Below are positions 1-64,000 of a DNA stretch of 64,000 nt, one piece after another (position 1 is the first letter of the stretch; the number at the start of each line of letters is the position of its first letter). The notes beneath the pieces were generated by a model that searched no databases, had not been told where the DNA came from, and worked only from the letters and a program-made list of their open reading frames with translations. The position numbers and the translations under genes were made by a program. The stretch comes from Opitutus sp. (lineage in GTDB: Bacteria; Verrucomicrobiota; Verrucomicrobiia; Opitutales; Opitutaceae), in the NCBI GenBank assembly GCA_024998815.1, contig JACEUQ010000002.1, forward strand, positions 1,068,501 through 1,132,500. The letters run 5' to 3'.

Positions 1-201
1 GTGAGCGACTCGCTGATCCTGGCGCAAAAGCAGGCGTTTTACCCGATCACCAAAGCCATTTTAGAGCTGTTTCAGCTACTCGGAGACGGCAAGTTCATGG
101 CCAGCGCCCTCGGCATGTGGGCGATGGTTTTTCTCGGAGTGACGATCGTCGGCCTGAGTGTGATTCTGGGCAAAAAACTAGGCGCGATCTTCCGCGTGTA
201 A
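1..201 (+). CDS. C-terminal end of a probable ABC transporter permease (partial)
   Basis: Sixty-six residues are open from base 1 to a TAA at 199-201, so this is most likely the tail of a gene that begins before the window; the GTG at base 1 is just the first codon seen. One clear membrane segment lies near residues 37-57, followed by a short basic tail ending KKLGAIFRV. A final helix followed by G-[KR]-[KR]-LGA-x-FR is typical of the last helix of binding-protein-dependent inner-membrane permeases, for example of the iron/thiamine class. That family call is from pattern memory on a short fragment and is tentative. Confidence 0.45.
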   Translation: MSDSLILAQKQAFYPITKAILELFQLLGDGKFMASALGMWAMVFLGVTIVGLSVILGKKLGAIFRV

Positions 202-314
202 CAGCGCGGTGCGCGGCGAAGCCGGTGGTCATTAACCACACCGTCGCCCACGCCGTTTCGGGCGCAACCATCCGGCAAAACAAACGTTTAAAGTTTCAAA
301 GAAAACCAATGCCG

Positions 315-400
315 TTTGGCCGCAAAAGAACGTAAGGAACGCAAAAACCAGATCAATTCCGGCTCCTCTTTGCGCTCCTTGCGTTCTTTTGCGGCTAAAA
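315..400. repeat. Inverted intergenic repeat (AAAGAACG type)
   Basis: The left arm near 316-345 (GGCCGCAAAAGAACG, then AAGGAACGCAAA) and the right arm near 369-399 are imperfect reverse complements separated by about 23 bases, giving a long hairpin. The unit type (CCGCAAAGAACGCAAGGA) recurs in intergenic DNA of many bacteria. The rest of 202-528 shows no gene; 480-528 is the upstream region of the next gene. Confidence 0.6.
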
Positions 401-528
401 ATCCGATTCCGGTATGGCTATGATTTTCCCGTTACTGCCCTAGGCGATCACCCCGTTCATCTAGGGTTGATTCCCGATACGGCCTGAACGGGGTTGAAAA
501 CATCCCGCTTTCGCTCATCACAAGCCCC

Positions 529-1764
529 ATGACGAAGCCCCTTACCCCCGCCCCTTGTCACCTTACCCGTTCCGTTGTTTTCCCCCTCCTCGCCGGACTT
601 GCCTTAACCCCAGCCGCGTTCGGCCAAATTCACCCCATCGCCGAGACTGCGACCCAACTCGCCACCCCGGCATCCCAGTCCACCGGTATTGTGGTTTCCA
701 AGATCGGCACCGGTTACTACCGGGGCAGCGGTGCGGTCGCCCGCCATGGGCAACTCATCTACTCGTGCGGCCACATGATCGCCTCCAACGGCGTGTGGGC
801 CTCGGAGCTGTATTTCCTGCGCGCATGGAATTCGAGTTCGATCCCCGCGCTCTCGCAGATGAAAGCGGTGCGCGGCTACAAAAAGTACGCCGACTACCAA
901 GGCCCGACCGGTAACCTCGCGTTTAGCCAGGACTTCATCGTCGGTTACGACGCCACCAACACTTTCGGTACCCCGCTGCCCACCTACGTCGACGGTGCGT
1001 CCAAGCTGCTCACCGCCGGCACCTCCAAACTCATCGTCGGCTACCCCGCCAAGATCGATTTCACCGGGGCGGCCGGCGGCGCCTTCCAGTATTACACCGG
1101 CCCCTTCACAGCGGCCATGTTTAGTGTTTACCCGACGTACCTGAACATTTCAGGAGTTTCCACCGGTGGCGGCAACAGCGGCGGCCCGGTGTTTGTCGCC
1201 GACAACGGCACGCAAAAAATCGCCGGTGTGCTCACCTCCGGCGCCACCAACGCCGCCGGCGTTTACGCGCTCACCGCCACGGCCGAAACCATGGCCCAGT
1301 CCGCCCTGAGCGCCATCGGCGTCACCGGTACCGCCCCAGCCACGCCGTCAACCCCCTCGACCCCATCCGCACCCGCGCCCGCCCCCAAGGGACCCGTGAG
1401 CGTCACCCTGAGTTACAACGGCAAGTACGCGATTCCCGATGGTAACACGGCCTATTCACTGCTGAACCTGCCGGTAACCACCCTGTCCGGCACCGTTAAA
1501 ACTGTGACGCTCAGCCTGAACATCACCGCCAAGGTCGCCGGCGACCTCGACGTCTTCCTACGCTCCCCCAACGGCCGCGTCGCGATCATCCGCCAAAACA
1601 GTACCGCGAACAAAACCTCCAACGTGGTGCTGACCAACGCCAACCTCACGACCACCTTCGCCGGTTCCGCCTGTGTCGGCACCTGGGGCCTGTTCATGCG
1701 CGACGTGGTCAAGGGCAACCCGTCCACCTTCAACTCCACCGCGCTCACGATCACCAAGCTCTAA
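529..1764 (+). CDS. Exported trypsin-like serine protease with C-terminal P domain
   Basis: This is a predicted secreted endopeptidase of 411 residues. Residues 1-33 form a signal peptide (basic start, hydrophobic core, cleavage near AFG-Q). The S1-type catalytic domain follows: a histidine in YSCGHMIAS near residue 83, an aspartate candidate in SQDFIVGYD, and the nucleophile serine in GGGNSGGPVFV near residue 219. A Pro/Ser/Thr/Ala linker at about 263-287 leads to a P (proprotein-convertase) domain at about 288-411, seen in the pattern DLDVFLRSPNG and the closing GTWGLFMRDV. P domains occur at the C-terminus of many exported bacterial proteases, where they stabilise or target the enzyme. The natural substrate cannot be told. 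The ATG at 529 is chosen because the signal peptide starts there. Confidence 0.8.
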   Translation: MTKPLTPAPCHLTRSVVFPLLAGLALTPAAFGQIHPIAETATQLATPASQSTGIVVSKIGTGYYRGSGAVARHGQLIYSCGHMIASNGVWASELYFLRAWNSSSIPALSQMKAVRGYKKYADYQGPTGNLAFSQDFIVGYDATNTFGTPLPTYVDGASKLLTAGTSKLIVGYPAKIDFTGAAGGAFQYYTGPFTAAMFSVYPTYLNISGVSTGGGNSGGPVFVADNGTQKIAGVLTSGATNAAGVYALTATAETMAQSALSAIGVTGTAPATPSTPSTPSAPAPAPKGPVSVTLSYNGKYAIPDGNTAYSLLNLPVTTLSGTVKTVTLSLNITAKVAGDLDVFLRSPNGRVAIIRQNSTANKTSNVVLTNANLTTTFAGSACVGTWGLFMRDVVKGNPSTFNSTALTITKL

Positions 1765-1785
1765 GCAGGCTACGTCCAATTCGAA

Positions 1786-1851
1786 AAAAGTAGCGCAGGC
1801 TTCCAGCCTGCTTTTATCCACCCGAGCAGACTGGAAGTCTGCGCTACTTTT
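1786..1851. repeat. REP-like palindrome, family A copy 1
   Basis: Two hairpins, GCAGGCTTCCAGCCTGC and GCAGACTGGAAGTCTGC, are bracketed by AAAAGTAGCGC and GCGCTACTTTT, so the whole unit can fold as one cruciform. It lies 20 bases past the protease stop. The same unit recurs about nine times in the window. Confidence 0.85.
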
Positions 1852-1901
1852 CAACCCGGTTAAGTTCGCCCCCAGCGTTCGCCTCACGCTGAATCATATT
1901 C

Positions 1902-3155
1902 ATGAAACCCCAGCGCCGCCGACTCCCCCTCATCACCCTCGGTCTGATGATAGGAGCGGTGGCGCTGGGTCTTTTTTTTGCCCTCGCCCCCACCCCGACC
2001 GCACCCACGGCGTCGGTTGCGACGGCAACCGAGAATCCGGCCTTTGCACCCACTCCTGCCGACTCCCCTGCTGCAGTTAACTCACCTGCATCCACGCCCA
2101 CCGCCGCGCGCCGGGAAATCGCCCTGCCCCCACCCGACCCGGCCGTTTACGCGGTCATCGGCACACTCTTGGCCGACCTCAAAAAAGGTCCCATCGAGCG
2201 CACCGCGCTCCTAGCCCGCCTCAAAGCCCTTAAAGCCAGCATCCACGCCCTGCCGCCCGATGTGGCCGCCGCCACCCTCATTGCCTGGCTCGATAGCGGA
2301 GCCGACGCCCCCACGCGGCTGGGCTTTGTGGTCGGTGCCGAGGGAGTGATGGACGAAGCTCCCACGTTGCGCACCGCTTTGCTCGATTTGCTCGGCCAAA
2401 CCGACCCCGTGGCCAGCCTCGGCTACAGTCAGGACCTGCTTGCCGCGAAACCCGGCCCCGAAGAATACGCGCTGGCCCTGCGCAACCTCGCCTGGCTCAA
2501 CCCCGACGGCGCGCAGACCGCCCTGATTCGGCAGTCCGTCCTCGCCCTGCTCACCGACCCCGCGCTCTCGGCGCAACCCACCCCCGGCTACCTCGAATCC
2601 TTTGACGTGGCCGTAGCGGTGGCCAACGCCGATCTCGTCCGCGCGCTCCTCGCCAACCAAAGCACCCAGCTCGCCAATGACGTGCTCAGCCGCACGACCT
2701 TTATCGCCCTTGACCGCATCATGTTGCGCACGCCTGACGCGATTCTCGACGCCTTCGCGGCCGACCCGCGCTTTTTGGCCGACCAACCCAACTGGCGCGC
2801 CTCGTTACTCGCCCGCCTGGATCCCTCGAATCCGGCGCACGTTGAACAATTAAGAAACTACCTGCTCAAAACGCCCCATGCGGAAACGGAGCTGGGGTAT
2901 TTCGCCTCCATTTATCCCTTGGCCAACTTTTTCGAAGGAAACCGCTTAGTCACGGACTGGGAAACCGTTAACCCGGCGCAAACCATCCCCGAACGTGACG
3001 CCGCAGCGGGCAAGTTAATGGAAGGCCTGCTAGCCGAGCCCGGCTTCAAAGGCGTGGCCCCGTCTATAGAAACCATTCTTCAACGCGTATCGCCACCCAC
3101 GGCGACACCGCCGGCCAGCGCTGCACCCCCGGTGGGTTTGATGCCCGCGCTCTAA
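1902..3155 (+). CDS. Alanine/proline-rich membrane-anchored protein, function unknown
   Basis: I do not recognise this 417-residue protein. It has a short basic N-terminus (KPQRRRLP) and one hydrophobic segment at about residues 9-29, then a Pro/Thr/Ala-rich linker to about residue 75, and then a mostly helical, Ala/Leu-rich domain to the end. The layout suggests an inner-membrane anchor with a periplasmic helical-repeat domain. It ends with another Pro/Ala-rich tail. The ATG at 1902 gives the anchor directly. It follows the protease and repeat A1 on the same strand, but nothing links them functionally. Confidence 0.6.
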   Translation: MKPQRRRLPLITLGLMIGAVALGLFFALAPTPTAPTASVATATENPAFAPTPADSPAAVNSPASTPTAARREIALPPPDPAVYAVIGTLLADLKKGPIERTALLARLKALKASIHALPPDVAAATLIAWLDSGADAPTRLGFVVGAEGVMDEAPTLRTALLDLLGQTDPVASLGYSQDLLAAKPGPEEYALALRNLAWLNPDGAQTALIRQSVLALLTDPALSAQPTPGYLESFDVAVAVANADLVRALLANQSTQLANDVLSRTTFIALDRIMLRTPDAILDAFAADPRFLADQPNWRASLLARLDPSNPAHVEQLRNYLLKTPHAETELGYFASIYPLANFFEGNRLVTDWETVNPAQTIPERDAAAGKLMEGLLAEPGFKGVAPSIETILQRVSPPTATPPASAAPPVGLMPAL

Positions 3156-3279
3156 GCTGGAAGCTACCGCGTCGGCCAAAATCGGTCTCGTTCTCTTACG
3201 CCTACTCGTTGTCACGCCCGTCGCCTTTTCTTCGGTACCGCTTCGAACGACACGGAGGTCGTCCCTCCCCCGCCCGTAT

Positions 3280-3320
3280 AAAAGTAAAAAGAACCCCACC
3301 CGCATAATGCGGGCGGGGTT
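3280..3320 (-). terminator. Rho-independent terminator of the flagellin cluster
   Basis: Read on the minus strand, AACCCCGCCCGC-ATTAT-GCGGGTGGGGTT forms a strong 12-bp stem with one mismatch, followed by a T-rich run (3280-3291). It lies about 32 bases after the stop of the last flagellin gene and closes the cluster. Confidence 0.85.
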
Positions 3321-3351
3321 GCTTTGAACCCGGCCAGGACGAATCCTGTTA

Positions 3352-4173
3352 TTACTGAAGCAACCGCAGCGCGGTTTGCGCACTCTGATTGGCCTGCGAC
3401 AACATCGAGGTGCCCGCCGAGACCATCGTATTCCAACGCGCCAACTGGGTGGACTCTTCGGCCACATCCACGTCGGTGATCCGACTGGTCGCCGCCTCCA
3501 GGTTAGCTTTATTCACTGTCAACAACTCCGAGGCGAAGCAGAGTCGGCTCTGTTCGGCGCCGTTTGAGGCGCGCATCGTCGCCACGTTTTCAATCGCGGT
3601 TTTCACAATATCGATCGAGGTGATCGCACTGAGCGAAGCAGCAGCACTAATGTTACCCACGCCCACAGTCGTGGTAGTAGAACCTAAATCTCTTCCCGAC
3701 AGCGTGATCTGACTGCTGGTGCTGGCATCCTCGGTCGCGTTCACCGTATTGGAGCCCGTGCCGAACAAGGCCACCCCGTTGAACTTTTCCGAGGTGATGG
3801 CGGTCAACTGGGTCTTCAACGCCACGAACTCGGTATTGTAGTTAGCCTTGTCACCGGTGCTCTTGGTGACGTCATCATTGAGCGTGCGCAGCTCGCTGAT
3901 ACGGTCGAGGATCTTGCCGGCCACCTTAAGGGCGCCGTCCTGTGTTTGCAGTAATGAAACGGCATTGCCGATGTTACTATTAACCGCGCCCTGGCGCTTG
4001 GCCGTGGCACTGAGTTTCATCGACACGGCCAGACCGCCGGCGTCGTCCGAAGGATTGACGATTTTCGAACCGCTGGAGAGCCGGTTCAGGCTCTTTTGCA
4101 GCATCGAACTGGAGGTCGCCAAGTTGTTGGAGGCCATTGTGGCCGTCTGATTAGTATTAAGTACGACTGTCAT
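3352..4173 (-). CDS. fliC: Flagellin (paralogue 1 of 7)
   Basis: Structural subunit of the flagellar filament, exported through the flagellar type III system. It has 273 residues, with the conserved N-terminal D0/D1 helices (NRLSSGSKIVNPSDDAGG at about residues 32-49) and C-terminal D1/D0 helices (ATSRITDVDVAEES, then NQSAQTALRLLQ at the end). The D2/D3 region is missing, so this is a minimal flagellin; only the middle (about residues 135-195) varies between paralogues. This copy has a cysteine in SRLCFASEL where all others have glycine. It is the last gene of the cluster, before the terminator, and is separated from paralogue 2 by an insertion element. Its own leader at 4174-4244 is intact, so it can still be translated if transcribed. 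Confidence 0.95.
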   Translation of the reverse strand: MTVVLNTNQTATMASNNLATSSSMLQKSLNRLSSGSKIVNPSDDAGGLAVSMKLSATAKRQGAVNSNIGNAVSLLQTQDGALKVAGKILDRISELRTLNDDVTKSTGDKANYNTEFVALKTQLTAITSEKFNGVALFGTGSNTVNATEDASTSSQITLSGRDLGSTTTTVGVGNISAAASLSAITSIDIVKTAIENVATMRASNGAEQSRLCFASELLTVNKANLEAATSRITDVDVAEESTQLARWNTMVSAGTSMLSQANQSAQTALRLLQ

Positions 4174-4244
4174 GGTAGTATCTTTCCTTGATTATTAATG
4201 CGACGTCCGTCGTCGCCACGAATCTGAAAGGGAGCGGCTCAGAT
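4174..4244 (-). promoter_or_regulatory. Structured flagellin leader 1 (putative CsrA-binding)
   Basis: Minus-strand RNA: stem ATCTGA/TCAGAT (4239-4244 with 4222-4227), then hairpin GCGACG-ACGGA-CGTCGC (4200-4216), then Shine-Dalgarno AAGGAAAG (about 4182-4189) and ATG. The ANGGA loop and the CAAGGA at the ribosome site match the core of CsrA sites. A further hairpin, GGAGTTTATACTCC, lies upstream. Confidence 0.7.
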
Positions 4245-4342
4245 CAAACCGTTCGGAGTATAAACTCCAAGTTGGCAATCCGATTCTGATAGGAATGGGA
4301 CGAAATGAGGTGTGTTTTATATATTATAGAACAGGCGAAAGT

Positions 4343-4365
4343 AGCGCAGACTTCCAGTCTGCTCC
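4343..4365. repeat. Family A half-palindrome; left copy of a 23-bp target duplication
   Basis: These 23 bases (core GCAGACTTCCAGTCTGC) are repeated exactly at 6186-6208, on the other side of the insertion element. Confidence 0.85.
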
Positions 4366-4415
4366 CTGGAGTTTGGCCCCAAAAGCAGGTGGATGCGAAG
4401 CGGCCGGAGGCCCGG

Positions 4416-5828
4416 TTACGCAGCGCGGAAGAGTGCTTCAGCCAAGAAGGGTGGCGCTTTTGATGAGTTCGTGGAGGGAGGGTCGGTCGACGTGAAGTCG
4501 GAGAAACTCTCTGGGGCGATCTGGTCGGCCCAGCATTCGCTGCGCAGGGTGCGCAAGAGGTCCCCCGTGGAACTGGTCGCAGGCGAGGCGCCCGAAGAGT
4601 GCGTGCGCCATTTGGGCGGGCGAAGATGCGGCGGCGGATCAGGGGTTTGCCCCGCAGGATCGCCGAAGAGCAGGGCGGCGATTAACAACAGCGCATAGGC
4701 GGCGACGGTGGCGGCGGGTTGGTTGCGGTTGGAGGCGGCGGTGCGCAGTTGTGCCTGGCCGGTGCCGATCAGGGTTTTCTCATCCCGGAAGTTTCCCTCG
4801 ATGCCCCAACGCCAGAGGTAATACTGGAGTTGGTCACCCACGGGCATATCCGGGTCGGTGCAAACCAAGAAGGCAGGCTGGCGATAGAGCAGCTTCGAGC
4901 CTGCGCGCAATCGGTAGCCCACCGGGGCGATCACCATGACTTGCAACGGGAGCGTCGCCCCGGCTTTACGCCACAGCACCGGCCCGAGGGTCTTGATTTT
5001 AAAGGTGTGCTTTTTTCCGGCCGCATAAGCCTCGACGCTTTGCCAGGCCACGGTGTCGTCGGTGCGCAGCTCTTCCGGGGTCTGGACCGGCGCGCCATAG
5101 ACCGGCGGGCGACCGGTGGCCGCGGGTGGTCCAGGCAGGGCGTTGAGCACGGCGTCCCGGCGGATCCGGCCGATATAAACGGTCTTGGCGGGCAGGCCCT
5201 TGAGTACGACCGCATTGGTGTAACTGCCATCGCCGGCGACCACCAGTTTGCGCGTGTCTGGCAGCGCCTGGCGAAGCTGCTGGATGCGGGCGAGCGCGAC
5301 GACATTAAGCCGCTGCTGTTTTTTCTTCTCCGTGTACTGCTGAACCTCGTCGGTAGTGGCTTTTTTACCCGGCTTTGGCGGCGTCGGCGCGTGGGTGAAA
5401 TCCACCGGAATCATCCGGGCGTGTCCGTCGGAACCAGGCCAGGCCGCAGAGAGTTGCACATAGCGCTGGCCGCGCACCAGGTTGGTTTGGAACGCGGGGC
5501 CGAGCGGATCGCGTTTCCAGCCGACGCCGTCGATCTTGACCCCGGTTTTGCGTACCAGGGTGTCATCGATGGCGGCCACCAACGGGGTAAGCGCCGGCAG
5601 GTTTACCTCAAGCTCATGGAGGACCGTGCGGAAAAGCCCCGCCGGCTTCACCCGGTCACGCGAATACAACCGGTAGTCGGCCGTCCAGTCCTGCTGGGCA
5701 CGCCCGCACAGACAAATCAGGTTGGTAAGAGTCCCCCGGCACGGTGAAACCAGTGCCGCCATGAGATGCCCCTGCAGTCTCCGGGCGCACTCGGGGGCGG
5801 CGCAAGCCGCAGCACAAGCCCGTTTCAT
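4416..5828 (-). CDS. IS4-type DDE transposase
   Basis: Predicted DDE transposase of about 470 residues. The catalytic aspartates are probably those in AAIDDTLVRK and VVAGDGSYTN, and the C-terminal block YYLWRWGIEGNFRDEK fits the IS4 signature Y-x2-R-x3-E-x6-K exactly. The open frame extends upstream to 5858, but the ATG at 5826-5828 overlaps the stop of the upstream AbrB-like gene as ATGA, which points to coupled translation, so this start is preferred. The frame is intact. It moves the element that separates flagellin genes 1 and 2. Confidence 0.85.
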   Translation of the reverse strand: MKRACAAACAAPECARRLQGHLMAALVSPCRGTLTNLICLCGRAQQDWTADYRLYSRDRVKPAGLFRTVLHELEVNLPALTPLVAAIDDTLVRKTGVKIDGVGWKRDPLGPAFQTNLVRGQRYVQLSAAWPGSDGHARMIPVDFTHAPTPPKPGKKATTDEVQQYTEKKKQQRLNVVALARIQQLRQALPDTRKLVVAGDGSYTNAVVLKGLPAKTVYIGRIRRDAVLNALPGPPAATGRPPVYGAPVQTPEELRTDDTVAWQSVEAYAAGKKHTFKIKTLGPVLWRKAGATLPLQVMVIAPVGYRLRAGSKLLYRQPAFLVCTDPDMPVGDQLQYYLWRWGIEGNFRDEKTLIGTGQAQLRTAASNRNQPAATVAAYALLLIAALLFGDPAGQTPDPPPHLRPPKWRTHSSGASPATSSTGDLLRTLRSECWADQIAPESFSDFTSTDPPSTNSSKAPPFLAEALFRAA

Positions 5829-6082
5829 AAGTCGTCCCAGCCGATCGGATAAACCCAACTGGACTTTTTTTTAACGCCTACGTCCACCAGCTCGGGCGTG
5901 ACCGGCATAACGGGCGCGACCAGACTGCGTGAGAGGACCAAATGATGCGCGTCGGTGACGGTCCACTCGACGGCCTCCGACTTGGCGAACCCCATCGTCT
6001 GGGCGATGGAAGCGGGTAATGTCACATACCACTGCTCACTGTTTTTGCGGATGATGCGCTGAACTTTGGTGGTGGTGCTCAT
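5825..6082 (-). CDS. SpoVT/AbrB-like small DNA-binding protein of the insertion element
   Basis: About 85 residues from the ATG at 6080-6082 (the frame is open further upstream to 6136). The segment VQRIIRKNSEQWYVTLP followed by AQTMGF and AVEWTVTDAHHLVLSRS fits a swapped-hairpin AbrB-type fold, as in MazE-like antitoxins and transition-state regulators. Its stop overlaps the start of the transposase (ATGA), so the two are probably made from one transcript. A plausible role is to repress or time transposase expression; that is inference. No toxin gene is nearby. Confidence 0.7.
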   Translation of the reverse strand: MSTTTKVQRIIRKNSEQWYVTLPASIAQTMGFAKSEAVEWTVTDAHHLVLSRSLVAPVMPVTPELVDVGVKKKSSWVYPIGWDDL

Positions 6083-6185
6083 GGTCCGACACCATCGTTC
6101 ATGGCCACGCTTTTTCCCATGGGCCCGACGCCCCATTTATCTCTACGGCCTTCTCCGGGCCAACTAGTCAGAGGCCAAACTCCAG

Positions 6186-6247
6186 AGCGCAGACTTCCAG
6201 TCTGCTCCGTCCTCAAACATGCAGGCTGGAAGCCTGCGCTACTTTTC
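6186..6247. repeat. REP-like palindrome, family A copy 2 (right part)
   Basis: It holds the right 23-bp target duplication (6186-6208) and the second hairpin GCAGGCTGGAAGCCTGC, ending GCGCTACTTTT. It lies about 30 bases past the stop of flagellin 2, where it could act as a 3'-end structure. The insertion element split this copy; the left remainder is at 4338-4365. Confidence 0.85.
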
Positions 6248-6275
6248 GGCGTATCCTACTATATAACGACCCGGC

Positions 6276-7094
6276 TTACTGCAGGAGCCGCAACGCGGTC
6301 TGCGCACTCTGATTGGCCTGCGAGAGCATCGACGTACCCGCCGATACCATCGTATTCCAACGCGCCAACTGGGTCGATTCCTCGGCCACATCCACGTCGG
6401 TGATCCGACTGGTCGCGGCCTCCAGATTGGCCTTGTTGACGGTCAACAGTTCCGAGGCGAAGCCGAGACGGCTTTGTTCGGCACCGTTGGAGGCGCGCAT
6501 GGTGGCCACGTTTTCGATCGCGGCTGTCACCGTGGAGATCGCCGTGATCATACTCAGCGCGGTGGCTGCGGTGACCGCGCCCATACCCGTAGCGGTGCTA
6601 GTCAAGTCACGAGCCGAAATCGATATCTGGCTGGCAGTGGAGGCGTCTTCGGTTGCGTTGACCGTGGCACCAGAGCTGGTTCCGAACATCGCTACACCGT
6701 TAAACTTCTCCGAGGCAATTGCCGTCAACTGACTGGATAATGCCACGAATTCGGTGTTATAGTTAGCCTTATCACCAGTGCTCTTGGTCACGTCATCATT
6801 GAGCGTGCGCAGCTCGCTGATACGATCGAGGATCTTACCGGCAACCTTGAGGGCGCCGTCCTGAGTTTGCAGCAGTGAGACCGCATTGCCGATGTTACTA
6901 TTAACAGCACCCTGGCGCTTGGCCGTGGCACTGAGTTTCATCGACACAGCAAGGCCGCCGGCGTCGTCGGAAGGGTTGACGATTTTCGAACCGCTCGAGA
7001 GCCGGTTGAGGCTCTTTTGCAGCATCGAACTGGAGGTCGCCAGGTTGTTGGAGGCTATAGTGGCCGTCTGATTGGTATTTAGTACGACTGACAT
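6276..7094 (-). CDS. fliC: Flagellin (paralogue 2 of 7)
   Basis: A 272-residue minimal flagellin with the same D0/D1 N- and C-terminal helices as the other copies; it ends NQSAQTALRLLQ. The variable middle is its own (SSGATVNATEDAST, TSTATGMGAVTAAT). About the first 70 codons and the whole leader are almost identical at base level to paralogue 3 (6887-7203 against 7966-8282), which points to a recent duplication or gene conversion. A family A palindrome follows the stop. Confidence 0.95.
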   Translation of the reverse strand: MSVVLNTNQTATIASNNLATSSSMLQKSLNRLSSGSKIVNPSDDAGGLAVSMKLSATAKRQGAVNSNIGNAVSLLQTQDGALKVAGKILDRISELRTLNDDVTKSTGDKANYNTEFVALSSQLTAIASEKFNGVAMFGTSSGATVNATEDASTASQISISARDLTSTATGMGAVTAATALSMITAISTVTAAIENVATMRASNGAEQSRLGFASELLTVNKANLEAATSRITDVDVAEESTQLARWNTMVSAGTSMLSQANQSAQTALRLLQ

Positions 7095-7165
7095 GGTAGT
7101 ATCTTTCCTTGATTTTGATTGCGACGTCCGTCGTCGCCACGAATCTGAAAAGGAGCGGCTCAGAT
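7095..7165 (-). promoter_or_regulatory. Structured flagellin leader 2 (putative CsrA-binding)
   Basis: Minus-strand hairpin GCGACG-ACGGA-CGTCGC (7121-7137), upstream stem ATCTGA/TCAGAT (7160-7165 with 7143-7148), and Shine-Dalgarno AAGGAAAG. A further hairpin, GGGCTTAAGCCC, lies upstream near 7178-7189. Confidence 0.7.
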
Positions 7166-7260
7166 CAAACCGTTCGGGGCTTAAGCCCTAAAGTGGATAT
7201 CCCGATTCCGATGGGAACAGGAGGAAATGGGTGTGAGTTTTTATATTATGAAACGGCCGA

Positions 7261-7325
7261 AAGTAGCGCAGACTTCCAGTCTGCTCCGTCCTCAAACCTG
7301 CAGGCTGGAAGCCTGTGCTACTTCT
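7261..7325. repeat. REP-like palindrome, family A copy 3
   Basis: Hairpins GCAGACTTCCAGTCTGC and GCAGGCTGGAAGCCTG inside GTAGCGC and GTGCTAC. It lies about 30 bases past the stop of flagellin 3. Confidence 0.85.
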
Positions 7326-7354
7326 CGGTCGATCCTGTTATATAACGAACCAAC

Positions 7355-8173
7355 TTACTGCAGCAGACGCAGGGCGGTCTGCGCACTCTGGTTGGCCTGC
7401 GAAAGCATCGATGTGCCCGCCGAGACCATCGTATTCCAACGCGCCAGCTGCGTGGATTCCTCCGCCACGTCCACGTCGGTGATCCGACTCGTCGCCGCCT
7501 CCAGGTTGGCTTTATTCACCGTCAACAGTTCCGAGGCGAAGCCGAGCCGGCTTTGCTCGGCGCCGTTGGACGCACGCATCGTCGCCACGTTTTCGATCGC
7601 GGTTTTCACCGTGTCGATCGAGGTGATTGCACTGAGCGAGGCCGCCGAGGTGATCGCCCCCACCCCGCCGCTGGAGGTGTTGCCCAAATCGCGACCCGAG
7701 ACCGTGATCTGGGTGCTGGTGCTGGCGTCCTCGGTAGCGAACACCGTGCTGGTGGTGCTGCCGAACAAGGCCACGCCGTTGAATTTCTCCGAGGTGATCG
7801 CCGTGAGCTGACTCTGCAACGCCGTAAACTCGGTGTTGTAGTTGGCCTTGTCGCCGGTGCTCTTGGTGACGTCATCGTTGAGCGTGCGCAGCTCGCTGAT
7901 ACGGTCCAGGATCTTGCCGGCCACCTTAAGCGCACCATCCTGGGTTTGGAGCAATGAAACGGCGTTGCCGATGTTACTATTAACAGCACCCTGACGCTTG
8001 GCCGTGGCACTGAGTTTCATCGACACAGCAAGGCCGCCGGCGTCGTCGGAAGGGTTGACGATTTTCGAACCGCTCGAGAGCCGGTTGAGGCTCTTTTGCA
8101 GCATCGAACTGGAGGTCGCCAGGTTGTTGGAGGCTATAGTGGCCGTCTGATTGGTATTTAGTACGACTGACAT
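7355..8173 (-). CDS. fliC: Flagellin (paralogue 3 of 7)
   Basis: A 272-residue minimal flagellin with conserved D0/D1 ends. Its variable middle (STTSTVFATEDAST, GNTSSGGVGAITSA) is close to that of paralogue 4, while its N-terminal codons and leader match paralogue 2. The gene is therefore a mosaic, as expected from exchange within a tandem family. It is followed by family A palindrome copy 3. Confidence 0.95.
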   Translation of the reverse strand: MSVVLNTNQTATIASNNLATSSSMLQKSLNRLSSGSKIVNPSDDAGGLAVSMKLSATAKRQGAVNSNIGNAVSLLQTQDGALKVAGKILDRISELRTLNDDVTKSTGDKANYNTEFTALQSQLTAITSEKFNGVALFGSTTSTVFATEDASTSTQITVSGRDLGNTSSGGVGAITSAASLSAITSIDTVKTAIENVATMRASNGAEQSRLGFASELLTVNKANLEAATSRITDVDVAEESTQLARWNTMVSAGTSMLSQANQSAQTALRLLQ

Positions 8174-8244
8174 GGTAGTATCTTTCCTTGATTTTGATTG
8201 CGACGTCCGTCGTCGCCACGAATCTGAAAAGGAGCGGCTCAGAT
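8174..8244 (-). promoter_or_regulatory. Structured flagellin leader 3 (putative CsrA-binding)
   Basis: The hairpin at 8200-8216 has loop ACGGA, the upstream stem is 8239-8244 with 8222-8227, and the Shine-Dalgarno is AAGGAAAG. The sequence is identical to leader 2. Confidence 0.7.
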
Positions 8245-8341
8245 CAAACCGTTCGGGGCTTAAGCCCTAAAGTGGATATCCCTAGTCCGTTGGGAATGGG
8301 ATGAAATTGGGTTTAGGGATTTTATATAGGGAACGGTCGAC

Positions 8342-8402
8342 AAGTGGCGCAGGCATCCTGTCTTCTTGTAACTCAATCCTGCAGGCTGGAAGCCTGCGCT
8401 AC
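8342..8402. repeat. REP-like palindrome, family A copy 4 (degenerate)
   Basis: The right half (GCAGGCTGGAAGCCTGCGC) is intact; the left hairpin is mutated (GTGGCGCAGGCATCC). It lies about 30 bases past the stop of flagellin 4. Confidence 0.7.
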
Positions 8403-8434
8403 GTGCCGGCCGTTATATTATATAAATAATCTAA

Positions 8435-9253
8435 TTACTGCAGGAGCTTTAGTGCGGTCTGTGCACTCTGGTTTGCCTGCGTGAGCATCGAGGTGCCCGC
8501 CGAGACCATCGTGTTCCAGCGCGCCAACTGGGTGGACTCCTCGGCCACGTCGACGTCGGTTATCCGACTCGTCGCGGCCTCTAGGTTCGCCTTGTTTATA
8601 GTCAACAACTCCGAGGCGAAGCCGAGCCGGCTCTGTTCGGCGCCGTTGGTCGCGCGCATCGTCGCCACGTTTTCGATCGCTGTTTTAATCGTATCAATCG
8701 AGGTGATCGCACTGAGCGAGGCCGCCGTGGTAATCGCACCCACGCCGCCGCTGGTGGTATTACCCAAATCGCGCCCCGAGACCGTGATCTGGGTGCTGGT
8801 GCTGGCATCCTCGGTCGCATACACCGTGCTGGTGCTGCTTCCGAACAGCGCAATACCGTTGAACTTCTCCGAGGTGATCGCCGTCAACTGGCTCTTCAAC
8901 GCGAGGAACTCGGTATTATAATTTGCCTTGTCGCTGGTGCTCTTGGTGACGTCATCGTTGAGCGTGCGCAGCTCGCTGATGCGGTCCAGGATCTTGCCGG
9001 TGACTTTCAGGGCGCCGTCCTGGGTCTGCAGCAGTGACACCGCATTGCCTATATTGTTATTAACCGCGCCCTGGCGCTTGGACGTAGCGCTGAGTTTCAT
9101 CGACACGGCAAGACCACCGGCGTCGTCCGAGGGATTGACAATTTTGGAACCGCTGGAGAGCCGGTTCAGGCTCTTTTGCAGCATCGAACTTGAAGCCGCC
9201 AGGTTGTTCGAGGCCATAGTGGCCGTCTGATTGGTATTAAGTACGACTGACAT
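8435..9253 (-). CDS. fliC: Flagellin (paralogue 4 of 7)
   Basis: A 272-residue minimal flagellin with the usual D0/D1 ends (NRLSSGSKIVNPSDDAGG and NQSAQTALKLLQ). It has the SATSKRQGAVNNN variant of the N-terminal helix that is also seen in paralogue 5. The gap to paralogue 5 upstream is only 133 bases and holds no family A palindrome, so 5 and 4 may share a transcript. Its leader hairpin has different base pairs from leaders 1-3 but keeps the GGA loop. Confidence 0.95.
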   Translation of the reverse strand: MSVVLNTNQTATMASNNLAASSSMLQKSLNRLSSGSKIVNPSDDAGGLAVSMKLSATSKRQGAVNNNIGNAVSLLQTQDGALKVTGKILDRISELRTLNDDVTKSTSDKANYNTEFLALKSQLTAITSEKFNGIALFGSSTSTVYATEDASTSTQITVSGRDLGNTTSGGVGAITTAASLSAITSIDTIKTAIENVATMRATNGAEQSRLGFASELLTINKANLEAATSRITDVDVAEESTQLARWNTMVSAGTSMLTQANQSAQTALKLLQ

Positions 9254-9321
9254 GGGAGTATCTTTCCTTGATTTTGTTATACGACTTCCGGAGTCGCCAC
9301 GGATCGGGAGAGGCCCCGATC
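9254..9321 (-). promoter_or_regulatory. Structured flagellin leader 4 (putative CsrA-binding)
   Basis: Minus-strand hairpin GCGACT-CCGGA-AGTCGT (9281-9297), and upstream stem GATCGGG/CCCGATC (9315-9321 with 9302-9308). Both stems differ in sequence from leaders 1-3 but still pair. Confidence 0.7.
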
Positions 9322-9386
9322 AGGCCGTTATGAAAAAGGGACGGAAAGCGGGTCCACCGGGGTGGCCCCGCGCCTATACTCATTTA

Positions 9387-10205
9387 TTATTGCAACAACT
9401 TGAGTGCCGTCTGCGCACTCTGGTTGGCCTGCGAGAGCATCGAGGTGCCCGCAGAGACCATCGTATTCCAACGCGCCAACTGGGTGGATTCCGCTGCCAC
9501 GTCCACATCGGTAATGCGGCTGGTGGCGGCCTCCAGGTTGGCCTTGTTGATGGTCAATAATTCCGAAGCAAAACTGAGCCGGCTTTGCTCGGCGCCGTTG
9601 GTGGCTCGCATGTTAGCCACGTTTTCCAGCGCGGTGGTAATCGTCGAAATCGAGCTGATGGCGCCGAGCGAAGTCGCTGCGGTGACCGCCCCCACACCCG
9701 AGCTCGTATGCGTCAAATCACGTGATGCCAGTGAAATCTGGCTGCTAGTCGCGCCATCCTCGGTGGCATTGACCGTTTGCGCGGAACTGGTGCCAAACAG
9801 CGCCACTCCGTTGAACTTCTCCGAGGCAATCGCGGTCAACTGGCTCTGCAGGGCCAAAAACTCGGTATTATAATTTGCCTTGTCGCCAGTGCTCTTGGTG
9901 ACGTCGTCATTGAGGGTGCGCAGCTCGCTGATGCGGGCCAGAATATTGCCGGCCACCTTCAGTCCGCCATCCTGCGTTTGCAGGAGCGAAACCGCGTTGC
10001 CGATGTTATTATTAACCGCGCCCTGGCGTTTGGATGTGGCGCTGAGTTTCATCGAGACGGCCAGACCGCCGGCGTCGTCAGAGGGGTTTACGATTTTGGA
10101 TCCGCTCGAGAGCCGGTTGAGGCTCTTTTGCAGCATGGAACTGGAGGAGGCCAGATTGTTGGCCGCCATCGTCGCTGAATAGTTGGTATTTAATACAACA
10201 GACAT
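9387..10205 (-). CDS. fliC: Flagellin (paralogue 5 of 7)
   Basis: A 272-residue minimal flagellin that begins MSVVLNTNYSATMAANNLA, a variant N-terminus shared with paralogue 6. It has conserved D0/D1 helices; the variable middle contains SSAQTVNATEDGAT and THTSSGVGAVTAAT. It carries DVAAESTQLARWN where paralogues 1-4 have DVAEEST. The family A palindrome at 10335-10397 lies upstream of its leader, next to the stop of paralogue 6. Confidence 0.95.
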   Translation of the reverse strand: MSVVLNTNYSATMAANNLASSSSMLQKSLNRLSSGSKIVNPSDDAGGLAVSMKLSATSKRQGAVNNNIGNAVSLLQTQDGGLKVAGNILARISELRTLNDDVTKSTGDKANYNTEFLALQSQLTAIASEKFNGVALFGTSSAQTVNATEDGATSSQISLASRDLTHTSSGVGAVTAATSLGAISSISTITTALENVANMRATNGAEQSRLSFASELLTINKANLEAATSRITDVDVAAESTQLARWNTMVSAGTSMLSQANQSAQTALKLLQ

Positions 10206-10273
10206 GGGAGTATCTTTCCTTGATTTATAACCGCGACATCCGTCGTCGCCACGGATCAGGAGGGGTCCTGATC
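10206..10273 (-). promoter_or_regulatory. Structured flagellin leader 5 (putative CsrA-binding)
   Basis: Minus-strand hairpin GCGACG-ACGGA-TGTCGC (10233-10249) with one G-U pair, and upstream stem GATCAGGA/TCCTGATC (10266-10273 with 10254-10261). Confidence 0.7.
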
Positions 10274-10334
10274 AGGCCTTGGAATATCTAATATAAAGGG
10301 GGTGCGCTCATCGCTGAACGCGAGGGGGCGTTAT

Positions 10335-10397
10335 AGTAGCGCAGACTTCCAGTCTGCCCGAATTTACAAACCAGCAGGCTGGAAGCCTGCGCTACTT
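10335..10397. repeat. REP-like palindrome, family A copy 5
   Basis: Hairpins GCAGACTTCCAGTCTGC and GCAGGCTGGAAGCCTGC bracketed by AGTAGC and GCTACT. It lies about 10 bases past the stop of flagellin 6. Confidence 0.85.
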
Positions 10398-10406
10398 TAT
10401 AAAAAA

Positions 10407-11225
10407 TTACTGCAACAGCTTGAGTGCGGTCTGCGCACTCTGGTTGGCCTGCGAGAGCATCGAGGTGCCCGCCGAGACCATCGTATTCCATCTTGCCAAC
10501 TGGGTGGATTCCTGGGCCACGTCCACATCGGTAATGCGGCTGGTGGCGGCCTCCAGGTTGGCCTTGTTGATAATCAAAAGTTCCGAGGCGAACCCGAGCC
10601 GGCTGAGCTCGGCGCCGTTCGCGGCCCGCATGTTGGCCACATTTTCCAAGGCAGTGTTAATCGTTGTAACCGATGTAATTGCACTGAGAGAAGCGGCTGC
10701 CGTGACCGCCCCCACACCGGTGCTGGTGTGACCCAAATCACGGGTTACGATGGCAATCTGACTGCCGGTTGAACCATCCTCGGTTCCATTGACCGTCATG
10801 TTTGAGGCGGTGCCGAACATGGACACCCCGTTGAACTTTTCCGAGGTGATCGCGGTGAGCTGCAACTGCAGGGCGGCGAACTCTGTATTATAATTGGCCC
10901 GGTCCCCCGTGCTCTTGGTCACGTCATCATTGAGTGTTCTCAGCTCGCTGATGCGGGCCAATATATTGCCGGCCACCTTAAGGGCGCCGTCCTGGGTTTG
11001 GAGTAATGAAACGGCGTTGCCGATGTTATTATTAACCGCGCCCTGGCGTTTGGCGGTGGCGCTGAGTTTCATTGCGACGGCCAGACCGCCGGCGTCGTCG
11101 GAGGGGTTTACTATTTTTGAACCGCTGGAGAGCCGGTTGAGGCTCTTTTGTAACATCGAACTCGACGTGGCCAGGTTGTTGGCCGCCATCGTCGCCGAGT
11201 AGTTGGTATTTAATACAACAGCCAT
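10407..11225 (-). CDS. fliC: Flagellin (paralogue 6 of 7)
   Basis: A 272-residue minimal flagellin that begins MAVVLNTNYSATMAANNLA. The D0/D1 helices are conserved, with small changes at usually fixed positions (GGLAVAMKLS, GAELSRLGFASELLIINK). The variable middle has SNMTVNGTEDGSTG. It uses DVAQESTQLARWN. The protein should still polymerise; the substitutions are conservative. Leader 6 precedes it and a family A palindrome follows the stop. Confidence 0.95.
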   Translation of the reverse strand: MAVVLNTNYSATMAANNLATSSSMLQKSLNRLSSGSKIVNPSDDAGGLAVAMKLSATAKRQGAVNNNIGNAVSLLQTQDGALKVAGNILARISELRTLNDDVTKSTGDRANYNTEFAALQLQLTAITSEKFNGVSMFGTASNMTVNGTEDGSTGSQIAIVTRDLGHTSTGVGAVTAAASLSAITSVTTINTALENVANMRAANGAELSRLGFASELLIINKANLEAATSRITDVDVAQESTQLARWNTMVSAGTSMLSQANQSAQTALKLLQ

Positions 11226-11293
11226 GGGAGTATCTTTCCTTGATATTTTTACACGACATCCGGTGTCGTCACGGATCCGGAGCGGTCCGGATC
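11226..11293 (-). promoter_or_regulatory. Structured flagellin leader 6 (putative CsrA-binding)
   Basis: Minus-strand hairpin ACGACA-CCGGA-TGTCGT (11253-11269), fully paired although three of its six pairs differ from leader 1. Upstream stem GATCCGGA/TCCGGATC (11286-11293 with 11274-11281), then hairpin GGGGCGCTGCCCC. Confidence 0.7.
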
Positions 11294-11448
11294 AGGCTAT
11301 GCAGGGGCAGCGCCCCTTTTGTTGGGATTTATAAAGTGCAGGGCGGAGGAGCCGCCCGAGGCAACCGGCCAGGTGGGAAACCCACCGCTTTATCCCCCCG
11401 TCGGCCCGCCCGCGCCTGAGGCGAAGGCGGCGGACGCGGTGGTTACGA

Positions 11449-12267
11449 TTAGCCCTGTAGCAGCTTGAGCGCGGTCTGCGCGCTTTGATTGGCCTGCGAG
11501 AGCATCGAGGTGCCTGCCGAGACCAGCGTGTTCCACCGGGCGAGATTGGTAGATTCTTGAGCCACATCCACATCGGTGATCCGACTGGTGGCGGCCTCGA
11601 GGTTGGCCTTGTTGATCGTCAACAGTTCGGAGGCGAAGCCCAGGCGGCTTTGCTCGGCGCCGTTGGAAGCGCGCATGTTGGCGACATTTTCCAGGGCGGT
11701 GGTCACATCGGTCAGCAGCAGGCCGGTCAAGCTGGTGGCGGTGGTGGCGATGGCGCCGATGCCACCTGAAGTGCTGGACAAATCGCGGGCGGCAACCGTC
11801 ACGGCGGAGGAGGTCGATGCGTCCTCGGTGGTGGCGATCGACATGGTGCTGGTGCCGAACAGGCTGATGCCGTTGAACTTCTCGCTGGTGAGCGCAGTCA
11901 ACTGAGCCCGCAGGGACATAAATTCGGTGTTATAGTTATCCTTGTCGCTCGTGCTCTTGGTCACATCGCTGTTGAGCACCTTCAGCTCGCTGATGCGGGC
12001 CAGGACGCTGCCAGTGACTTTCAGCGCGCCGTCCTGGGTCTGCAGGAGGGAAACCGCGTTGCCGATGTTGTTGTTGACCGCACCCTGGCGCTTGGCCGTG
12101 GCGCTGAGCTTCATGGATACAGCAAGACCGCCCGCATCGTCAGAAGGGGAAACGATCTTCGAGCCGCTAGAAAGCCGGTTAAGGCTCTTCTGCAGCATGC
12201 TATTGGACGTGGCTAAGTTATTCGAAGCGACCGTAGCCGCGTAATTGGTGTTAATGACGACAGACAT
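11449..12267 (-). CDS. fliC: Flagellin (paralogue 7 of 7, first in transcription order)
   Basis: A 272-residue flagellin and the most divergent copy. It begins MSVVINTNYAATVASNNLA, has SKIVSPSDDAGG, a shifted variable middle (TTATSLTGLLLTDVTTALENV) and ends KLLQG with an extra glycine. All D0/D1 features remain. It is the promoter-proximal gene: a sigma-28-type promoter lies about 100 bases upstream, and no other flagellin leader shows as clear a match. Divergence plus position suggest it may be the founding copy or one made at a different stage (inference). Confidence 0.95.
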   Translation of the reverse strand: MSVVINTNYAATVASNNLATSNSMLQKSLNRLSSGSKIVSPSDDAGGLAVSMKLSATAKRQGAVNNNIGNAVSLLQTQDGALKVTGSVLARISELKVLNSDVTKSTSDKDNYNTEFMSLRAQLTALTSEKFNGISLFGTSTMSIATTEDASTSSAVTVAARDLSSTSGGIGAIATTATSLTGLLLTDVTTALENVANMRASNGAEQSRLGFASELLTINKANLEAATSRITDVDVAQESTNLARWNTLVSAGTSMLSQANQSAQTALKLLQG

Positions 12268-12337
12268 GATGTTTTCTTCCTTGATTAAACGACCCTGTCC
12301 GTAGGGCGACGGGCCGAAGAAGGATTCGGGCCGATCC
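12268..12337 (-). promoter_or_regulatory. Structured flagellin leader 7 (putative CsrA-binding)
   Basis: Minus-strand hairpin with stem CCCT/AGGG, extended by C-G and G-C pairs past a bulged T, and loop ACGGAC (12293-12306). The upstream stem from GGATC and GAATCC has a bulged A (12322-12337). Shine-Dalgarno CAAGGAAG. A 5' hairpin CTGAGGGAAACCCCTCAG lies at 12340-12357. Confidence 0.65.
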
Positions 12338-12366
12338 AGCTGAGGGGTTTCCCTCAGATGCCTATA

Positions 12367-12393
12367 ATAACGACGCTTTCGGCGGAAACTTTA
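12367..12393 (-). promoter_or_regulatory. Sigma-28 (FliA)-type promoter of the flagellin cluster
   Basis: Minus strand: TAAAGTTT (12386-12393) is an exact match to the sigma-28 -35 consensus. After 11 bases comes GTCGTTAT (12367-12374), 5 of 8 against GCCGATAA. Transcription would begin near 12360, just before the first leader hairpin, giving a leader of about 93 bases. Confidence 0.65.
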
Positions 12394-13098
12394 GCGCGCA
12401 GTTGAATTATTTTTAAAAATAATCGCGAAAAGGCGTAAAAATCCACGACAAATTTAACTTAAAACACTATAAATCAATATATTAAATAAACCACAAAATC
12501 ACATAAAAAAAACGCCTAAAAGCTTAAACACTCCCCGAATACGCGGGAGTAACACCATTTCGCACTCAAAGAAATACAAACGAACTGTTTTTTAACCGCT
12601 AATGAACGCTAATGGACGCTAAAGAAACACGGATTCCGTGCCCAGAAATGGTTCCTAGACAGTTTCAGCGGGTCGGCTGAGACGGACAAGGCACATCAGT
12701 GGTTAACGGTTTGAGTCCGAAACCGATCAGACACCAGACGACCGCCGATCGATGCCTTCGTCTTTGTGTCATTTGTTTTTTTTGTGGCCAATGGATTGAG
12801 GGCGACCCACCGAAATTGTCGATAAGTCCATAAAAAAGCCAGCTAACCCTTTATCCGGAGGGAGTTGTCGAACGACAACCAAACGTCGACATCGAAATCA
12901 GATTGTCGATGAACAAAGAGTTGGCAAACCATGCGACCCAAGGATGTGCGACTGATTTTGAATAGTCGAAGGCGTCAAGGCCCCCCATGTCTGGACTCTG
13001 TGGGCTGGGCTCCGTGCCCTCTGTGATACCTGCCGAAGGTTTGGTTTCTACCTCGCGAACCACTGGAAACCTCGAGGAACCAAAAAAATCGCAGCCAC
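12394..13098. other. Non-coding region upstream of the flagellins
   Basis: 12400-12560 is unusually AT-rich for this window, as expected upstream of a strong promoter. 12592-12623 carries one arm of a widespread repeat (ACCGCTAATGAACGCTAATG). 12720-13098 has no reading frame I can support. Confidence 0.5.
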
Positions 13099-13725
13099 TT
13101 AGGCTGCAAGTTCTTGGCAATAATGAGACAACTGACGATCGGTCAGATGCGGGGTGCGCTGAAGTATGAAACGAGCCATGGGGTGCCACAAAAGCATTCT
13201 TAACGGCTCCAACAAACGCCGAGGAACATCGGGATCGCTCATGTTGTGCAAAATCAAAAAGGTCTCACGACTGGCAGGCAGCCCCAACCACTCCAGCACC
13301 GCATAAATACCCCCGCGTTCATGGACTGCGGCGACTTCAGCCCAATGCGAACAGGTCATACCGCGTAAACTGGCGTGGGCCGCCAAAAAAGGCACCAGCG
13401 CTGGATTTTCATCCAAATCCGCAAGTAATTGAGGTCCACGTGCCACCATCACCAGGGCCGCAAGCCGTCCGTAATTGAACCGTTGAACAAAGGTGCGCTC
13501 GGGGGTCGGCATATATTCGAGGTACTGCTGCCACGAACTTGCATCGACCTCCACCATTCCCGAGGCGAGTTCATCCTCACCTGCTTCAGTGGAATCCCAG
13601 TGGGTATCCTCATTCCGTTCCAAATAAGCCTCGGGCCAGGCCGTAACGCGGTGAGGGATACCCAGATGCGACCAGTGAAGATCAACCAGGGCCGCTTTGT
13701 TGGTTTTTTTGGTGCGCGTATTCAT
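13099..13725 (-). CDS. Hypothetical protein, 208 residues
   Basis: I do not recognise this protein. It is soluble, with no signal or membrane segment, and is rich in Trp, His and Leu. It has an acidic N-terminal third (ERNEDTHWDSTEAGEDELASG) and a helical C-terminal part (PRRLLEPLRMLLWHPMARF, DRQLSHYCQELAA). It stands alone: non-coding DNA upstream of the flagellins lies on one side and a mobile-element region on the other, so it may be part of a transferred segment. Codon use resembles the neighbours. Confidence 0.5.
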   Translation of the reverse strand: MNTRTKKTNKAALVDLHWSHLGIPHRVTAWPEAYLERNEDTHWDSTEAGEDELASGMVEVDASSWQQYLEYMPTPERTFVQRFNYGRLAALVMVARGPQLLADLDENPALVPFLAAHASLRGMTCSHWAEVAAVHERGGIYAVLEWLGLPASRETFLILHNMSDPDVPRRLLEPLRMLLWHPMARFILQRTPHLTDRQLSHYCQELAA

Positions 13726-14112
13726 AGGTTAATAACAAACGGTTGGTTACAAAATCGGCCCTGTTTAACCAAATTTCAACTACCGCCTATGAGAGGTAAT
13801 ATCGGCCTAAACCATCAAAACTTTAGCGCTTATTTTTGCCTGAAAAAACCACACCCCGATTGGGCTGTTTTTTTAATCCAACCCCTGAATACAAAAATCC
13901 GAAAACCAGTCCCTTAAGCGACCAGCCTGAGTACAGTTACCCTATTCAGGGGCGAAGACGCTTTGCCCTTGGGATGCCGATTCACGCCGCAACGACACAG
14001 CAGTCAGGCTCAAAAAAATTATTCTCAGTGATCAGCGCCGGATCCCCTGCATTCGCTCACCACCGCGAAAAGGCACCGGCCCGCCCAGCTGCACCAGCAC
14101 GCCTTCGCGAGC
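13726..14112. other. Intergenic region without supported gene
   Basis: About 390 bases with no convincing frame, AT-richer than its surroundings up to about 13920. It ends at the palindrome in which the next mobile element sits. Confidence 0.4.
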
Positions 14113-14254
14113 AGGCAGTCCTGCCCCTGGAGTTTGGCCTCTGACTAGTCGAATGTGAGCGGCGGCGCGAACACCGTCTATTTCTGGCGGTTACAAAATC
14201 ACCTGTCGTAAAAGCCGATGACCGGCCCCGCCAGGGGCCGATCATCAGGCCCGG

Positions 14255-15022
14255 TCAGCTTGCAGGTTCGTCGGCTAGGCGGTCTTTCATGCGGTAGGAT
14301 TTGCCCTCGATGACGACGGTCTGAGCGCGGTGCAGCAGGCGGTCCAGGATCGCCGCGGTGATGCCAGCGTCGTTGTTAAAGATCCCTGCCCAGTGTTTGT
14401 AGGCCTTGTTGGTGGTGACGATCAGCGAGCCGCGTTCGTAGCGTTGGCTGACGATCTGGAAGAGCAGGTCGGCCCCCGACTTGTCGAGCGGCAGGTAGCC
14501 GACCTCATCGAGCACGAGCACCGCAGGGGTCATGTAACGCTTCAACTCGGCTTGCAACCGGTGCAGGGACTGGGCGGTGACCAAAGCGTTGATCGCGTCC
14601 ACCGCCGTCGTAAACAGCACCGTGTAACCCGCCTGGCAGGCCGCGTAGCCCAACGCGCTCGCGAGATGTGTCTTCCCAAGCCCCACACCACCGCAAAACA
14701 CCACGTTGGTGCGCTCCTTCACAAAACCCAGTTCGAAGAGGTGGCGTACCTGCGCTTCGTTCAACTCCTTGGGCCAGTCCCACTGGAACTGGTCGACGGT
14801 TTTCTTGACCGGGAAGCGCGCTGCCTGGATGCGCCGCTCCAGCGCCCGGATCTGGCGGTCCTGGGTCTCGGCCTGCACCAGTCGGCGTAAAAATTCGGCG
14901 TGCGAACAGCGCGCCTTGGCCGCCTCGGCGGTCAGTTCGCCGTGGTGACGCAACAGGTAACCGAGTTTCAGATACTTAAGCTGGTCTTTTAATAAATCGG
15001 GTTTTTCGGGTTCTGTTTTCAT
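14255..15022 (-). CDS. istB: IstB-like ATPase of IS21
   Basis: AAA+ helper ATPase that assembles on target DNA and activates the IstA transposase. About 255 residues; Walker A GVGLGKTHLASALGY near residue 110, Walker B VLVLDEVGYLP, and the family block LLFQIVSQRYERGSLIVTTN. The ATG at 15020-15022 overlaps the istA stop as ATGA, so translation is coupled; the frame is open ten codons further upstream but that start is not needed. Intact. Confidence 0.9.
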   Translation of the reverse strand: MKTEPEKPDLLKDQLKYLKLGYLLRHHGELTAEAAKARCSHAEFLRRLVQAETQDRQIRALERRIQAARFPVKKTVDQFQWDWPKELNEAQVRHLFELGFVKERTNVVFCGGVGLGKTHLASALGYAACQAGYTVLFTTAVDAINALVTAQSLHRLQAELKRYMTPAVLVLDEVGYLPLDKSGADLLFQIVSQRYERGSLIVTTNKAYKHWAGIFNNDAGITAAILDRLLHRAQTVVIEGKSYRMKDRLADEPAS

Positions 15023-16485
15023 AGAGTGTAGGGGCTTAAATCCGGGGGACACAGTTCGAGTTCCAACGCGGCCACCGCGTCGGCGCGGGTGAGGTGGATC
15101 GGCCCGGCTTGCGGCAAGGCCCGCGCGCGTTGTTCGAGCAAGTTGAGGATGTAATCGCTGGAGTAGGCGCCGAGTTCATGGGCGCTTTCGATCGCCCGGC
15201 CGACTGCCTCCGTTCCATACAGGGCCACCAAACCCACGATAGTCGCCAGGTGGTGTCCCGCGTTGAGCCGGCGCTCCTCCAGCCCCCGTTGGTAGGCGGG
15301 TGCCGCCGGGCTCAGTTCCAAAAACCGTAGCCGCAGGCGCTGCCGCGCTCCCTGCCGTTTGCGCTCTTCGAGTTCGCGCACGTGCTCGGGGTTTTCCACA
15401 TCGGCGCGGCGGGCAAAACTGCGGGCGTGCTCGGCCACCAGGGTGCGGTCCGCATAAAACCTCACCTGCGCCCCCTCGATCTGCGCGGTGAGTAGCGCCC
15501 CGGCAAACTTCGTGGGCACCGAGTAGCGGTTCGTTTCGATACTCACCCGGCACCGCCGCGACGCCCGCACGCTTAAGGTGCGCACCGCCGGACTGGCCAC
15601 CGGGTTAAGCGGCAGGAGCGCAGCGCGCTCCTCGGGCAGCCGGTCCACCGGCCGGCCCTGGGTTTCAGCGTGAACGCGCACGTTGGCCACCGTTTCCAGC
15701 CACAAGCTGGCGGCCGGCCCCAGCTCGGTAAACCCATTCATCTGCCTCCCGCCAAGGAAGCTTTTTTTCACGTAACCCACCGCGTTTTCCACCATGCCCT
15801 TGGACTGCGGATGCCCCGGCCCGCACGCTTTTATCGTAAACCCGTAGTGCCGGGCAAAGTCCAGGTACTGGGCGTTGTACACCGGGTCGGTCCCGGGCAC
15901 ATGCGAGAGGACGGCCGTCTTGCAGTTATCGACCATCACCTCGCGCGGCACCCCGCCGAGTTTTTCAAAGGCGCGCCGGTGACAGCCCAGCCACCACTCC
16001 TGGCCCTGCCCGAGGGTAAATTCCACATGCAGGAACCGGCTGTAGCCCAAAACCATGACGAAAAAACTTAAAGCCCGCCGGGTGCCGTCCACCTCCACCG
16101 AGCCAAAGCTGCCCCAGTCCACCTGCGCGGTCTGGCCGGGGGCAAACTTGAGGGTAAGAAACGCCTCCAGGTTCCTCGGCCGCACCCGCCGCACGTAGTC
16201 TTTCAAAATTGAATACCCGCCCGTGTACCCCCGCTCGCGCACCTTTTGCCAGAGCTGCATGGCGGTGAACGGATGGGCCTCCAGCCACCGCGCGATCGCC
16301 GGCTTGTGCACGTCGAGCTTGCTTGGCCTAGGCACCTGCGCGGCCTGGCTGCGCGCGTACTTTTCCTGCGCCTGCCAGCGCCTCACCGTCTGCACGTGCA
16401 ACTGGAGCGAGCGGGTGATTTGCGGCGCACTGTGACCGGCAGCCTCCGCCTGTTTTATCCGGCAATACAGTTCGTAATTGATCAC
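15019..16485 (-). CDS. istA: IstA transposase of IS21
   Basis: DDE transposase/integrase of 488 residues. It has an N-terminal helix-turn-helix (SAPQITRSLQLHVQTVRRW at about 18-37), then an rve-type core with catalytic candidates in AQVDWGSFG, VMVDNCKTAV and the glutamate in KGMVENAVGYVKK, and a C-terminal beta-barrel-like DNA-binding part (RYSVPTKFAG). Length and order match IS21 IstA. Both ends overlap neighbours by 4 bases (ATGA): with the upstream helix-turn-helix gene and with istB. Confidence 0.9.
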   Translation of the reverse strand: MINYELYCRIKQAEAAGHSAPQITRSLQLHVQTVRRWQAQEKYARSQAAQVPRPSKLDVHKPAIARWLEAHPFTAMQLWQKVRERGYTGGYSILKDYVRRVRPRNLEAFLTLKFAPGQTAQVDWGSFGSVEVDGTRRALSFFVMVLGYSRFLHVEFTLGQGQEWWLGCHRRAFEKLGGVPREVMVDNCKTAVLSHVPGTDPVYNAQYLDFARHYGFTIKACGPGHPQSKGMVENAVGYVKKSFLGGRQMNGFTELGPAASLWLETVANVRVHAETQGRPVDRLPEERAALLPLNPVASPAVRTLSVRASRRCRVSIETNRYSVPTKFAGALLTAQIEGAQVRFYADRTLVAEHARSFARRADVENPEHVRELEERKRQGARQRLRLRFLELSPAAPAYQRGLEERRLNAGHHLATIVGLVALYGTEAVGRAIESAHELGAYSSDYILNLLEQRARALPQAGPIHLTRADAVAALELELCPPDLSPYTL

Positions 16486-16841
16486 GCCCCCACCTCCCGG
16501 CTCGGCGACGGCGTTACCGCCAGCGTGTGCGATGGCCTGCCCCGGTCCAAGGAAAGCACCTGGTAAAGTGGCGCGGCGTAGGCGATCACCCCGGCCTCGA
16601 TTAACTGCCGACGCGCCTCGACCAGGCCGTCCTCGCTGAGCGTGAGCAGCCGGGCCAGGGTGCGCGTGGCGTAGTAACTCAGCCCGTCGGCGTCACCCAC
16701 GGTTACCAGGACCAGATAAAGTCCCCAGGCGGGGGCACTGGCCCGCCCCAGGTAATTGCCCCGCACCAGCCGGTGGTCCAGCCAGCTAAACTGGGCCGGC
16801 GTGCGCCGGAGTTGTTCGCGATCGATCGGTTGTTTTTGCAT
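16482..16841 (-). CDS. IS21-associated helix-turn-helix protein
   Basis: A 119-residue protein with a winged-helix-like core: SYYATRTLARLLTLSEDGLVEARRQLIEAGVI reads as recognition and turn helices of a GntR/DnaD-like fold. Its stop overlaps the istA start (ATGA), and its start lies inside the preceding zinc-finger-like gene, so it is part of the IS21 operon. Accessory genes at this place seem common in IS21 elements of Verrucomicrobia and Planctomycetes (from memory). The role is unknown; a transposition regulator or target-choice factor is plausible. Confidence 0.65.
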   Translation of the reverse strand: MQKQPIDREQLRRTPAQFSWLDHRLVRGNYLGRASAPAWGLYLVLVTVGDADGLSYYATRTLARLLTLSEDGLVEARRQLIEAGVIAYAAPLYQVLSLDRGRPSHTLAVTPSPSREVGA

Positions 16842-17343
16842 AATCGGGCGGCTGGACGTCGATGCCCAGGATCACCCGCCCCCGGGATTGCAGGTGTCGC
16901 AGCATGGGTTCGAGGTCCTCTTGTAACGTCACTCCGGCGAACTGCGCGATAAGCCCCACGAGCACAGGGTTTTGCGACTCCCAGCTGTCTTGTAACGCCG
17001 CGCAGGGATTCGGTAACGCCACCTCGGCGACCGGCTCGGCTTTAGGCTGGTGCACAACGGATTGCGTAGTTGGGATGTCTTGTAACGCCACCCGCCGTCG
17101 CGGCCCCCTCCGCCTTGAGTACCCCGGATTGGCCTTCCGCCACTCCTGCACCCGTTGGACATTTTCTGGGCCTTTCCAGTGGTCGAGGTTCTCCGGCTTC
17201 GCCAACCATTTGGCCTGACTGGCCGCCCGGCTCGCCCGTCGGCATCCCGGCTTCCCGCAGTAGCGCTGACGCTCGCGGTTATGCGCGTCGGGCAGAAAGA
17301 AATCGGCACAGTGCAAACACTTGCGTGAACCGGTTGGATGCAT
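16786..17343 (-). CDS. IS21-associated Cys-rich (zinc-ribbon-like) protein
   Basis: 185 residues. The N-terminus has CLHC at residues 9-12 and CGKPGC near residues 29-34, which together could bind zinc. A conserved-looking block follows (AKWLAKPENLDHWKGPENV, then QEWRKANPGYSRR), and the rest is low-complexity. Its 3' end overlaps the next gene by 56 bases in another frame. It is the first gene of the IS21 operon. I recall the GPENV-VQ-WRKANPGY block from proteins next to IS21 genes in related phyla, without a known function. It may bind DNA. Confidence 0.6.
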   Translation of the reverse strand: MHPTGSRKCLHCADFFLPDAHNRERQRYCGKPGCRRASRAASQAKWLAKPENLDHWKGPENVQRVQEWRKANPGYSRRRGPRRRVALQDIPTTQSVVHQPKAEPVAEVALPNPCAALQDSWESQNPVLVGLIAQFAGVTLQEDLEPMLRHLQSRGRVILGIDVQPPDYAKTTDRSRTTPAHAGPV

Positions 17344-17551
17344 CGCTGTGCATCCGCCAAGCGTCCCGCCGGTTCAATCTCCACCCATTCGCACCCCTCA
17401 TATCCCCAGCCGGACAGGGAAGAAAACCCACCCACGGAAGAAGAGTATTACTCTTTTTAAGGGGAAGAAGATCCACCGAAGAAGAAGTGCATTCCTAACC
17501 GCCAGAAATAGACGCTTTCCCGCTCGCCGCTCACAAGTCGAACGCAGATCA

Positions 17552-17635
17552 GCCGAATCCTTGAGCTCACGCTCAAGGCCACACTCTTCGCGAACACACT
17601 CCTTGTGGCCTTGAGCGTGAGCTCAAGGATTCGGC
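17552..17635. repeat. Perfect 32-bp inverted repeat (family B pair)
   Basis: 17552-17583 and 17604-17635 are exact reverse complements around a 20-base loop. Each arm contains the family B hairpin CCTTGAGC-GTGA-GCTCAAGG. A further single family B hairpin is at 17740-17759. Confidence 0.9.
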
Positions 17636-17739
17636 GCACCGCAGCCAGATAAAAACACCTCGTGCTCACGTACGAAGCCACACCGAGCCAAAGCCACCCA
17701 GGCAAAGGCACACTCCAGGCCGCACCCGCCCGAACGTGG

Positions 17740-17759
17740 CCTTGAGCGTGAGCTCAAGG
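17740..17759. repeat. Family B hairpin (GTGA tetraloop)
   Basis: CCTTGAGC-GTGA-GCTCAAGG, perfectly paired, directly before the internal CTGGAGTTTGGCC at 17761. Confidence 0.8.
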
Positions 17760-18007
17760 TCTGGAGTTTGGCCGTTTAAGTAGTACCAAGAACCACACAG
17801 GTGCGGCGCATCATGTATGGCGATCTGAGCTGATCACTCCGGAGCGTTTCTCAGGCTTCACAGCAGACTCCCTCGCGTCTACAAACTCATCGCAACTCAT
17901 GCCGATGCTACCTTGCAGTAAGCTTCCAGCTGAGCTGGGAGGAACAACGCGTTTTAGGGCCAAACTCCAGAGGCAGTCCTGCCCGAAACCGAGGAAAAGG
18001 GGGCAAC

Positions 18008-18349
18008 TTAACCGGGGGGCCAGGCGAGTTGACGTTTCGCCAGGAGGTGAACGTGTAGGTGCGGCACGGATTCGCAGGCATCCAGGCCGTTGTTAATGAC
18101 GAGCCGAAACCCGCGCGCCAACTGGAGTTTCTTCGCCACCACCCCAGCCATGAGCAGCAAGTGCCCCAGTACAGCTCCATCCGTGGAAACGGCATCGCCC
18201 ACACGGGCAATCACCTGCTTCGGAATGATCAACAGGTGCACAGGCGCCTGCGGATCAATATCATGAATGACGATACAGCGTTCGTCTTCGTGCTCGATGA
18301 CAGCTGGAATCTCGCGCGCAATGATGCGCTGAAAAAGGGTTTTCGACAT
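18008..18349 (-). CDS. HIT-family nucleotide-binding protein (HINT/YcfF-like)
   Basis: A small purine-nucleotide phosphoramidase-type protein of 113 residues. It has the HIT motif ESVPHLHVHLLA (H-x-H-x-H with hydrophobic x) near the end, and the family blocks FQRIIAREIPA, DIDPQAPVHLLIIPK and GFRLVINNG. The ATG at 18347-18349 (MSKTLFQRI) is preferred over the upstream-extended frame to 18418 because family proteins begin with F-x-KII-x-REIPA. It is probably the last gene of a minus-strand operon with the GTPase and the TPR gene (69-base gap). Confidence 0.88.
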   Translation of the reverse strand: MSKTLFQRIIAREIPAVIEHEDERCIVIHDIDPQAPVHLLIIPKQVIARVGDAVSTDGAVLGHLLLMAGVVAKKLQLARGFRLVINNGLDACESVPHLHVHLLAKRQLAWPPG

Positions 18350-18418
18350 GGCCGGAGTGTCTAACGCCAAAACGGGGGAAGACACGGAATAAAATCCGCC
18401 CACCAGAATCACCCCCAC

Positions 18419-19603
18419 TCAAACGAGGCAGGCTGCGAGGGCAGCCCGAATCGCGCGTTCGTCCAAGCCAATGCCGATGAAGACCAACTCCTGCCGTCGA
18501 TCACCGTGAGGCTCGACCCAAGCCGCACGGATCGACTCCGGGCGTTCATCCAGGCGCGCCTTGCCGTTTTCGATCAATGCAGCCCACCAATAATTTAAGG
18601 CGTCATAACGCACCACGCCTCCGGCGATGGAAACAAACCCCATTTCGTCGGGTTGCTCCCGCGTCCAATAAAACCCTTTTGCGCGCAACAGCCCCGGGAT
18701 ACCTGAGGCCAGAAGTTGGCGGAACTTCGTCTGATCAAACGCCGATCGCGCCTGATAAACGAACGAGCCAATGCCGTACTTAACCGTGTAGTCCGGCCGC
18801 GTCTTTGCCAGTGGGTTGGGCAAAACGAGCGCCCCCGGAACCACGGCATTGAGTGCCCGAACCCATTTTGCAGCACCGAGGGTTTCCTTGGCATCGAAGC
18901 GGGCGCGGCTCAGAAAAAATTCGCTCGGCACCTGTCCGTTTTCGGTGCGAACGATTTCGGCGCGCGTGTTTAAGCCGCGCAACACCTCCTCCAACTGGGA
19001 AACCGCCGCGACAGACACCAGATCACATTTGTTAACCACCAAAACATCCGAGCATTCCACCTGCTCGAGCATTAACTCGAACAGCGGGCGATCGCCTGTA
19101 GCCGGCTCCAGGCGCCCACCGCGCGGCTCACCCGCCTGCACGCCACCGGAGTTGAGCGACTGGGCCTTCGCCGCCTCGTTTAAAAACCCCGCTGCATCGA
19201 TCACAGAGACCAGCGCCGACAGCGGCGCGAGTTCCCCCAGCGTGCGCCCGAACGGATTTTTGCGCGTAAACAAATTCGCTACCCCGCGCGGCTCGGCCAC
19301 CCCGGTGGTCTCCACCCAAATGTGCTCGTAGCTACCCGACCCGGCGAGTTCAGCCACCGTCTCCGCAAGGTCGTCCTTGCTTGAGCAGCACACGCACCCG
19401 TTGCCCAATTCGACGATGTCGCGCGCGGCAGCCGTCTCGGCGCCAGAGCGCACCACGGCCGCATCGATATTCACCGCGCCCACATCGTTAACCACCACTG
19501 CCCAACGACGGCCCTCGGCCTGGCGCAACACGTGGTTGAGCAACGTCGTTTTCCCCGCACCGAGGAACCCACACAGCACCGTGACACCGGGCCGGTTGCT
19601 CAT
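18419..19603 (-). CDS. COG0523/CobW-type GTPase, putative metal chaperone
   Basis: A G3E-family GTPase of 394 residues, a class that delivers zinc or other metals to target enzymes. Walker A is GFLGAGKTTLLNHVL near residues 12-26; the metal motif CxCC is NGCVCCSSKDDL; base recognition is VVNKCDL. The CobW C-terminal domain follows (KGFYWTRE, then the histidine/glutamate-rich region to ERAIRAALAACLV). The start overlaps the stop of the upstream TPR gene by 4 bases. No zinc-responsive Zur box was identified. Substrate metal is unknown. Confidence 0.88.
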   Translation of the reverse strand: MSNRPGVTVLCGFLGAGKTTLLNHVLRQAEGRRWAVVVNDVGAVNIDAAVVRSGAETAAARDIVELGNGCVCCSSKDDLAETVAELAGSGSYEHIWVETTGVAEPRGVANLFTRKNPFGRTLGELAPLSALVSVIDAAGFLNEAAKAQSLNSGGVQAGEPRGGRLEPATGDRPLFELMLEQVECSDVLVVNKCDLVSVAAVSQLEEVLRGLNTRAEIVRTENGQVPSEFFLSRARFDAKETLGAAKWVRALNAVVPGALVLPNPLAKTRPDYTVKYGIGSFVYQARSAFDQTKFRQLLASGIPGLLRAKGFYWTREQPDEMGFVSIAGGVVRYDALNYWWAALIENGKARLDERPESIRAAWVEPHGDRRQELVFIGIGLDERAIRAALAACLV

Positions 19604-20958
19604 ACCGCTACCGCCGGAACCGTGAGGGATTTAATCCGCGCATCGACCTCACTCATGGACTGCAGGACCTCCAGCGCACGCTCCATGGCATCGAGGGTAA
19701 CACCGCTAAAACTACGCTGCGTAATCGCCTCCCGCGTCGCCTGCACCGCCGAGGTGGCGATCCGCGCACGCTCCGGATCCTGTCCGAGGTGCTCCAATAG
19801 AAACTCGCCCAGAAATTGCGGCTGCTGGGTGCGATAAAACCACGCGCCGAAATCAAAGAGCCGGTTACCGATGGCGGTAAACCAACCCGCGCGCTCGCCC
19901 CAGCCGTTGATCAACTTGAGGCCATCCTCGACCGCGTCGCTGGCCTCCGCCAGCCAACTGGCCCTGGCGGCCTCTGCAGGGGCCGCAGCGGCTACCTGAG
20001 CGCCAAGGGTAACGGCGAGTGCATGCAGCGAGCGCAAAACCGTATCGGCAGCGGCAGGTTCGGCCGCCGCGCGCTCACCCGCACTGGTGACCGCAAGACG
20101 CAGGCTCGCCAACCCCGCCTGCGTGTCGTGAGCCGCGCACTGGGCCTGCCCCAGATTGAGCAAAATCGTCGCCCGCTCCACCCTCACAGACTCCGGCTCC
20201 GTTGCCAAAAACCCGTCGATGATCGCCAGTGCCTGCGCCTGCGCATCGACCGCAGCGGCGACTTCGCCGGCTTCCTGCCGGACGAGCCCGAGATTTGTCA
20301 AAGCCGAGGCGAGGTTCCGCCGCGCCAAGGGATGCTCCCCGCATCCTTGCAGGCAAGCGACCGCCTGCTCCAACGCCTGCCGCGCGCCGCCCAAACCGGC
20401 TGCACCACCCGTGCGCTGCAACAACCCTGCACGCCCCATCAGGGCCGCGCCCAAGCTATTCCGCAGCTCAAAGGGCATCGCGTCGTTGGGCTCGCCGACC
20501 ACCGCGATGGCCTCGTCGTAACACCGCAGCGCCTCAGTGAGCGCCTCAGGGGAGCCCAGGCGCTGCAACCCTTTGCCCCGGCTGATCCAGGCCACCACCA
20601 TAAAGCCAACCTCGGATGACAACTTTTGGCCCAAACCGATTGCCTGATCATAGCTGCGCAACGCTTCCACGACCCACTTCGTCTCGCCCTGAATTGAGGC
20701 CAACGCGTCGAGCATGTGCCCGCGTTGCAACCACACGTGCTGAGCCACCTCCGCGAGCGCAATCGGCAGCACAGCCGTCTCATCCGGACCTGATTTAACC
20801 AACCCTGACTGCACACTCGTGAGCGCTTCGTCACACGCGCGTAACCCATCGCCCAACTTTGCAGGATCACCCGAGCGCCAGGCGGCTTCGGCCACCTCGG
20901 CATGACCACGAACCGTATCGAGCAACTCAGCAGGAGAAGGAGGTAAAGGCGACGACAT
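19600..20958 (-). CDS. TPR-repeat protein, function unknown
   Basis: A 452-residue helical protein made of degenerate tetratricopeptide repeats (for example EALRSYDQAIGLGQKL, EALRCYDEAIAVVGEP, ALEQAVACLQG, AVDAQAQALAIIDGFL). No signal peptide, so it is probably a cytoplasmic scaffold. The frame stays open upstream to 21309, overlapping the Ppx/GppA gene, but the extension is low-quality arginine-rich sequence; the ATG at 20956-20958 (MSSPLPPSPAELL) is chosen. It overlaps the GTPase start by 4 bases, so they are co-translated; the repeats may present that GTPase to a partner (inference). Confidence 0.75.
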   Translation of the reverse strand: MSSPLPPSPAELLDTVRGHAEVAEAAWRSGDPAKLGDGLRACDEALTSVQSGLVKSGPDETAVLPIALAEVAQHVWLQRGHMLDALASIQGETKWVVEALRSYDQAIGLGQKLSSEVGFMVVAWISRGKGLQRLGSPEALTEALRCYDEAIAVVGEPNDAMPFELRNSLGAALMGRAGLLQRTGGAAGLGGARQALEQAVACLQGCGEHPLARRNLASALTNLGLVRQEAGEVAAAVDAQAQALAIIDGFLATEPESVRVERATILLNLGQAQCAAHDTQAGLASLRLAVTSAGERAAAEPAAADTVLRSLHALAVTLGAQVAAAAPAEAARASWLAEASDAVEDGLKLINGWGERAGWFTAIGNRLFDFGAWFYRTQQPQFLGEFLLEHLGQDPERARIATSAVQATREAITQRSFSGVTLDAMERALEVLQSMSEVDARIKSLTVPAVAV

Positions 20959-21052
20959 CGTGGGGTGATTGGGGCCTGCGTTTAAGCCGTCGGCAAGGGC
21001 TGAATCAACGCATCCGCCAACAGCTGTAAAGTTACCCACGCCGACACCCCGC

Positions 21053-21985
21053 TCAGCCCAACGCCTGCGCCGCCAGGCCCCAGCGCAGGTTATAGAGCGA
21101 ATGGTGGAACCGTTCAAACAGCCCGAACTCCGCCAATGTGACCGCCGTGACCAACGCAGCGGGAAACACATCGGCCCTGGCCCCCGGCATGCCCGGCATT
21201 TTCCGCCGCTCCGCCAAATCCTTCGGGCCGACTTCGTCCAAAAGGGCGTGCAACGTGGCAGCGAGAACCACCGCTGGGGTGTCCTCCAACCCGACTCCAT
21301 GCAATGCACCGTTCATCATGCGCACACTGGTCATTGTCCCACCCGTAAAAACAGCTTCTGCACCCGGCAGATTAAAGCGAAAACCTGACTGTTTAAGGGT
21401 GTCGCGAACATGCCGTGCGAGCGCAGCGCATTCAGCCGACTCCAACGGGGCGGCCGGATTCTTAATAAACGCCTCGGTCATACGTACACACCCAAGGCGC
21501 AGGCTAATGCCCTGCTCGATCCGTCGATCGCGGAAGGCGAGGCACTCCAAACTCCCCCCGCCCAAATCGAACACGTAAAAATCACGCAGATGCGCCAACT
21601 CGGGATCACAGGTCAGCCCGCGCCCAATAAGATCGGCCTCTTCATCCCCGGTGAGGATGCGGATGGGGTGTCCGGTCGCAGCCAGCACCCTCGATTGGAA
21701 CTCGGGGCCATTGAGCGCATCGCGCACCGCACTGGTGGCAACCAGCACCGTGTGCGTTGGCGCGAAAGGCTTAGCCACGGCGAGTAAATCAACGATTGCG
21801 GCAAGGCCGCGCACCATGCCCTCTTCGCTCAATTTAGGCTCGGCGCGGCTGATCCCCGCGCTGATACGCGCGTCTATGGTCTGGGTTTTTAACGCCTCAA
21901 GGCGACCGTCCGCTCGGCGCGCAGCGACCAGAACTTTGATCGAGTTGGAGCCAATATCGATGACCGCGACGACGGGTGATGACAT
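21053..21985 (-). CDS. Ppx/GppA exopolyphosphatase-type phosphatase
   Basis: A sugar-kinase/actin-fold phosphatase of about 310 residues that removes terminal phosphates from polyphosphate or converts pppGpp to ppGpp. Phosphate 1 motif AVIDIGSNSIKVLVA is at the start and phosphate 2 motif VFDLGGGSLE is near residue 140; VFTGGTMTSVRM fits the adenosine/phosphate loop. Length matches the short, single-domain members (no HD domain). The ATG at 21983-21985 lies 3 codons inside a GTG. It is the first gene of a minus-strand run with the TPR and GTPase genes. Confidence 0.88.
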   Translation of the reverse strand: MSSPVVAVIDIGSNSIKVLVAARRADGRLEALKTQTIDARISAGISRAEPKLSEEGMVRGLAAIVDLLAVAKPFAPTHTVLVATSAVRDALNGPEFQSRVLAATGHPIRILTGDEEADLIGRGLTCDPELAHLRDFYVFDLGGGSLECLAFRDRRIEQGISLRLGCVRMTEAFIKNPAAPLESAECAALARHVRDTLKQSGFRFNLPGAEAVFTGGTMTSVRMMNGALHGVGLEDTPAVVLAATLHALLDEVGPKDLAERRKMPGMPGARADVFPAALVTAVTLAEFGLFERFHHSLYNLRWGLAAQALG

Positions 21986-22178
21986 GCCACCCACGCAATA
22001 CGCGTCGCTCGGCGAAGTGAAGACGCCTTTTCAACGGATTCGCGCAAACCGGGCGACCGCTGGGATTACCCCCCCTGCGGCCCGCTGAAAGTAGCGCGGA
22101 ACCCAAGCCGGAATCGGCGGACCATTTTGTGCACAGGGAGCCGCCTGGAGCATTTCAAGTTAAGCTGTAGCCGTATGA

Positions 22179-22234
22179 AGTAGCGCAGACTTCCAGTCTG
22201 CTCATCAGAAAAGCAGGCTAGAAGCCTGCGCTAG
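22179..22234. repeat. REP-like palindrome, family A copy 6
   Basis: GTAGCGC with hairpin GCAGACTTCCAGTCTGC, then GCAGGCTAGAAGCCTGC. It lies between the divergently read Ppx and phosphatase genes. Confidence 0.8.
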
Positions 22235-22308
22235 GACGAGCCGGTCTAGGCTAAATCATTTTTTGAAATGCTCTAACCCGGAATAAACCACCGTAAACCC
22301 GCACATCC

Positions 22309-24087
22309 ATGCCTTACCTCACAGCCCCCGCATCAGGACTTGAACGGCCCCCCACCCCCGAAGCGGCCTGTTGCCTGAGCGACATTGAGGAGACAGTGAT
22401 CATTACGCTGCCGCCCCGGCTGGACCACGTCCGCAAGGCGAGCGAGCGCGCGCTCGCCTGGTGCACATTGCAAGGTGTCGCGCAGGCCACCCGCGACCGT
22501 ATCGAACTGCCCTTGGTCGAGGCCCTTAATAACGCCATCGAACACGGCTGCGGCGCCCACACCACTCCCCAGGTCCGGCTCACCGTACGCGTCACCGCCG
22601 AGGCCGTTTTCGCCGAAATCCAGGATCCGGGCACATTCGCGCCGGCGCCCGACTGGACCCTGCTCCCCAAAGATCCACTGGCCGAAAGCGGGCGTGGCGG
22701 ATTCCTCATAAAAAACGGTACGGATGACTTCACGAACACCCGAACCGCGGCCGGCCACACCCTTACCCTGCGGTGGAAAACACGGCCCTTAGCCGGCTAC
22801 GGCTTGGTCGCCGCCGCCGCAAGTGAACACACCCTCGAACACCTCACAGCCGACCTCGCCAACAGTTGCGAAACCGTGCTCGGCCTCACGTATTTTTCCG
22901 GATTACTCGCCACCAGCGCGACCTTCGCGCAACTGCTCGAACGGGTTCATGAACGCCTGCGCATGATGGTACGCCACGACCAGCTAACCCTGCGCTTCAT
23001 CGAGGGCGACGCACTGGTTCTGTATCCCGTCGGCAGCGCCCTGAATCAGCCTGCACGTATTCCGCTCAACCACTCGACGACTGAGGGCCGCTGCATCTTG
23101 GAGCGCCGCCCCTTGGTCGGCCTGGCTCAACCGGCGGCCGGAAAAACCGACAAACTCGGCCTCGCTGGCGGCCCCATTTGCCTGCTGCTGGTCGAATTCG
23201 GCGGGCAAGCGCTCGGCACCCTGACCGCAACCCGGAGCGCCTCGGCACCGGCGTTTTCGAGTGGCGATGTCGAACTGCTGCAGGCCGTGGCCGATTTCAT
23301 CGGCATCGCCCGCGCCACCGACAACCTCTGGCAGGAACGCCAACAGCGGTTGCAGCTTGAACAGGAAATCCACGTCGCCGCGGCCATCCAGCGCTCGTTG
23401 CTGCCCGCAGAATTCCCCGTTCACAACCACTGGTGGGTGCACGGGGAGTGCCGGCCGGCGCGTGAAGTCGGCGGGGACTATTTCGATGTGGTTACCCGAC
23501 CCGATGGAGGCGTGCTGTTGATCATCGCCGACGTCATGGGCAAAGGCGTGCCGGCTTCCCTCCTGGCGGCCATGTTGCGCAGCTCGCTACGGGCCATGGC
23601 GGACCTTGAATCCGCCCCCGAGCGCATTCTCACCGGCATCAACCGCCAGCTTTTTCCCGACCTCGAAAAGCTCGGCATGTTTATCACCGCCGTGCTGGTC
23701 TACCTTCCCGCCGACAAAAAAGACCTGCCGCACTTCGCCAATGCCGGCCACTGCGCCCCCGCGGTCCTCAGAGCCGACGGCACCATCCACGAATCCCCCG
23801 GCAGCGCGCCCCCCTTAGGCATTTTCCCCGAGAGCCTTTATCGGCGCCACCCCTGCGCGGTTACCGCCGGCGACCGACTGCTGCTCTACACCGACGGCTG
23901 CTACGAATTCGCCGGGCCGGATGGCGCGATGTGGGGATCGGCAAACTACCTGCGTTTCGCGGCGTCCATCCGTGAGTTAAACCCCACCGAATTCATCACT
24001 GCGCTTTTGGATCACACGGGCATCGACCTCGAACGAACCGTAACCAGGGATGACCGCACTTTGGTCGTAGCAACCCTTCGCCCATGA
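22309..24087 (+). CDS. SpoIIE-type serine phosphatase with RsbW-like ATPase and GAF domains
   Basis: A cytosolic signalling protein of 592 residues. Residues about 28-165 form a GHKL ATPase domain like the RsbW anti-sigma kinase (VEALNNAIEHGCG N-box; SGRGGFLIKN). About 195-340 is a GAF-like sensor. A short coiled coil leads to a PP2C-type SpoIIE phosphatase at about 370-592, with metal-binding residues in GGDYFDVV, IADVMGKGVPA, LLYTDGCYEF and RDDRTLVVA. Such proteins run partner-switching cascades by rephosphorylating and dephosphorylating an anti-anti-sigma protein. The partner is not in the window. Its stop overlaps the downstream response regulator start (ATGA). Confidence 0.85.
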   Translation: MPYLTAPASGLERPPTPEAACCLSDIEETVIITLPPRLDHVRKASERALAWCTLQGVAQATRDRIELPLVEALNNAIEHGCGAHTTPQVRLTVRVTAEAVFAEIQDPGTFAPAPDWTLLPKDPLAESGRGGFLIKNGTDDFTNTRTAAGHTLTLRWKTRPLAGYGLVAAAASEHTLEHLTADLANSCETVLGLTYFSGLLATSATFAQLLERVHERLRMMVRHDQLTLRFIEGDALVLYPVGSALNQPARIPLNHSTTEGRCILERRPLVGLAQPAAGKTDKLGLAGGPICLLLVEFGGQALGTLTATRSASAPAFSSGDVELLQAVADFIGIARATDNLWQERQQRLQLEQEIHVAAAIQRSLLPAEFPVHNHWWVHGECRPAREVGGDYFDVVTRPDGGVLLIIADVMGKGVPASLLAAMLRSSLRAMADLESAPERILTGINRQLFPDLEKLGMFITAVLVYLPADKKDLPHFANAGHCAPAVLRADGTIHESPGSAPPLGIFPESLYRRHPCAVTAGDRLLLYTDGCYEFAGPDGAMWGSANYLRFAASIRELNPTEFITALLDHTGIDLERTVTRDDRTLVVATLRP

Positions 24088-24470
24088 ATCCACCCACGAT
24101 CCTGATTGTCGACGACGAGTTACACATGCTGCGTTTCATCGCCTTCATCCTGCGGCCGCTTAACGCCACGGTGCTCACCGCAAGCAGTGGGCGTGCAGCC
24201 CTGCAAATCATCCGAGAACGCCCAATTGATCTGGCGCTTTTTGACGTGCACATGCCCGACGTCGACGGCCTCACAGCGCTGCAGACGTTGCGTACCAGCG
24301 GCGACAGCAAAAACCTGCCTGTCATCCTGCTGACCGGGGCGGGCGAATCCCACATTGAGGCGCAAGGCCGGGCACTGGGCGTGCAGGCCTTTTTCCGCAA
24401 GCCGTTCAGTCCCGCGCAACTCGCAGCGTGCGTGCGGGAGCTGCTGCAGACTGCGCCCTGTAACGGTTAG
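24084..24470 (+). CDS. Single-domain response regulator (CheY-like)
   Basis: A 128-residue stand-alone receiver. Acidic pocket IVDDE near residues 8-12, phosphoacceptor aspartate in LALFDVHMPD near residue 54, Thr in LLTGAGE and Lys in FFRKPF. No output domain. Its 4-base overlap with the SpoIIE-type phosphatase gene suggests both belong to one signalling chain: it may bind the phosphatase or pass phosphate to it. No histidine kinase is adjacent; the one at 35669 is far away. Confidence 0.9.
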   Translation: MNPPTILIVDDELHMLRFIAFILRPLNATVLTASSGRAALQIIRERPIDLALFDVHMPDVDGLTALQTLRTSGDSKNLPVILLTGAGESHIEAQGRALGVQAFFRKPFSPAQLAACVRELLQTAPCNG

Positions 24471-24493
24471 TTTGCTCAAACCGACCGGTGAAG

Positions 24494-24575
24494 AAAAGTA
24501 GCGCAGACTTCCCTGTCTGCATCCGAACCACCCCAACTCGGCTTCGGAGCAGACTGGGAAGTCTGCGCTACTTTT
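24494..24575. repeat. REP-like palindrome, family A copy 7
   Basis: AAAAGTAGCGCAGACTTCC and GGGAAGTCTGCGCTACTTTT pair along their length around a variable loop. It lies between the convergent response regulator and glgB genes and could terminate both. Confidence 0.85.
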
Positions 24576-24603
24576 TCGAACGGCTACTTGCTTAGCAGTC
24601 CAC

Positions 24604-26823
24604 TCAGCCCTCGGCGGTCCACTTGAACATCAGCGTGCTCAGAGGCGGGATCTTGAGCAGCAAGCTGTGCGGGAAACCGTCGCAGGGGATGTCGTCGGCC
24701 AAGCGGCCGCCTTCGTTGCCCACGCCACTGCCGCCGTAGTAATCGCTGTTCGTGTTCAAGACTTCCTTCCACCAGCCCTTGCGTGGCACGCCAACACGGA
24801 AATCGGCGCGCATCACGGGGGTGAAATGCCCGACCACGGCGAAGAACGTGCGCTCGGTTTCATCGGTGCGCAGGTAGGTGACCACGCTGGCACCGCCGTC
24901 GTGAGCGTTGATCCAACGGAAGCCGCGCCAATCCAGATCGTGCTCACCGAGCACCGGTTCGCTGGTGTAGAGGCGGTTGAGATCACGAACGAGTAAACGC
25001 ACGCCCTCGTGGTCCTCGTATTGGAGGAGGTTCCAGTCGAGGCTGCCGGCATAGGCCCACTCGCTGGATTGGCCGAACTCGCAGCCCATGAAGAGCAGTT
25101 TCTTGCCCGGCCAAGCCCACATGTGGCCGTAGAGCGCGCGCAAGGTGGCGGCTTTTTCGGAAATATCCCAAGCCCCCATCTTGCCGAGCATCGAGCCTTT
25201 GCCGTGCACGACCTCGTCGTGTGAAAACACGGTCATGAAGTTCTCGGAATACTGGTAAAGCGCACCGAAGGTGAGATCGTTGTGGTGCCACTTGCGATGC
25301 ACGGGCTCCTTTTGGAAGTACTTCAGCGTGTCGTGCATCCAGCCCATGTTCCACTTGTAGTCGAAGCCGATGCCGCCCTGGTCGACCGGCTTGGAGATGC
25401 CCGCGAACGCGGTCGACTCCTCGGCGATCATAAGGACGCCGGGATAATAACTGTGCACCAGCTCGTTGGTCTGGCGGAGGAAGTTAATGGCCTCAATGTT
25501 TTCGCGACCGCCGTACTGGTTGGGGATCCACTCGCCCTCCTTGCGGGAGTAATCGAGGTAAAGCATGGAGGCGACCGCGTCCACGCGCAGACCGTCGAGG
25601 TGGTAGCGGTCGAGCCAGGCGAGGGCGTTGGCAATGAGGAAGCAGCGCACCTCGTTGCGCCCAAAATTAAAGATGAGGGTACCCCAGTCCATGTGCGCGC
25701 CCTGACGCGGGTCGGCGTGCTCGTAGAGGTGGGTGCCGTCAAACTCGGCAAGGGCAAAGCTGTCGCGCGGGAAGTGGGCGGGAACCCAGTCGAGGATGAC
25801 GCCGATGCCGCGTTGATGCAGGTGGTCGACGAAGAACGAGAAATCGTCCGGGGTGCCGAAGCGGTGCGTGGGGGCGAAGAAACCGGTAACTTGATAACCC
25901 CACGAGCCGTCGAAGGGATGCTCGGCCAGCGGCATCACCTCGATGTGGGTGAAGCCCATATCGACGACGTAATCGGCAAGCATGGGGGCGAGTTCACGGT
26001 AAGAGAAGGGGCGGTTGCCGTCCTCGACCTTGCGCTTCCACGAACCCATGTGGACTTCGTAAACCGAGACGGGGCGATCGACGCGTTTAGCATCTGCGGC
26101 GCGCGCCTGCATCCAGGCGGCGTCGCCCCAGTGGTGCGTGCGGGGATTGCACACGATGGAGGCGTTACCTGGAGGGGCTTCGAAGTAGGTGCCGTAGGGA
26201 TCGGTTTTAATGCGAATCAGCTCCGCCTGATCGAGAAGCTCGTACTTGTAGAGCTCGCCCGCGCCCAGACCAGGAATGAACAACTCCCAAACACCGGAGG
26301 CACCGAGCGGACGCATCGGGTGGTAGCGGCCGTCCCAGTGGTTAAAATTACCCACGACGGAAACGCGGGCCGCGCTGGGTGCCCAGACAGCGAACGACAC
26401 GCCGGGCACGCCGTCGATCACGCGCAGATGCGCGCCGAGCTTTTCGTAGATGCGGTGCTCGTTACCCTCGTTGAACAAGTAAAGGTCCTGCTCGCCGAGC
26501 GTGGGCAGGAAGGAATACGGGTCGAAAAATTGGCGGATCTCGCCGGAGTGCTGAGTCGCACGTAGCTGGTAACGGAACACCTCCTTACGAGAAGGAATAA
26601 AAACCTCAAAAAATCCCTCTTGCGCGAGCGACTCCATCTCGACGGCGGGCGCATTTTTGTCCGTCAGATCGACGACCTCGCACGACTTGGCTTCGCGAAT
26701 AAAGGCGCGAACCAAAAGCCCGCTTATGCGTCCTTTTTTAGCGGGGCGCATACCCAGGAAATCATGGGGGCAAGCGCAGCGGGCTTCGATAAAGGAGGCG
26801 AGTTCGACGGGAGTTAGGATCAC
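24604..26823 (-). CDS. glgB: 1,4-alpha-glucan branching enzyme
   Basis: A GH13 enzyme that cuts alpha-1,4 chains and re-attaches them as alpha-1,6 branches in glycogen. 739 residues, the usual full length with the N1 extension. The CBM48 domain (VSFAVWAPSAARVSVVGNFN at about 145-164) precedes the catalytic barrel: nucleophile aspartate in LDGLRVDAVASML, acid/base glutamate in VLMIAEEST, and transition-state aspartate in TVFSHDEVVHG. The block GWMHDTLKYF is typical of GlgB. It stands without other glycogen genes in view. Confidence 0.95.
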   Translation of the reverse strand: MILTPVELASFIEARCACPHDFLGMRPAKKGRISGLLVRAFIREAKSCEVVDLTDKNAPAVEMESLAQEGFFEVFIPSRKEVFRYQLRATQHSGEIRQFFDPYSFLPTLGEQDLYLFNEGNEHRIYEKLGAHLRVIDGVPGVSFAVWAPSAARVSVVGNFNHWDGRYHPMRPLGASGVWELFIPGLGAGELYKYELLDQAELIRIKTDPYGTYFEAPPGNASIVCNPRTHHWGDAAWMQARAADAKRVDRPVSVYEVHMGSWKRKVEDGNRPFSYRELAPMLADYVVDMGFTHIEVMPLAEHPFDGSWGYQVTGFFAPTHRFGTPDDFSFFVDHLHQRGIGVILDWVPAHFPRDSFALAEFDGTHLYEHADPRQGAHMDWGTLIFNFGRNEVRCFLIANALAWLDRYHLDGLRVDAVASMLYLDYSRKEGEWIPNQYGGRENIEAINFLRQTNELVHSYYPGVLMIAEESTAFAGISKPVDQGGIGFDYKWNMGWMHDTLKYFQKEPVHRKWHHNDLTFGALYQYSENFMTVFSHDEVVHGKGSMLGKMGAWDISEKAATLRALYGHMWAWPGKKLLFMGCEFGQSSEWAYAGSLDWNLLQYEDHEGVRLLVRDLNRLYTSEPVLGEHDLDWRGFRWINAHDGGASVVTYLRTDETERTFFAVVGHFTPVMRADFRVGVPRKGWWKEVLNTNSDYYGGSGVGNEGGRLADDIPCDGFPHSLLLKIPPLSTLMFKWTAEG

Positions 26824-26931
26824 TTTGGATTCAGGGGTTTGGTGGATGTGTGTCTGGTTCTGGCAACCGCGTCCAGTGCGGCGTTTTATAACTACCGAAA
26901 GGCGGGCTGCGTGGTCCTTAGACCAATAAAA

Positions 26932-29721
26932 TCAACCGGTGTTCTTCAATCCGCCGGAAATTCCGTTAATTGTTAGCTCGACGACGGCGCGCGTGGACTC
27001 GTCCTCGGCCTTACTCAGTTTACCGCCTCGCAGTCGGCGCATCATCTCGACCTGTAAATAGTTGAGCGGATCGATGTACGGGTTGCGCAGCTCGACCGAC
27101 TTGAGCAGCACCGGCTCACTGGAGAGGAGTTTCTTTTGGCCGGTAATTTCCAAAATCGCGCGTTCAGTGCGGTTAAACTCATCCATCAGGATACCGAAGA
27201 TGCGCGCGCGGATGGACTTATCGTCGACCAAACCGGCGTAAAGCTCGGCGATTCCCATGTCGGCCTTGCGCATGGTGAGTTGTGCGTTGTCGATGAGCGT
27301 TTGAAAAAACGGCCATTCGGCGTGCAGGGTACGGAGCAGCTTTTTACCCTTGGGTCCGCGCTGGAGCACGGAGTCGAGGGCCGAACCAAGGCCGTACCAG
27401 CCAGGGAAGTTGAACCGGCTCTGCATCCACGAAAACACCCAGGGAATGGCGCGCAGGTCGTCGACGCTGGTGGTGTTGCGGCGGAAGGTGGGGCGGGAGC
27501 CAAACTTGAGGTTGCTGATCTCGTCGATCGGAGTTGCCTGTTTCCAGAACAGGAGGAACTCGGGGTCTTTGTGCACGAGCTTTTCGTAGGCGGCAAAGCC
27601 GGCGGCGCTCATCGTTTCCATCGCGTCGGTCCATTCCGCCGGGGGCACGAAGGGGGCTTGAGCGGCATGGGATCCAAGCAGAACGCCATAGGCCATCTGC
27701 TCCAGGATGCGGTGCGCCAAGTCGGCATCGTGGTAACGCGTCGAGAGCACCTCGCCCTGTTCGGTGACACGGATGCCGCCATCGCGCAGGCCGATGGGTT
27801 GGGCGAGAATCGCCTTGGCGGCCGGGCCACCGCCACGGGCGATACTGCCACCACGGCCGTGAAAAAGGGTCACGCGCACCGCGTGCTCGCGGCACACTGC
27901 GGTGATGGTTTCCTGCGCCTTGTAGAGAGCCCAATTGGCGGTGAGGTAGCCGCAGTCCTTGTTTGAGTCGGAGTAGCCGAGCATAACATGCTGGTGGTCG
28001 CCGCCGGCCTCCAGCACCGGCGCGTAGGCGGGGTGCGTAAACAACGTGCCCAGCACCTCGGGAGCCAGATTGAGGTCGTCGAGGGTTTCGAACAACGGGG
28101 CGATGGGCAGGTTCGCCTTGGTGAGCTTCATCAGGTAAACCACCTCCAATATGTCGGAAACAGCGTCCGTCATACTGATAATATAGATACCGAGGGCGTC
28201 CGGGCCGAACTTGGCGGAGGCCAGAGCGGCGACACGAAGCGGATCGATCACGTTGCGCGTGGGAGCGGAGAGCTTGCTAAGCGAGGTCGCGCCGAGGTGG
28301 CGCGCGTTATCGATGGCGGCGGCAAGCAGTTCGCGTTTCGTTGCCTCGGGAAGTTTCGGGTAATCCGCACGGTCGAGCAGCTCGGCAACCGCAGCCTCGT
28401 GATGACTCGAGTGTTGGCGCAGATCGAGGTGGCTGGCATGCAGGCCGAAAATTTCCACCTGGTGGCGCAATTCTTGTAATTCACCGCCAGCGAGCAGTGC
28501 GCCGCGACCGTGCTTGAGGCTGTTGTGGATGGCATCGAGTGTCTCCTTGAGTGCCGCAACCGGCAAGGAGGGCTCATCGTCGGCGTTTTCCGGAATCAGC
28601 AAAGCCCCGTTGGGGAACTGGCCGCCCTCCACCTTCAGTCGTTCACACAAACCACCCAGCAAAAGACGGTAAGGCTCATGCGGGTAACTACTGCTGAGTT
28701 GCGCCACGTAGGTGGACAGATAACGGCTCTCTTTAATGAGCCGGCTCACCGCCGGGGAAATGGAATCTCGGAGGTCTGAAACCGTGAGGTTATGCAGCAG
28801 GCTATAAACGCAGTCGTGCATCTTTTTGACCGCGATGCGCCGGTGGAGCGCAAGAATGTCGGCAGTCACGCGGGCATTGACGTTGGGGTTGCCATCGCGG
28901 TCGCCGCCGATCCAGGAGCCGAAGGTTAACCAGCGGGCCGGTGGGGTGACGCTGGGATAATGCAGCTTGAGCGCACGCTCCATGTCGGCATGCAGGCGGG
29001 GCAAGGTCTTATACAGGGTCGAGTCGAGGTACCAGAGACCGGTGCGCGCCTCGTCGGCCACCTCGGGGCGGGCGGTGCGGCTGCGATCGGTCAGCCAGAG
29101 GCAGGCGATTTCGCGCTCAAGACCGGCCGGATCGGATGAGGCGAGGCCGTTGACCTCAGGATTGGCGCGCTGGCGCAAGGTTTCCGCCAGGGTTTGGAGT
29201 TTGGCCAACAGCGTGCGGCGCTTGGACTCGGTCGGATGCGCGGTGAAAACCAGATCGATGGAAATCTGGTCAACGAGCTTCTGCATAGCGGCGGCATCGA
29301 CGCCGCGTTTTTTCAATTCGAGCACACCAGCCTCGATCGATTCGCGAATAGGGAGCGCATCGGGCGACTTGGCGTCGGCACGCAGGCGGGCGGCGCGGCG
29401 TCTGCGCAACAGCAGGATGCGGAAATTTTCCTCGGCGATGTTCACCAATTCAAAGTAGAGCGTGAAGGCCATCGCCTGGTTGAACGCTTCGCTGGGCGAC
29501 AGGCCCGCGATGGTTTCACTGAGAGCCGGGGCGGCGGAGGCATTGCCGGTGCGCGCGGACTTGGACAACGTGCGCAAGCGCTCAACGGTCGCCAGCGTAT
29601 CGGCCCCCTCCAGCTGGGTGATCACCCGGCCGAGCGCGTCTCCCAAGGTACGAATCTCCGTGCGGAGCTGGGCAAGTTCGTTGGGGGCGGTCGAGGAGCG
29701 GGAAACAGGAGTGCGGGCCAT
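26932..29721 (-). CDS. ppc: Phosphoenolpyruvate carboxylase
   Basis: Carboxylates PEP with bicarbonate to oxaloacetate to refill the TCA cycle. 929 residues, normal for the bacterial type. The catalytic histidine lies in VFTAHPTESKRRT; the second signature is VMLGYSDSNKDCGYLTANWA; the glycine-rich loop is FHGRGGSIARGGGP. The C-terminus ends GGLKNTG, as required for activity. ATG at 29719-29721. It is transcribed away from lptD; the 173-base gap must hold both promoters, but I see no clear boxes. Confidence 0.95.
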   Translation of the reverse strand: MARTPVSRSSTAPNELAQLRTEIRTLGDALGRVITQLEGADTLATVERLRTLSKSARTGNASAAPALSETIAGLSPSEAFNQAMAFTLYFELVNIAEENFRILLLRRRRAARLRADAKSPDALPIRESIEAGVLELKKRGVDAAAMQKLVDQISIDLVFTAHPTESKRRTLLAKLQTLAETLRQRANPEVNGLASSDPAGLEREIACLWLTDRSRTARPEVADEARTGLWYLDSTLYKTLPRLHADMERALKLHYPSVTPPARWLTFGSWIGGDRDGNPNVNARVTADILALHRRIAVKKMHDCVYSLLHNLTVSDLRDSISPAVSRLIKESRYLSTYVAQLSSSYPHEPYRLLLGGLCERLKVEGGQFPNGALLIPENADDEPSLPVAALKETLDAIHNSLKHGRGALLAGGELQELRHQVEIFGLHASHLDLRQHSSHHEAAVAELLDRADYPKLPEATKRELLAAAIDNARHLGATSLSKLSAPTRNVIDPLRVAALASAKFGPDALGIYIISMTDAVSDILEVVYLMKLTKANLPIAPLFETLDDLNLAPEVLGTLFTHPAYAPVLEAGGDHQHVMLGYSDSNKDCGYLTANWALYKAQETITAVCREHAVRVTLFHGRGGSIARGGGPAAKAILAQPIGLRDGGIRVTEQGEVLSTRYHDADLAHRILEQMAYGVLLGSHAAQAPFVPPAEWTDAMETMSAAGFAAYEKLVHKDPEFLLFWKQATPIDEISNLKFGSRPTFRRNTTSVDDLRAIPWVFSWMQSRFNFPGWYGLGSALDSVLQRGPKGKKLLRTLHAEWPFFQTLIDNAQLTMRKADMGIAELYAGLVDDKSIRARIFGILMDEFNRTERAILEITGQKKLLSSEPVLLKSVELRNPYIDPLNYLQVEMMRRLRGGKLSKAEDESTRAVVELTINGISGGLKNTG

Positions 29722-29894
29722 GTTAAAAATGAGCAGATAGGGTGCGGTAAGTTGGGAGGGTTAAAGCAGCCCTGAAAGCGAAAAGTGGGCCAAACGAGTT
29801 AAAACCTGCACGAGGGCCCAAGGTTTTGATCGATCGCGCCCCCTTGGCTCTGGGCTTGCTTGCGACCTCGGGGCCGCCTTATTTGCGTGCCACC

Positions 29895-32078
29895 GTGACC
29901 AGACGCCTCCTCCCCGTCCTTCTTCTTATCAGTGCCAGCCTCGTGCAAGGTGCCCCCAACCTGCCGCAAATCACTGCCAGCCGCACCGAGATCACCGATG
30001 CCGGCACGGTGTTCACGGGCAGCGCGCGCCTCGATTACGACGGCTCGATCTTGCTCGCCGATCAAATCTCCTACGACCCCAAGACCCAAATCGCCCGCGC
30101 CGTGGGTCGCGTTTCCTTCACCCGTGGGCCGCAGACCGCCGCCCCGTCCCGAGCCGCCAACCCGCGTGACCGGGCCAAACCGCTCGCTCAGACCACCCCG
30201 CAGCGCCTGCTCGCCGACGAACTCACCTACAATCTGGCCGACCGCACCTATACGGTGAAAAACGTCCGCCTCGGCCAGGACCCCATTTTTATCAGCGGCA
30301 GCAGCGTCCAGGGCGGCCCCGACAAAATCGTTATCCGTGACGCGGTCGTGAGCTTATCGGAACCCAGTTCCATCTCACCAACCCTGCGCGGCTCGACGGT
30401 GACCTACGTGCCCGGCGACCAAATCCAGGCCAAAAGCGCACGCGTGGGCATCGGCGCCACGCCCCTCATCCCGATGTCGGCGTTCACCCAGTCGGTCAAC
30501 GACCCGCTGCTCAGCCACATGAAGGCCCGCGTCGGCTACGGTTCGCGCTTGGGCGGCGAACTCGAACTGGGCCTGCTCATGCCGGTCAACCGCATGTTCA
30601 AACTCGGTGGCGAACTCGACTTCTACACCAATCGCGGTGTCATGTTCGGCCCCGCCGCCGACTACGAACTCGATAACGCCAACACCACCGTGAAGGGCTC
30701 CCTGCGCAGCGGTTTCATCAACGACAGCGGCAAACGCGACAACGACATCCTCGGCAACCCTATCCAGGCCAACCGCAGTTTTGTCGAATGGGAACACTAC
30801 CAGACCGTCGGCGACAACGTCACCCTGCTCGGCCAGGTTAACTACTGGTCCGACTCCGAGGTCACCCGCGATTTCCGCCCCAAGGAGTTCGAAAAGACCC
30901 AGACCCCCGACAACTTCCTCGAAAGCTACTACACGGGCGACAACTACGTCATCTCGGCGTTCACCCGCTTTCAACCCAACGACTACCACGTCGTGCAGCG
31001 CCGCCTGCCCGAAATCCGCTTCGACGGTCTGCCCGTTGAGGCCGGCTCCGGCATCTACCACCGCGTCAACGCCAGCCTCGCCGTACTCGAAGACACCTCG
31101 CTGACCGCCCCGACCAACACGGTTAACCAGGTTGACCGCTTCGACACCTACTACGGCCTCACCCGCCCCTTCACCCCGAGTGAGTGGTTCTCGATCAAAC
31201 CGGTGGCCGGCACCCGTTTCACCTACTACGACCGCGCGCAGGCCCCGCGCAGCGACTACGCCCGCGGTCTCGCCGAGGCTGGCTTCGACGCCGAGCTGCA
31301 AGCCAGCTCCACCTACGACTACAAAAACGAGCGCTGGGACATCGACGGCCTGCGCCACGTGGTCAAACCCTACGTTTCCTACCGCGCCATCGGTAACGCC
31401 GACCAAGGCTCCAACACCGCCATCCCCGCGATCGACCGCACCGTCTTCGCCACCGGCCTGCAACCCCTCGGCCTGGCCGACCGCCGCGACATCGACACCT
31501 TGGGCAAGACCAACACCGTGCGTCTCGGTGTGAACAACGCCGTGCAGACCCGCGACCGCAACTACGCCTCGCGCAACCTCGCCGAGCTCGACGTGGCCGG
31601 CGACTGGCGCTTCGACCGCACCACCGGCCAGGACAGCCTCTCCGCCATCCAAAGCCAGCTCACGCTCACGCCCGCGAAGTGGTTCAGCTACGATGTCTAC
31701 ACCAACGTCTCGCCCGACGACCTCACCATCGAGGAAATCAACACCGGCGTGACCTTCAAAGACGCCGGCGTCTGGTCGGTTCGCGTGGGTACCAACGTCA
31801 TGGAGTCCAACCCTCGCGACTCCTCCACCCTGACCAACACCAAAGGCGGGATCGGTGAGTACACCTTGGACACGCACTACTTCATCAACGAGGTGTACGA
31901 GGCCATCCTGAACCTGCGCTACGACGAGCTCGGCGGCCGCTTCACCTACAAGGCTATCACCCTGCGCCAGAACATCCGCAATCTCTGGTTCATCAACTAC
32001 GCACTCGCCTTCAGCGAAGGCGACTCGCGAGCCGGCAGCACCAGCATCAAGGTCAGCGTCGAACTGGCCAATTTCTGA
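29895..32078 (+). CDS. lptD: LptD-like outer-membrane lipopolysaccharide assembly protein
   Basis: Predicted outer-membrane barrel that inserts LPS. From the GTG at 29895 the protein begins with a signal peptide (TRRLLPVLLLISASLVQGA); the longer open frame from a TTG at 29826 adds 23 residues and would bury the signal. An OstA/LptA-like beta-jellyroll domain follows at about 25-165 (SARLDYDGSILLADQISYDP, ELTYNLADRTYTVKN), then a long barrel with alternating aromatic strands, ending VKVSVELANF with a terminal Phe as in BAM substrates. Sequence similarity to proteobacterial LptD is low, so the assignment rests on domain order and length (727 residues). Confidence 0.75.
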   Translation: MTRRLLPVLLLISASLVQGAPNLPQITASRTEITDAGTVFTGSARLDYDGSILLADQISYDPKTQIARAVGRVSFTRGPQTAAPSRAANPRDRAKPLAQTTPQRLLADELTYNLADRTYTVKNVRLGQDPIFISGSSVQGGPDKIVIRDAVVSLSEPSSISPTLRGSTVTYVPGDQIQAKSARVGIGATPLIPMSAFTQSVNDPLLSHMKARVGYGSRLGGELELGLLMPVNRMFKLGGELDFYTNRGVMFGPAADYELDNANTTVKGSLRSGFINDSGKRDNDILGNPIQANRSFVEWEHYQTVGDNVTLLGQVNYWSDSEVTRDFRPKEFEKTQTPDNFLESYYTGDNYVISAFTRFQPNDYHVVQRRLPEIRFDGLPVEAGSGIYHRVNASLAVLEDTSLTAPTNTVNQVDRFDTYYGLTRPFTPSEWFSIKPVAGTRFTYYDRAQAPRSDYARGLAEAGFDAELQASSTYDYKNERWDIDGLRHVVKPYVSYRAIGNADQGSNTAIPAIDRTVFATGLQPLGLADRRDIDTLGKTNTVRLGVNNAVQTRDRNYASRNLAELDVAGDWRFDRTTGQDSLSAIQSQLTLTPAKWFSYDVYTNVSPDDLTIEEINTGVTFKDAGVWSVRVGTNVMESNPRDSSTLTNTKGGIGEYTLDTHYFINEVYEAILNLRYDELGGRFTYKAITLRQNIRNLWFINYALAFSEGDSRAGSTSIKVSVELANF

Positions 32079-32115
32079 TCGGGTAAAACCACTCGCACGC
32101 TTGTCCCGCCAACTC

Positions 32116-32160
32116 AGGGGCGAGACGCCCGCCCCGCGGGTATCTCGCCCCTGCTTCATT
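32116..32160 (+). terminator. Hairpin after lptD, possible terminator
   Basis: AGGGGCGAGA (32116-32125) pairs with TCTCGCCCCT (32143-32152) and is followed by a weak T-rich run, 38 bases after the lptD stop. Confidence 0.5.
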
Positions 32161-32189
32161 TTAACCGTCCTTAACACGCCTCTTCATCC

Positions 32190-33380
32190 ATGACCGATCG
32201 TCCCGCATCCGCCGCTCCCGCCGCCAGCCAAGGCAGGGTTTTCCTCACGCTCTTCGCCGCCCTTCGTCCGCACGTCACCACCGACCGCAACCTGCCCTCG
32301 CGCCTGCAACAACTGCTCGCCCGCGAAAAACGCTTCGGCAGCCGCGACCGCCGCCTCTACCGCGAATTGCTCTACACCGCGCTCCGCCACCTGCCGTGGA
32401 TCGACGCCCGCCTCGCCGCCTCGCCCGACGAGGCCGTCCGCGCCACCGCCTGGCTCACCACCGACACGCCCGCCACCCACGCCTTCCGCGCCCACTGGAC
32501 CGCCGGCTGGCCGGAAACCCCAACAAGCGTCGCCGACAAAGCCCTACACCTCCAAGCCGATCCCGCCGCGTTGTTACCCGAATGGTTCGCCGCACATTGC
32601 CCGGCCGCCTTCATCGCACCCACGCTCGACACCCTGCACACCCGCGCCCCGTTGTGGATCCGCATGCAGACCGACGACCCGGCGCCGGTTCTGGCCGAAT
32701 TCGCCACCCGCGGCTGGCCCGTGCGCCCCTCCCCGATCCTGCCCGCCGCGCTCGAAGTGCTCACCGAGGCCGACCTCACCACCACCGATGCCTACGCCCA
32801 AGGCCTGATTGAGATTCAAGACCTTGGTTCGCAACTGCTCCTCGCCACCCTCGACCCGGCGCCCACCGGCCTGTGGCTCGACGCCTGCGCCGGCGCCGGC
32901 GGCAAAACCTTGCAGCTTGCCCGCCTGATCGGCACCACCGGCCGGGTCGACGCCTATGACATCCGCGCCAAGGCTCTCGACGAACTCGGGGCCCGTGCCG
33001 CCCGCGCCCGCATGGCCAACATCCGCATCCTCTCCGGCGCGCCCAGCGCCAGCTACGACGGCGTGCTGGTCGACGCCCCGTGCAGCGGCACCGGCACCTG
33101 GCGCCGCTCGCCCCACCTCAAATATTGCACCACCCCGAGCACGCTGCGGGACGCGGCCGTGTTGCAACGCGAGTTACTCGACCGCCACTCGGCCCGAGTG
33201 CGCACCGGCGGCCTGCTCGTTTACGCCACCTGCTCGCTCAGCCGCGAGGAAAACGAAGACATCGTCACGGCGTTTTTGGGCAATCACCCCGAGTTCACCG
33301 CCGCCGCGCCCGCACGCACCCTGTTGCCCTCGGATTACAACACCGACGGCTACTTCGTCGCCCCGCTGCGCCGCGCCTGA
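32190..33380 (+). CDS. rsmB: 16S rRNA m5C methyltransferase, RsmB/NOL1-NOP2-Sun family
   Basis: A 396-residue SAM-dependent RNA cytosine-5 methyltransferase. The N-terminal part (LQQLLAREKRFGSRDRRLY) resembles the NusB-like domain of RsmB. The Rossmann domain carries motif I LDACAGAGGKTLQLA, motif IV VLVDAPCSGTGTWRRSP with the release cysteine, and motif VI VYATCSLSREENE with the catalytic cysteine. It is 111 bases after lptD, beyond a hairpin, so probably its own unit. Assignment within the family (RsmB against RsmF-like) is likely but not certain. Confidence 0.8.
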   Translation: MTDRPASAAPAASQGRVFLTLFAALRPHVTTDRNLPSRLQQLLAREKRFGSRDRRLYRELLYTALRHLPWIDARLAASPDEAVRATAWLTTDTPATHAFRAHWTAGWPETPTSVADKALHLQADPAALLPEWFAAHCPAAFIAPTLDTLHTRAPLWIRMQTDDPAPVLAEFATRGWPVRPSPILPAALEVLTEADLTTTDAYAQGLIEIQDLGSQLLLATLDPAPTGLWLDACAGAGGKTLQLARLIGTTGRVDAYDIRAKALDELGARAARARMANIRILSGAPSASYDGVLVDAPCSGTGTWRRSPHLKYCTTPSTLRDAAVLQRELLDRHSARVRTGGLLVYATCSLSREENEDIVTAFLGNHPEFTAAAPARTLLPSDYNTDGYFVAPLRRA

Positions 33381-33436
33381 GGCCGTTCAGGCCACGCGGC
33401 TTGCCCGGCGACACGCGGATTAGAAGCGTTCGAAAC

Positions 33437-33512
33437 GTAGCGCCGACTTCCCTGCCTGCTCGAGGTCGCCGGGCCGGGATTAAGTCGAAGCAGGATGGAC
33501 GCCTGTGCGCTG
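33437..33512. repeat. REP-like palindrome, family A copy 8 (degenerate)
   Basis: GTAGCGCCGACTTCCCTGC and a decayed right arm (GCAGGATGGACGCCTGTGC). The remaining 33381-33710 shows no gene. Confidence 0.5.
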
Positions 33513-33710
33513 CTTGCCCACGCAACCATGGAAAATCGATCCAGTTAACACCTTCCACGTTTCGATTTGAGACTTTAACGCAAAGGCGCGGATAAGCGTG
33601 AGGCGCCCCTTTCGTGGTAATACGTCGCGAACTTCGCTTCGTGGCGGCGTGGAGGCGTTGCGTTAAACATGGTCCTGTTCGTTTAAGCTTTTGGCCTTAC
33701 GTCATCTTAA

Positions 33711-35451
33711 CCTAAATCCGGCAATAGAAACTAGCCAAAAATCACGCAGGTGATTGTTTGGCTGTCATATGCCGCCGTTTTTACCGCCGGAAAAAGCTCA
33801 CCCCGAGGGTGAGTCAGAAAACCCTGATCACAAGGCAACGCCAAGCGATGCCGCCGAGGTGTTGATTGTGGATACACCCGGAGGACGTTTTCGTGCGCAG
33901 TTCGCCCCAGAGTTGCCGGTGAGCCCCTTGGGGGCACTGGTGTTTTTCACGCAGTACTTGTGTGCGACAGGAGGCTTCGAGGCACTGGTTGCGGACACGC
34001 CGCTTTGTTACAGCAGCAACCGCGCACACCGCCCTCGCGACGTGATTGGAACCCTGCTTTTGGGGATGCTCTCCGGGCACTATCGCTACGCGCACCTCGC
34101 GGCCCTGCGCGGCGACGACATTGCCCCGAGCCTGCTCGGACTTAAGTCGATTGTCAGCGAGGATTGTGTGCGCCGGGCGCTGGCTCGCATCGGTGCCGAG
34201 CAGGGGCAGGACTGGTTGCGGCGTCACCTCGACCAAACCTGTCATGGGTTTTTGGATAACCAGTGGATCCTCGACATCGATGTCACCATCAAGCCCATCT
34301 ATGGACGTCAGGAAGGTGCCAGCATCGGCTATAACCCGCAAAAGCCCGGACGCCCCAGCCACGCCTACCACACCTACTGGATCGCCACCTTGCGCCTGTG
34401 TCTGGACGTGGAGGTGCACCCCGGCGATCAATCCGCCGCCGGACATGGTTTTGCGGGGCTGTGGGCGCTCATCGACCGACTGCCAGCCGAGCGCCGGCCC
34501 CATCTTTTGCGCGGTGACTGCGCCTATGGCCAGGAGGCGCTGCTCAGTGAAGCTGAAGCGCGTAAACTCAACTATTTGTTCAAACTGCGCCGCACCGCCA
34601 AGGCCCGCGAGCTGGTGGCCGCGCTTGAACGCACCACCACCACCGCTTGGACCGACGCCGGACAAGGCTGGCAGGGCTGCGAAAGCTGCCTGCGCCTGCA
34701 AGGCTGGAACCGGGCCCGACGTGTGGTGGTCTTGCGCCGTCGCCTCAACGACCAACGCCACCCCCGGGCCCGCCGCCGCCTCGTGCGCGAGCAAGCCGAC
34801 CACGCTTTGCTGCTGAACATCCCCGACGCGGCCGCCTGCGAGCCGATCATCTACGAACATCAGATCCTCGTTACGAGCCTGCCCTACGAGATCCTTACCC
34901 TTGCCACCCTGTATCGGGAACGTGGGGGCGCGGAAAACCCCTTCGACGAGCTCAAGAACCAGTGGAGCTGGTCGGGGTTTACCTCCCAGGAGCTAAACTC
35001 CTGTCAGCACGCCGCGCGTTTGGCCGCACTGGTTTACAACTGGTGGACGCTCTATCACCGCCTGCTTCAACCCGGTCAGCACCACGAGGCGGTGAGTACA
35101 CGTCCCCGTCTGCTCTGCGGAGCGACCCGGCAGAGCGAACACTCCGGTCAACGCCGCCTGGACGTGCGCTTGAGCCATGCCGAGGCACCTCGCCTGAGTG
35201 AACTCATCACAAAGCTGGCCAGATGGTTACATGGTATCCTTCATAATGCGGAGCAATGGAGTGTCGCCCAGCGCTGGGGGCAAATCGTAGCGAGGATTTT
35301 ACAGGAAAACTTCCCTGTACTCGGCCCTGAACCGCCTTTGGCCACCGCCCCAAGCTGATCGCGCTTCCGTTCAGCCTGCCGCAGCACTCTCCACCCTCAT
35401 CTATCCGACGGGCAACGCCCGCCGGCCGCACTTTCTATTGCCGGATTTAGG
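33711..35451. mobile_element. IS4/IS1380-like insertion sequence, copy 1
   Basis: 1741 bp with perfect 20-bp inverted ends (CCTAAATCCGGCAATAGAAA at 33711; reverse complement ending 35451). A 5-bp direct repeat CTTAA flanks it (33706-33710, 35452-35456). The twin at 39065-40805 has the same length and the same protein. Confidence 0.92.
33754..35358 (+). CDS. DDE transposase of the IS4/IS1380-like element (copy 1)
   Basis: A 534-residue DDE transposase. Catalytic aspartates probably in WILDIDVTIKPIYG (about residue 174) and LLRGDCAYGQ (about 254); the C-terminal block LYRERGGAENPFDELK fits Y-x2-R-x3-E-x6-K of the IS4 superfamily, and its A-E-N-x5-K form is close to IS1380. It starts 43 bases from the left end. 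Intact and identical to the copy at 39108. Confidence 0.9.
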   Translation: MFGCHMPPFLPPEKAHPEGESENPDHKATPSDAAEVLIVDTPGGRFRAQFAPELPVSPLGALVFFTQYLCATGGFEALVADTPLCYSSNRAHRPRDVIGTLLLGMLSGHYRYAHLAALRGDDIAPSLLGLKSIVSEDCVRRALARIGAEQGQDWLRRHLDQTCHGFLDNQWILDIDVTIKPIYGRQEGASIGYNPQKPGRPSHAYHTYWIATLRLCLDVEVHPGDQSAAGHGFAGLWALIDRLPAERRPHLLRGDCAYGQEALLSEAEARKLNYLFKLRRTAKARELVAALERTTTTAWTDAGQGWQGCESCLRLQGWNRARRVVVLRRRLNDQRHPRARRRLVREQADHALLLNIPDAAACEPIIYEHQILVTSLPYEILTLATLYRERGGAENPFDELKNQWSWSGFTSQELNSCQHAARLAALVYNWWTLYHRLLQPGQHHEAVSTRPRLLCGATRQSEHSGQRRLDVRLSHAEAPRLSELITKLARWLHGILHNAEQWSVAQRWGQIVARILQENFPVLGPEPPLATAPS

Positions 35452-35668
35452 CTTAAACAAAAATCCCACATGAGATACGCGGCTGGTTCGGCAGGCGCCA
35501 CCCATCGATAGGGGTAGTTCAACTGGTTCCGAATCCCCCAAACCGACCGACTTTATCCGTCGGTCAGTTGCAACCCGCCCCCGGCTGGAATTGATTTGGA
35601 AGCCCCGTCAGCCGCCCCCTGTTCCCCGCGTGCCAGCTCGACACGCCCCCCGCACAAGGAAGCCCCCC

Positions 35669-38650
35669 GTGAATGTCCTTTCGCCGCCTCCGCCAGCCCT
35701 ACCGCCCCTCCCGTTGCTGCGCCTTTCGTCTGCCCGTTACTCGTTCATGCAGATTGCTGGCAGCGTCACGCTGAGCGTCGGAGCGCTCATTTTGGCAGGT
35801 TGGGCGGCGGGCATAGAGGGCCTGATCACCTTCGGCTTTCAGGGCAAACCCATGACGGCCAATACTGCGATTGGCTTCATGCTGTGCGGTGCCGCGATGC
35901 TCGGATTCCAAACGATCCGAAAACGCCTGTGCCTGGCGACGCCACCCATTATATTTGCACTCGTTGCGCTGGCACTGGCCGCCCTTGGCGAACAGGCCTC
36001 AGACCTTAACCTCGGCATTGACGAACTGCTTTTCCACGACCCCTACACCATTCCTCCGCTTGCACCCGGACACATGGCCCCCAATGCGGCAGCGGGGTTC
36101 ATACTCACGGCTGCGGCGCTCTGGCTCCTGCGCCGGCCACACGCGCTGGAGCGCTGGAGGCCATGGCTACTCGGCGGACTGGGATTCTCCGTAGCGATGC
36201 TGGGGACCGCCGCGGTGCTGGGTTATCTGACCGGTTTCCGCGGATTCTATAGTTGGTGGCAACTCAGAGCGATGTCCGTGCCCACCTCCCTGCTTTTTAT
36301 GCTTCAGGGCGTGACCATCATCGGCTTCACCTTCGGGGAAACCGGCGTTCGCTGGCTGCTCGGCCGGTGGCTGCTGGGCGGCATGGCCCTAGGGCTGGCC
36401 TTCATCGTGGCCGCCGCAGTCTACTCTCGAAGCATCAACGAACAGTTGTCCCATGCCGCCGCAGGCGTGGCGCACACGCTAAAAATCGAGGCCAAGATCC
36501 GCCAACTGGAAACCGCAATCGAGGGCAAAACCGTCAGCCTGCAAGGCTATATCCAAACCGACAACGCAACCCTGCTCCAACGCACCACCCAGTCGTTAAG
36601 CACCATCCGAAGCGTTTTAGCAGAACTGCGCGGCCTGGCGGCGGACAACGCAGAGCTGCAAACCCGACTCGACCGCACCGAACAGCTGATCAACGAACGC
36701 GGCGAATTCATCAACCGGCTCATCACCGGGCGGCAGTCGAGTGCCCGCGGCGCACCCGCCGGGCCCGATCCGACGTTGGGTGCCAGCCTGCTGGGCGAGC
36801 AAATCCGCGCCCAACTCGAAGACGTCATTGCTTATGCAGACCGGTTACTCGCTTCCCAACAGGCTCGCGCCGCGCTCCTGCGCGAGCGCTCGTCCTCGAT
36901 TCTGCCCATCGAGATACTGCTGATGACCCTGCTGACGATCACCGTGCTGCTGCGGCTGAATGCCGAGGCCGCCGAGCACGCTCGGCATGTGGATCAACTC
37001 ATTCTAAGCGAAGGATTAAAGACTTCTATCCTCAACTCCATGCCCTCGGAAATCGCCCTGCTTAACCCGGCCGGGGTCATCGTGGCGGTGAACGAGCCGT
37101 GGCTGCGCTTCGCACGTGAACGAGGCGCTCCCGCAGAAAGCAGGATTGGGGTGGGCGCAAACTACCTTGATGTCTGCAGCAAAGCGATCGCTGACAAAGA
37201 GCCCTACGCGGCCGAGGCACGCACAGGCATTCAAGACGTGCTCCATGGCACGCGCGCTGAGTTTCAACTGGAGTACCCCTGCCCAAGCCCGACGCAGTCC
37301 TACTGGTACCTGCTGCACGCCACGTCACTGCAGGGCGGAGTGGGCGGGGCGCTCGTCGCCCACCTCGACATCACCGCGCGCAAACAGGCCGAGGAAGCGC
37401 TGCATAAGAGCGAGGCCATGTACCGCAGCCTTCTGTTTAATCTGGAGGCCGGAATCGTCGTCCATGCGCCGGACACCTCCATTGTGATGAATAACACAAA
37501 AGCCGCTGAACTACTGGGCCTCAGCGACGATCAACTGCGCGGGAAACGGGCAATCGATCCGGCGTGGCAATTTACCGATAAAAATAACACGCCACTGACC
37601 CTTGATCACTACCCTGTTAACCAGGTTTTAAGCACTAAAAAGCCGATTAAGAACCAAATCCTCGGAATTCACCGCCCAGGCGAAACCAAGCCGGTCTGGG
37701 TACTCGTCAATGGATTCCCTGAACGCGATGACCAGGGAAACATCACGGAAATCCTAATCAGTTTTATCGACATCACCGCGCGCAAAGAAGCTGAAGCTCA
37801 GATCCGCGTGCTCAATGCAGAACTAGAGCAGCGTGTCGCGGATCGCACGGCCGAGCTCAACGCCGCCAACACCAACATCCAACAGCTCAACGCCGATCTC
37901 ACCGCCCGCGCCTCCAAGCTGGAGGTAGTCAACAAGGAGCTGGAATCCTTCAGCTATTCGGTCTCGCACGACCTGCGCGCACCGTTGCGGGCGATCGATG
38001 GGTATGCGCGCATGGCGATCGAGGATTGCGCCGGGTTGCTTGACGCCAATGGCCGCCGTCAGCTCAACGTCATTCGCGATGAGGCACAGCGCATGAGCCG
38101 ATTGATCGACGACCTGCTATCGTTTTCTCGGATCAGCCGTCAGCAAACCGAGCCGGTGTCGATCGACATGCACGCTATGGCTCAAGACGTTTATAACGAA
38201 TTAATTAAATTAGAAAGTGGCCGGACCGTGCAGGTAAACCTGCAAGAACTGCCTGCGGCGGAGGGCACCCCAGCGATGATCCGGCAGGTGTGGGTCAACC
38301 TGATCAGTAACGCGCTCAAATTCACCCGTAAACGGCCGGTCGCCACGATCGAAATTGGGGCGCAGGTGGATGCGAACGGGGAATGGGTTTATCACGTCAA
38401 AGACAACGGGGCGGGCTTCGACATGCGCCATGTGGACAAGCTCTTTGGGGTATTTCAACGCCTGCACAACCAGCCGGACTTTGAGGGAACGGGAGTCGGA
38501 TTGGCGCTGGTGCAACGCATCCTGCAACGCCACGGCGGGCGCATTTGGGCCGAGGCCGAGGTGGATAAGGGAGCCTGTTTTTATTTCACCCTACCGCTTC
38601 CCACGGCGGCACCGGTGCCGGCGATGGCGATGGCCGGAGACAGCAAGTAA
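35669..38650 (+). CDS. Large membrane sensor histidine kinase with CHASE3 and PAS domains
   Basis: 993 residues from the GTG at 35669, chosen because AAGGAAG lies 7 bases upstream; the frame is open to a TTG at 35591. N-terminal part: about six to seven membrane helices (to about residue 245), resembling MASE-type sensors. Then a CHASE3-like helical domain (IEAKIRQLETAIEGKTVSL, QTRLDRTEQLINERGEFIN), a membrane helix, two PAS-like modules separated by ITARKQAEEALHKSE, a coiled coil (EQRVADRTAELNAA), HisKA with the phospho-His in FSYSVSHDLRAPLRAIDG, and HATPase_c (NGAGFDMRHVDKLFGVF, GTGVGLALVQRI). The end of the chain resembles phytochrome-type kinases. No cognate regulator is adjacent. It lies between two identical IS copies. 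Confidence 0.9.
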   Translation: MNVLSPPPPALPPLPLLRLSSARYSFMQIAGSVTLSVGALILAGWAAGIEGLITFGFQGKPMTANTAIGFMLCGAAMLGFQTIRKRLCLATPPIIFALVALALAALGEQASDLNLGIDELLFHDPYTIPPLAPGHMAPNAAAGFILTAAALWLLRRPHALERWRPWLLGGLGFSVAMLGTAAVLGYLTGFRGFYSWWQLRAMSVPTSLLFMLQGVTIIGFTFGETGVRWLLGRWLLGGMALGLAFIVAAAVYSRSINEQLSHAAAGVAHTLKIEAKIRQLETAIEGKTVSLQGYIQTDNATLLQRTTQSLSTIRSVLAELRGLAADNAELQTRLDRTEQLINERGEFINRLITGRQSSARGAPAGPDPTLGASLLGEQIRAQLEDVIAYADRLLASQQARAALLRERSSSILPIEILLMTLLTITVLLRLNAEAAEHARHVDQLILSEGLKTSILNSMPSEIALLNPAGVIVAVNEPWLRFARERGAPAESRIGVGANYLDVCSKAIADKEPYAAEARTGIQDVLHGTRAEFQLEYPCPSPTQSYWYLLHATSLQGGVGGALVAHLDITARKQAEEALHKSEAMYRSLLFNLEAGIVVHAPDTSIVMNNTKAAELLGLSDDQLRGKRAIDPAWQFTDKNNTPLTLDHYPVNQVLSTKKPIKNQILGIHRPGETKPVWVLVNGFPERDDQGNITEILISFIDITARKEAEAQIRVLNAELEQRVADRTAELNAANTNIQQLNADLTARASKLEVVNKELESFSYSVSHDLRAPLRAIDGYARMAIEDCAGLLDANGRRQLNVIRDEAQRMSRLIDDLLSFSRISRQQTEPVSIDMHAMAQDVYNELIKLESGRTVQVNLQELPAAEGTPAMIRQVWVNLISNALKFTRKRPVATIEIGAQVDANGEWVYHVKDNGAGFDMRHVDKLFGVFQRLHNQPDFEGTGVGLALVQRILQRHGGRIWAEAEVDKGACFYFTLPLPTAAPVPAMAMAGDSK

Positions 38651-38727
38651 CTGACCGGTGGGACGGAAGTGAACGATAGGGAGAAAACCAAGGATTGTTC
38701 TAGGTTTTCAGCGACAGCGCAGGGGCA

Positions 38728-39064
38728 CCTTGAGCTCACGCTCAAGGCCACATTCAGCGTGGCTTCGGCGGGAGCGTGACTTCGGCGGGAGCGTGACTTT
38801 GCCGGGAAGCGCGAGAACGTGAGCTCTAAGGTCAGCGATTCCTCGTGGCCTTGAGCGTGAGCTCAAGGTCGCATTCAGCGTGGTGCCAGCGTGAGCATGA
38901 GCTCTAAGGTCAGCGATTCCTCGTGGCCTTGAGCGTGAGCTCAAGGTCGCATTCAGCGTGGTGCCAGCGTGAGCGTGAGCTCTAAGGTCAGCGATTCCTC
39001 GTGGCCTTGAGCGTGAGCTCAAGGTCGCATTCAGCGTGGTGCCAGCGTGAGCATGAGCTCTAAG
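38728..39064. repeat. Family B array, 78-bp tandem units (left part)
   Basis: Starts with a family B hairpin (38728-38747), then three near-perfect 78-bp units beginning GAGCTCTAAGGTCAGC at 38821, 38899 and 38977 and a fourth cut at 39060 by the IS. Each unit holds CCTTGAGC-GTGA-GCTCAAGG. The array resumes at 40806 after the IS. Confidence 0.9.
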
Positions 39065-40805
39065 CCTAAATCCGGCAATAGAAACTAGCCAAAAATCACG
39101 CAGGTGATTGTTTGGCTGTCATATGCCGCCGTTTTTACCGCCGGAAAAAGCTCACCCCGAGGGTGAGTCAGAAAACCCTGATCACAAGGCAACGCCAAGC
39201 GATGCCGCCGAGGTGTTGATTGTGGATACACCCGGAGGACGTTTTCGTGCGCAGTTCGCCCCAGAGTTGCCGGTGAGCCCCTTGGGGGCACTGGTGTTTT
39301 TCACGCAGTACTTGTGTGCGACAGGAGGCTTCGAGGCACTGGTTGCGGACACGCCGCTTTGTTACAGCAGCAACCGCGCACACCGCCCTCGCGACGTGAT
39401 TGGAACCCTGCTTTTGGGGATGCTCTCCGGGCACTATCGCTACGCGCACCTCGCGGCCCTGCGCGGCGACGACATTGCCCCGAGCCTGCTCGGACTTAAG
39501 TCGATTGTCAGCGAGGATTGTGTGCGCCGGGCGCTGGCTCGCATCGGTGCCGAGCAGGGGCAGGACTGGTTGCGGCGTCACCTCGACCAAACCTGTCATG
39601 GGTTTTTGGATAACCAGTGGATCCTCGACATCGATGTCACCATCAAGCCCATCTATGGACGTCAGGAAGGTGCCAGCATCGGCTATAACCCGCAAAAGCC
39701 CGGACGCCCCAGCCACGCCTACCACACCTACTGGATCGCCACCTTGCGCCTGTGTCTGGACGTGGAGGTGCACCCCGGCGATCAATCCGCCGCCGGACAT
39801 GGTTTTGCGGGGCTGTGGGCGCTCATCGACCGACTGCCAGCCGAGCGCCGGCCCCATCTTTTGCGCGGTGACTGCGCCTATGGCCAGGAGGCGCTGCTCA
39901 GTGAAGCTGAAGCGCGTAAACTCAACTATTTGTTCAAACTGCGCCGCACCGCCAAGGCCCGCGAGCTGGTGGCCGCGCTTGAACGCACCACCACCACCGC
40001 TTGGACCGACGCCGGACAAGGCTGGCAGGGCTGCGAAAGCTGCCTGCGCCTGCAAGGCTGGAACCGGGCCCGACGTGTGGTGGTCTTGCGCCGTCGCCTC
40101 AACGACCAACGCCACCCCCGGGCCCGCCGCCGCCTCGTGCGCGAGCAAGCCGACCACGCTTTGCTGCTGAACATCCCCGACGCGGCCGCCTGCGAGCCGA
40201 TCATCTACGAACATCAGATCCTCGTTACGAGCCTGCCCTACGAGATCCTTACCCTTGCCACCCTGTATCGGGAACGTGGGGGCGCGGAAAACCCCTTCGA
40301 CGAGCTCAAGAACCAGTGGAGCTGGTCGGGGTTTACCTCCCAGGAGCTAAACTCCTGTCAGCACGCCGCGCGTTTGGCCGCACTGGTTTACAACTGGTGG
40401 ACGCTCTATCACCGCCTGCTTCAACCCGGTCAGCACCACGAGGCGGTGAGTACACGTCCCCGTCTGCTCTGCGGAGCGACCCGGCAGAGCGAACACTCCG
40501 GTCAACGCCGCCTGGACGTGCGCTTGAGCCATGCCGAGGCACCTCGCCTGAGTGAACTCATCACAAAGCTGGCCAGATGGTTACATGGTATCCTTCATAA
40601 TGCGGAGCAATGGAGTGTCGCCCAGCGCTGGGGGCAAATCGTAGCGAGGATTTTACAGGAAAACTTCCCTGTACTCGGCCCTGAACCGCCTTTGGCCACC
40701 GCCCCAAGCTGATCGCGCTTCCGTTCAGCCTGCCGCAGCACTCTCCACCCTCATCTATCCGACGGGCAACGCCCGCCGGCCGCACTTTCTATTGCCGGAT
40801 TTAGG
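39065..40805. mobile_element. IS4/IS1380-like insertion sequence, copy 2
   Basis: 1741 bp with the same 20-bp inverted ends as copy 1. The flanking 5-bp direct repeat is CTAAG (39060-39064, 40806-40810). It is inserted in the 78-bp repeat array, in the same orientation as copy 1. Confidence 0.92.
39108..40712 (+). CDS. DDE transposase of the IS4/IS1380-like element (copy 2)
   Basis: The same 534-residue protein as at 33754, with the same catalytic candidates and the same distance from the left end. Every part I compared is identical, so one copy probably arose recently from the other or both from a third source. Confidence 0.9.
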   Translation: MFGCHMPPFLPPEKAHPEGESENPDHKATPSDAAEVLIVDTPGGRFRAQFAPELPVSPLGALVFFTQYLCATGGFEALVADTPLCYSSNRAHRPRDVIGTLLLGMLSGHYRYAHLAALRGDDIAPSLLGLKSIVSEDCVRRALARIGAEQGQDWLRRHLDQTCHGFLDNQWILDIDVTIKPIYGRQEGASIGYNPQKPGRPSHAYHTYWIATLRLCLDVEVHPGDQSAAGHGFAGLWALIDRLPAERRPHLLRGDCAYGQEALLSEAEARKLNYLFKLRRTAKARELVAALERTTTTAWTDAGQGWQGCESCLRLQGWNRARRVVVLRRRLNDQRHPRARRRLVREQADHALLLNIPDAAACEPIIYEHQILVTSLPYEILTLATLYRERGGAENPFDELKNQWSWSGFTSQELNSCQHAARLAALVYNWWTLYHRLLQPGQHHEAVSTRPRLLCGATRQSEHSGQRRLDVRLSHAEAPRLSELITKLARWLHGILHNAEQWSVAQRWGQIVARILQENFPVLGPEPPLATAPS

Positions 40806-40855
40806 CTAAGGTCAGCAATGCCTCGTGGCCTTGAGCGTGAGCTAAAGGTCGGAGG
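40806..40855. repeat. Family B array, remainder right of the IS
   Basis: CTAAGGTCAGC, then CCTCGTGGCCTTGAGCGTGA and GCTAAAGG, a slightly mutated last unit of the 38728-39064 array. Confidence 0.8.
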
Positions 40856-40893
40856 GATTCCCCGCCCTCCGCCCCAACCTTCCGACCGGAGCC

Positions 40894-40928
40894 AAAAAAA
40901 GCCGACCGCACGTTACGTGCCGGTCGGC
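40894..40928 (-). terminator. Rho-independent terminator
   Basis: Minus strand: GCCGACCG at the left base, GCACGTAACGTGC at the tip, and the matching arm CGGTCGGC, then seven T residues (40894-40900). It follows the small Cys-rich gene by about 30 bases. Confidence 0.88.
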
Positions 40929-40957
40929 AGACGTCTGACTGACTATAAATGACCGAA

Positions 40958-41176
40958 TTAGGAGGTCGTCTTGGGGGCGTCCTTTTTCTCGGGCTTGGCG
41001 CACGGGCCGCTGGCGCAGCCATCATCCTTCGTGCATTTCTTTTCTTCTTTCTTTTGGGCGGGGCAACCGCCGCAGGACGCGGGGTCTTTCTTTCCGCATT
41101 GGCCATCGGCGCGAACCAGCGCGACGGAGGCAAAAGCAGCTAGGGTACAGGCAACCAGGATACGGAGGGATTTCAT
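40958..41176 (-). CDS. Small exported cysteine- and lysine-rich protein
   Basis: 72 residues: signal peptide 1-23 (MKSLRILVACTLAAFASVALVRA), then a hydrophilic mature part with seven cysteines in short spacings (CGKK, SCGGC, KKC, GCASGPC) and many Lys, Asp and Glu. Such proteins could bind metal ions or form a disulfide-knotted periplasmic peptide. I recall similar short proteins in Verrucomicrobia but no function. It is transcribed alone and ends at a strong terminator. Confidence 0.7.
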   Translation of the reverse strand: MKSLRILVACTLAAFASVALVRADGQCGKKDPASCGGCPAQKKEEKKCTKDDGCASGPCAKPEKKDAPKTTS

Positions 41177-41325
41177 GTTTTTTGGAATAGGTGAGATGAA
41201 GTACGAGCCGTATTACGCAGCAAAAGTTCCATCCCCTCAAAATATTTTCCAGCGCTTCTCCAACCAAAACCCAATTTCACTGCGGTTTCGCTTCCCATGA
41301 GTGCGCGCCAGCCCTTGCGTGAGGC

Positions 41326-42312
41326 ATGGCTTGGGAAATTCAGTTCCGCAAAGGCATCCACCTTCCGCAAATCGGGTGGTCGCTCGACGCCCAATCACGG
41401 GTCGCACGCTCGTTCATATCGCATGCGCATTCCGACCACGTCGCCCGCCACCCGGAGGTGCTCTGCACGCCCGCCACCGCTCGCTTCCTGCACGCGCGCA
41501 TACCCGGCAAGCGCCAGATTCACGAACTGCCTTTCGGCACTCCCCTCCCCCTCGACTTCGGCGTGACCGCCACCCTCCATCCCGCCGGGCATATTCTCGG
41601 CTCAAGCCAGATCCTGCTCGAGTCCGCCGAGCACGGCTCGCTGCTTTACACGGGAGACTTCAAGCTCCGCCCCGGCCTCGCCGCCGAGCCCTGCGCCACC
41701 CCGCGCGCCGATACGCTCATCATGGAAACCACCTTCGGCCTGCCACGCTACGTCATGCCGCCGGAGTCGGAAATCATCGCGCAACTGATCGCCTTTTGCC
41801 ACCAAGCGGTCGCCGACGGGGCCACGCCCGCGCTGCTATGTTACAGCTTGGGCAAGAGCCAGGAAGTCTTGCGCGCCCTCGCCGCCGCCCAATTACCCGT
41901 GATGCTGCATTCTGAAACCAATCGCCTCACCCGCATTTACCAACAACTCGGGGTGGAATTCCCCCCGTTTCGCGAATTCGAGCAGCGCGACGTCGCCGGC
42001 CACATCGTGATCTGCCCGGCGCATTCCTCCGGCCTGCTCAGCCGCATCCCCTCCGTGCGCACGGCCGTCATCACCGGCTGGGCGCTCGATCCGGGCGCCA
42101 TCTACCGCCACCGCTGCACTGCCGCATTCCCGCTTTCCGACCACGCCGACTACCCCAGCCTGCTCAAATTCGTCGAGCGGGTGCAGCCCAAGCGCGTGTT
42201 CACCGTGCACGGCTTCGCGCAAGAATTCGCCGCCACACTCCGCCAAAGGGGCATCGACGCGCTCGCCCTGGGGCAACCCAACCAGCTCGACCTTTTCGCC
42301 CCCGCCCCGTGA
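41326..42312 (+). CDS. Metallo-beta-lactamase-fold exonuclease (beta-CASP-like)
   Basis: A 328-residue cytosolic MBL-fold protein. The metal motif is FISHAHSDHVARHP (H-x-H-x-DH), with further ligands in HPAGHILGSSQILLE and YTGDFKLRP. The second half (LCYSLGKSQEVLRAL, ITGWALD, FPLSDHADYPSLLKFV) matches the beta-CASP-like proteins annotated as ligase-associated or YSH1-type exonucleases. No DNA ligase gene is next to it. ATG at 41326; the gene stands alone between divergent and convergent neighbours. Confidence 0.82.
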   Translation: MAWEIQFRKGIHLPQIGWSLDAQSRVARSFISHAHSDHVARHPEVLCTPATARFLHARIPGKRQIHELPFGTPLPLDFGVTATLHPAGHILGSSQILLESAEHGSLLYTGDFKLRPGLAAEPCATPRADTLIMETTFGLPRYVMPPESEIIAQLIAFCHQAVADGATPALLCYSLGKSQEVLRALAAAQLPVMLHSETNRLTRIYQQLGVEFPPFREFEQRDVAGHIVICPAHSSGLLSRIPSVRTAVITGWALDPGAIYRHRCTAAFPLSDHADYPSLLKFVERVQPKRVFTVHGFAQEFAATLRQRGIDALALGQPNQLDLFAPAP

Positions 42313-42366
42313 CCCGACGCCGCCCCAAAAGCGGCTCCCGGGTTTTACGCACAACTCACGCGGCGC

Positions 42367-43239
42367 TCACTCGACGTTGGCGATTTGCTCGCGGATGCGC
42401 TCCAGCTCGTTCTTCAGCTCGATCACGTTTTGCGCGATCGTCAGATCGTTGGCCTTGCTCCCGATGGTGTGAATTTCGCGGCTGATTTCCTGCAAGATAA
42501 ACTCCGCCTTCCGGCCGATCTCACCGCCCGATTTGAGCAAAGCGGCGAACTGGTCAAAATGGCTGTTTAGCCGCGTAAGCTCCTCGGTGATATCGCAGCG
42601 ATCGGCAAACAGGGCGATCTCCTTGAGCACACGCTCATCGCGCACGTCCAGTTCCAGGCCGGCCTCGCGCAGTCGCTTGTGGAGCACTTCGCGATAACTG
42701 CCCGTGACCAGCGGAGCGCGTGCCGCCACCGCCGCGACGTGGGTTGCGAGCGTACCGAGGCGTTGCTCGAAATCCGCACGCAGGGCCTCGCCTTCGGTGG
42801 CGCGCATCCCGACGAAATGCTGGAGGGCCTCGGTGAGCACCTTGGCCAGAACCGGCGCGGCGGCGTCCACCGCCGGCAACGCGGCCCCTGATCGGTTCAT
42901 ATTCAACAACGCGAGCAACACCTCCGGAGTGGGCGCAAAAACCACCCCGCGACTGGAGGCGAACACGGCGAGGCGTTTTAACAGCGCGCCGGCGGCGGCC
43001 TCATCCCAGCCGATATCGACGGCACCGGGCGCTCCGGTGAGCTCCACGTCGACGTGGATTTTCCCGCGCACGGCCTGCTTGCGTACGGCCTCGCCGATGG
43101 ACGCTTCAAGCGCCTCCCAGGCACCGGGAAGTTTAACGGTCAAATCGAGGGTTTTGCGATTCACCGAGCTGATCTGAACGGTGAGCGTGTGGGAACCAAG
43201 CGGGGCGGAAGCACGGCCGTAGCCGGTCATGGATTTCAT
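42367..43239 (-). CDS. yicC: YicC-family endoribonuclease
   Basis: 290 residues from the ATG at 43237-43239; the family starts MKSMTGYG as here. The N-terminal YicC_N domain and C-terminal DUF1732 (SHFDQFAALLKSGGEIGRKAEFILQEISREIHTIGSKAND) are both complete. YicC proteins are stress-linked RNases that form hexameric rings. The usual partner gmk (guanylate kinase) is not in the window; a four-helix-bundle gene lies upstream instead. Confidence 0.92.
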   Translation of the reverse strand: MKSMTGYGRASAPLGSHTLTVQISSVNRKTLDLTVKLPGAWEALEASIGEAVRKQAVRGKIHVDVELTGAPGAVDIGWDEAAAGALLKRLAVFASSRGVVFAPTPEVLLALLNMNRSGAALPAVDAAAPVLAKVLTEALQHFVGMRATEGEALRADFEQRLGTLATHVAAVAARAPLVTGSYREVLHKRLREAGLELDVRDERVLKEIALFADRCDITEELTRLNSHFDQFAALLKSGGEIGRKAEFILQEISREIHTIGSKANDLTIAQNVIELKNELERIREQIANVE

Positions 43240-43276
43240 GGCAGCCAATAAACCCAAAATCCTAAGCTGCTAAATC

Positions 43277-43636
43277 CTAAAATTCAGCCGCCGAGTCGAT
43301 TGATGATGGTGGAGCAAATTTTGACCAATTGCCCGCCTCGTCGTTAAGAACGGCTTGGGCATTCTTTAACGAATCACTGCTACCGAGGTCGAGGAGGCGC
43401 AACCACAAGCCGGACTCCTTGGCTTCCTTGCGGCTAATGCGGAACTTCATCAACCGATCCTTATCCCCGAGCGCGTTATCGGCCTCGATTTGATTGGCGG
43501 CCACCGAGCCCGAGGAGCGCACCAACTGCTTTACGTCCTGAACATTCGAAATCGTATGAGGCAAGCCCCGCACAAACACCCGCACGTCATGAGCAAATCG
43601 CTCAGTCCGCGCCTCAAGATCATCCCTCGTGCTCAT
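43277..43636 (-). CDS. Four-helix-bundle protein (S23/TIGR02436-like)
   Basis: 119 residues of the small four-helix-bundle family first found as an insert in 23S rRNA genes: FAHDVRVFVRGLP, QLVRSSGSVAANQIEADNA, MKFRISRKEAKESGLWLRLL. Function is unknown; the family is common in Bacteroidetes and Verrucomicrobia and often occurs in mobile or repeat-rich DNA. It is a single gene between yicC and trpB on the same strand. Confidence 0.85.
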   Translation of the reverse strand: MSTRDDLEARTERFAHDVRVFVRGLPHTISNVQDVKQLVRSSGSVAANQIEADNALGDKDRLMKFRISRKEAKESGLWLRLLDLGSSDSLKNAQAVLNDEAGNWSKFAPPSSIDSAAEF

Positions 43637-43696
43637 TCGCGTGCGCCCCTTGGGATTTGCCGATTTAGGATTTGGGATTTACGCCCTGCGGCGTAG

Positions 43697-44923
43697 TTAC
43701 TTCAGCGTAACCCCGAGCATCTTGGCGACCTGGTTGACGTCCTTGTCTCCCCGGCCGCTCAAGTTGATCAGGACCAATTTATCCTTGGGCAACACCTTGG
43801 CGCGCTTGATGCCCTCGACCAGCGCATGAGTGGATTCAAGCGCGGGTATGATTCCCTCCAGTCGTGAAACCAACTGGAAAACCTCCATGACTTCGTCGTC
43901 ACACGCATAGGCGTAATTGATGCGCCCAATGTCGCGGTAGTAGGCATGTTCCGGGCCGATCGCGGCATAATCCAGGCCTGCGCTGACCGAGTGGGTCAGC
44001 TCGATCTGGCCGTCCGGATTTTGTAGAATATACGTCTTGGACCCCTGCAAGACACCGAGTTTCCCGCCCTCGAATCGGGCTGCGTGTTCGCCACGCACGA
44101 TGCCGCGTCCGCCGGCCTCGACGCCGATGAGCTTAACCGACGGCTCTTCGAGGAAATCGAAAAACACGCCGATAGCATTCGAACCACCGCCCACGCAGGC
44201 AATAATCTCGTCGGGCAAACGGCCCTCGCGAGCGAGCAGTTGCGCCTTGGACTCCTGGCCGATCACACGGTGAAAATCGCGCACCATCATCGGATAAGGG
44301 TGAGCGCCGAGAGCGGAGCCGAGGATGTAATGGGTGTCACGCACGTTGGTCACCCAATCGCGCATGGCTTCGTTGACGGCATCCTTGAGCGTCTTTTGGC
44401 CCGACTCGACGCCACGCACCTCGGCCCCCATCAAGCGCATCCGAAAGACGTTGAGCGCCTGACGCTCCATATCCACGGCGCCCATATAAATGACGCATTG
44501 GAGGCCGAACTTGGCGCACACGGCAGCGGTGGCCACGCCGTGTTGGCCGGCCCCGGTCTCGGCGATGATGCGCTTCTTGCCCATACGCAGCGCAAGAAGC
44601 ACCTGACCGAGCGCGTTGTTGATCTTATGCGCGCCGGTGTGGAGCAGATCCTCGCGTTTAAAATAGATTTTGGCGCCTCCACAGTGGGCGGTGAGTCGCT
44701 CGGCGAAATACAGCTCGGTGGGGCGACCGGCAAACTCCTTGAGGTGATGGCCCAGCTCGGCGACGTAGGCTGGATCGGCCTTTGCTGCGGCGTAGGCCGC
44801 CCCCAATTCCTCGAGCGCAGTCATGAGTGTCTCGGGGACATAAACACCACCAAACGGCCCGAAATGGCCGGCGGCGTCAGGCTGGGAGTGGCGATCAATG
44901 GGAGTGGGAACGGCGGCGGGCAT
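43697..44923 (-). CDS. trpB: Tryptophan synthase beta chain
   Basis: Condenses indole with serine to tryptophan, PLP-dependent. 408 residues from the ATG at 44921-44923 ([19 protein letters not shown]); the frame is open far upstream into the repeat array, which is not coding. PLP lysine in [13 protein letters not shown]; phosphate-binding [18 protein letters not shown] at the start. Typical TrpB1 length. trpA is not in the window, so the trp genes are split or on the far side. Confidence 0.95.
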
Positions 44924-45000
44924 GAAGCGGTTAAATGAAGGATGAAGCCGACGGGATGCAAAAGGATTTCGTGGTGTTCGCGAGTTCGCGTCCTCGAAAG

Positions 45001-45418
45001 AAACACCTTCCCACGTGGCCTTGCGCGTGAGCGCAGGGGGTATTGCGCTCACCACCCGCATCCCTGCGCTCACGCTCAGGGCCACAACCGAAAGAAACAC
45101 CTTCCCTCGTGGCCTTGCGCGTGAGCGCAGGGGGTATTGCGCCCACTACTCGCATCCGTGCGCTCACGCTCAGGGCCACAACCGGAAGAAAAACCTTCCC
45201 TCGTGGCCTTGCGCGTGAGCGCAGGGGGTATTGCGCTCACCACCCGCATCCCCGCGCTCACGCTCAGGGCCACAACCGAAAGAAACACCTTCCCACGTGG
45301 CCTTGCGCGTGAGCGCAGGGGGTATTGCGCTCACCACCCGCATCCCTGCGCTCACGCTCAGGGCCACAACCGGAAGAAAAACCTTCCCTCGTGGCCTTGC
45401 GCGTGAGCGCAGGGGGTT
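45001..45418. repeat. Family B array, 94-bp tandem units
   Basis: Four and a half units of 94 bp (anchor AAACACCTTCCC at 45001, 45095, 45189, 45283, 45377). Each has CCTTGCGC-GTGA-GCGCAGGG followed by a partner in reverse orientation (CCCTGCGCTCACGCTCAGGG). Stem bases differ from the 78-bp array but pairing and the GTGA loop are kept. It lies upstream of trpB; 45419-45507 shows nothing else. Confidence 0.9.
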
Positions 45419-45507
45419 CCCCCAAACGGCATCAGCTCATGCACGAACCAGTTTTCCTGACACAACCTGAACCCAAATTTGGCTCAGCGGTGCGCGACAC
45501 GTCGCAC

Positions 45508-45537
45508 AAAAAAAGGCCGCCCCATTGCGGGGCGGCC
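45508..45537 (-). terminator. Rho-independent terminator
   Basis: Minus strand: GGCCGCCCC-GCAAT-GGGGCGGCC followed by seven T. It lies 18 bases after the stop of the RG-rich protein. Confidence 0.92.
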
Positions 45538-45554
45538 GTTGCTAGCGCGGACGA

Positions 45555-47348
45555 TTAGCTTGTCGCTTCGTCAGAGGCGGGCGCCTCAGCGGCGGGGACC
45601 TCAGGGAAGTTTTCCGGGTCATGCTCGGCGCCTTCGATCTCCTTCTTGCGCGACTCGACCACCGGGGCCGGGGCAAACAGACGGCCATCGATGAACTCCG
45701 TCACATAGCCCTCGCTCACCAACCAGCGCAGATCACCGTTGAGGCGATTGAGCTTGGCGTTTTGTTCGGCGGTCAGCGCAGGTGCCACCGGAGCAGCGGC
45801 CTCGCCCTCGGCAGGCGCAGCCACTTTTGCGGGGGCCGAATAGCCAAGGAACTTATCGGCCAGATCGCTCGCCTTGATCATCGGGTTAACCTCAAGGAAG
45901 TTGATCAACGCACCGATTGAATCGGAGAAGGTCTGGTTGGGGATGCGGAACTTGCGCTTCACGGCGCAGACATAGCTGACGCCCTTGGAGCCCTTCTTGA
46001 AGATGGTAAAGCCCTCGCGGCGCAGGCGGCCGCGGAGCGCGTTGGCGGTATCGAGAGGGAATCGGCGTTGACGCTCAAGGGCGCCCTCCAACGTGCGGCG
46101 GATCTCGCCAGCGGGAAGGGTTTCGAGGTTTTTACCCGAGAAGCGCAGAGACTCGACGGTGCGCACGAGCTTGTCCTTGACGGTGGCGAGCAGGTATTGG
46201 CGGGCATCCTCCAAGGAATCAAACGAGACGCTTGCGGCGACCTCGACTGCAGCGGCCACAACGGGCTCGGCTGCGGGCGCGTCAGCACCCTCGACCAGCT
46301 CGGCGTCCGCAACGGCAACCGGCGCCACAGGGGCGGCGGCAACGGCGACCTTCCAGGTGTAGCGGACGGTCTTCTTCATCTTCTCCAGCCACTGCGCGAT
46401 GACCTCGGGCTCGCGCACGGACTCGATCTTGCCGCGATAAACCTCGAACGGCAGCTTGATGTTGGCTGCGTGGTGCAGCTGCACGATCTGGTTGTACCGG
46501 TGGTAATTGGGCGGCCCGAGCAGCTCGCCGGTGACCGAGCAGCGATTGACGACCTGGAAGTTGCCCTTGGGTGCCTCGATCTCGACCTCGGCCGTATCAA
46601 AGAACTGCGCAAAGTGCTTTTCGAAAACGTGGTTGATGGCGGCCTGCTCACTCTCGAACGGCACTCCGTCTGGGACGGAGATGGCAAAAGGTGCCGGTTT
46701 AGCGGCGGAGGCATTCTCAGCGGGCTTGTGCTGAACGACGGCGATAAAGCGGTCGTTCTTACCGATGATCACGCGGGCGATCTCAAAAAGTTCGTAGGTG
46801 CGGCAAGACGAACGGATCGCCTTGGCGAGGGCGGAGAAGCCCGTGTCGTCTGGATAAAAGGTGACGTTAAACAGAGGACTGATGTAGGGGCCCTGATCAC
46901 GCTGGGGGAAACCACCCTCACGCGGACCGCCAAAACGCGGACCGTCCTCACGACGAGGACCGGCGGGGCCGCCGCGGAATTCGCCGCGAGCGGGAGCGCC
47001 GCCGGGTCCATCACGGCGTGGGCCGCGGGAATCGAACGAGCCCTCGCGAGGAGCGCGCGGGGCGGCGGCGGAGGTGTTAGCACCGGCGGGGGCGACTGCA
47101 CCCTCTTCGCCCGGGCCGGCGGGCTTGCGCAAGCCACGACGATCACGGGATGGGCCGGGACCTGCACCAGGCCCCTCACGACGAGGGCGATCATCACGAC
47201 GAGGTTCCCGTGAACCACCGCCGGAGTGACCGGAGGTATCGGCTTTATCTTGGGCCCACTGGGTGCCGAAGCTGAAGCTTTGGAGTGGAGCCAAATCGAT
47301 TTTGTTGAAATCTTTGGCCGGTTTATCGTTGGAAGGCGTCTCGGACAT
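45555..47348 (-). CDS. Conserved protein with Arg/Gly-rich region, function unknown
   Basis: 597 residues from the ATG at 47346-47348 (MSETPSNDKPAKDF). Residues about 40-150 are low-complexity and rich in Arg, Gly, Pro and Asp (RG/RGG-like), as in RNA-binding proteins. A globular part follows (PYISPLFNVTFYPDD, FEIARVIIGKNDRFIAVVQH, RCSVTGELLGPPNYHRYNQ) and a helical C-terminal half split by an Ala/Val-rich linker (about 345-380). I do not know a named family; the layout suggests a nucleic-acid-associated protein of the lineage. Single gene ending at a strong terminator. Confidence 0.65.
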   Translation of the reverse strand: MSETPSNDKPAKDFNKIDLAPLQSFSFGTQWAQDKADTSGHSGGGSREPRRDDRPRREGPGAGPGPSRDRRGLRKPAGPGEEGAVAPAGANTSAAAPRAPREGSFDSRGPRRDGPGGAPARGEFRGGPAGPRREDGPRFGGPREGGFPQRDQGPYISPLFNVTFYPDDTGFSALAKAIRSSCRTYELFEIARVIIGKNDRFIAVVQHKPAENASAAKPAPFAISVPDGVPFESEQAAINHVFEKHFAQFFDTAEVEIEAPKGNFQVVNRCSVTGELLGPPNYHRYNQIVQLHHAANIKLPFEVYRGKIESVREPEVIAQWLEKMKKTVRYTWKVAVAAAPVAPVAVADAELVEGADAPAAEPVVAAAVEVAASVSFDSLEDARQYLLATVKDKLVRTVESLRFSGKNLETLPAGEIRRTLEGALERQRRFPLDTANALRGRLRREGFTIFKKGSKGVSYVCAVKRKFRIPNQTFSDSIGALINFLEVNPMIKASDLADKFLGYSAPAKVAAPAEGEAAAPVAPALTAEQNAKLNRLNGDLRWLVSEGYVTEFIDGRLFAPAPVVESRKKEIEGAEHDPENFPEVPAAEAPASDEATS

Positions 47349-47540
47349 GGCGGTTCGATGCGGGCGTGTTGCCTGCGTAAGTGTTAAGCTAAAGGCGGAC
47401 TTGAAGGGCGCAGATGCGCTGCGGCAGTGTCCATGCACGAAGATGAGTAGCAAGCTGTTTCACTAAATCTAAAAAATGCATTTCGATGCTTTACATGCAG
47501 CGGGAGATTTATCTTAGTCCGCCTTCCCTTCGTTAGAAAT

Positions 47541-47625
47541 GCTCGGGTGGTGGAATTGGTAGACACACACGTTTGAGGGGCGTGTGCCGAAAGGCGTAAG
47601 GGTTCGAGTCCCTTCCCGAGCACCA
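47541..47625 (+). tRNA. tRNA-Leu (anticodon GAG)
   Basis: A 7-bp acceptor stem GCTCGGG/CCCGAGC, D-arm GGTGGAATTGGTAGACAC, anticodon loop TTGAGGG with GAG, long variable arm (TGCCGAAAGGCG), T-arm GGGTTCGAGTCCC, and encoded CCA at 47623-47625. The class II shape fits leucine. Confidence 0.95.
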
Positions 47626-47771
47626 CTTTACCTCCTCTGAACGAGGAGTTTTCAGCGTTAGGTTGCCAGTTGATGAGGCAACCTCCACATGACCGATACC
47701 CCGTTTGCCCTGTCCCGGTTCGATAACCGCAACGGCACGACCTGGCCGGCACTGGCCACATATCTACCCTT

Positions 47772-48902
47772 TCAGGACTGCACCCCTTCTGATAGAGCCA
47801 CAGCCGGGTTGAGCGCGGGTCGAGAACGAAAGTGCTTTCGCAGGGTCAGAAATGGCTGTTCCAACCCATAATAGGAGGCCGTGGCGACGAGGAAACTCAC
47901 GCTCAGGCAAAGCGTGGCGTGCTGCCACCCCCCACCCTCCTGCTGCGGCATAAAGAACGCCACCCCGCCGTGCCAAACGTAGAGCGAATAGCTCAAGCGT
48001 CCCACCCAACTCAGCACAGTCGTATTCAGTATACGTTGGATCCACCCATAGTGCCGACCGAACAAAACCGCGGCGATGACCACGGTGATCGCCACACCCA
48101 ACAGGCTGTAACGCAGGGTTTCGCGAAACCACGGGTCACGAATCAGCAGGCAGCCCAAAATAACCGCGAGGGCCGCGACAGCCGGTGCGGGCCGGGCAAC
48201 CGTTTGGATGATGCGCCGCCCCTGCGCGCTTTCACACAAAACCGCCAAAATCACCCCAAAGCCGATCGAATCGAGTCGATACTGGGTTTCAGCGTAAAAC
48301 TGCACGGTGTCCAACGCTTCCGGGTGTAACCACGCCCCCACAAGGCGTAGCCCGAGGCAGGTTAGCGCCAAACCGCCGAGAACCTGCAACAGGCGCTGCG
48401 CATGCCCGCGCAAAAGCAAAAAGGTTAGCGGAAACAGAATATAGAAATGCTCTTCGATCGATAGCGACCAGAACATCGCGAAGGGCAATTCGGGGGCGAT
48501 TTTCTGGGCATCCAGATGCGCATACCAGTAATTGGCAAAATACCCGAGCGCCGAGGCCGGTTCGATCGCGTTGTAGGGTCGACCTGTGGCGATCGCCAGG
48601 CCGATCACCACAATCGCATAGAGAATGATAACCGGGTAGAGACGCAAAATACGGCGCGCATAAAACAGCGGCAGGGAAACTCGTCCCGTGGCGTTGAGCT
48701 CAACGAATAAGAGCCGGGTGATGAGGAATCCACTGATCACAAAAAAAACATATACCCCCAGACCGCCGGGTATTTTATTGCTCAAAAAATGGGCCAGCAG
48801 AACGAGGGTGATACTCGCCGCGCGTAGCCCATCAAGACAGGGCACCGCACCTGCACGTGCGGTCATCTGATTTTCCTCAAGATACAGCGGGGGGGTGTTC
48901 AT
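47772..48902 (-). CDS. Membrane acyltransferase, family 3 (OafA-like)
   Basis: Inner-membrane O-acyltransferase of 376 residues that would acetylate or acylate a sugar on a cell-surface polysaccharide. It begins CLDGLRAASITLVLLAHF with the usual R and H of the family, has the FWSLSIEEHFYILFP motif near residue 140, and about ten membrane helices. The ATG at 48900-48902 (MNTPPLYLEENQM) is chosen; the preceding 14 codons are optional. It lies next to polysaccharide-export genes on the same strand, which suggests decoration of the exported polymer. Confidence 0.88.
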   Translation of the reverse strand: MNTPPLYLEENQMTARAGAVPCLDGLRAASITLVLLAHFLSNKIPGGLGVYVFFVISGFLITRLLFVELNATGRVSLPLFYARRILRLYPVIILYAIVVIGLAIATGRPYNAIEPASALGYFANYWYAHLDAQKIAPELPFAMFWSLSIEEHFYILFPLTFLLLRGHAQRLLQVLGGLALTCLGLRLVGAWLHPEALDTVQFYAETQYRLDSIGFGVILAVLCESAQGRRIIQTVARPAPAVAALAVILGCLLIRDPWFRETLRYSLLGVAITVVIAAVLFGRHYGWIQRILNTTVLSWVGRLSYSLYVWHGGVAFFMPQQEGGGWQHATLCLSVSFLVATASYYGLEQPFLTLRKHFRSRPALNPAVALSEGVQS

Positions 48903-49036
48903 AAAAACTGCGCCTAAGCGCAAAACCACGGGGCATGGGTCCAAGCGCCGCGGCTTATTGATACCGGAGGGCTTATGTTGAATGCGAAGGTGTCCTAGCG
49001 GGCAGTAACACTGATTTTGCCGAATTGAGCTCTGAG

Positions 49037-49113
49037 GTAGTGCGGTGCTTTAGCCCGCAGGTGTGCTGGGGTTTCTCACACGATCGCTGATGCGGGCTGA
49101 AGCACCGCACTAC
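49037..49113. repeat. Long palindrome, family D
   Basis: GTAGTGCGGTGCTTTAGCCC and GGGCTGAAGCACCGCACTAC pair over about 23 bases with one G-U/mismatch around a 30-base loop. A single copy in the window, in the gap 48903-49145, which holds nothing else that I can see. Confidence 0.8.
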
Positions 49114-49145
49114 TTCAGCCCCGACACGTTTTATGTTACGGCCTG

Positions 49146-50369
49146 TTAGCGGGGGTTGACCTGTACGTTGACGCCCACCGAACCCGAGTTGGAATCGACC
49201 GCATGGGCACCTTCGTTGACGCCCACCGTTTGCACAAATGTTCGCAGAATCAGATCCACGTAGCGACCGAGCGTTCGGTACGGGGTGTAGGGAATGTAAA
49301 CGATGTCGTGCGGCTCCAGCACCACGTCCGGCGCGGTGCCCTTGAGCATGGCTTTATAGTCCACAATCGAGATCGTTGGCTGCGTGAGCGAACCGCGGAC
49401 GATGGCGACATGGGTCACATAGGCGTCTTTGATGGTTCCACCGGCACTGGCTATCGTTTGGATCAGCGTGATGCCGTCACCCGAATAGACGGCGCCCGGA
49501 ACGCTGACCGCGCCGAGTACATGAACCGTTTGAGCTGTGGCGGCTGGCATGTAAACGAAGTCGCCCGGCAGCAGGTAAATATTCTGCGAGAAATCCCCTT
49601 GGCGGACCAGCCGTTCGAAGTCCACCGGCAGGATTTGGCCGCGCCGCAGCACGAAACTGCGGCGTAAATCGGCCGACACGCTGCGTGAGGCTAGCGGCGT
49701 ACTTCCTTCTTCAGCTGCAGTCGGGCCTCCCGCTTCGGCCAGACCGGCCAGCAAGGTCATCGGGCCCGACATCGGGTAAATGCCTGGTTGGTTAACACTA
49801 CCAAGGACCCAGACGCGTTTGCTGGCCACCGCTTGCAAGGTAACCGCGACGTTGGGGGTTTCCCGCATGAATTGCGCGGAGCGGGCCGAAATCATGCTCC
49901 TCGCCTGGGAAAGGGTCATTCCCCACACGTCGATCCCCGGCAACAAGTTGAAATAAATTTTCCCGTCCGGTCCGACCTCGGCGGTGCTCCGCGTCGCTGT
50001 GTCCCCAATGAACTCGATCGCTAGCCTGTCGCCTGGCCCCAGCGTGAACTCATCCGGTGGAAGCAGCAGGAGTTTGGGGTCGAGTGGTGGGGGCTCGGGA
50101 GCAGCAACCAAGCTCGCGGCAACCGGCGTTGCTGGAGGGCGCCGAGGCGTGCTGCATCCGCTCAGGCTCAACGCGAGTAGCAAGCCGACTGTGCAACTGC
50201 CCGATCCAACCCCGCGCAGCGTATGCACCCACCACGGCAACGGGGTTGGGGCGGGCCTGCTCGGGCCAGGGAAGCAGCACAAAGCTGGACCTACCGCCAG
50301 GGGGGAAGTGGATGGACAGCAATGGAGCGGATTTTGGGTCGGCAACCCGACGAGAAATAACGGTTTCAT
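49146..50369 (-). CDS. Wza-like polysaccharide export lipoprotein
   Basis: 407 residues from the ATG at 50367-50369. Near residue 69 is a lipobox (LALSLSGCS), so the protein is a lipoprotein; the true start may be one of the later in-frame codons that give a shorter signal. Poly_export domain (FTLGPGDRLAIEFIGD at about 123), then two SLBB domains (VLGSVNQPGIYPMSGPMTLL; VLGAVSVPGAVYSGDGITLI), ending VDLILRTFVQTVGVNEG. It would form the outer-membrane channel for a capsule or exopolysaccharide. The upstream extension to 50639 crosses a family A palindrome and is rejected. Confidence 0.82.
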   Translation of the reverse strand: MKPLFLVGLPTQNPLHCCPSTSPLAVGPALCCFPGPSRPAPTPLPWWVHTLRGVGSGSCTVGLLLALSLSGCSTPRRPPATPVAASLVAAPEPPPLDPKLLLLPPDEFTLGPGDRLAIEFIGDTATRSTAEVGPDGKIYFNLLPGIDVWGMTLSQARSMISARSAQFMRETPNVAVTLQAVASKRVWVLGSVNQPGIYPMSGPMTLLAGLAEAGGPTAAEEGSTPLASRSVSADLRRSFVLRRGQILPVDFERLVRQGDFSQNIYLLPGDFVYMPAATAQTVHVLGAVSVPGAVYSGDGITLIQTIASAGGTIKDAYVTHVAIVRGSLTQPTISIVDYKAMLKGTAPDVVLEPHDIVYIPYTPYRTLGRYVDLILRTFVQTVGVNEGAHAVDSNSGSVGVNVQVNPR

Positions 50370-50478
50370 GGTAATCAGAGGACTTCGGGTGTTTGCGATG
50401 GGGGCGGCGGGCGTTGGCCGACGAGGAAATGGATGGGGACCGCACTCGAGCGGTTTAAGTTCATCTGCAGCCGCTTGA

Positions 50479-50541
50479 AGTAGCGCAGACGTCCAGTCTG
50501 CACTCCCAGTCGGAGCAGACTGGAAGTCTGCGCTACTTTTC
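50479..50541. repeat. REP-like palindrome, family A copy 9
   Basis: GTAGCGCAGACGTCCAGTC and GACTGGAAGTCTGCGCTACT in opposite orientation. It lies between the fusion gene and the export lipoprotein gene (50370-50668). Confidence 0.85.
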
Positions 50542-50668
50542 GGAAATATTGGCTGGATCCATTTCCTGGCTGAAGGGCCAAGCAGGGCGGACCAGCCACG
50601 TAAGGTTTCGGACTGGGGCGGGTATTCCGCCCCAAACAATAACCGGCAACACCGATTAGGGCGGATGA

Positions 50669-53602
50669 TTAACGGGTTCCAATCGGGGTGACGCTTAGGC
50701 CCGTTTTGGTGACCACGGCAGATTGGATAAACGCGGAGGCCGCGAGGTCGAGTAGCTCCTCGGCTTTATACCAAGGTCGATTGCCGACATAAACGATATC
50801 CTTGGGCTGCAACTGAAAGTCGGGTGATTTTGCGGCCAGAATGTCGTTTGCGTTGACGATAAAAGTTTGGGGCTTTTTGAGCGAACCACGGATGACAAGT
50901 AGCCGCTTGGGCCAGGCTCGTTCAGAAAAACCGCCCCTGATAGCAATCGCCTCCAGAGTTCCCGTTCGACCGGAAGTGATCAGCCCGCCCGGGTATCGGA
51001 CTTCGCCAAGCACATAGATCTGCAGTCGCTCGGTGGGAGGAAAATAGAGGTAGTCGTCCGGTTCCAGTGAGATGTTTTGGGCCAGATCTCCTTCGGCGAA
51101 TAGCTTCTGAAAATCCACCGGCAGCCGACGTCCTTGGCGGGAAATAAAGCTATTCGGTAGGTCGGCTTGCATGACGAGGCTGCGGTCAATGACACGCGTT
51201 TCCAATCCTTGGGCTTGCGACACGGCCTCGATGATCGTGAGCGGGCGGCTCAGGGGGAATGCCCCTTTTTTCACCACCGCGCCGAGCACGTAGTAGCGTT
51301 TGCTGTGGTAGGATGCGGGCCGGACGATGATCTCGGGGCTGTTGCGGAATTTGCCGAGCGCACGGTTCAGTTCGGCGCGGAACTCATCCACCGTGAGACC
51401 GGCGGCCATGAGGTTCTGTGCTTCCAGGTAGCTGATACGACCATCGGGGCCGATGAGAATGGTCGACGAGGTGGAATCGGCTTGGCCGTAGACATTGAGC
51501 TGGAGTTGGTCTCCAGGCCCTAGGGTAAAACGCTGCTGCCAGGGCGCCCGTTGGGGCGTATCGAGTATAGCGAAGGAGGCTGTCGATGATGCTGGGGGGA
51601 ACCCAGTAGCCGGCCCCGTTGTGGTCGTTTGTGCGGCGGCTGGCGCTCCGGCCAAGCCGAAGGCCGTTGCCAGCAGCAATGAGCGGCGGCCAAACCACCG
51701 GGCAAAGCGCGGTTTGGCGGCTGCATCGGGCGCGCGGTTGAGGACTGCGCCGATCAGGTGGCTACGGGCATGGCGAAGGGTTTCAAGGTGCTCGATCGTC
51801 TCCCCCGCCTCTGCTCGATGACTTTCGGTCAGCCAGACCAGATTGGTCATGTTTTCGACCAGGAGCATGCTCTCAGGGGATGCCATCGGCGGGAGATCGA
51901 CGAGGATCACGAGGTTATCGATAGTCCGCCACGTGCTCATCGCCCGTTGCCATTGGTTGCGCCGCTCGAGATCCCATATCCAGTCACTGGGCAACGGAAG
52001 GCTGTCGGAGGGCAACAGCTGGGGTTGGGCATATTTTTCCGCCAAGCGGATCGGATTGGCCACCAGCATCGCCGTGAACTCAGGGGTGCCCCACGTAGGG
52101 GCCGAGAGCGTGCCCGACGATCGGGATGTTGTACTCAAATCAGTGGTCGGCCCCGTAGAATTGTCGGCCGAAACCACGAGGACGCTGAATCCGCATTGGC
52201 GGGCGGCTCCGGCCAGAAGCTCGATCCAAGTGGACCGGCCTTCGCCTCCATTGGCTGAGGTGAAGCCGCATACAAGTCCTTGCCCCGGTGCGGCGCTCAG
52301 GCGGCCGCGCAGGGTAGTCCAACTGCGCAATGCCCAATGCGCTTTATCCTCCGACTTCATACCCTCGAGATCCCCAAGTGTACCGAGCAGGGGAAGACCG
52401 CTGATACGCTCCAGGTCTGCCCCGGTTTTCACGCGGTCGTCGAGCAGTTCACGCAGGACAATGACCCCGACTAGAGCAGCGATGCCAACGAGGCCGCCCA
52501 CCAGGGTGAGAGCCACAACCCAAGGGGCCGATTGTTTTTTGGTTACGCTACTCAACGTGGCGGGCTCCAACTGCCGCAGATAGCCTGGCGGGTTTTGCAG
52601 GAAGGGTTGCAGGGCACGTTGCCGGGTGATGAGCGTGGTGTGACGGTTCTCGAGGTGACTCAGCTTCATGGCCAGTGCATCGTAGCCCGAGCTCTGGTTC
52701 GCCACGTTGGGGGCGGGCGGGTACGCACCGGGCAGAGCCGCGGTGTCGGCTGAGGTGACCGCGCCCCCCGGGCTCGGGACGGTGGGTAACTGCGAGGTCA
52801 GTGTGGCGAGGCGCGCCTTTTGCTCGCGAACCAACGGATGCGCGTCGGTAAAGCGCGTTTGCAGCTCATCGAGTTGCTCGCGGGCGGCCTGCACTCGTTC
52901 ATAAAGGTGGGCGCCCCGTGGCGGGGTGGTTTGCGCAATCGCCGGTTTGCTTGGATTCGGGTTGGGCAGCATCTGGATCAACTGGGCCTGGCTGCGCTGC
53001 GCCTCGATCTCGGACAGTTGCTGGCGGACCTTGATCCGGTCGGCATCGTTATCGGCGAGTTGCCGCTCGTGTTGGAGAGCTGCCTCCTGCGCCTCCTGCT
53101 GCTGAAGGTTGCGGGTGAATTGAACTGATTCCGCGCCGATGTGATTAGCCAGGGCTACCGCCTCAGCCGCGCTCGTGCTCGTCGCCTTTATGGTGATGAT
53201 CGTACTGTTGCGATCCATGGTGAGCGCCAGGCTGCCGGGCAGCTGGCTGACTGGAGCGGACGAGGACGGCTTGGCCCTCGATTTTTGAAGCGTATCCGGG
53301 GATGCGATTAAGCCGAAGAGCAGCCCCGTATCATAAGACTGCGGGCGGTAGTCCTCCGAGGCGATGGGTGAGTCGTAACGACTCAACTGCACCGAGGTCG
53401 AGTAACTAGGGCGAAAGAACGCCAATCCGGCGAGTAAACTGGTTAGCCCGCACAACAGCGCGATCATCAGCAACTGGCGCCAGCGAAGAAAAACGGCGCC
53501 GACCAGGGGCATGAAATCGAACGCGGGCGCTGGTCGATTCAGCTCCACATTCAGAGCAGTGGGGAGAGGCTGGATTCGGTGGAGTTCGGGGTGGTCTTTC
53601 AT
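50669..53602 (-). CDS. Wzz / BY-kinase-like / Wza fusion protein for polysaccharide export
   Basis: 977 residues from the ATG at 53600-53602. Module 1 (about 25-390): Wzz chain-length determinant with a membrane helix near 38-62 (RWRQLLMIALLCGLTSLLAG), a coiled-coil periplasmic part and a second helix near 360-385. Module 2 (about 400-640): BY-kinase-like ATPase with a degenerate Walker A (TSANGGEGRSTW, Arg in place of Lys) and a Walker B-like VILVDLPPMASPESM; no Tyr-rich tail. Module 3 (about 660-977): a signal-like helix (RRSLLLATAFGLAGAPAAAQ), Poly_export (FTLGPGDQLQLNVYGQ) and SLBB domains. It precedes the stand-alone Wza-like gene. The kinase may be inactive. An internal start could give a separate Wza part. 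Confidence 0.8.
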   Translation of the reverse strand: MKDHPELHRIQPLPTALNVELNRPAPAFDFMPLVGAVFLRWRQLLMIALLCGLTSLLAGLAFFRPSYSTSVQLSRYDSPIASEDYRPQSYDTGLLFGLIASPDTLQKSRAKPSSSAPVSQLPGSLALTMDRNSTIITIKATSTSAAEAVALANHIGAESVQFTRNLQQQEAQEAALQHERQLADNDADRIKVRQQLSEIEAQRSQAQLIQMLPNPNPSKPAIAQTTPPRGAHLYERVQAAREQLDELQTRFTDAHPLVREQKARLATLTSQLPTVPSPGGAVTSADTAALPGAYPPAPNVANQSSGYDALAMKLSHLENRHTTLITRQRALQPFLQNPPGYLRQLEPATLSSVTKKQSAPWVVALTLVGGLVGIAALVGVIVLRELLDDRVKTGADLERISGLPLLGTLGDLEGMKSEDKAHWALRSWTTLRGRLSAAPGQGLVCGFTSANGGEGRSTWIELLAGAARQCGFSVLVVSADNSTGPTTDLSTTSRSSGTLSAPTWGTPEFTAMLVANPIRLAEKYAQPQLLPSDSLPLPSDWIWDLERRNQWQRAMSTWRTIDNLVILVDLPPMASPESMLLVENMTNLVWLTESHRAEAGETIEHLETLRHARSHLIGAVLNRAPDAAAKPRFARWFGRRSLLLATAFGLAGAPAAAQTTTTGPATGFPPASSTASFAILDTPQRAPWQQRFTLGPGDQLQLNVYGQADSTSSTILIGPDGRISYLEAQNLMAAGLTVDEFRAELNRALGKFRNSPEIIVRPASYHSKRYYVLGAVVKKGAFPLSRPLTIIEAVSQAQGLETRVIDRSLVMQADLPNSFISRQGRRLPVDFQKLFAEGDLAQNISLEPDDYLYFPPTERLQIYVLGEVRYPGGLITSGRTGTLEAIAIRGGFSERAWPKRLLVIRGSLKKPQTFIVNANDILAAKSPDFQLQPKDIVYVGNRPWYKAEELLDLAASAFIQSAVVTKTGLSVTPIGTR

Positions 53603-53682
53603 GGGGCTAGGTTTGGTTGCGGGTAAAAGACGGTGAATTTGACAAGCCTCCAACCTACGCCCAATCGGTGTGCGTTACTAAT

Positions 53683-53929
53683 AAGGTGGTGACCTACTTT
53701 ATGCCCAAAAACGGATCCATGGAGCTGGATTGCCCCCTAGCCTCGGGCGTGGATCCCCAGGTAAAAAACACCCCGCTACCAGCAGCGCATTCAACAAGGC
53801 GTACTGGAGTGTAAGGTAACGGCCATTAAAACCGAAGAAGGTAGAGAGCGTATCTTTTTCCAAGTGCTTGTGACCCCCAAAGGGCTGGCTGCCCTCGCTC
53901 TCGAAATGCAGCAGCCTATTGCTGCCTGA
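53683..53929 (+). pseudogene. Possible phage antirepressor (KilAC-like) C-terminal remnant
   Basis: Reading MPKNGSMELDCPLASGVDPQVK and, after a one-base shift at an A run near 53763-53768, TPRYQQRIQQGVLECKVTAI to EMQQPIAA with a stop at 53927-53929 gives a coherent tail like those of phage antirepressors (Y-x2-x-I-x2-G, then VTPKGLAAL). Too short for a firm call. The rest of 53603-54173 shows no other gene. Confidence 0.3.
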
Positions 53930-54173
53930 TTTGTTCCCCTACTAACGCCGGCGGTCTCCTAATTGAGTGACGCCGGCTTTTTTGTGCCCACTCCACTACA
54001 ATCCCCTCGACCACGCCCCACCGTTGTCCAACCCCCGGTGCAATAACCTCCGCTTGCTCCTGGCCGGTCCCGTCGGGTTTCCGCCTCAACCGACTTGTTC
54101 CTGCAAATCTTCCGCCTTTCCCCAACCGAGCGTTGCCCAACTCATTTCCCGTCCCCACAAACCTCCGCAACTC

Positions 54174-55856
54174 ATGGCGCGCGCTAAGTCTTCCTCCTCC
54201 ACGTCCACCGCCACCATCGGCTTCGAGGCCAAGCTCTGGCTCACCGCCGATAAGCTGCGCAACAACATGGACGCGGCCGAATATAAGCACGTCGTCCTCG
54301 GTCTCATCTTCCTCAAATACATCTCCGATACCTTCGAGGAACACCGCGCCAAGCTCCTCGCCGGTTCGACGGCAAAAAGCGGAGACTACGCCGGCGCCAA
54401 CGCCGAGGACCCCGACGAATACAAGGCCGAGAACGTGTTCTGGGTGCCCGCCGAGGGCCGCTGGTCCCACCTCCAGGCCAACGCCAAACAGCCGTCCATC
54501 GGCAAACTCGTGGACGATGCCATGGTCGCCATCGAGCGCGACAACCCCCGTCTCAAGGGCGTTCTCCCCAAAGACTACGCCCGCCCCGGCCTCGATAAAC
54601 AGCGCCTCGGTGAACTAGTTGATTTGATAGCGACGATTGAACTCATCGCATCAAATCAACCCTCACCCCAGCCCTCTCCCACTGGGAGAGGGGCCGGGGG
54701 TGAGGGTGCGAAGCATACTCATCGCTCCGTCGATTTGCTCGGGCGCGTGTACGAATACTTCCTCACCCGCTTTGCCAGCGCCGAGGGCAAGAATGGCGGC
54801 CAATTCTACACCCCGTCCTGCGTCGTGCGCTGCCTGGTCGAAATGCTCGCCCCCTACAAGGGCCGCATCTACGACCCGGCCTGCGGCTCCGGCGGTATGT
54901 TCGTGCAGTCGGAAAAGTTCGTCGAGGCCCACGGCGGCAAGCTCGGCGACATCTCCATCTACGGCCAGGAGAGCAACGCCACCACCCGCCGCCTCGCGGT
55001 CATGAACCTGGCCCTGCGCGGCATCGAGGCCGACTTTGGCGAGGAACACGCCGACACCTTCCGCCGCGATCTCCACCCCGACCTCCGCGCCGACTACGTC
55101 ATCGCCAATCCGCCCTTCAACGACTCCGACTGGTTCCGCAAGGACGACGACGTGCGCTGGCAGTTCGGCGTGCCGCCCAAGGGCAACGCCAACTTCGCCT
55201 GGGTCCAGCACTTCATCCACCACCTCGCGCCCCAGGGCATGGCCGGCTTCGTTCTGGCCAACGGCAGCATGTCGTCCAACCAGTCCGGTGAAGGCGACAT
55301 CCGCAAAGCCCTGATCGACGCCGATCTGGTGGACTGCATGGTGGCGCTCCCCGGCCAGCTCTTCTACAGCACTCAGATTCCGGTCTGCCTCTGGTTCTTG
55401 GCCAAAAACAAAGCCGCCGACGCCAAACGCGGTTTCCGCGACCGCCGCAAGCAGACCCTGTTTATCGACGCCCGCAAACTCGGCACCCTGATCGACCGGG
55501 TCCACCGCGAGCTGACCGACGCCGATTTGGCGAAAATCACCTCCACCTACCACCTCTGGCGAGGTGGCAAAGCTCCTAGCTCTGAGCTCTTAGCTCCTAG
55601 CTCTGAGCTCCCAGCTTCGAGCTACGCCGACATCGCCGGATTTTGTAAATCCGCCACCACCGCCGAAATCGCCGCCCACGGCCACGTGCTCACCCCCGGC
55701 CGCTACGTCGGGGCCGAGGAAGTCGAGGACGACGGCGACCCGTTTGAGGAAAAAATGCCGCGCCTGGTCGCCGAGCTGGCGGCCCAATTCGCCGAGTCCG
55801 CCAAACTGGAGACGCAAATCCGCGCCAATATGAAAGGACTCGGCTATGCAGGCTGA
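54174..55856 (+). CDS. hsdM: Type I restriction-modification methyltransferase subunit
   Basis: N6-adenine methyltransferase of 560 residues from the ATG at 54174 ([20 protein letters not shown]); the frame is open upstream to 53967 but lacks family similarity there. HsdM_N helical domain ([30 protein letters not shown]), SAM motif [12 protein letters not shown] near 233, motif IV NPPF near 311. Two in-frame insertions are unusual: a palindromic repeat at about residues 153-180 ([17 protein letters not shown]) and a short direct repeat at about 465-484 ([17 protein letters not shown]). The reading frame stays open through both, so the protein may be active. Confidence 0.92.
54618..54706. repeat. 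Palindromic insertion in hsdM (family C copy 1 with flanking hairpin)
   Basis: 54660-54706 is family C: CCCTCACCCCAGCCCTCTCC, then GGGAGAGGGGCCGGGGGTGA and GGG. Just before it, GTTGATTTGAT and ATCAAATCAAC (54619-54660) form another hairpin. Both are translated in frame. Confidence 0.85.
55569..55625. repeat. Short direct repeats in hsdM
   Basis: Repeats of AGCTCCTAGCTCTGAGCTC translated as [17 protein letters not shown]. The unit is itself near-palindromic around GAGCTC. Confidence 0.75.
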
Positions 55857-56025
55857 CCACGCGGCATCCAAAAACGGAGAAACCCCGGCGCCTATTAACC
55901 GCAAGCGGCTAAGGAAGGGATTCCGAGGTGTACATCGGCAATCAGGCAACCGGGTGTTCTCGGCGCAAGCCCGCGTTTTTACCCTAGGCTCGCACCGGGT
56001 GGCTTAACCCCTTCTTTTACCAATC

Positions 56026-56442
56026 ATGAAGCTTGATTTCACCTCGCTGGAGCAATCGATCCAGGCCCTGCGCCGCTCCCTCGACGAAGCCACCCCGCTG
56101 CTCGCCTCGTTCAGTCCCGTCATGCAAGACACCGTCAAATCCGGCATCATCCAGCATTTCGAGGTGGCCTACGAACAGTGCTGGAAAGCCATGAAGCGCT
56201 GGCTGGAAACCAACGTGAACTCCGAGAGCGTGGACGGAGTGACCCGCCGCGAGCTGTTCCGGCTGGCGGCCGAGAGCCGGTTGATCAGCGACGTGGACGC
56301 GTGGATGATTTTCCATCGGGGGCGCAACGAGACCTCCCACACCTACGATGCCGACACCGCCGAGGAGGTTTATGCCATCGCCGCCTCCTTTGTGCCTGAG
56401 GCCGAGTGCTTCCTTAAAACCATCGCCGGTCGCAATGATTGA
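56026..56442 (+). CDS. HEPN-domain protein of a HEPN-MNT pair (HI0074-like)
   Basis: 138 residues of the nucleotidyltransferase-substrate-binding/HEPN family (LEQSIQALRRSLDEA, HFEVAYEQCWKAMKRWLE). The motif RGRNETSHTYD gives R-N-x3-H, the RNase signature of active HEPN toxins. It overlaps the start of the next gene, a minimal nucleotidyltransferase, by 8 bases. In characterised pairs the MNT AMPylates the HEPN tyrosine near the motif; the Y in SHTYD fits. The pair is inserted between hsdM and hsdS. Confidence 0.85.
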   Translation: MKLDFTSLEQSIQALRRSLDEATPLLASFSPVMQDTVKSGIIQHFEVAYEQCWKAMKRWLETNVNSESVDGVTRRELFRLAAESRLISDVDAWMIFHRGRNETSHTYDADTAEEVYAIAASFVPEAECFLKTIAGRND

Positions 56443-56773
56443 CCTCGCCCCGCAACCGTTGGCCACCGTGCGCCGCCTGCTGGCCGCCCACGTGCCGGAG
56501 TGCGAAGTGCGCGCCTTCGGTTCGCGGGTGACGGGCAAGCCCAAGCCCTACTCCGACCTGGATCTCGTCCTGATCGGCCCCGCCCGCCTGCCCCTCGGCC
56601 GACTGGCCGCCGTGCGCGAAGCCCTGCAAGACTCCGAGCTGCCCATCCGGGTGGACGTGCTCGACTGGCACGCGATTCCGGAGAGTTTCCGGCAGATCAT
56701 CGCCGCAGGCTTTGAGGTGCTGCAAACGCCCGTGAACGCCGAGTCCGGGAAAGGGGGCGGCCATGGCGGTTAA
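56435..56773 (+). CDS. Minimal nucleotidyltransferase (MNT) antitoxin
   Basis: 112 residues from the ATG at 56435. The DNA-polymerase-beta-like motif AFGSRVTGKPKPYSDLDLVLIG gives G-S-x-x-x-G plus D-x-D, and the third acidic residue lies in IRVDVLDWH. The open frame extends upstream into the HEPN gene without similarity. It ends with a Gly-rich tail that overlaps the hsdS start by 11 bases. Expected to AMPylate and silence the HEPN partner. Confidence 0.85.
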   Translation: MIDLAPQPLATVRRLLAAHVPECEVRAFGSRVTGKPKPYSDLDLVLIGPARLPLGRLAAVREALQDSELPIRVDVLDWHAIPESFRQIIAAGFEVLQTPVNAESGKGGGHGG

Positions 56774-58122
56774 TCTCGAAGATCTGCCACTGCCCGACGA
56801 GTTGCCAGTCATCCCTGACGGCTGGCGTTACGAATCGCTTGGCGACCTTGTTGAAGAACGCGGCGTTTCATACGGCATCGTCCAACCCGGAAGCGAAACC
56901 ACCGACGGCGTGCCTATCGTGCGCGTAAACAACATCCGTAATGGACGTATCGACACGACGGACATGCTCAAAGTCGGCGCCGACATTGAGGCCAAGTTCC
57001 TGCGTTCTCGGCTGCGTGGTGGAGAAGTCCTTTTAACGCTCGTCGGAACTCTCGGCGAGGTGGCCATCGTCCGCGATAATCTTCGCGGTTGGAATGTAGC
57101 CCGCGCAGTCGGCGTGATTCCCGTTCGCAAAGACCCCGGCAGCCTTTGGGTCTCCATCTGCCTTCGTTCCGCCTTCATCCAGCACTGCATTCGCACTTGG
57201 GCAACGACGACAGTTCAAGCAACCTTCAACCTCCGAGACCTGGCGAAGCTGCCAATTCCCATTCCCCCCGAGGGACACGCGCGAAGCCATCGCGTCGGTG
57301 CTGGGGGCGCTGGACGACAAGATCGAGTTGAACCGGCGGATGAACGCGACGCTGGAGGCGATGGCGCGGGCGCTGTTCCAGAGCTGGTTCGTGGATTTCG
57401 ACCCCGTCCGCGCTAAACTCGACGGCCGGCCCCCCGCCGGCATGGACTCCGCCACCGCCGCCCTCTTCCCCTCGCACTTGGAGGACTCACCGCTCGGGCA
57501 TATCCCGAACGGATGGGGGGTGGCACGACTCGATGAAATCGCATCAGTCATGATGGGGCTTTCTCCCGATGGAGAGAGCTATAACGCAGACGGCGTCGGG
57601 ATTCCGTTAATCAACGGCCCAGTGGAGTTCGGTGACTACTTTCCGGTGAAAACAAAGTGGACCGAAGATTCAACGCGGTTTGCTGCTGCGGGAGATTTAA
57701 TCTTCTGCGTGCGGGGCTCAACGACGGGCAAGCGAATCGTTTCCGATGGGGAATACGGCATCGGACGCGGCGTCTGCGCTATTCGAGCCAATGGCGGTTA
57801 TCACAGCTTCCTCTACCAGACTATCAACGTCGGCCTCGATCGCCTGCTCGAAAAGACCACGGGGTCGGTTTTCCCCAGCCTTAGCGCGCCAGACATCAAA
57901 GGCTTCTCCGTGCTCAAACCGAGCAAGGGCATCTTAGAAGCATATGAGCGGACGACTACGTCGCTCATTCAACGCATCCAACAGAATCATCACCAATCCC
58001 GCACCCTGGCCACCCTGCGCGACACGCTGCTGCCGAAGCTGCTGAGCGGGGAGTTGAGCGTGGCGGGCGTATCCGCCACGGTGGCGGAACAGGCCGGAAG
58101 CCAAAACCTCGCAGGAGGCTAA
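56763..58122 (+). pseudogene. hsdS: Type I specificity subunit, frameshifted at a C run
   Basis: Two halves in different frames. 56763 to about 57269 encodes TRD1 (PDGWRYESLGDLVEERGVS to FNLRDLAKLPIPIPP). From about 57270 the +1 frame continues RDTREAIASVLGALDDKIEL, the conserved spacer (MNATLEAMARALFQSWFVDFDPV), TRD2 (NGWGVARLDEIASVMMGLS) and the closing repeat (SRTLATLRDTLLPKLLSGEL). Removing one C from CCCCCC (57264-57269) restores one protein of about 452 residues. As it stands the product stops at 57416. It may be a true mutation, slippage variation or a sequencing error. Confidence 0.8.
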
Positions 58123-58125
58123 CCG

Positions 58126-58800
58126 ATGAGTGCTCCCGCTGACCGCTTCCTCTACATCTTCCTCGACGAAGCGGGGAACTTGGATTTCTCAAAAACCGGC
58201 ACGCCCTATTTTCTGTTGGGCGCGGTCACCAAGGAGCGGCCGTTCCATGCCTACAAGGAACTGACGGAGTTGAAATACGATCTGACCGAACGGGGCACGG
58301 AGCTGGAGTATTTTCACGCCTCGGAAAACGCCCAGCCGGTGCGCAGTCGTGTGTTTGACGTCATTCGGCGCAATCTGGACGGCGTGCGGATAGATGCGTT
58401 GGTGGTGGAAAAACAAAAAACCGGCCCCGCCTTGCAGTCCGAGGAGGCGTTTTATCCCCGGATGCTGGGCTACTTGCTTAAATACATTCTCGAACAGCAC
58501 GACTTGGGAGTTTTCAAAGAGGTGATCGTGTTCACCGACCGCATCCCCATCCATAAAAAGCGCGAGGCCATCGAAAAAGCGATCAAGGTCACACTCGCCA
58601 AGCTACTGCCGGCCACGGCGCGGTATCGGGTTTTGCATCATGAATCCCGGTCCAATCTGGATCTCCAGGTCGCCGATTACTGCACGTGGGCCATTTACCG
58701 GAAGTGGAACACCAAAGACCTGCGTTCGTACCAGCACATCCAACCGGCGGTGAGGTCGGAGTTCGACCTGTTCCGCACCGGCACAACGATTTATTACTGA
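58126..58800 (+). CDS. DUF3800-domain protein
   Basis: 224 residues with the DUF3800 features: LYIFLDEAGNLDF at the start (D-E-A/S-G), YFLLGAV, and the closing NLDLQVADYCTWAIYRKW. The fold is RNase H-like with conserved acidic residues, and the family is frequent in defence islands, often with restriction-modification genes; a nuclease role is suspected but unproven. It starts 3 bases after the hsdS stop, so it is in the same transcript. Confidence 0.85.
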   Translation: MSAPADRFLYIFLDEAGNLDFSKTGTPYFLLGAVTKERPFHAYKELTELKYDLTERGTELEYFHASENAQPVRSRVFDVIRRNLDGVRIDALVVEKQKTGPALQSEEAFYPRMLGYLLKYILEQHDLGVFKEVIVFTDRIPIHKKREAIEKAIKVTLAKLLPATARYRVLHHESRSNLDLQVADYCTWAIYRKWNTKDLRSYQHIQPAVRSEFDLFRTGTTIYY

Positions 58801-58996
58801 TGAGTGCCGGCCTAAAAAGCGACCACCCCGGCTACTCTTGCGAGAGAACCCATTGGGTTCTTGTTACCGGGGTGGAACCTTTAAGTTTTTTAAGCTTCCG
58901 CAAAACGGGAGCCCAATTCCTCGCACCCAAGGTGGAGGAATGCGCATACCTATCGACGCACCTTTGTTAAAAGTAAAGTGTTTCGTTTTCACCAAC

Positions 58997-59710
58997 ATGA
59001 TCCTCAACGCATCCATTGTCCAAGACGCCGCCCGCGGCTGGTTTGTGGGGTTGGGCAATGCGGTCGGGTATGGCCCGCACCTGGCCCCCGCCGTGCCGGC
59101 TGCATCCGAAAAAGTCATCACCCACGCCCGTATCCGCGAGATGACCGGACTGCATCCTTTTGATGCGACCCGGCTGCTGCAAAACTTGGTGCGGGACGGG
59201 TTTCTGGAACCGCACAATCCGGGACGCGGGGCGGTTTATTGTCTGCCGGGGGCGTCTTTGCCCAAACCGGAAGAAGTGTTCGGAGGGAGCTCCGCACAAT
59301 CGGTGGCGAGCTCCGCATATTTGACGGCCAGCTCCGCACATTTGGCGGCACCGGTGGTGCCCGTTGCCGAGCAGCGGGATGCGGACGGCTGCCTGCTGAG
59401 CGAGCAACTGGATGCCCCGGTGATTGATGCACTCGCCCGGCTTACGCCCGAGTTCAGGTCACGGCTGGATAGCCTCTCGACCGAGCCGCGAGCCAAAGCA
59501 AAACTCTCCGCCGACCTGATGCGGAAGACGATTCTGGCGTTGTGCACAGGCCACTATGTCGCGCTGAGCAGTTTGGCCGAGCTGGTGAATCGGGACACCG
59601 ACGCGCTGCGCCAGCAGCACCTCAAGCCATTGATTAAAGAGGGTAAACTCCGGCTCGCTTTTCCCACGGTGCCGACCCACGCCAAACAAGCTTACCGGGC
59701 CGTCGAATGA
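58997..59710 (+). CDS. Chimeric regulator: HsdR-like N-terminus joined to an AlbA_2/RecG-like C-terminal region
   Basis: 237 residues from the ATG at 58997. The first ~37 (MILNASIVQDAARGWF, VGYGPHLAPAVPAASE) closely parallel the start of the hsdR gene 1.1 kb downstream (MSLNEAIVEDAALGWF, VGHGPHLAPGEPAAER). The rest has a winged helix (ITHARIREMTGLHPFDATRL, then GRGAVYCLPG), a repeat-rich linker (GGSSAQSVASSAYLTASSAH) and the closing part (LLSEQLDAPVIDALARL, LNKP-like GKLRLAFPTVPTHAKQAYRA) seen at the end of AlbA_2/ATP-binding regulators. The ATPase half of such proteins is missing. Probably a deletion product; it may still bind DNA. Confidence 0.6.
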   Translation: MILNASIVQDAARGWFVGLGNAVGYGPHLAPAVPAASEKVITHARIREMTGLHPFDATRLLQNLVRDGFLEPHNPGRGAVYCLPGASLPKPEEVFGGSSAQSVASSAYLTASSAHLAAPVVPVAEQRDADGCLLSEQLDAPVIDALARLTPEFRSRLDSLSTEPRAKAKLSADLMRKTILALCTGHYVALSSLAELVNRDTDALRQQHLKPLIKEGKLRLAFPTVPTHAKQAYRAVE

Positions 59711-59757
59711 GCCTCCCAACCCTGCCGAAGAGTTCAAATTGAGAGGCGGATGAACCT

Positions 59758-60063
59758 ATGAGCAAAAAGAAGCCAACACCCGGCGGTGGCGCCAAAAAGA
59801 AAACCGAAGTCTCCTTGGTGCGCTCGTCGGCGGCGGAATACCTCAGCTTTGTGGCGGCCGGTGGCGACTCGGAGGCCAGCGTCGAAATGCGCTACGAGGA
59901 TGAAAACATCTGGCTCACGCAGAAGATGATGGCCGCGCTTTACGATGTCTCCATCCCTGCCATCAACCAGCACCTCAAGCGCATCTTCAGCGACAACGAA
60001 CTAGAGGAAGGTTCAGTTGTTAAGCAGTACTTAATAGCTGCCGCCGATGGCAAAATTACCTAA
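59758..60063 (+). pseudogene. RhuM-family protein, N-terminal fragment
   Basis: 101 residues. VEMRYEDENIWLTQKMMAAL and EEGSVVKQYLIAAADGK match the start of RhuM-type proteins, which are about 330 residues long; here the frame stops after the first quarter, overlapping the region just before hsdR. RhuM genes often sit inside type I restriction operons. It may still give a short DNA-binding peptide. Confidence 0.75.
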
Positions 60064-60391
60064 CGAAGCGAGAGACAGTATGAGCCTCAACGAAGCCATT
60101 GTCGAAGACGCCGCTTTGGGCTGGTTCGCGGAGTTGGGCTATGCGGTCGGCCATGGCCCGCACTTGGCCCCCGGCGAACCGGCGGCGGAGCGGGCGGGCT
60201 TTGGCGACGTGGTGCTGGTGGAGCGGTTGCGCGAGGCGATCCGCAAGCTCAACCGGTCCATCCCCGAGGAGGCGCGCGAGGAGGCGTTGAGGAAAGTGCT
60301 GCGGGTGGGGACTCCTTCGCTGGTGCAGACCAACCGGGCGTTTCACCGGATGCTGCGCGACGGGGTCGAGGTGGAATATATTCAGGATGAA

Positions 60392-60447
60392 CCCTCACCC
60401 CAGCCCTCTCCCACTGGGAGAGGGAGGAGCGAAGCGGAGGGTGAGGG
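60392..60447. repeat. Family C palindrome in hsdR (copy 2)
   Basis: CCCTCACCCCAGCCCTCTCC and a right arm ending GGGTGAGGG, translated in frame as [19 protein letters not shown]. Confidence 0.88.
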
Positions 60448-60802
60448 TCAACGGCGATGGGACATCGTCCGCTTGGTGGAGTTTGACGACGCCCAGGCCA
60501 ACGACTGGTTGGCGGTGAATCAGTTCACGGTGATCGAGGGGCAGCACAACCGGAGGCCCGACATCGTGGTGTTTGTGAACGGGCTGCCGCTGGGGCTCAT
60601 CGAACTCAAAAACGCGGTGGATGAGGACGCGACCATCTGGAGCGCCTACGCCCAGCTGCAAACCTACAAGGCGGAGATTGCTTCGCTGCTGCACTACAAC
60701 GCGGCGCTGGTGGTCAGCGACGGGGTGCAGGCCCGGATGGGTTCGGTCACGGCCAACCAGGAGTGGTTCAAGGTATGGAGGGAGCCTGATAGCTCGCATC
60801 CA

Positions 60803-60888
60803 CCCTCACCCCAGCCCTCTCCCAATTGGAGAGGGGGCCGGACGGGTAAGCTCCCTTCTCTCGCTGGGAGAAGGGCCGGGGATGAGGG
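60803..60888. repeat. Family C palindromes in hsdR (copies 3a and 3b, joined)
   Basis: 60803-60841 is a left arm plus hairpin; 60850-60888 is a hairpin plus a right arm ending GATGAGGG. Together they look like one unit with an extra 40 bases in the middle, translated as PPSPQPSPNWRGGR, then SLAGRRAGDEG. Confidence 0.85.
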
Positions 60889-61453
60889 AACGAAGCCTAA
60901 GCTGAGTTTGGAGCTGGAGGTGTTGGTGCGCGGGGTGTTCGAGCGGCAGCGGTTCCTCGATCTGCTCCAGCATTTTATCGTTTTTGAGGAAGATGCGGAT
61001 TCGGGGGCGTTGCAGAAAATCATCGCCGGTTACCACCAATACCACGCGGTCAACGCGGCGGTGGAGGAAACCGTGCGCGCCAGCGGTATGACCGGAGCGT
61101 GGGAGGCCGGCGACGGTCAGGGCAAATCGTGGGCCGGGCGGATGCAGGGCGGCAAGGCGGGCGACCGGCGGGCCGGAGTGGTTTGGCACACCCAGGGCAG
61201 CGGCAAGAGTTACTCCATGCTGTTTTACGCGGCGCGGGTGGTGCGGCATCCGGCGATGCAGAACCCGACGCTGGTGGTCTTGACGGACCGCAACGACCTC
61301 GACGACCAGCTGTTCGGGCAGTTCCAGCGCTGCGCAGCCATCTTGGGGCAGACGCCGGTGCAGGCGGGCGGGCGCGAGGAGTTGAGGGAGTTACTCAACC
61401 GGGCGAGCGGCGGGGTGGTGTTCACCACGATCCATAAGTTCGCTGCGCTCACT

Positions 61454-61940
61454 CCCTCACCCCCAGCCCCTCTCCCAGGAGGAGAGGGGTGCCACGGTAT
61501 CGTAGGTGATTCAGCGACCCGCTTGACCCATGTCCAACGGGGCGAGGGGGGCCATTATCGCGGCGGGTTTGATTTTTCAGGGCTCAAGAAACGAGCGCGG
61601 GAGATGCGGAACGAACAGACGCCGGCGGAGGAGATGCTTTGGAAGTTGCTGCGAAACGGCAATTGAACGATGCGAAGTTCAGGCGGCAGCATCAGTTTGG
61701 AACGTATGTCTGCGACTTCTACTGCGCTGATGCAAAGCTCGCCGTGGAATGCGATGGCGCCGTGCACCTGACTCCCGAGGCAGCCGCACACGACAAGAAA
61801 CGTGATGCTTATCTGAAGTCCCTGGGGGTCACTGTTCTGCGCTTTGAAAATCGCGTTGTGTTGGATGCGACTGACACCGTCTTGGAATCAATTTACTCCC
61901 ATCTCCCCTCTACCTCTGGGAGAGGGGCCGGGGGTGAGGG
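61454..61940. mobile_element. DUF559 nuclease module bracketed by family C inverted repeats
   Basis: The left end (61454-61489, CCCTCACCCCCAGCCCCTCT, CCCAGGAGGAGAGGGG) and the right end (about 61903-61940, reverse complement CCCTCACCCCCGGCCCCTCT, CCCAGAGGTAGAGGGG) are about 36-bp inverted repeats. Between them lies a DUF559 gene. The module interrupts hsdR. No clear target duplication. Confidence 0.65.
61565..61902 (+). pseudogene. DUF559 (Vsr-like) endonuclease, frameshifted
   Basis: About 110 residues: LKKRAREMRNEQTPAEEMLW in the hsdR frame, then, after a one-base loss near 61656-61659, RQLNDAKFRRQHQFGTYVCD, FYCADAKLAVECDGAVH and [13 protein letters not shown] in another frame. The order (A-R-x2-R-x3-T-x2-E-x2-LW, FRRQ, DFYC, LAVE-x-DG-x-H) is the DUF559 core, a PD-(D/E)XK nuclease fold related to Vsr. 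Adding one C restores the frame. No start with a good ribosome site is evident. See the enclosing module. Confidence 0.75.
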
Positions 61941-64000
61941 CAATGGTGCACAGAGCGGACGCATGGAAGTCCTGTCCGACCGGCTGCAACATTGTAGTGA
62001 TCGCCGACGAGGCCCACCGCAGCCAATACGGGTTCGGCGGCAAGGTGAACGAGAAGACCGGCGCAATGTCCTACGGCTTCGCCAGCAACCTGCGCGATGC
62101 GTTGCCCAACGCGTCGTTTATCGGCTTCACCGGCACGCCGATTGAAAAGGCCGACGCGAACACGCGCGGGGTGTTTGGTGACTACATTTCCATTTACGAC
62201 ATTCAGCGGGCGGTCGCCGACAAGGCCACGGTGCCGATTTACTACGAGAGCCGCATTTCCAAGCTGAGCCTGAACGCGGCGGCGTTGCCCAAGCTGGATG
62301 CGGAGTTCGAGGAAATCACCGAGGGCGAGGAGCTGACCAAGAAGGAAAAGCTCAAAACGAAGTGGGCGGCGCTGGAGGCGTTGGTGGGCGACCCGTCGCG
62401 CGTCGCACTGGTGGCGGCCGACCTGGTGGCGCATTTCGAAAAACGGGTGGAGGCGATGAACGGCAAGGCGATGGTCGTGTGCATGAGCCGGCGCATCTGC
62501 GTGGATTTTTACGAGGCGCTCATCAAGCTGCGCCCCGACTGGGCCAGCGCCCCGAACGACGATCCCGAAGCCGAGAAGGGCAAAGCCTGCGTGGTCAAGG
62601 TGGTCATGACCGGCAGCGCCGACGATGGCCCGGTGTGGGCGGCGCATAGCCGCAACAAGGAGAAGCGGCGCAAGTTGGCCAACCGGTTTAAGGACAGCAA
62701 AGATCCGTTCCGCATCGTGATCGTGCGCGACATGTGGCTGACCGGCTTTGATGCGCCCTGCCTGCACACGATGTATGCGGACAAGCCGATGCAGGGGCAC
62801 GGTCTCATGCAGGCCATCGCCCGGGTGAATCGAGTTTTCCGCGACAAGCCGGGCGGCCTGGTGGTGGATTACCTCGGTCTGGCCGACCAGTTGAAAAAAG
62901 CCCTCGCCACCTACACGGAGAGCGGCGGCCAAGGAGATCCGGTGATCGACCCGGAGCAGGCCATTGCGGTGATGATGGAAAAACACGGCATCGCCTGTGA
63001 CCTGATGCACGGGTTTAGCTGGGACAAGTGGACCAGCGGCAAACCCGCCGAACGCCTCGCCCTTCTACCCGCCGGCCAGGAGCACGTCCTGGAGCAGGCG
63101 GATGGCAAAAAGCGCTTCGTCCAAGTGGTGACGGAGTTGTCACGGGCGTTCGCCCTGTGCGCGGCCAGCGATGACGCGACCGAGATCCGCGATGACGTAT
63201 CGTTTTTCCAGGCGATTCAGGCCGCGCTCAACAAGCAAACCACCAACCACCGCAAGACGCCCGAGCAGGTTGACGCCGCTATTCGGCAGCTCGTCTCCGG
63301 TGCGATCATGGCGGACGGCCAGATCATCGACGTGTTCTCGGCGGCGGGACTGCCCAAGCAGGACATCAGCATCCTGAGCGACCAGTTCCTGTCCGAGGTG
63401 CGCGGGCTCAAGCACAAGAACGTCGCCGCCGAGTTGTTGGAGAAATTGCTCAAGGACGAACTCAAGGTGCGCTCGAAGCGCAATCTGGTGCAGAGCCAGG
63501 TGTTTTCGGAAAAGCTCAAGAAGACGCTCAACTCCTATCACAACCGGGCGATTTCCACGGTGCAGGTGATTGAGGAGCTGATCAAACTGGCGAAAGACCT
63601 CGATGCCGCCACCAAGCGCGGCGAAGACCTCGGCCTGACGGATGACGAGGTGGCCTTCTACGACGCGCTGGCCGCCAACGAGAGCGCCTTCGTGGCGATG
63701 GGTGACGACAAGCTCCGGGTGATAGCGGCGGAGTTGATTTCCAAGGTGCGGCAGAGCGTGACCATCGACTGGACGCTGCGGGAAAGCGCGCGGTCGAAGA
63801 TCAAGATCATCGTGAAGCGGATTCTTAACAAATATGGGTATCCGCCGGACTTGCAGGAAGAGGCTGTGAAGACGGTGTTGGCCCAGGCGGAGCTGCTGTG
63901 CGCGGATTGGGCGCGGTAGTCCACGGCGGGCGAGGCGGTGGGCGAGGCAGACGGGCCCAGAAAGGGCCTGGACAAAAAATAAACGGGCATAAAAAAGCCC

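Follow-up and report, generated by a model that had tools for sequence, protein, structure and literature searches.

The window analysed here, a 64,000-nucleotide stretch of an Opitutus sp. genome, carries a tandem array of seven flagellin genes (fla1 to fla7), each preceded by a leader with several paired elements (Table 1). The flagellin paralogues of the tandem array are related to one another. The genome as a whole contains 16 leader-bearing flagellin genes (7 + 8 + 1, the seven of the window included) and a 17th flagellin-like gene, located after csrA, that has no leader; the "seven-gene filament set" of a preliminary description of this DNA is therefore too small. The repeats between the flagellin genes were examined as a possible component of the system and discarded, because 322 copies are spread over the whole genome. 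Upstream of fla7, a pattern match to what we take to be the sigma-28 consensus revealed a putative promoter, TAAAGTTT-N11-GTCGTTAT (the figure for this pattern is 54/277, without a shuffle control). It would place the 5′ end of the fla7 mRNA just before hairpin H1, and the leader is estimated at about 90 nt.

Table 1. Flagellin genes, leader elements and putative promoter in the window (SD, Shine-Dalgarno; p, pseudoknot; E, match to a covariance model whose training set was 64 leaders, those of the window included)
Feature	Position	Strand	Size or elements	Motifs and remarks	p	E
fla1 flagellin	3352-4173	(-)	273 aa			
fla1 leader	4185..4268	(-)	H1 4255-4268; pseudoknot 4221-4251; H3 4200-4216; SD 4185-4190	S1 CGGT/GCCG; S2 GATCTGA/TCAGATT; H3 loop ACGGA; SD CAAGGA	0.03	2.5e-24
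fla2 flagellin	6276-7094	(-)	272 aa			
fla2 leader	7106..7188	(-)	H1 7177-7188; pseudoknot 7142-7172; H3 7121-7137; SD 7106-7111		0.07 (borderline)	8.5e-26
fla3 flagellin	7355-8173	(-)	272 aa			
fla3 leader	8185..8267	(-)	H1 8256-8267; pseudoknot 8221-8251; H3 8200-8216; SD 8185-8190	sequence identical to fla2 leader; pseudoknot p as for fla2	borderline	8.5e-26
fla4 flagellin	8435-9253	(-)	272 aa			
fla4 leader	9265..9326	(-)	pseudoknot 9302-9326; H3 9281-9297; SD 9265-9270; no clear H1	S1 GGCC/GGCC; S2 GATCGG/CCGATC; H3 loop CCGGA	0.03	6.9e-20
fla5 flagellin	9387-10205	(-)	272 aa	Flagellin_N + Flagellin_C		
fla5 leader	10217..10278	(-)	S2 stem 10254-10278; H3 10233-10249; SD 10217-10222	S1 reduced to 2-3 pairs; pseudoknot unsupported	0.26	7.2e-21
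fla6 flagellin	10407-11225	(-)	272 aa			
fla6 leader	11237..11316	(-)	H1 11304-11316; S2 stem 11274-11298; H3 11253-11269; SD 11237-11242	H3 loop CCGGA; S1 weak; pseudoknot unsupported	0.56	5.3e-19
fla7 flagellin	11449-12267	(-)	272 aa			
fla7 leader	12278..12357	(-)	H1 12340-12357; possible pseudoknot 12312-12337; H3 12290-12308; SD 12278-12283	S1 GGAT/ATCC with S2 CCGA/TCGG; H3 bulged, loop ACGGAC; pseudoknot not significant	0.26	6.9e-17
Sigma-28-like promoter	12367..12393	(-)		upstream of fla7; pattern match		

All seven leaders contain a hairpin with a CGGA loop, H3, ending 22-27 nt before the ATG, and a CAAGGA Shine-Dalgarno sequence ending 10-11 nt before it. Both had been reported in the preliminary description, and re-reading of the sequence returned the same stem and loop letters for copies 1-7 and the same second upstream stem in copies 1-6. 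GGA is present in the loop of the leader hairpin in 172/175 family leaders; in relatives the loop reads ACGGA in 147 of 172 leaders, the Shine-Dalgarno sequence is CAAGGA in 169, and the distance from the GGA of the H3 loop to that of the Shine-Dalgarno sequence is 18-22 nt in 156, a range suitable for the bridging of two sites by a CsrA dimer. In leaders from other families, the scan did not find H3 in 16 of 80. The leader might be a mere stabilising or spacing structure of strongly expressed mRNAs, with GGA loops that reflect the shared descent of paralogues and not CsrA: conserved loops can be inherited within such a related array, and the presence of the leader is inseparable from that of flagellin within the family. 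However, loop and Shine-Dalgarno sequence remain constant while the stems vary over many families, and in the phylum's other classes AAGGA was found in the loop of the scan's hairpin in 15/20 flagellin leaders (an uncontrolled count, in which two of the 15 overlap the Shine-Dalgarno sequence), which makes descent without CsrA highly improbable as an explanation.

In relatives, the leader elements follow in the order hairpin H1, H-type pseudoknot (S1 crossing S2), H3 and Shine-Dalgarno sequence, with covarying helices; the pseudoknot lies directly 5′ of H3, behind H1. The second stem, which had been suggested to be a further regulatory element, was thus right in kind but incomplete, being in relatives the S2 helix of this pseudoknot. 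In leaders with p<=0.2 the median geometry is 2 for L1, 0.5 for L2, 6 for L3, 4 for S1 and 6 for S2. A pseudoknot scan tied to H3, written after an unconstrained one, gave p<=0.05 in 95/172 family leaders. In 27 other families, 34 of 64 leaders reached this level. Of the control GGA hairpins, chosen under a stem rule stricter than that applied to the leaders, 11/248 did so. By the unconstrained scan, at most 2 of 40 shuffles were as good in 25/71 leaders, and no copy of the window was among the best 5%. Four of the 13 distinct leaders in the window's own genome reached p<=0.05, and the copies of the window are uneven, fla1 and fla4 being significant, fla2 and fla3 borderline, and fla5, fla6 and fla7 not significant. 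The statistical strength of the leader comes from the relatives, not from the seven window copies alone. Folding energy was not taken as evidence, because the seven leaders have ordinary z-scores (-0.43 to -1.66).

For these scans, leaders identical over their last 60 bases were counted once, and 96 rows from named loci were pooled with the window's family, their membership being assumed. Left out before the H3-tied scan were L047 (too short), L066-L072 (before fliW-linked flagellin-like genes), L118, L127, L130, L141 and L150 (wrong start or no flagellin), and L145 and L209 (start not found), as well as, from the named loci, L235 and L258 (too short) and L274, L279 and L286 (no full start); L161-L166 were inspected only. 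Seventeen of the 20 leaders from other classes were scanned (L316, L322 and L323 were dropped), with the hairpin picked by eye for L310 and L311.

The covariation proposed from the window copies proved significant with more leaders, for H3 and for the upstream helices, above a tree-aware null that was our own simulation and not R-scape. A set of 213 leaders was thinned to 147, in which, taken together, only two H3 pairs were significant. The 147 leaders were then divided according to their H3 and Shine-Dalgarno motif, giving 76 of class A and 71 of class B, since the register in which S1 and S2 align differs between the two classes; this division was chosen after the result for all 147 was seen. 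At the pair level, class A gave E values of 0/400 and 0.003 for S2 pairs and 0.022 for an H1 pair; single S1 pairs in this class were not significant (best E 0.36). At the helix level, for which stacks had to pass a pairing filter, S2, H1 and S1 reached 0/60 and H3 0.017 in class A; in class B, H3 and S1 reached 0/60 and no significant S2 helix was found. Pair counts were 91.4% paired versus 80.3% in shuffled and 25-41% in slid comparisons. In class A, the crossing helices S1 and S2 each covary, which fits a predicted H-type RNA pseudoknot.

Covariation of both helices would also be expected of a two-state switch, in which S1 and S2 are alternative hairpins and CsrA chooses between them: with S1 formed, the 3′ arm of S2 would be free to pair with the Shine-Dalgarno sequence (OFF), and formation of S2 would free it (ON). 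Consistent with this, the second stem does not form in the minimum-energy fold of fla1-3, computed without pseudoknots; the Shine-Dalgarno region lies instead in a helix with bases 5′ of H3, among them the 3′ arm of S2. In fla5 and fla6, S2 overlaps the remnant of S1. However, the leaders that are significant in the scan use different bases for S1 and S2, and their arrangement fits the H-type geometry, which would permit both helices in a single molecule. L3 has only 3% G in family f1, where the segment around it has 29%, a composition that suits an unpaired loop, and is A-rich outside f1. A role of L3 as anti-Shine-Dalgarno, prompted by the fla1-3 fold, was dismissed as a general property, since in 175 leaders shuffled L3 sequences were as complementary to the Shine-Dalgarno region as the real ones (mean rank 0.51). 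A pair of alternative hairpins is thus unlikely, and the pseudoknot is the preferred reading of S1 and S2.

Of 1092 initial candidates in the window's own genome, the best 150 were scored with the covariance model, and those with E<=1 were the 16 flagellin leaders and no other site; over 128,511 bases, the window included, all 24 model sites (Infernal, default filters) were flagellin leaders. Among genomes drawn from the class, 40 had a model match; in nine of these (L152-L160; E 5e-4 to 5e-3) it was counted as false, not being before a flagellin, and a second match in one genome (L130 in G232) was rejected on the same ground. All 31 class-draw genomes with a leader match before a flagellin encode fliW; the class-draw counts are to be read as "at least", since scoring covered 10 candidates in each genome. 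Seventeen of the 18 family genomes lacking fliW also have no flagellin domain; therefore leader, flagellin and fliW come and go together, and their co-occurrence is not independent support for a link between leader and fliW. In G225, a 95% complete genome, a GGA hairpin is present in a flagellin leader (L200), and no fliW was found. A search of the window against Rfam 15 at gathering threshold returned a single tRNA and no match to the leader, and lax thresholds over the array and 31 loci from this genome and relatives gave only weak matches below gathering scores.

Both regulators expected from the preliminary description were found side by side by a search of the window's own genome: csrA (81.5 bits; an ORF of 87 aa) and the adjoining fliW (106.8 bits), in the gene order flgN-flgK-flgL-fliW-csrA-flagellin-like. 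The best PDB match of CsrA is 1t3o, followed by the CsrA chain of 5dmb, and the Arg of the I-x-R-K-E motif is kept; the best match of FliW is chain A of 5dmb, flagellar assembly factor FliW. The order ends in fliW-csrA-flagellin, as it presumably does in Bacillus subtilis. Unlike B. subtilis, with hag as its one flagellin, the flagellin-like gene after csrA has no leader here and the regulated flagellins lie in distant arrays. We know of no pseudoknot in the B. subtilis hag leader.

The adjacent csrA and fliW, the covariation, the loop motif, the Shine-Dalgarno site and the spacing all support the CsrA-FliW feedback suggested earlier, in which binding and repression are predicted from sequence. 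We therefore propose, with a probability of about three in four, that a CsrA-FliW feedback switch acts on the structured leader of each flagellin mRNA. The CsrA and FliW steps are inferred by likeness to B. subtilis and Campylobacter jejuni. A CsrA dimer would grip the H3 loop, span some 20 nt to reach the GGA in the Shine-Dalgarno sequence and block ribosomes; upon flagellin export, FliW would be freed and take CsrA off, and the flagellin mRNAs would be translated together. Less certainly, the 5′-terminal H1 and the pseudoknot before H3 may shield the mRNA against decay while it is repressed and prevent mispairing of the H3-Shine-Dalgarno region, so that stored flagellin mRNA could be released quickly. 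Protection and scaffolding are the job we favour for the pseudoknot, and these roles of H1 and pseudoknot are suggested by position only.

The pseudoknot may instead be a sensor domain of its own, responding to a small molecule, a ribosomal protein or a flagellar protein as a second input to flagellin translation. The loops of known small-molecule aptamers are conserved in sequence, unlike those of the pseudoknot, which show no sequence conservation in 76 class A leaders, and we consider such a sensor distinctly unlikely. It would account for a position 5′ of the site where translation is controlled and for conservation over many families, some with shared unpaired letters, as in family f38, where GTGAGGTC...CAAA is shared outside the pairs; FliW alone binds the B. 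subtilis hag leader weakly, according to the excerpt of PMC6529632. A broader proposal, possible if rather doubtful, is that the leader represents an undescribed Verrucomicrobiota RNA family in which the pseudoknot is more than a scaffold and acts as a second regulatory domain in its own right. Flagellin translation would then be set both by FliW-CsrA, acting at H3 and the Shine-Dalgarno sequence, and by a further signal read by the pseudoknot (stability, ribosome standby, ligand or protein). Several families also seem to have two pseudoknots in tandem and the Shine-Dalgarno sequence in a hairpin loop.

For the switch favoured here, the described CsrA targets offer close parallels, with the same loop motif on a stem, Shine-Dalgarno site and spacing (excerpts of PMC7652899 and PMC4894983). 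According to the parts of PMC4894983 available to us, the C. jejuni flaA leader likewise presents ANGGA twice, in a stem-loop and at the ribosome-binding site, and has FliW as antagonist, and compensatory changes among species are reported there; its 5′UTR, however, is 45 nt with two stem-loops, whereas the leader here is an estimated 90 nt or so, stands before 16 genes, and has an extra 5′ hairpin and, in relatives, the H-type pseudoknot. In B. subtilis hag, CsrA similarly occludes the Shine-Dalgarno sequence and FliW antagonises it (excerpts of PMC6529632 and PMC7652899). The E. coli glgC leader resembles the present one in having a high-affinity GGA hairpin just upstream and a lower-affinity Shine-Dalgarno site bridged by one CsrA dimer, but the gene differs, the antagonists are sRNAs and not FliW, and the excerpt of PMC7652899 describes no pseudoknot.

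From the portions of PMC4894983, PMC6529632 and PMC7652899 available, CsrA-FliW control of flagellin has been established in a small number of Firmicutes and in Campylobacter. The comparative evidence places it in Verrucomicrobiota as well, where one switch would release 16 flagellin genes together. Our search of the literature and Rfam found nothing resembling a pseudoknotted flagellin leader, nor a description of a pseudoknot beside a CsrA hairpin; flagellin output is thus probably governed by a feedback switch of known type, built on an RNA fold that is new. With a compact, conserved pseudoknot beside the candidate CsrA site, what flanks such a site and determines its strength becomes directly testable.

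Hairpin H3 with its CGGA loop and the Shine-Dalgarno CAAGGA were read at the described places in the window sequence in all seven flagellin leaders (fla1 to fla7), and the stems and loops of the preliminary description proved correct. Its second stem (here S2) was present as described in copies 1-6; it is not the whole element, however, as an alignment of relatives (those with names being Opitutaceae and other Verrucomicrobiota) showed that S2 is crossed by another stem, S1, whose loop contains the 5′ arm of S2. In leader L042, CAGCGC/GCGCTG crosses GTCCG/CGGAC, and in leader L062, GGGTG/CACCC crosses TGCTGAC/GTCGGCA. From 5′ to 3′ the predicted leader in relatives consists of a hairpin (H1), the S1/S2 pseudoknot, H3, the Shine-Dalgarno and ATG. 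The larger finding is a conserved, predicted pseudoknotted leader around a putative CsrA site; this structure stands out in relatives and has partly degenerated in the window. Both fla5 and fla6 have a longer S2, with S1 reduced to two or three pairs. The folding energies of the seven window leaders taken alone were ordinary.

Covariation was assessed with more leaders against a tree-aware simulation, and was significant for S2 and H1 pairs in 76 class A leaders, the classes being split by H3 and Shine-Dalgarno motif. The five top column pairs were all model pairs (E of 0/400, 0.003 and 0.21 for S2, 0.022 for H1 and 0.36 for S1). Among stacks of five pairs, counted only after passing a pairing filter, S2, H1 and S1 each gave 0/60, and the value for H3 was 0.017; the first stack not belonging to the model came next, with an E of 2.6. 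When class A was aligned without regard to structure, pair counts showed 91.4% of cells paired versus 80.3% when shuffled and 25-41% when slid; the covariation score was 0.380 versus 0.191, with 151 versus 57 double changes. In class B (71 leaders), the H3 and S1 stacks gave 0/60 and S2 was absent from the stack results, and with all 147 leaders pooled the significant pairs were limited to two H3 pairs.

An alignment-free scan looked for pseudoknots whose end lies 0-8 nt before H3 and set each leader against 60 dinucleotide shuffles of itself. It was positive at 0.05 in 95 of 172 leaders counted with the window's family; among 64 leaders of 27 further families in the order and class, 34 were positive, and these 34 fall in 20 of the families. 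The counts are not independent trials because the leaders are related. In 16 more of the 80 leaders outside the window's family H3 was missing, and the scan left these out. As a control, 248 GGA hairpins at other sites of the window and in the csrA region were given the same scan upstream, with 11 positives (4.4%); it was positive in 5 of 17 leaders from other classes. The pseudoknot passed in 4 of the 13 distinct leaders of the window's genome (see table), and p was 0.07 for fla2/3, 0.26 for fla5 and fla7 and 0.56 for fla6. The pseudoknot loop L3 holds 3% G in family f1, where the segment as a whole has 29%; in the other families it holds 51% A, versus 28% for the segment. A stem with a GGTCC-type core lies 5′ of the GGA hairpin in four leaders from other classes (L307, L308, L309 and L318), and the scan found no significant H-type pseudoknot in it. 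As to function, we infer, and favour, that the pseudoknotted leader would protect the repressed flagellin mRNA and scaffold H3; the rival readings are that S1 and S2 form a two-state switch, or that the pseudoknot is a separate sensor.

Of the 175 different leaders assigned to the family, in which 96 named loci are included on assumption, 172 showed a GGA-loop hairpin in the scan. Among these 172, the H3 loop was ACGGA in 147, CCGGA in 13 and AAGGA in 6, CAAGGA served as Shine-Dalgarno in 169, and the two GGA motifs lay 18-22 nt apart in 156. In class A, loop CGGA and CAAGGA are invariant, and an outer H3 pair is altered on both sides in nine leaders. These features fit the pattern of known CsrA targets, which have ANGGA in a hairpin loop and a site overlapping the Shine-Dalgarno (PMC7652899, PMC4894983). 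In other classes of the phylum, uncontrolled counts gave a GGA-loop hairpin in 20 of 20 flagellin leaders, and AAGGA in a hairpin loop in 15 of them, two of the 15 being the Shine-Dalgarno itself.

The genome holding the window (4.24 Mb, 3 contigs) contains one csrA and one fliW, as the proposed CsrA-FliW switch supposed, and the two adjoin in the order flgN, flgK, a gene for a Flagellin_N protein at the flgL position, fliW, csrA and a flagellin-like gene. This last gene, the 17th flagellin match (31% identity to fla5), occupies the position that hag has in B. subtilis. The other 16 flagellins share 79-100% identity with fla5. The last leader of the second array is identical to that of fla1 over the 115 bases compared, which suggests a recent array duplication.

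Flagellin genes and associated features of the genome
Feature	Position	Strand	Remark
Flagellin set 1	window		seven genes
Flagellin set 2	C1:656693-664858		eight genes
Second array locus (L033)	G000:C1:656393-664900		holds the eight genes of set 2; mirrors the window array
Flagellin set 3	C1:1733969-1734781		one gene
Leaders passing the pseudoknot scan	C1:1734781 (lone leader)		also fla1, fla4 and one further fla2-like leader
Divergent flagellin-like gene, 292 aa	L035:5059-5937	(-)	directly after csrA; without structured leader
DDE_5 transposase-like ORF, 480 aa	window 4416-5858	(-)	between fla1 and fla2
Small ORF, no Pfam match	window 5825-6136		between fla1 and fla2, with the DDE_5 ORF
GTAGCGCAGACTTCCAGTCTGC-like repeats, inverted pairs	e.g. 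window 6184-6245, 7262-7324, 10335-10397		between flagellin genes

A single draw from the class comprised 384 genomes, with 10 leader candidates scored per genome; a flagellin domain was found in 96, fliW in 86 and a leader match at E ≤ 0.01 in at least 40. Nine of these 40 matches were false by context, and all 31 genomes that remained carry fliW. Ten genomes had a flagellin domain but no fliW, and none of these gave a leader match among the candidates scored; one of them, G225 (95% complete), does carry a structured flagellin leader with a GGA hairpin (L200), and fliW was looked for there and not found. In the window's family, leader and fliW were both present in 20 of 38 genomes and both absent from 18; 17 of these 18 also lack a flagellin domain, and therefore this co-occurrence shows only that leader, flagellin and fliW travel together. 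Taken comparatively, CsrA-FliW control of the flagellin leaders through putative CsrA binding is well supported. The ORF behind an f38 leader (L143) starts somewhat flagellin-like and soon diverges, and is perhaps a frameshifted gene.

A covariance model trained on 64 leaders drawn from the family and the order, window leaders included, matched the 16 flagellin leaders at E ≤ 1 and no other site in the genome, among the best 150 of 1092 first-look candidates. With default filters, all 24 matches in 128,511 bases (the window, the eight-gene array, the csrA region and the arrays of three relatives) were flagellin leaders, with none in the csrA region. In Rfam 15, the sole window match above gathering score was a tRNA elsewhere, and lax thresholds gave weak matches only. 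Such a pseudoknotted flagellin leader was not found described in the titles and abstract openings listed from the open-access literature, a scope that makes this no proof of absence from print.

A sigma-28-like pattern occurred in 54 of 277 leader strings (an uncontrolled count) and ended 96-107 nt before ATG in 22 of the 25 matches listed; the mRNA would therefore begin just before H1. Read by eye, families f28, f32, f43 and others seem to have a second pseudoknot upstream in the leader, and seem to present the Shine-Dalgarno in a loop of its own, e.g. GACTC-AAGGAAA-GAGTC. Nine leaders of other families (L171, L194, L195, L197, L199, L206, L210, L213 and L216) apparently carry two tandem pseudoknots, the GGA hairpin, a small hairpin and the Shine-Dalgarno in a hairpin loop.

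The DDE_5 ORF and the small ORF look like an insertion within the array of flagellin genes. The GTAGCGCAGACTTCCAGTCTGC-like repeat has 156 + 166 genome copies within one mismatch and the reversed control has none; these repeats are therefore a dispersed palindromic repeat family.
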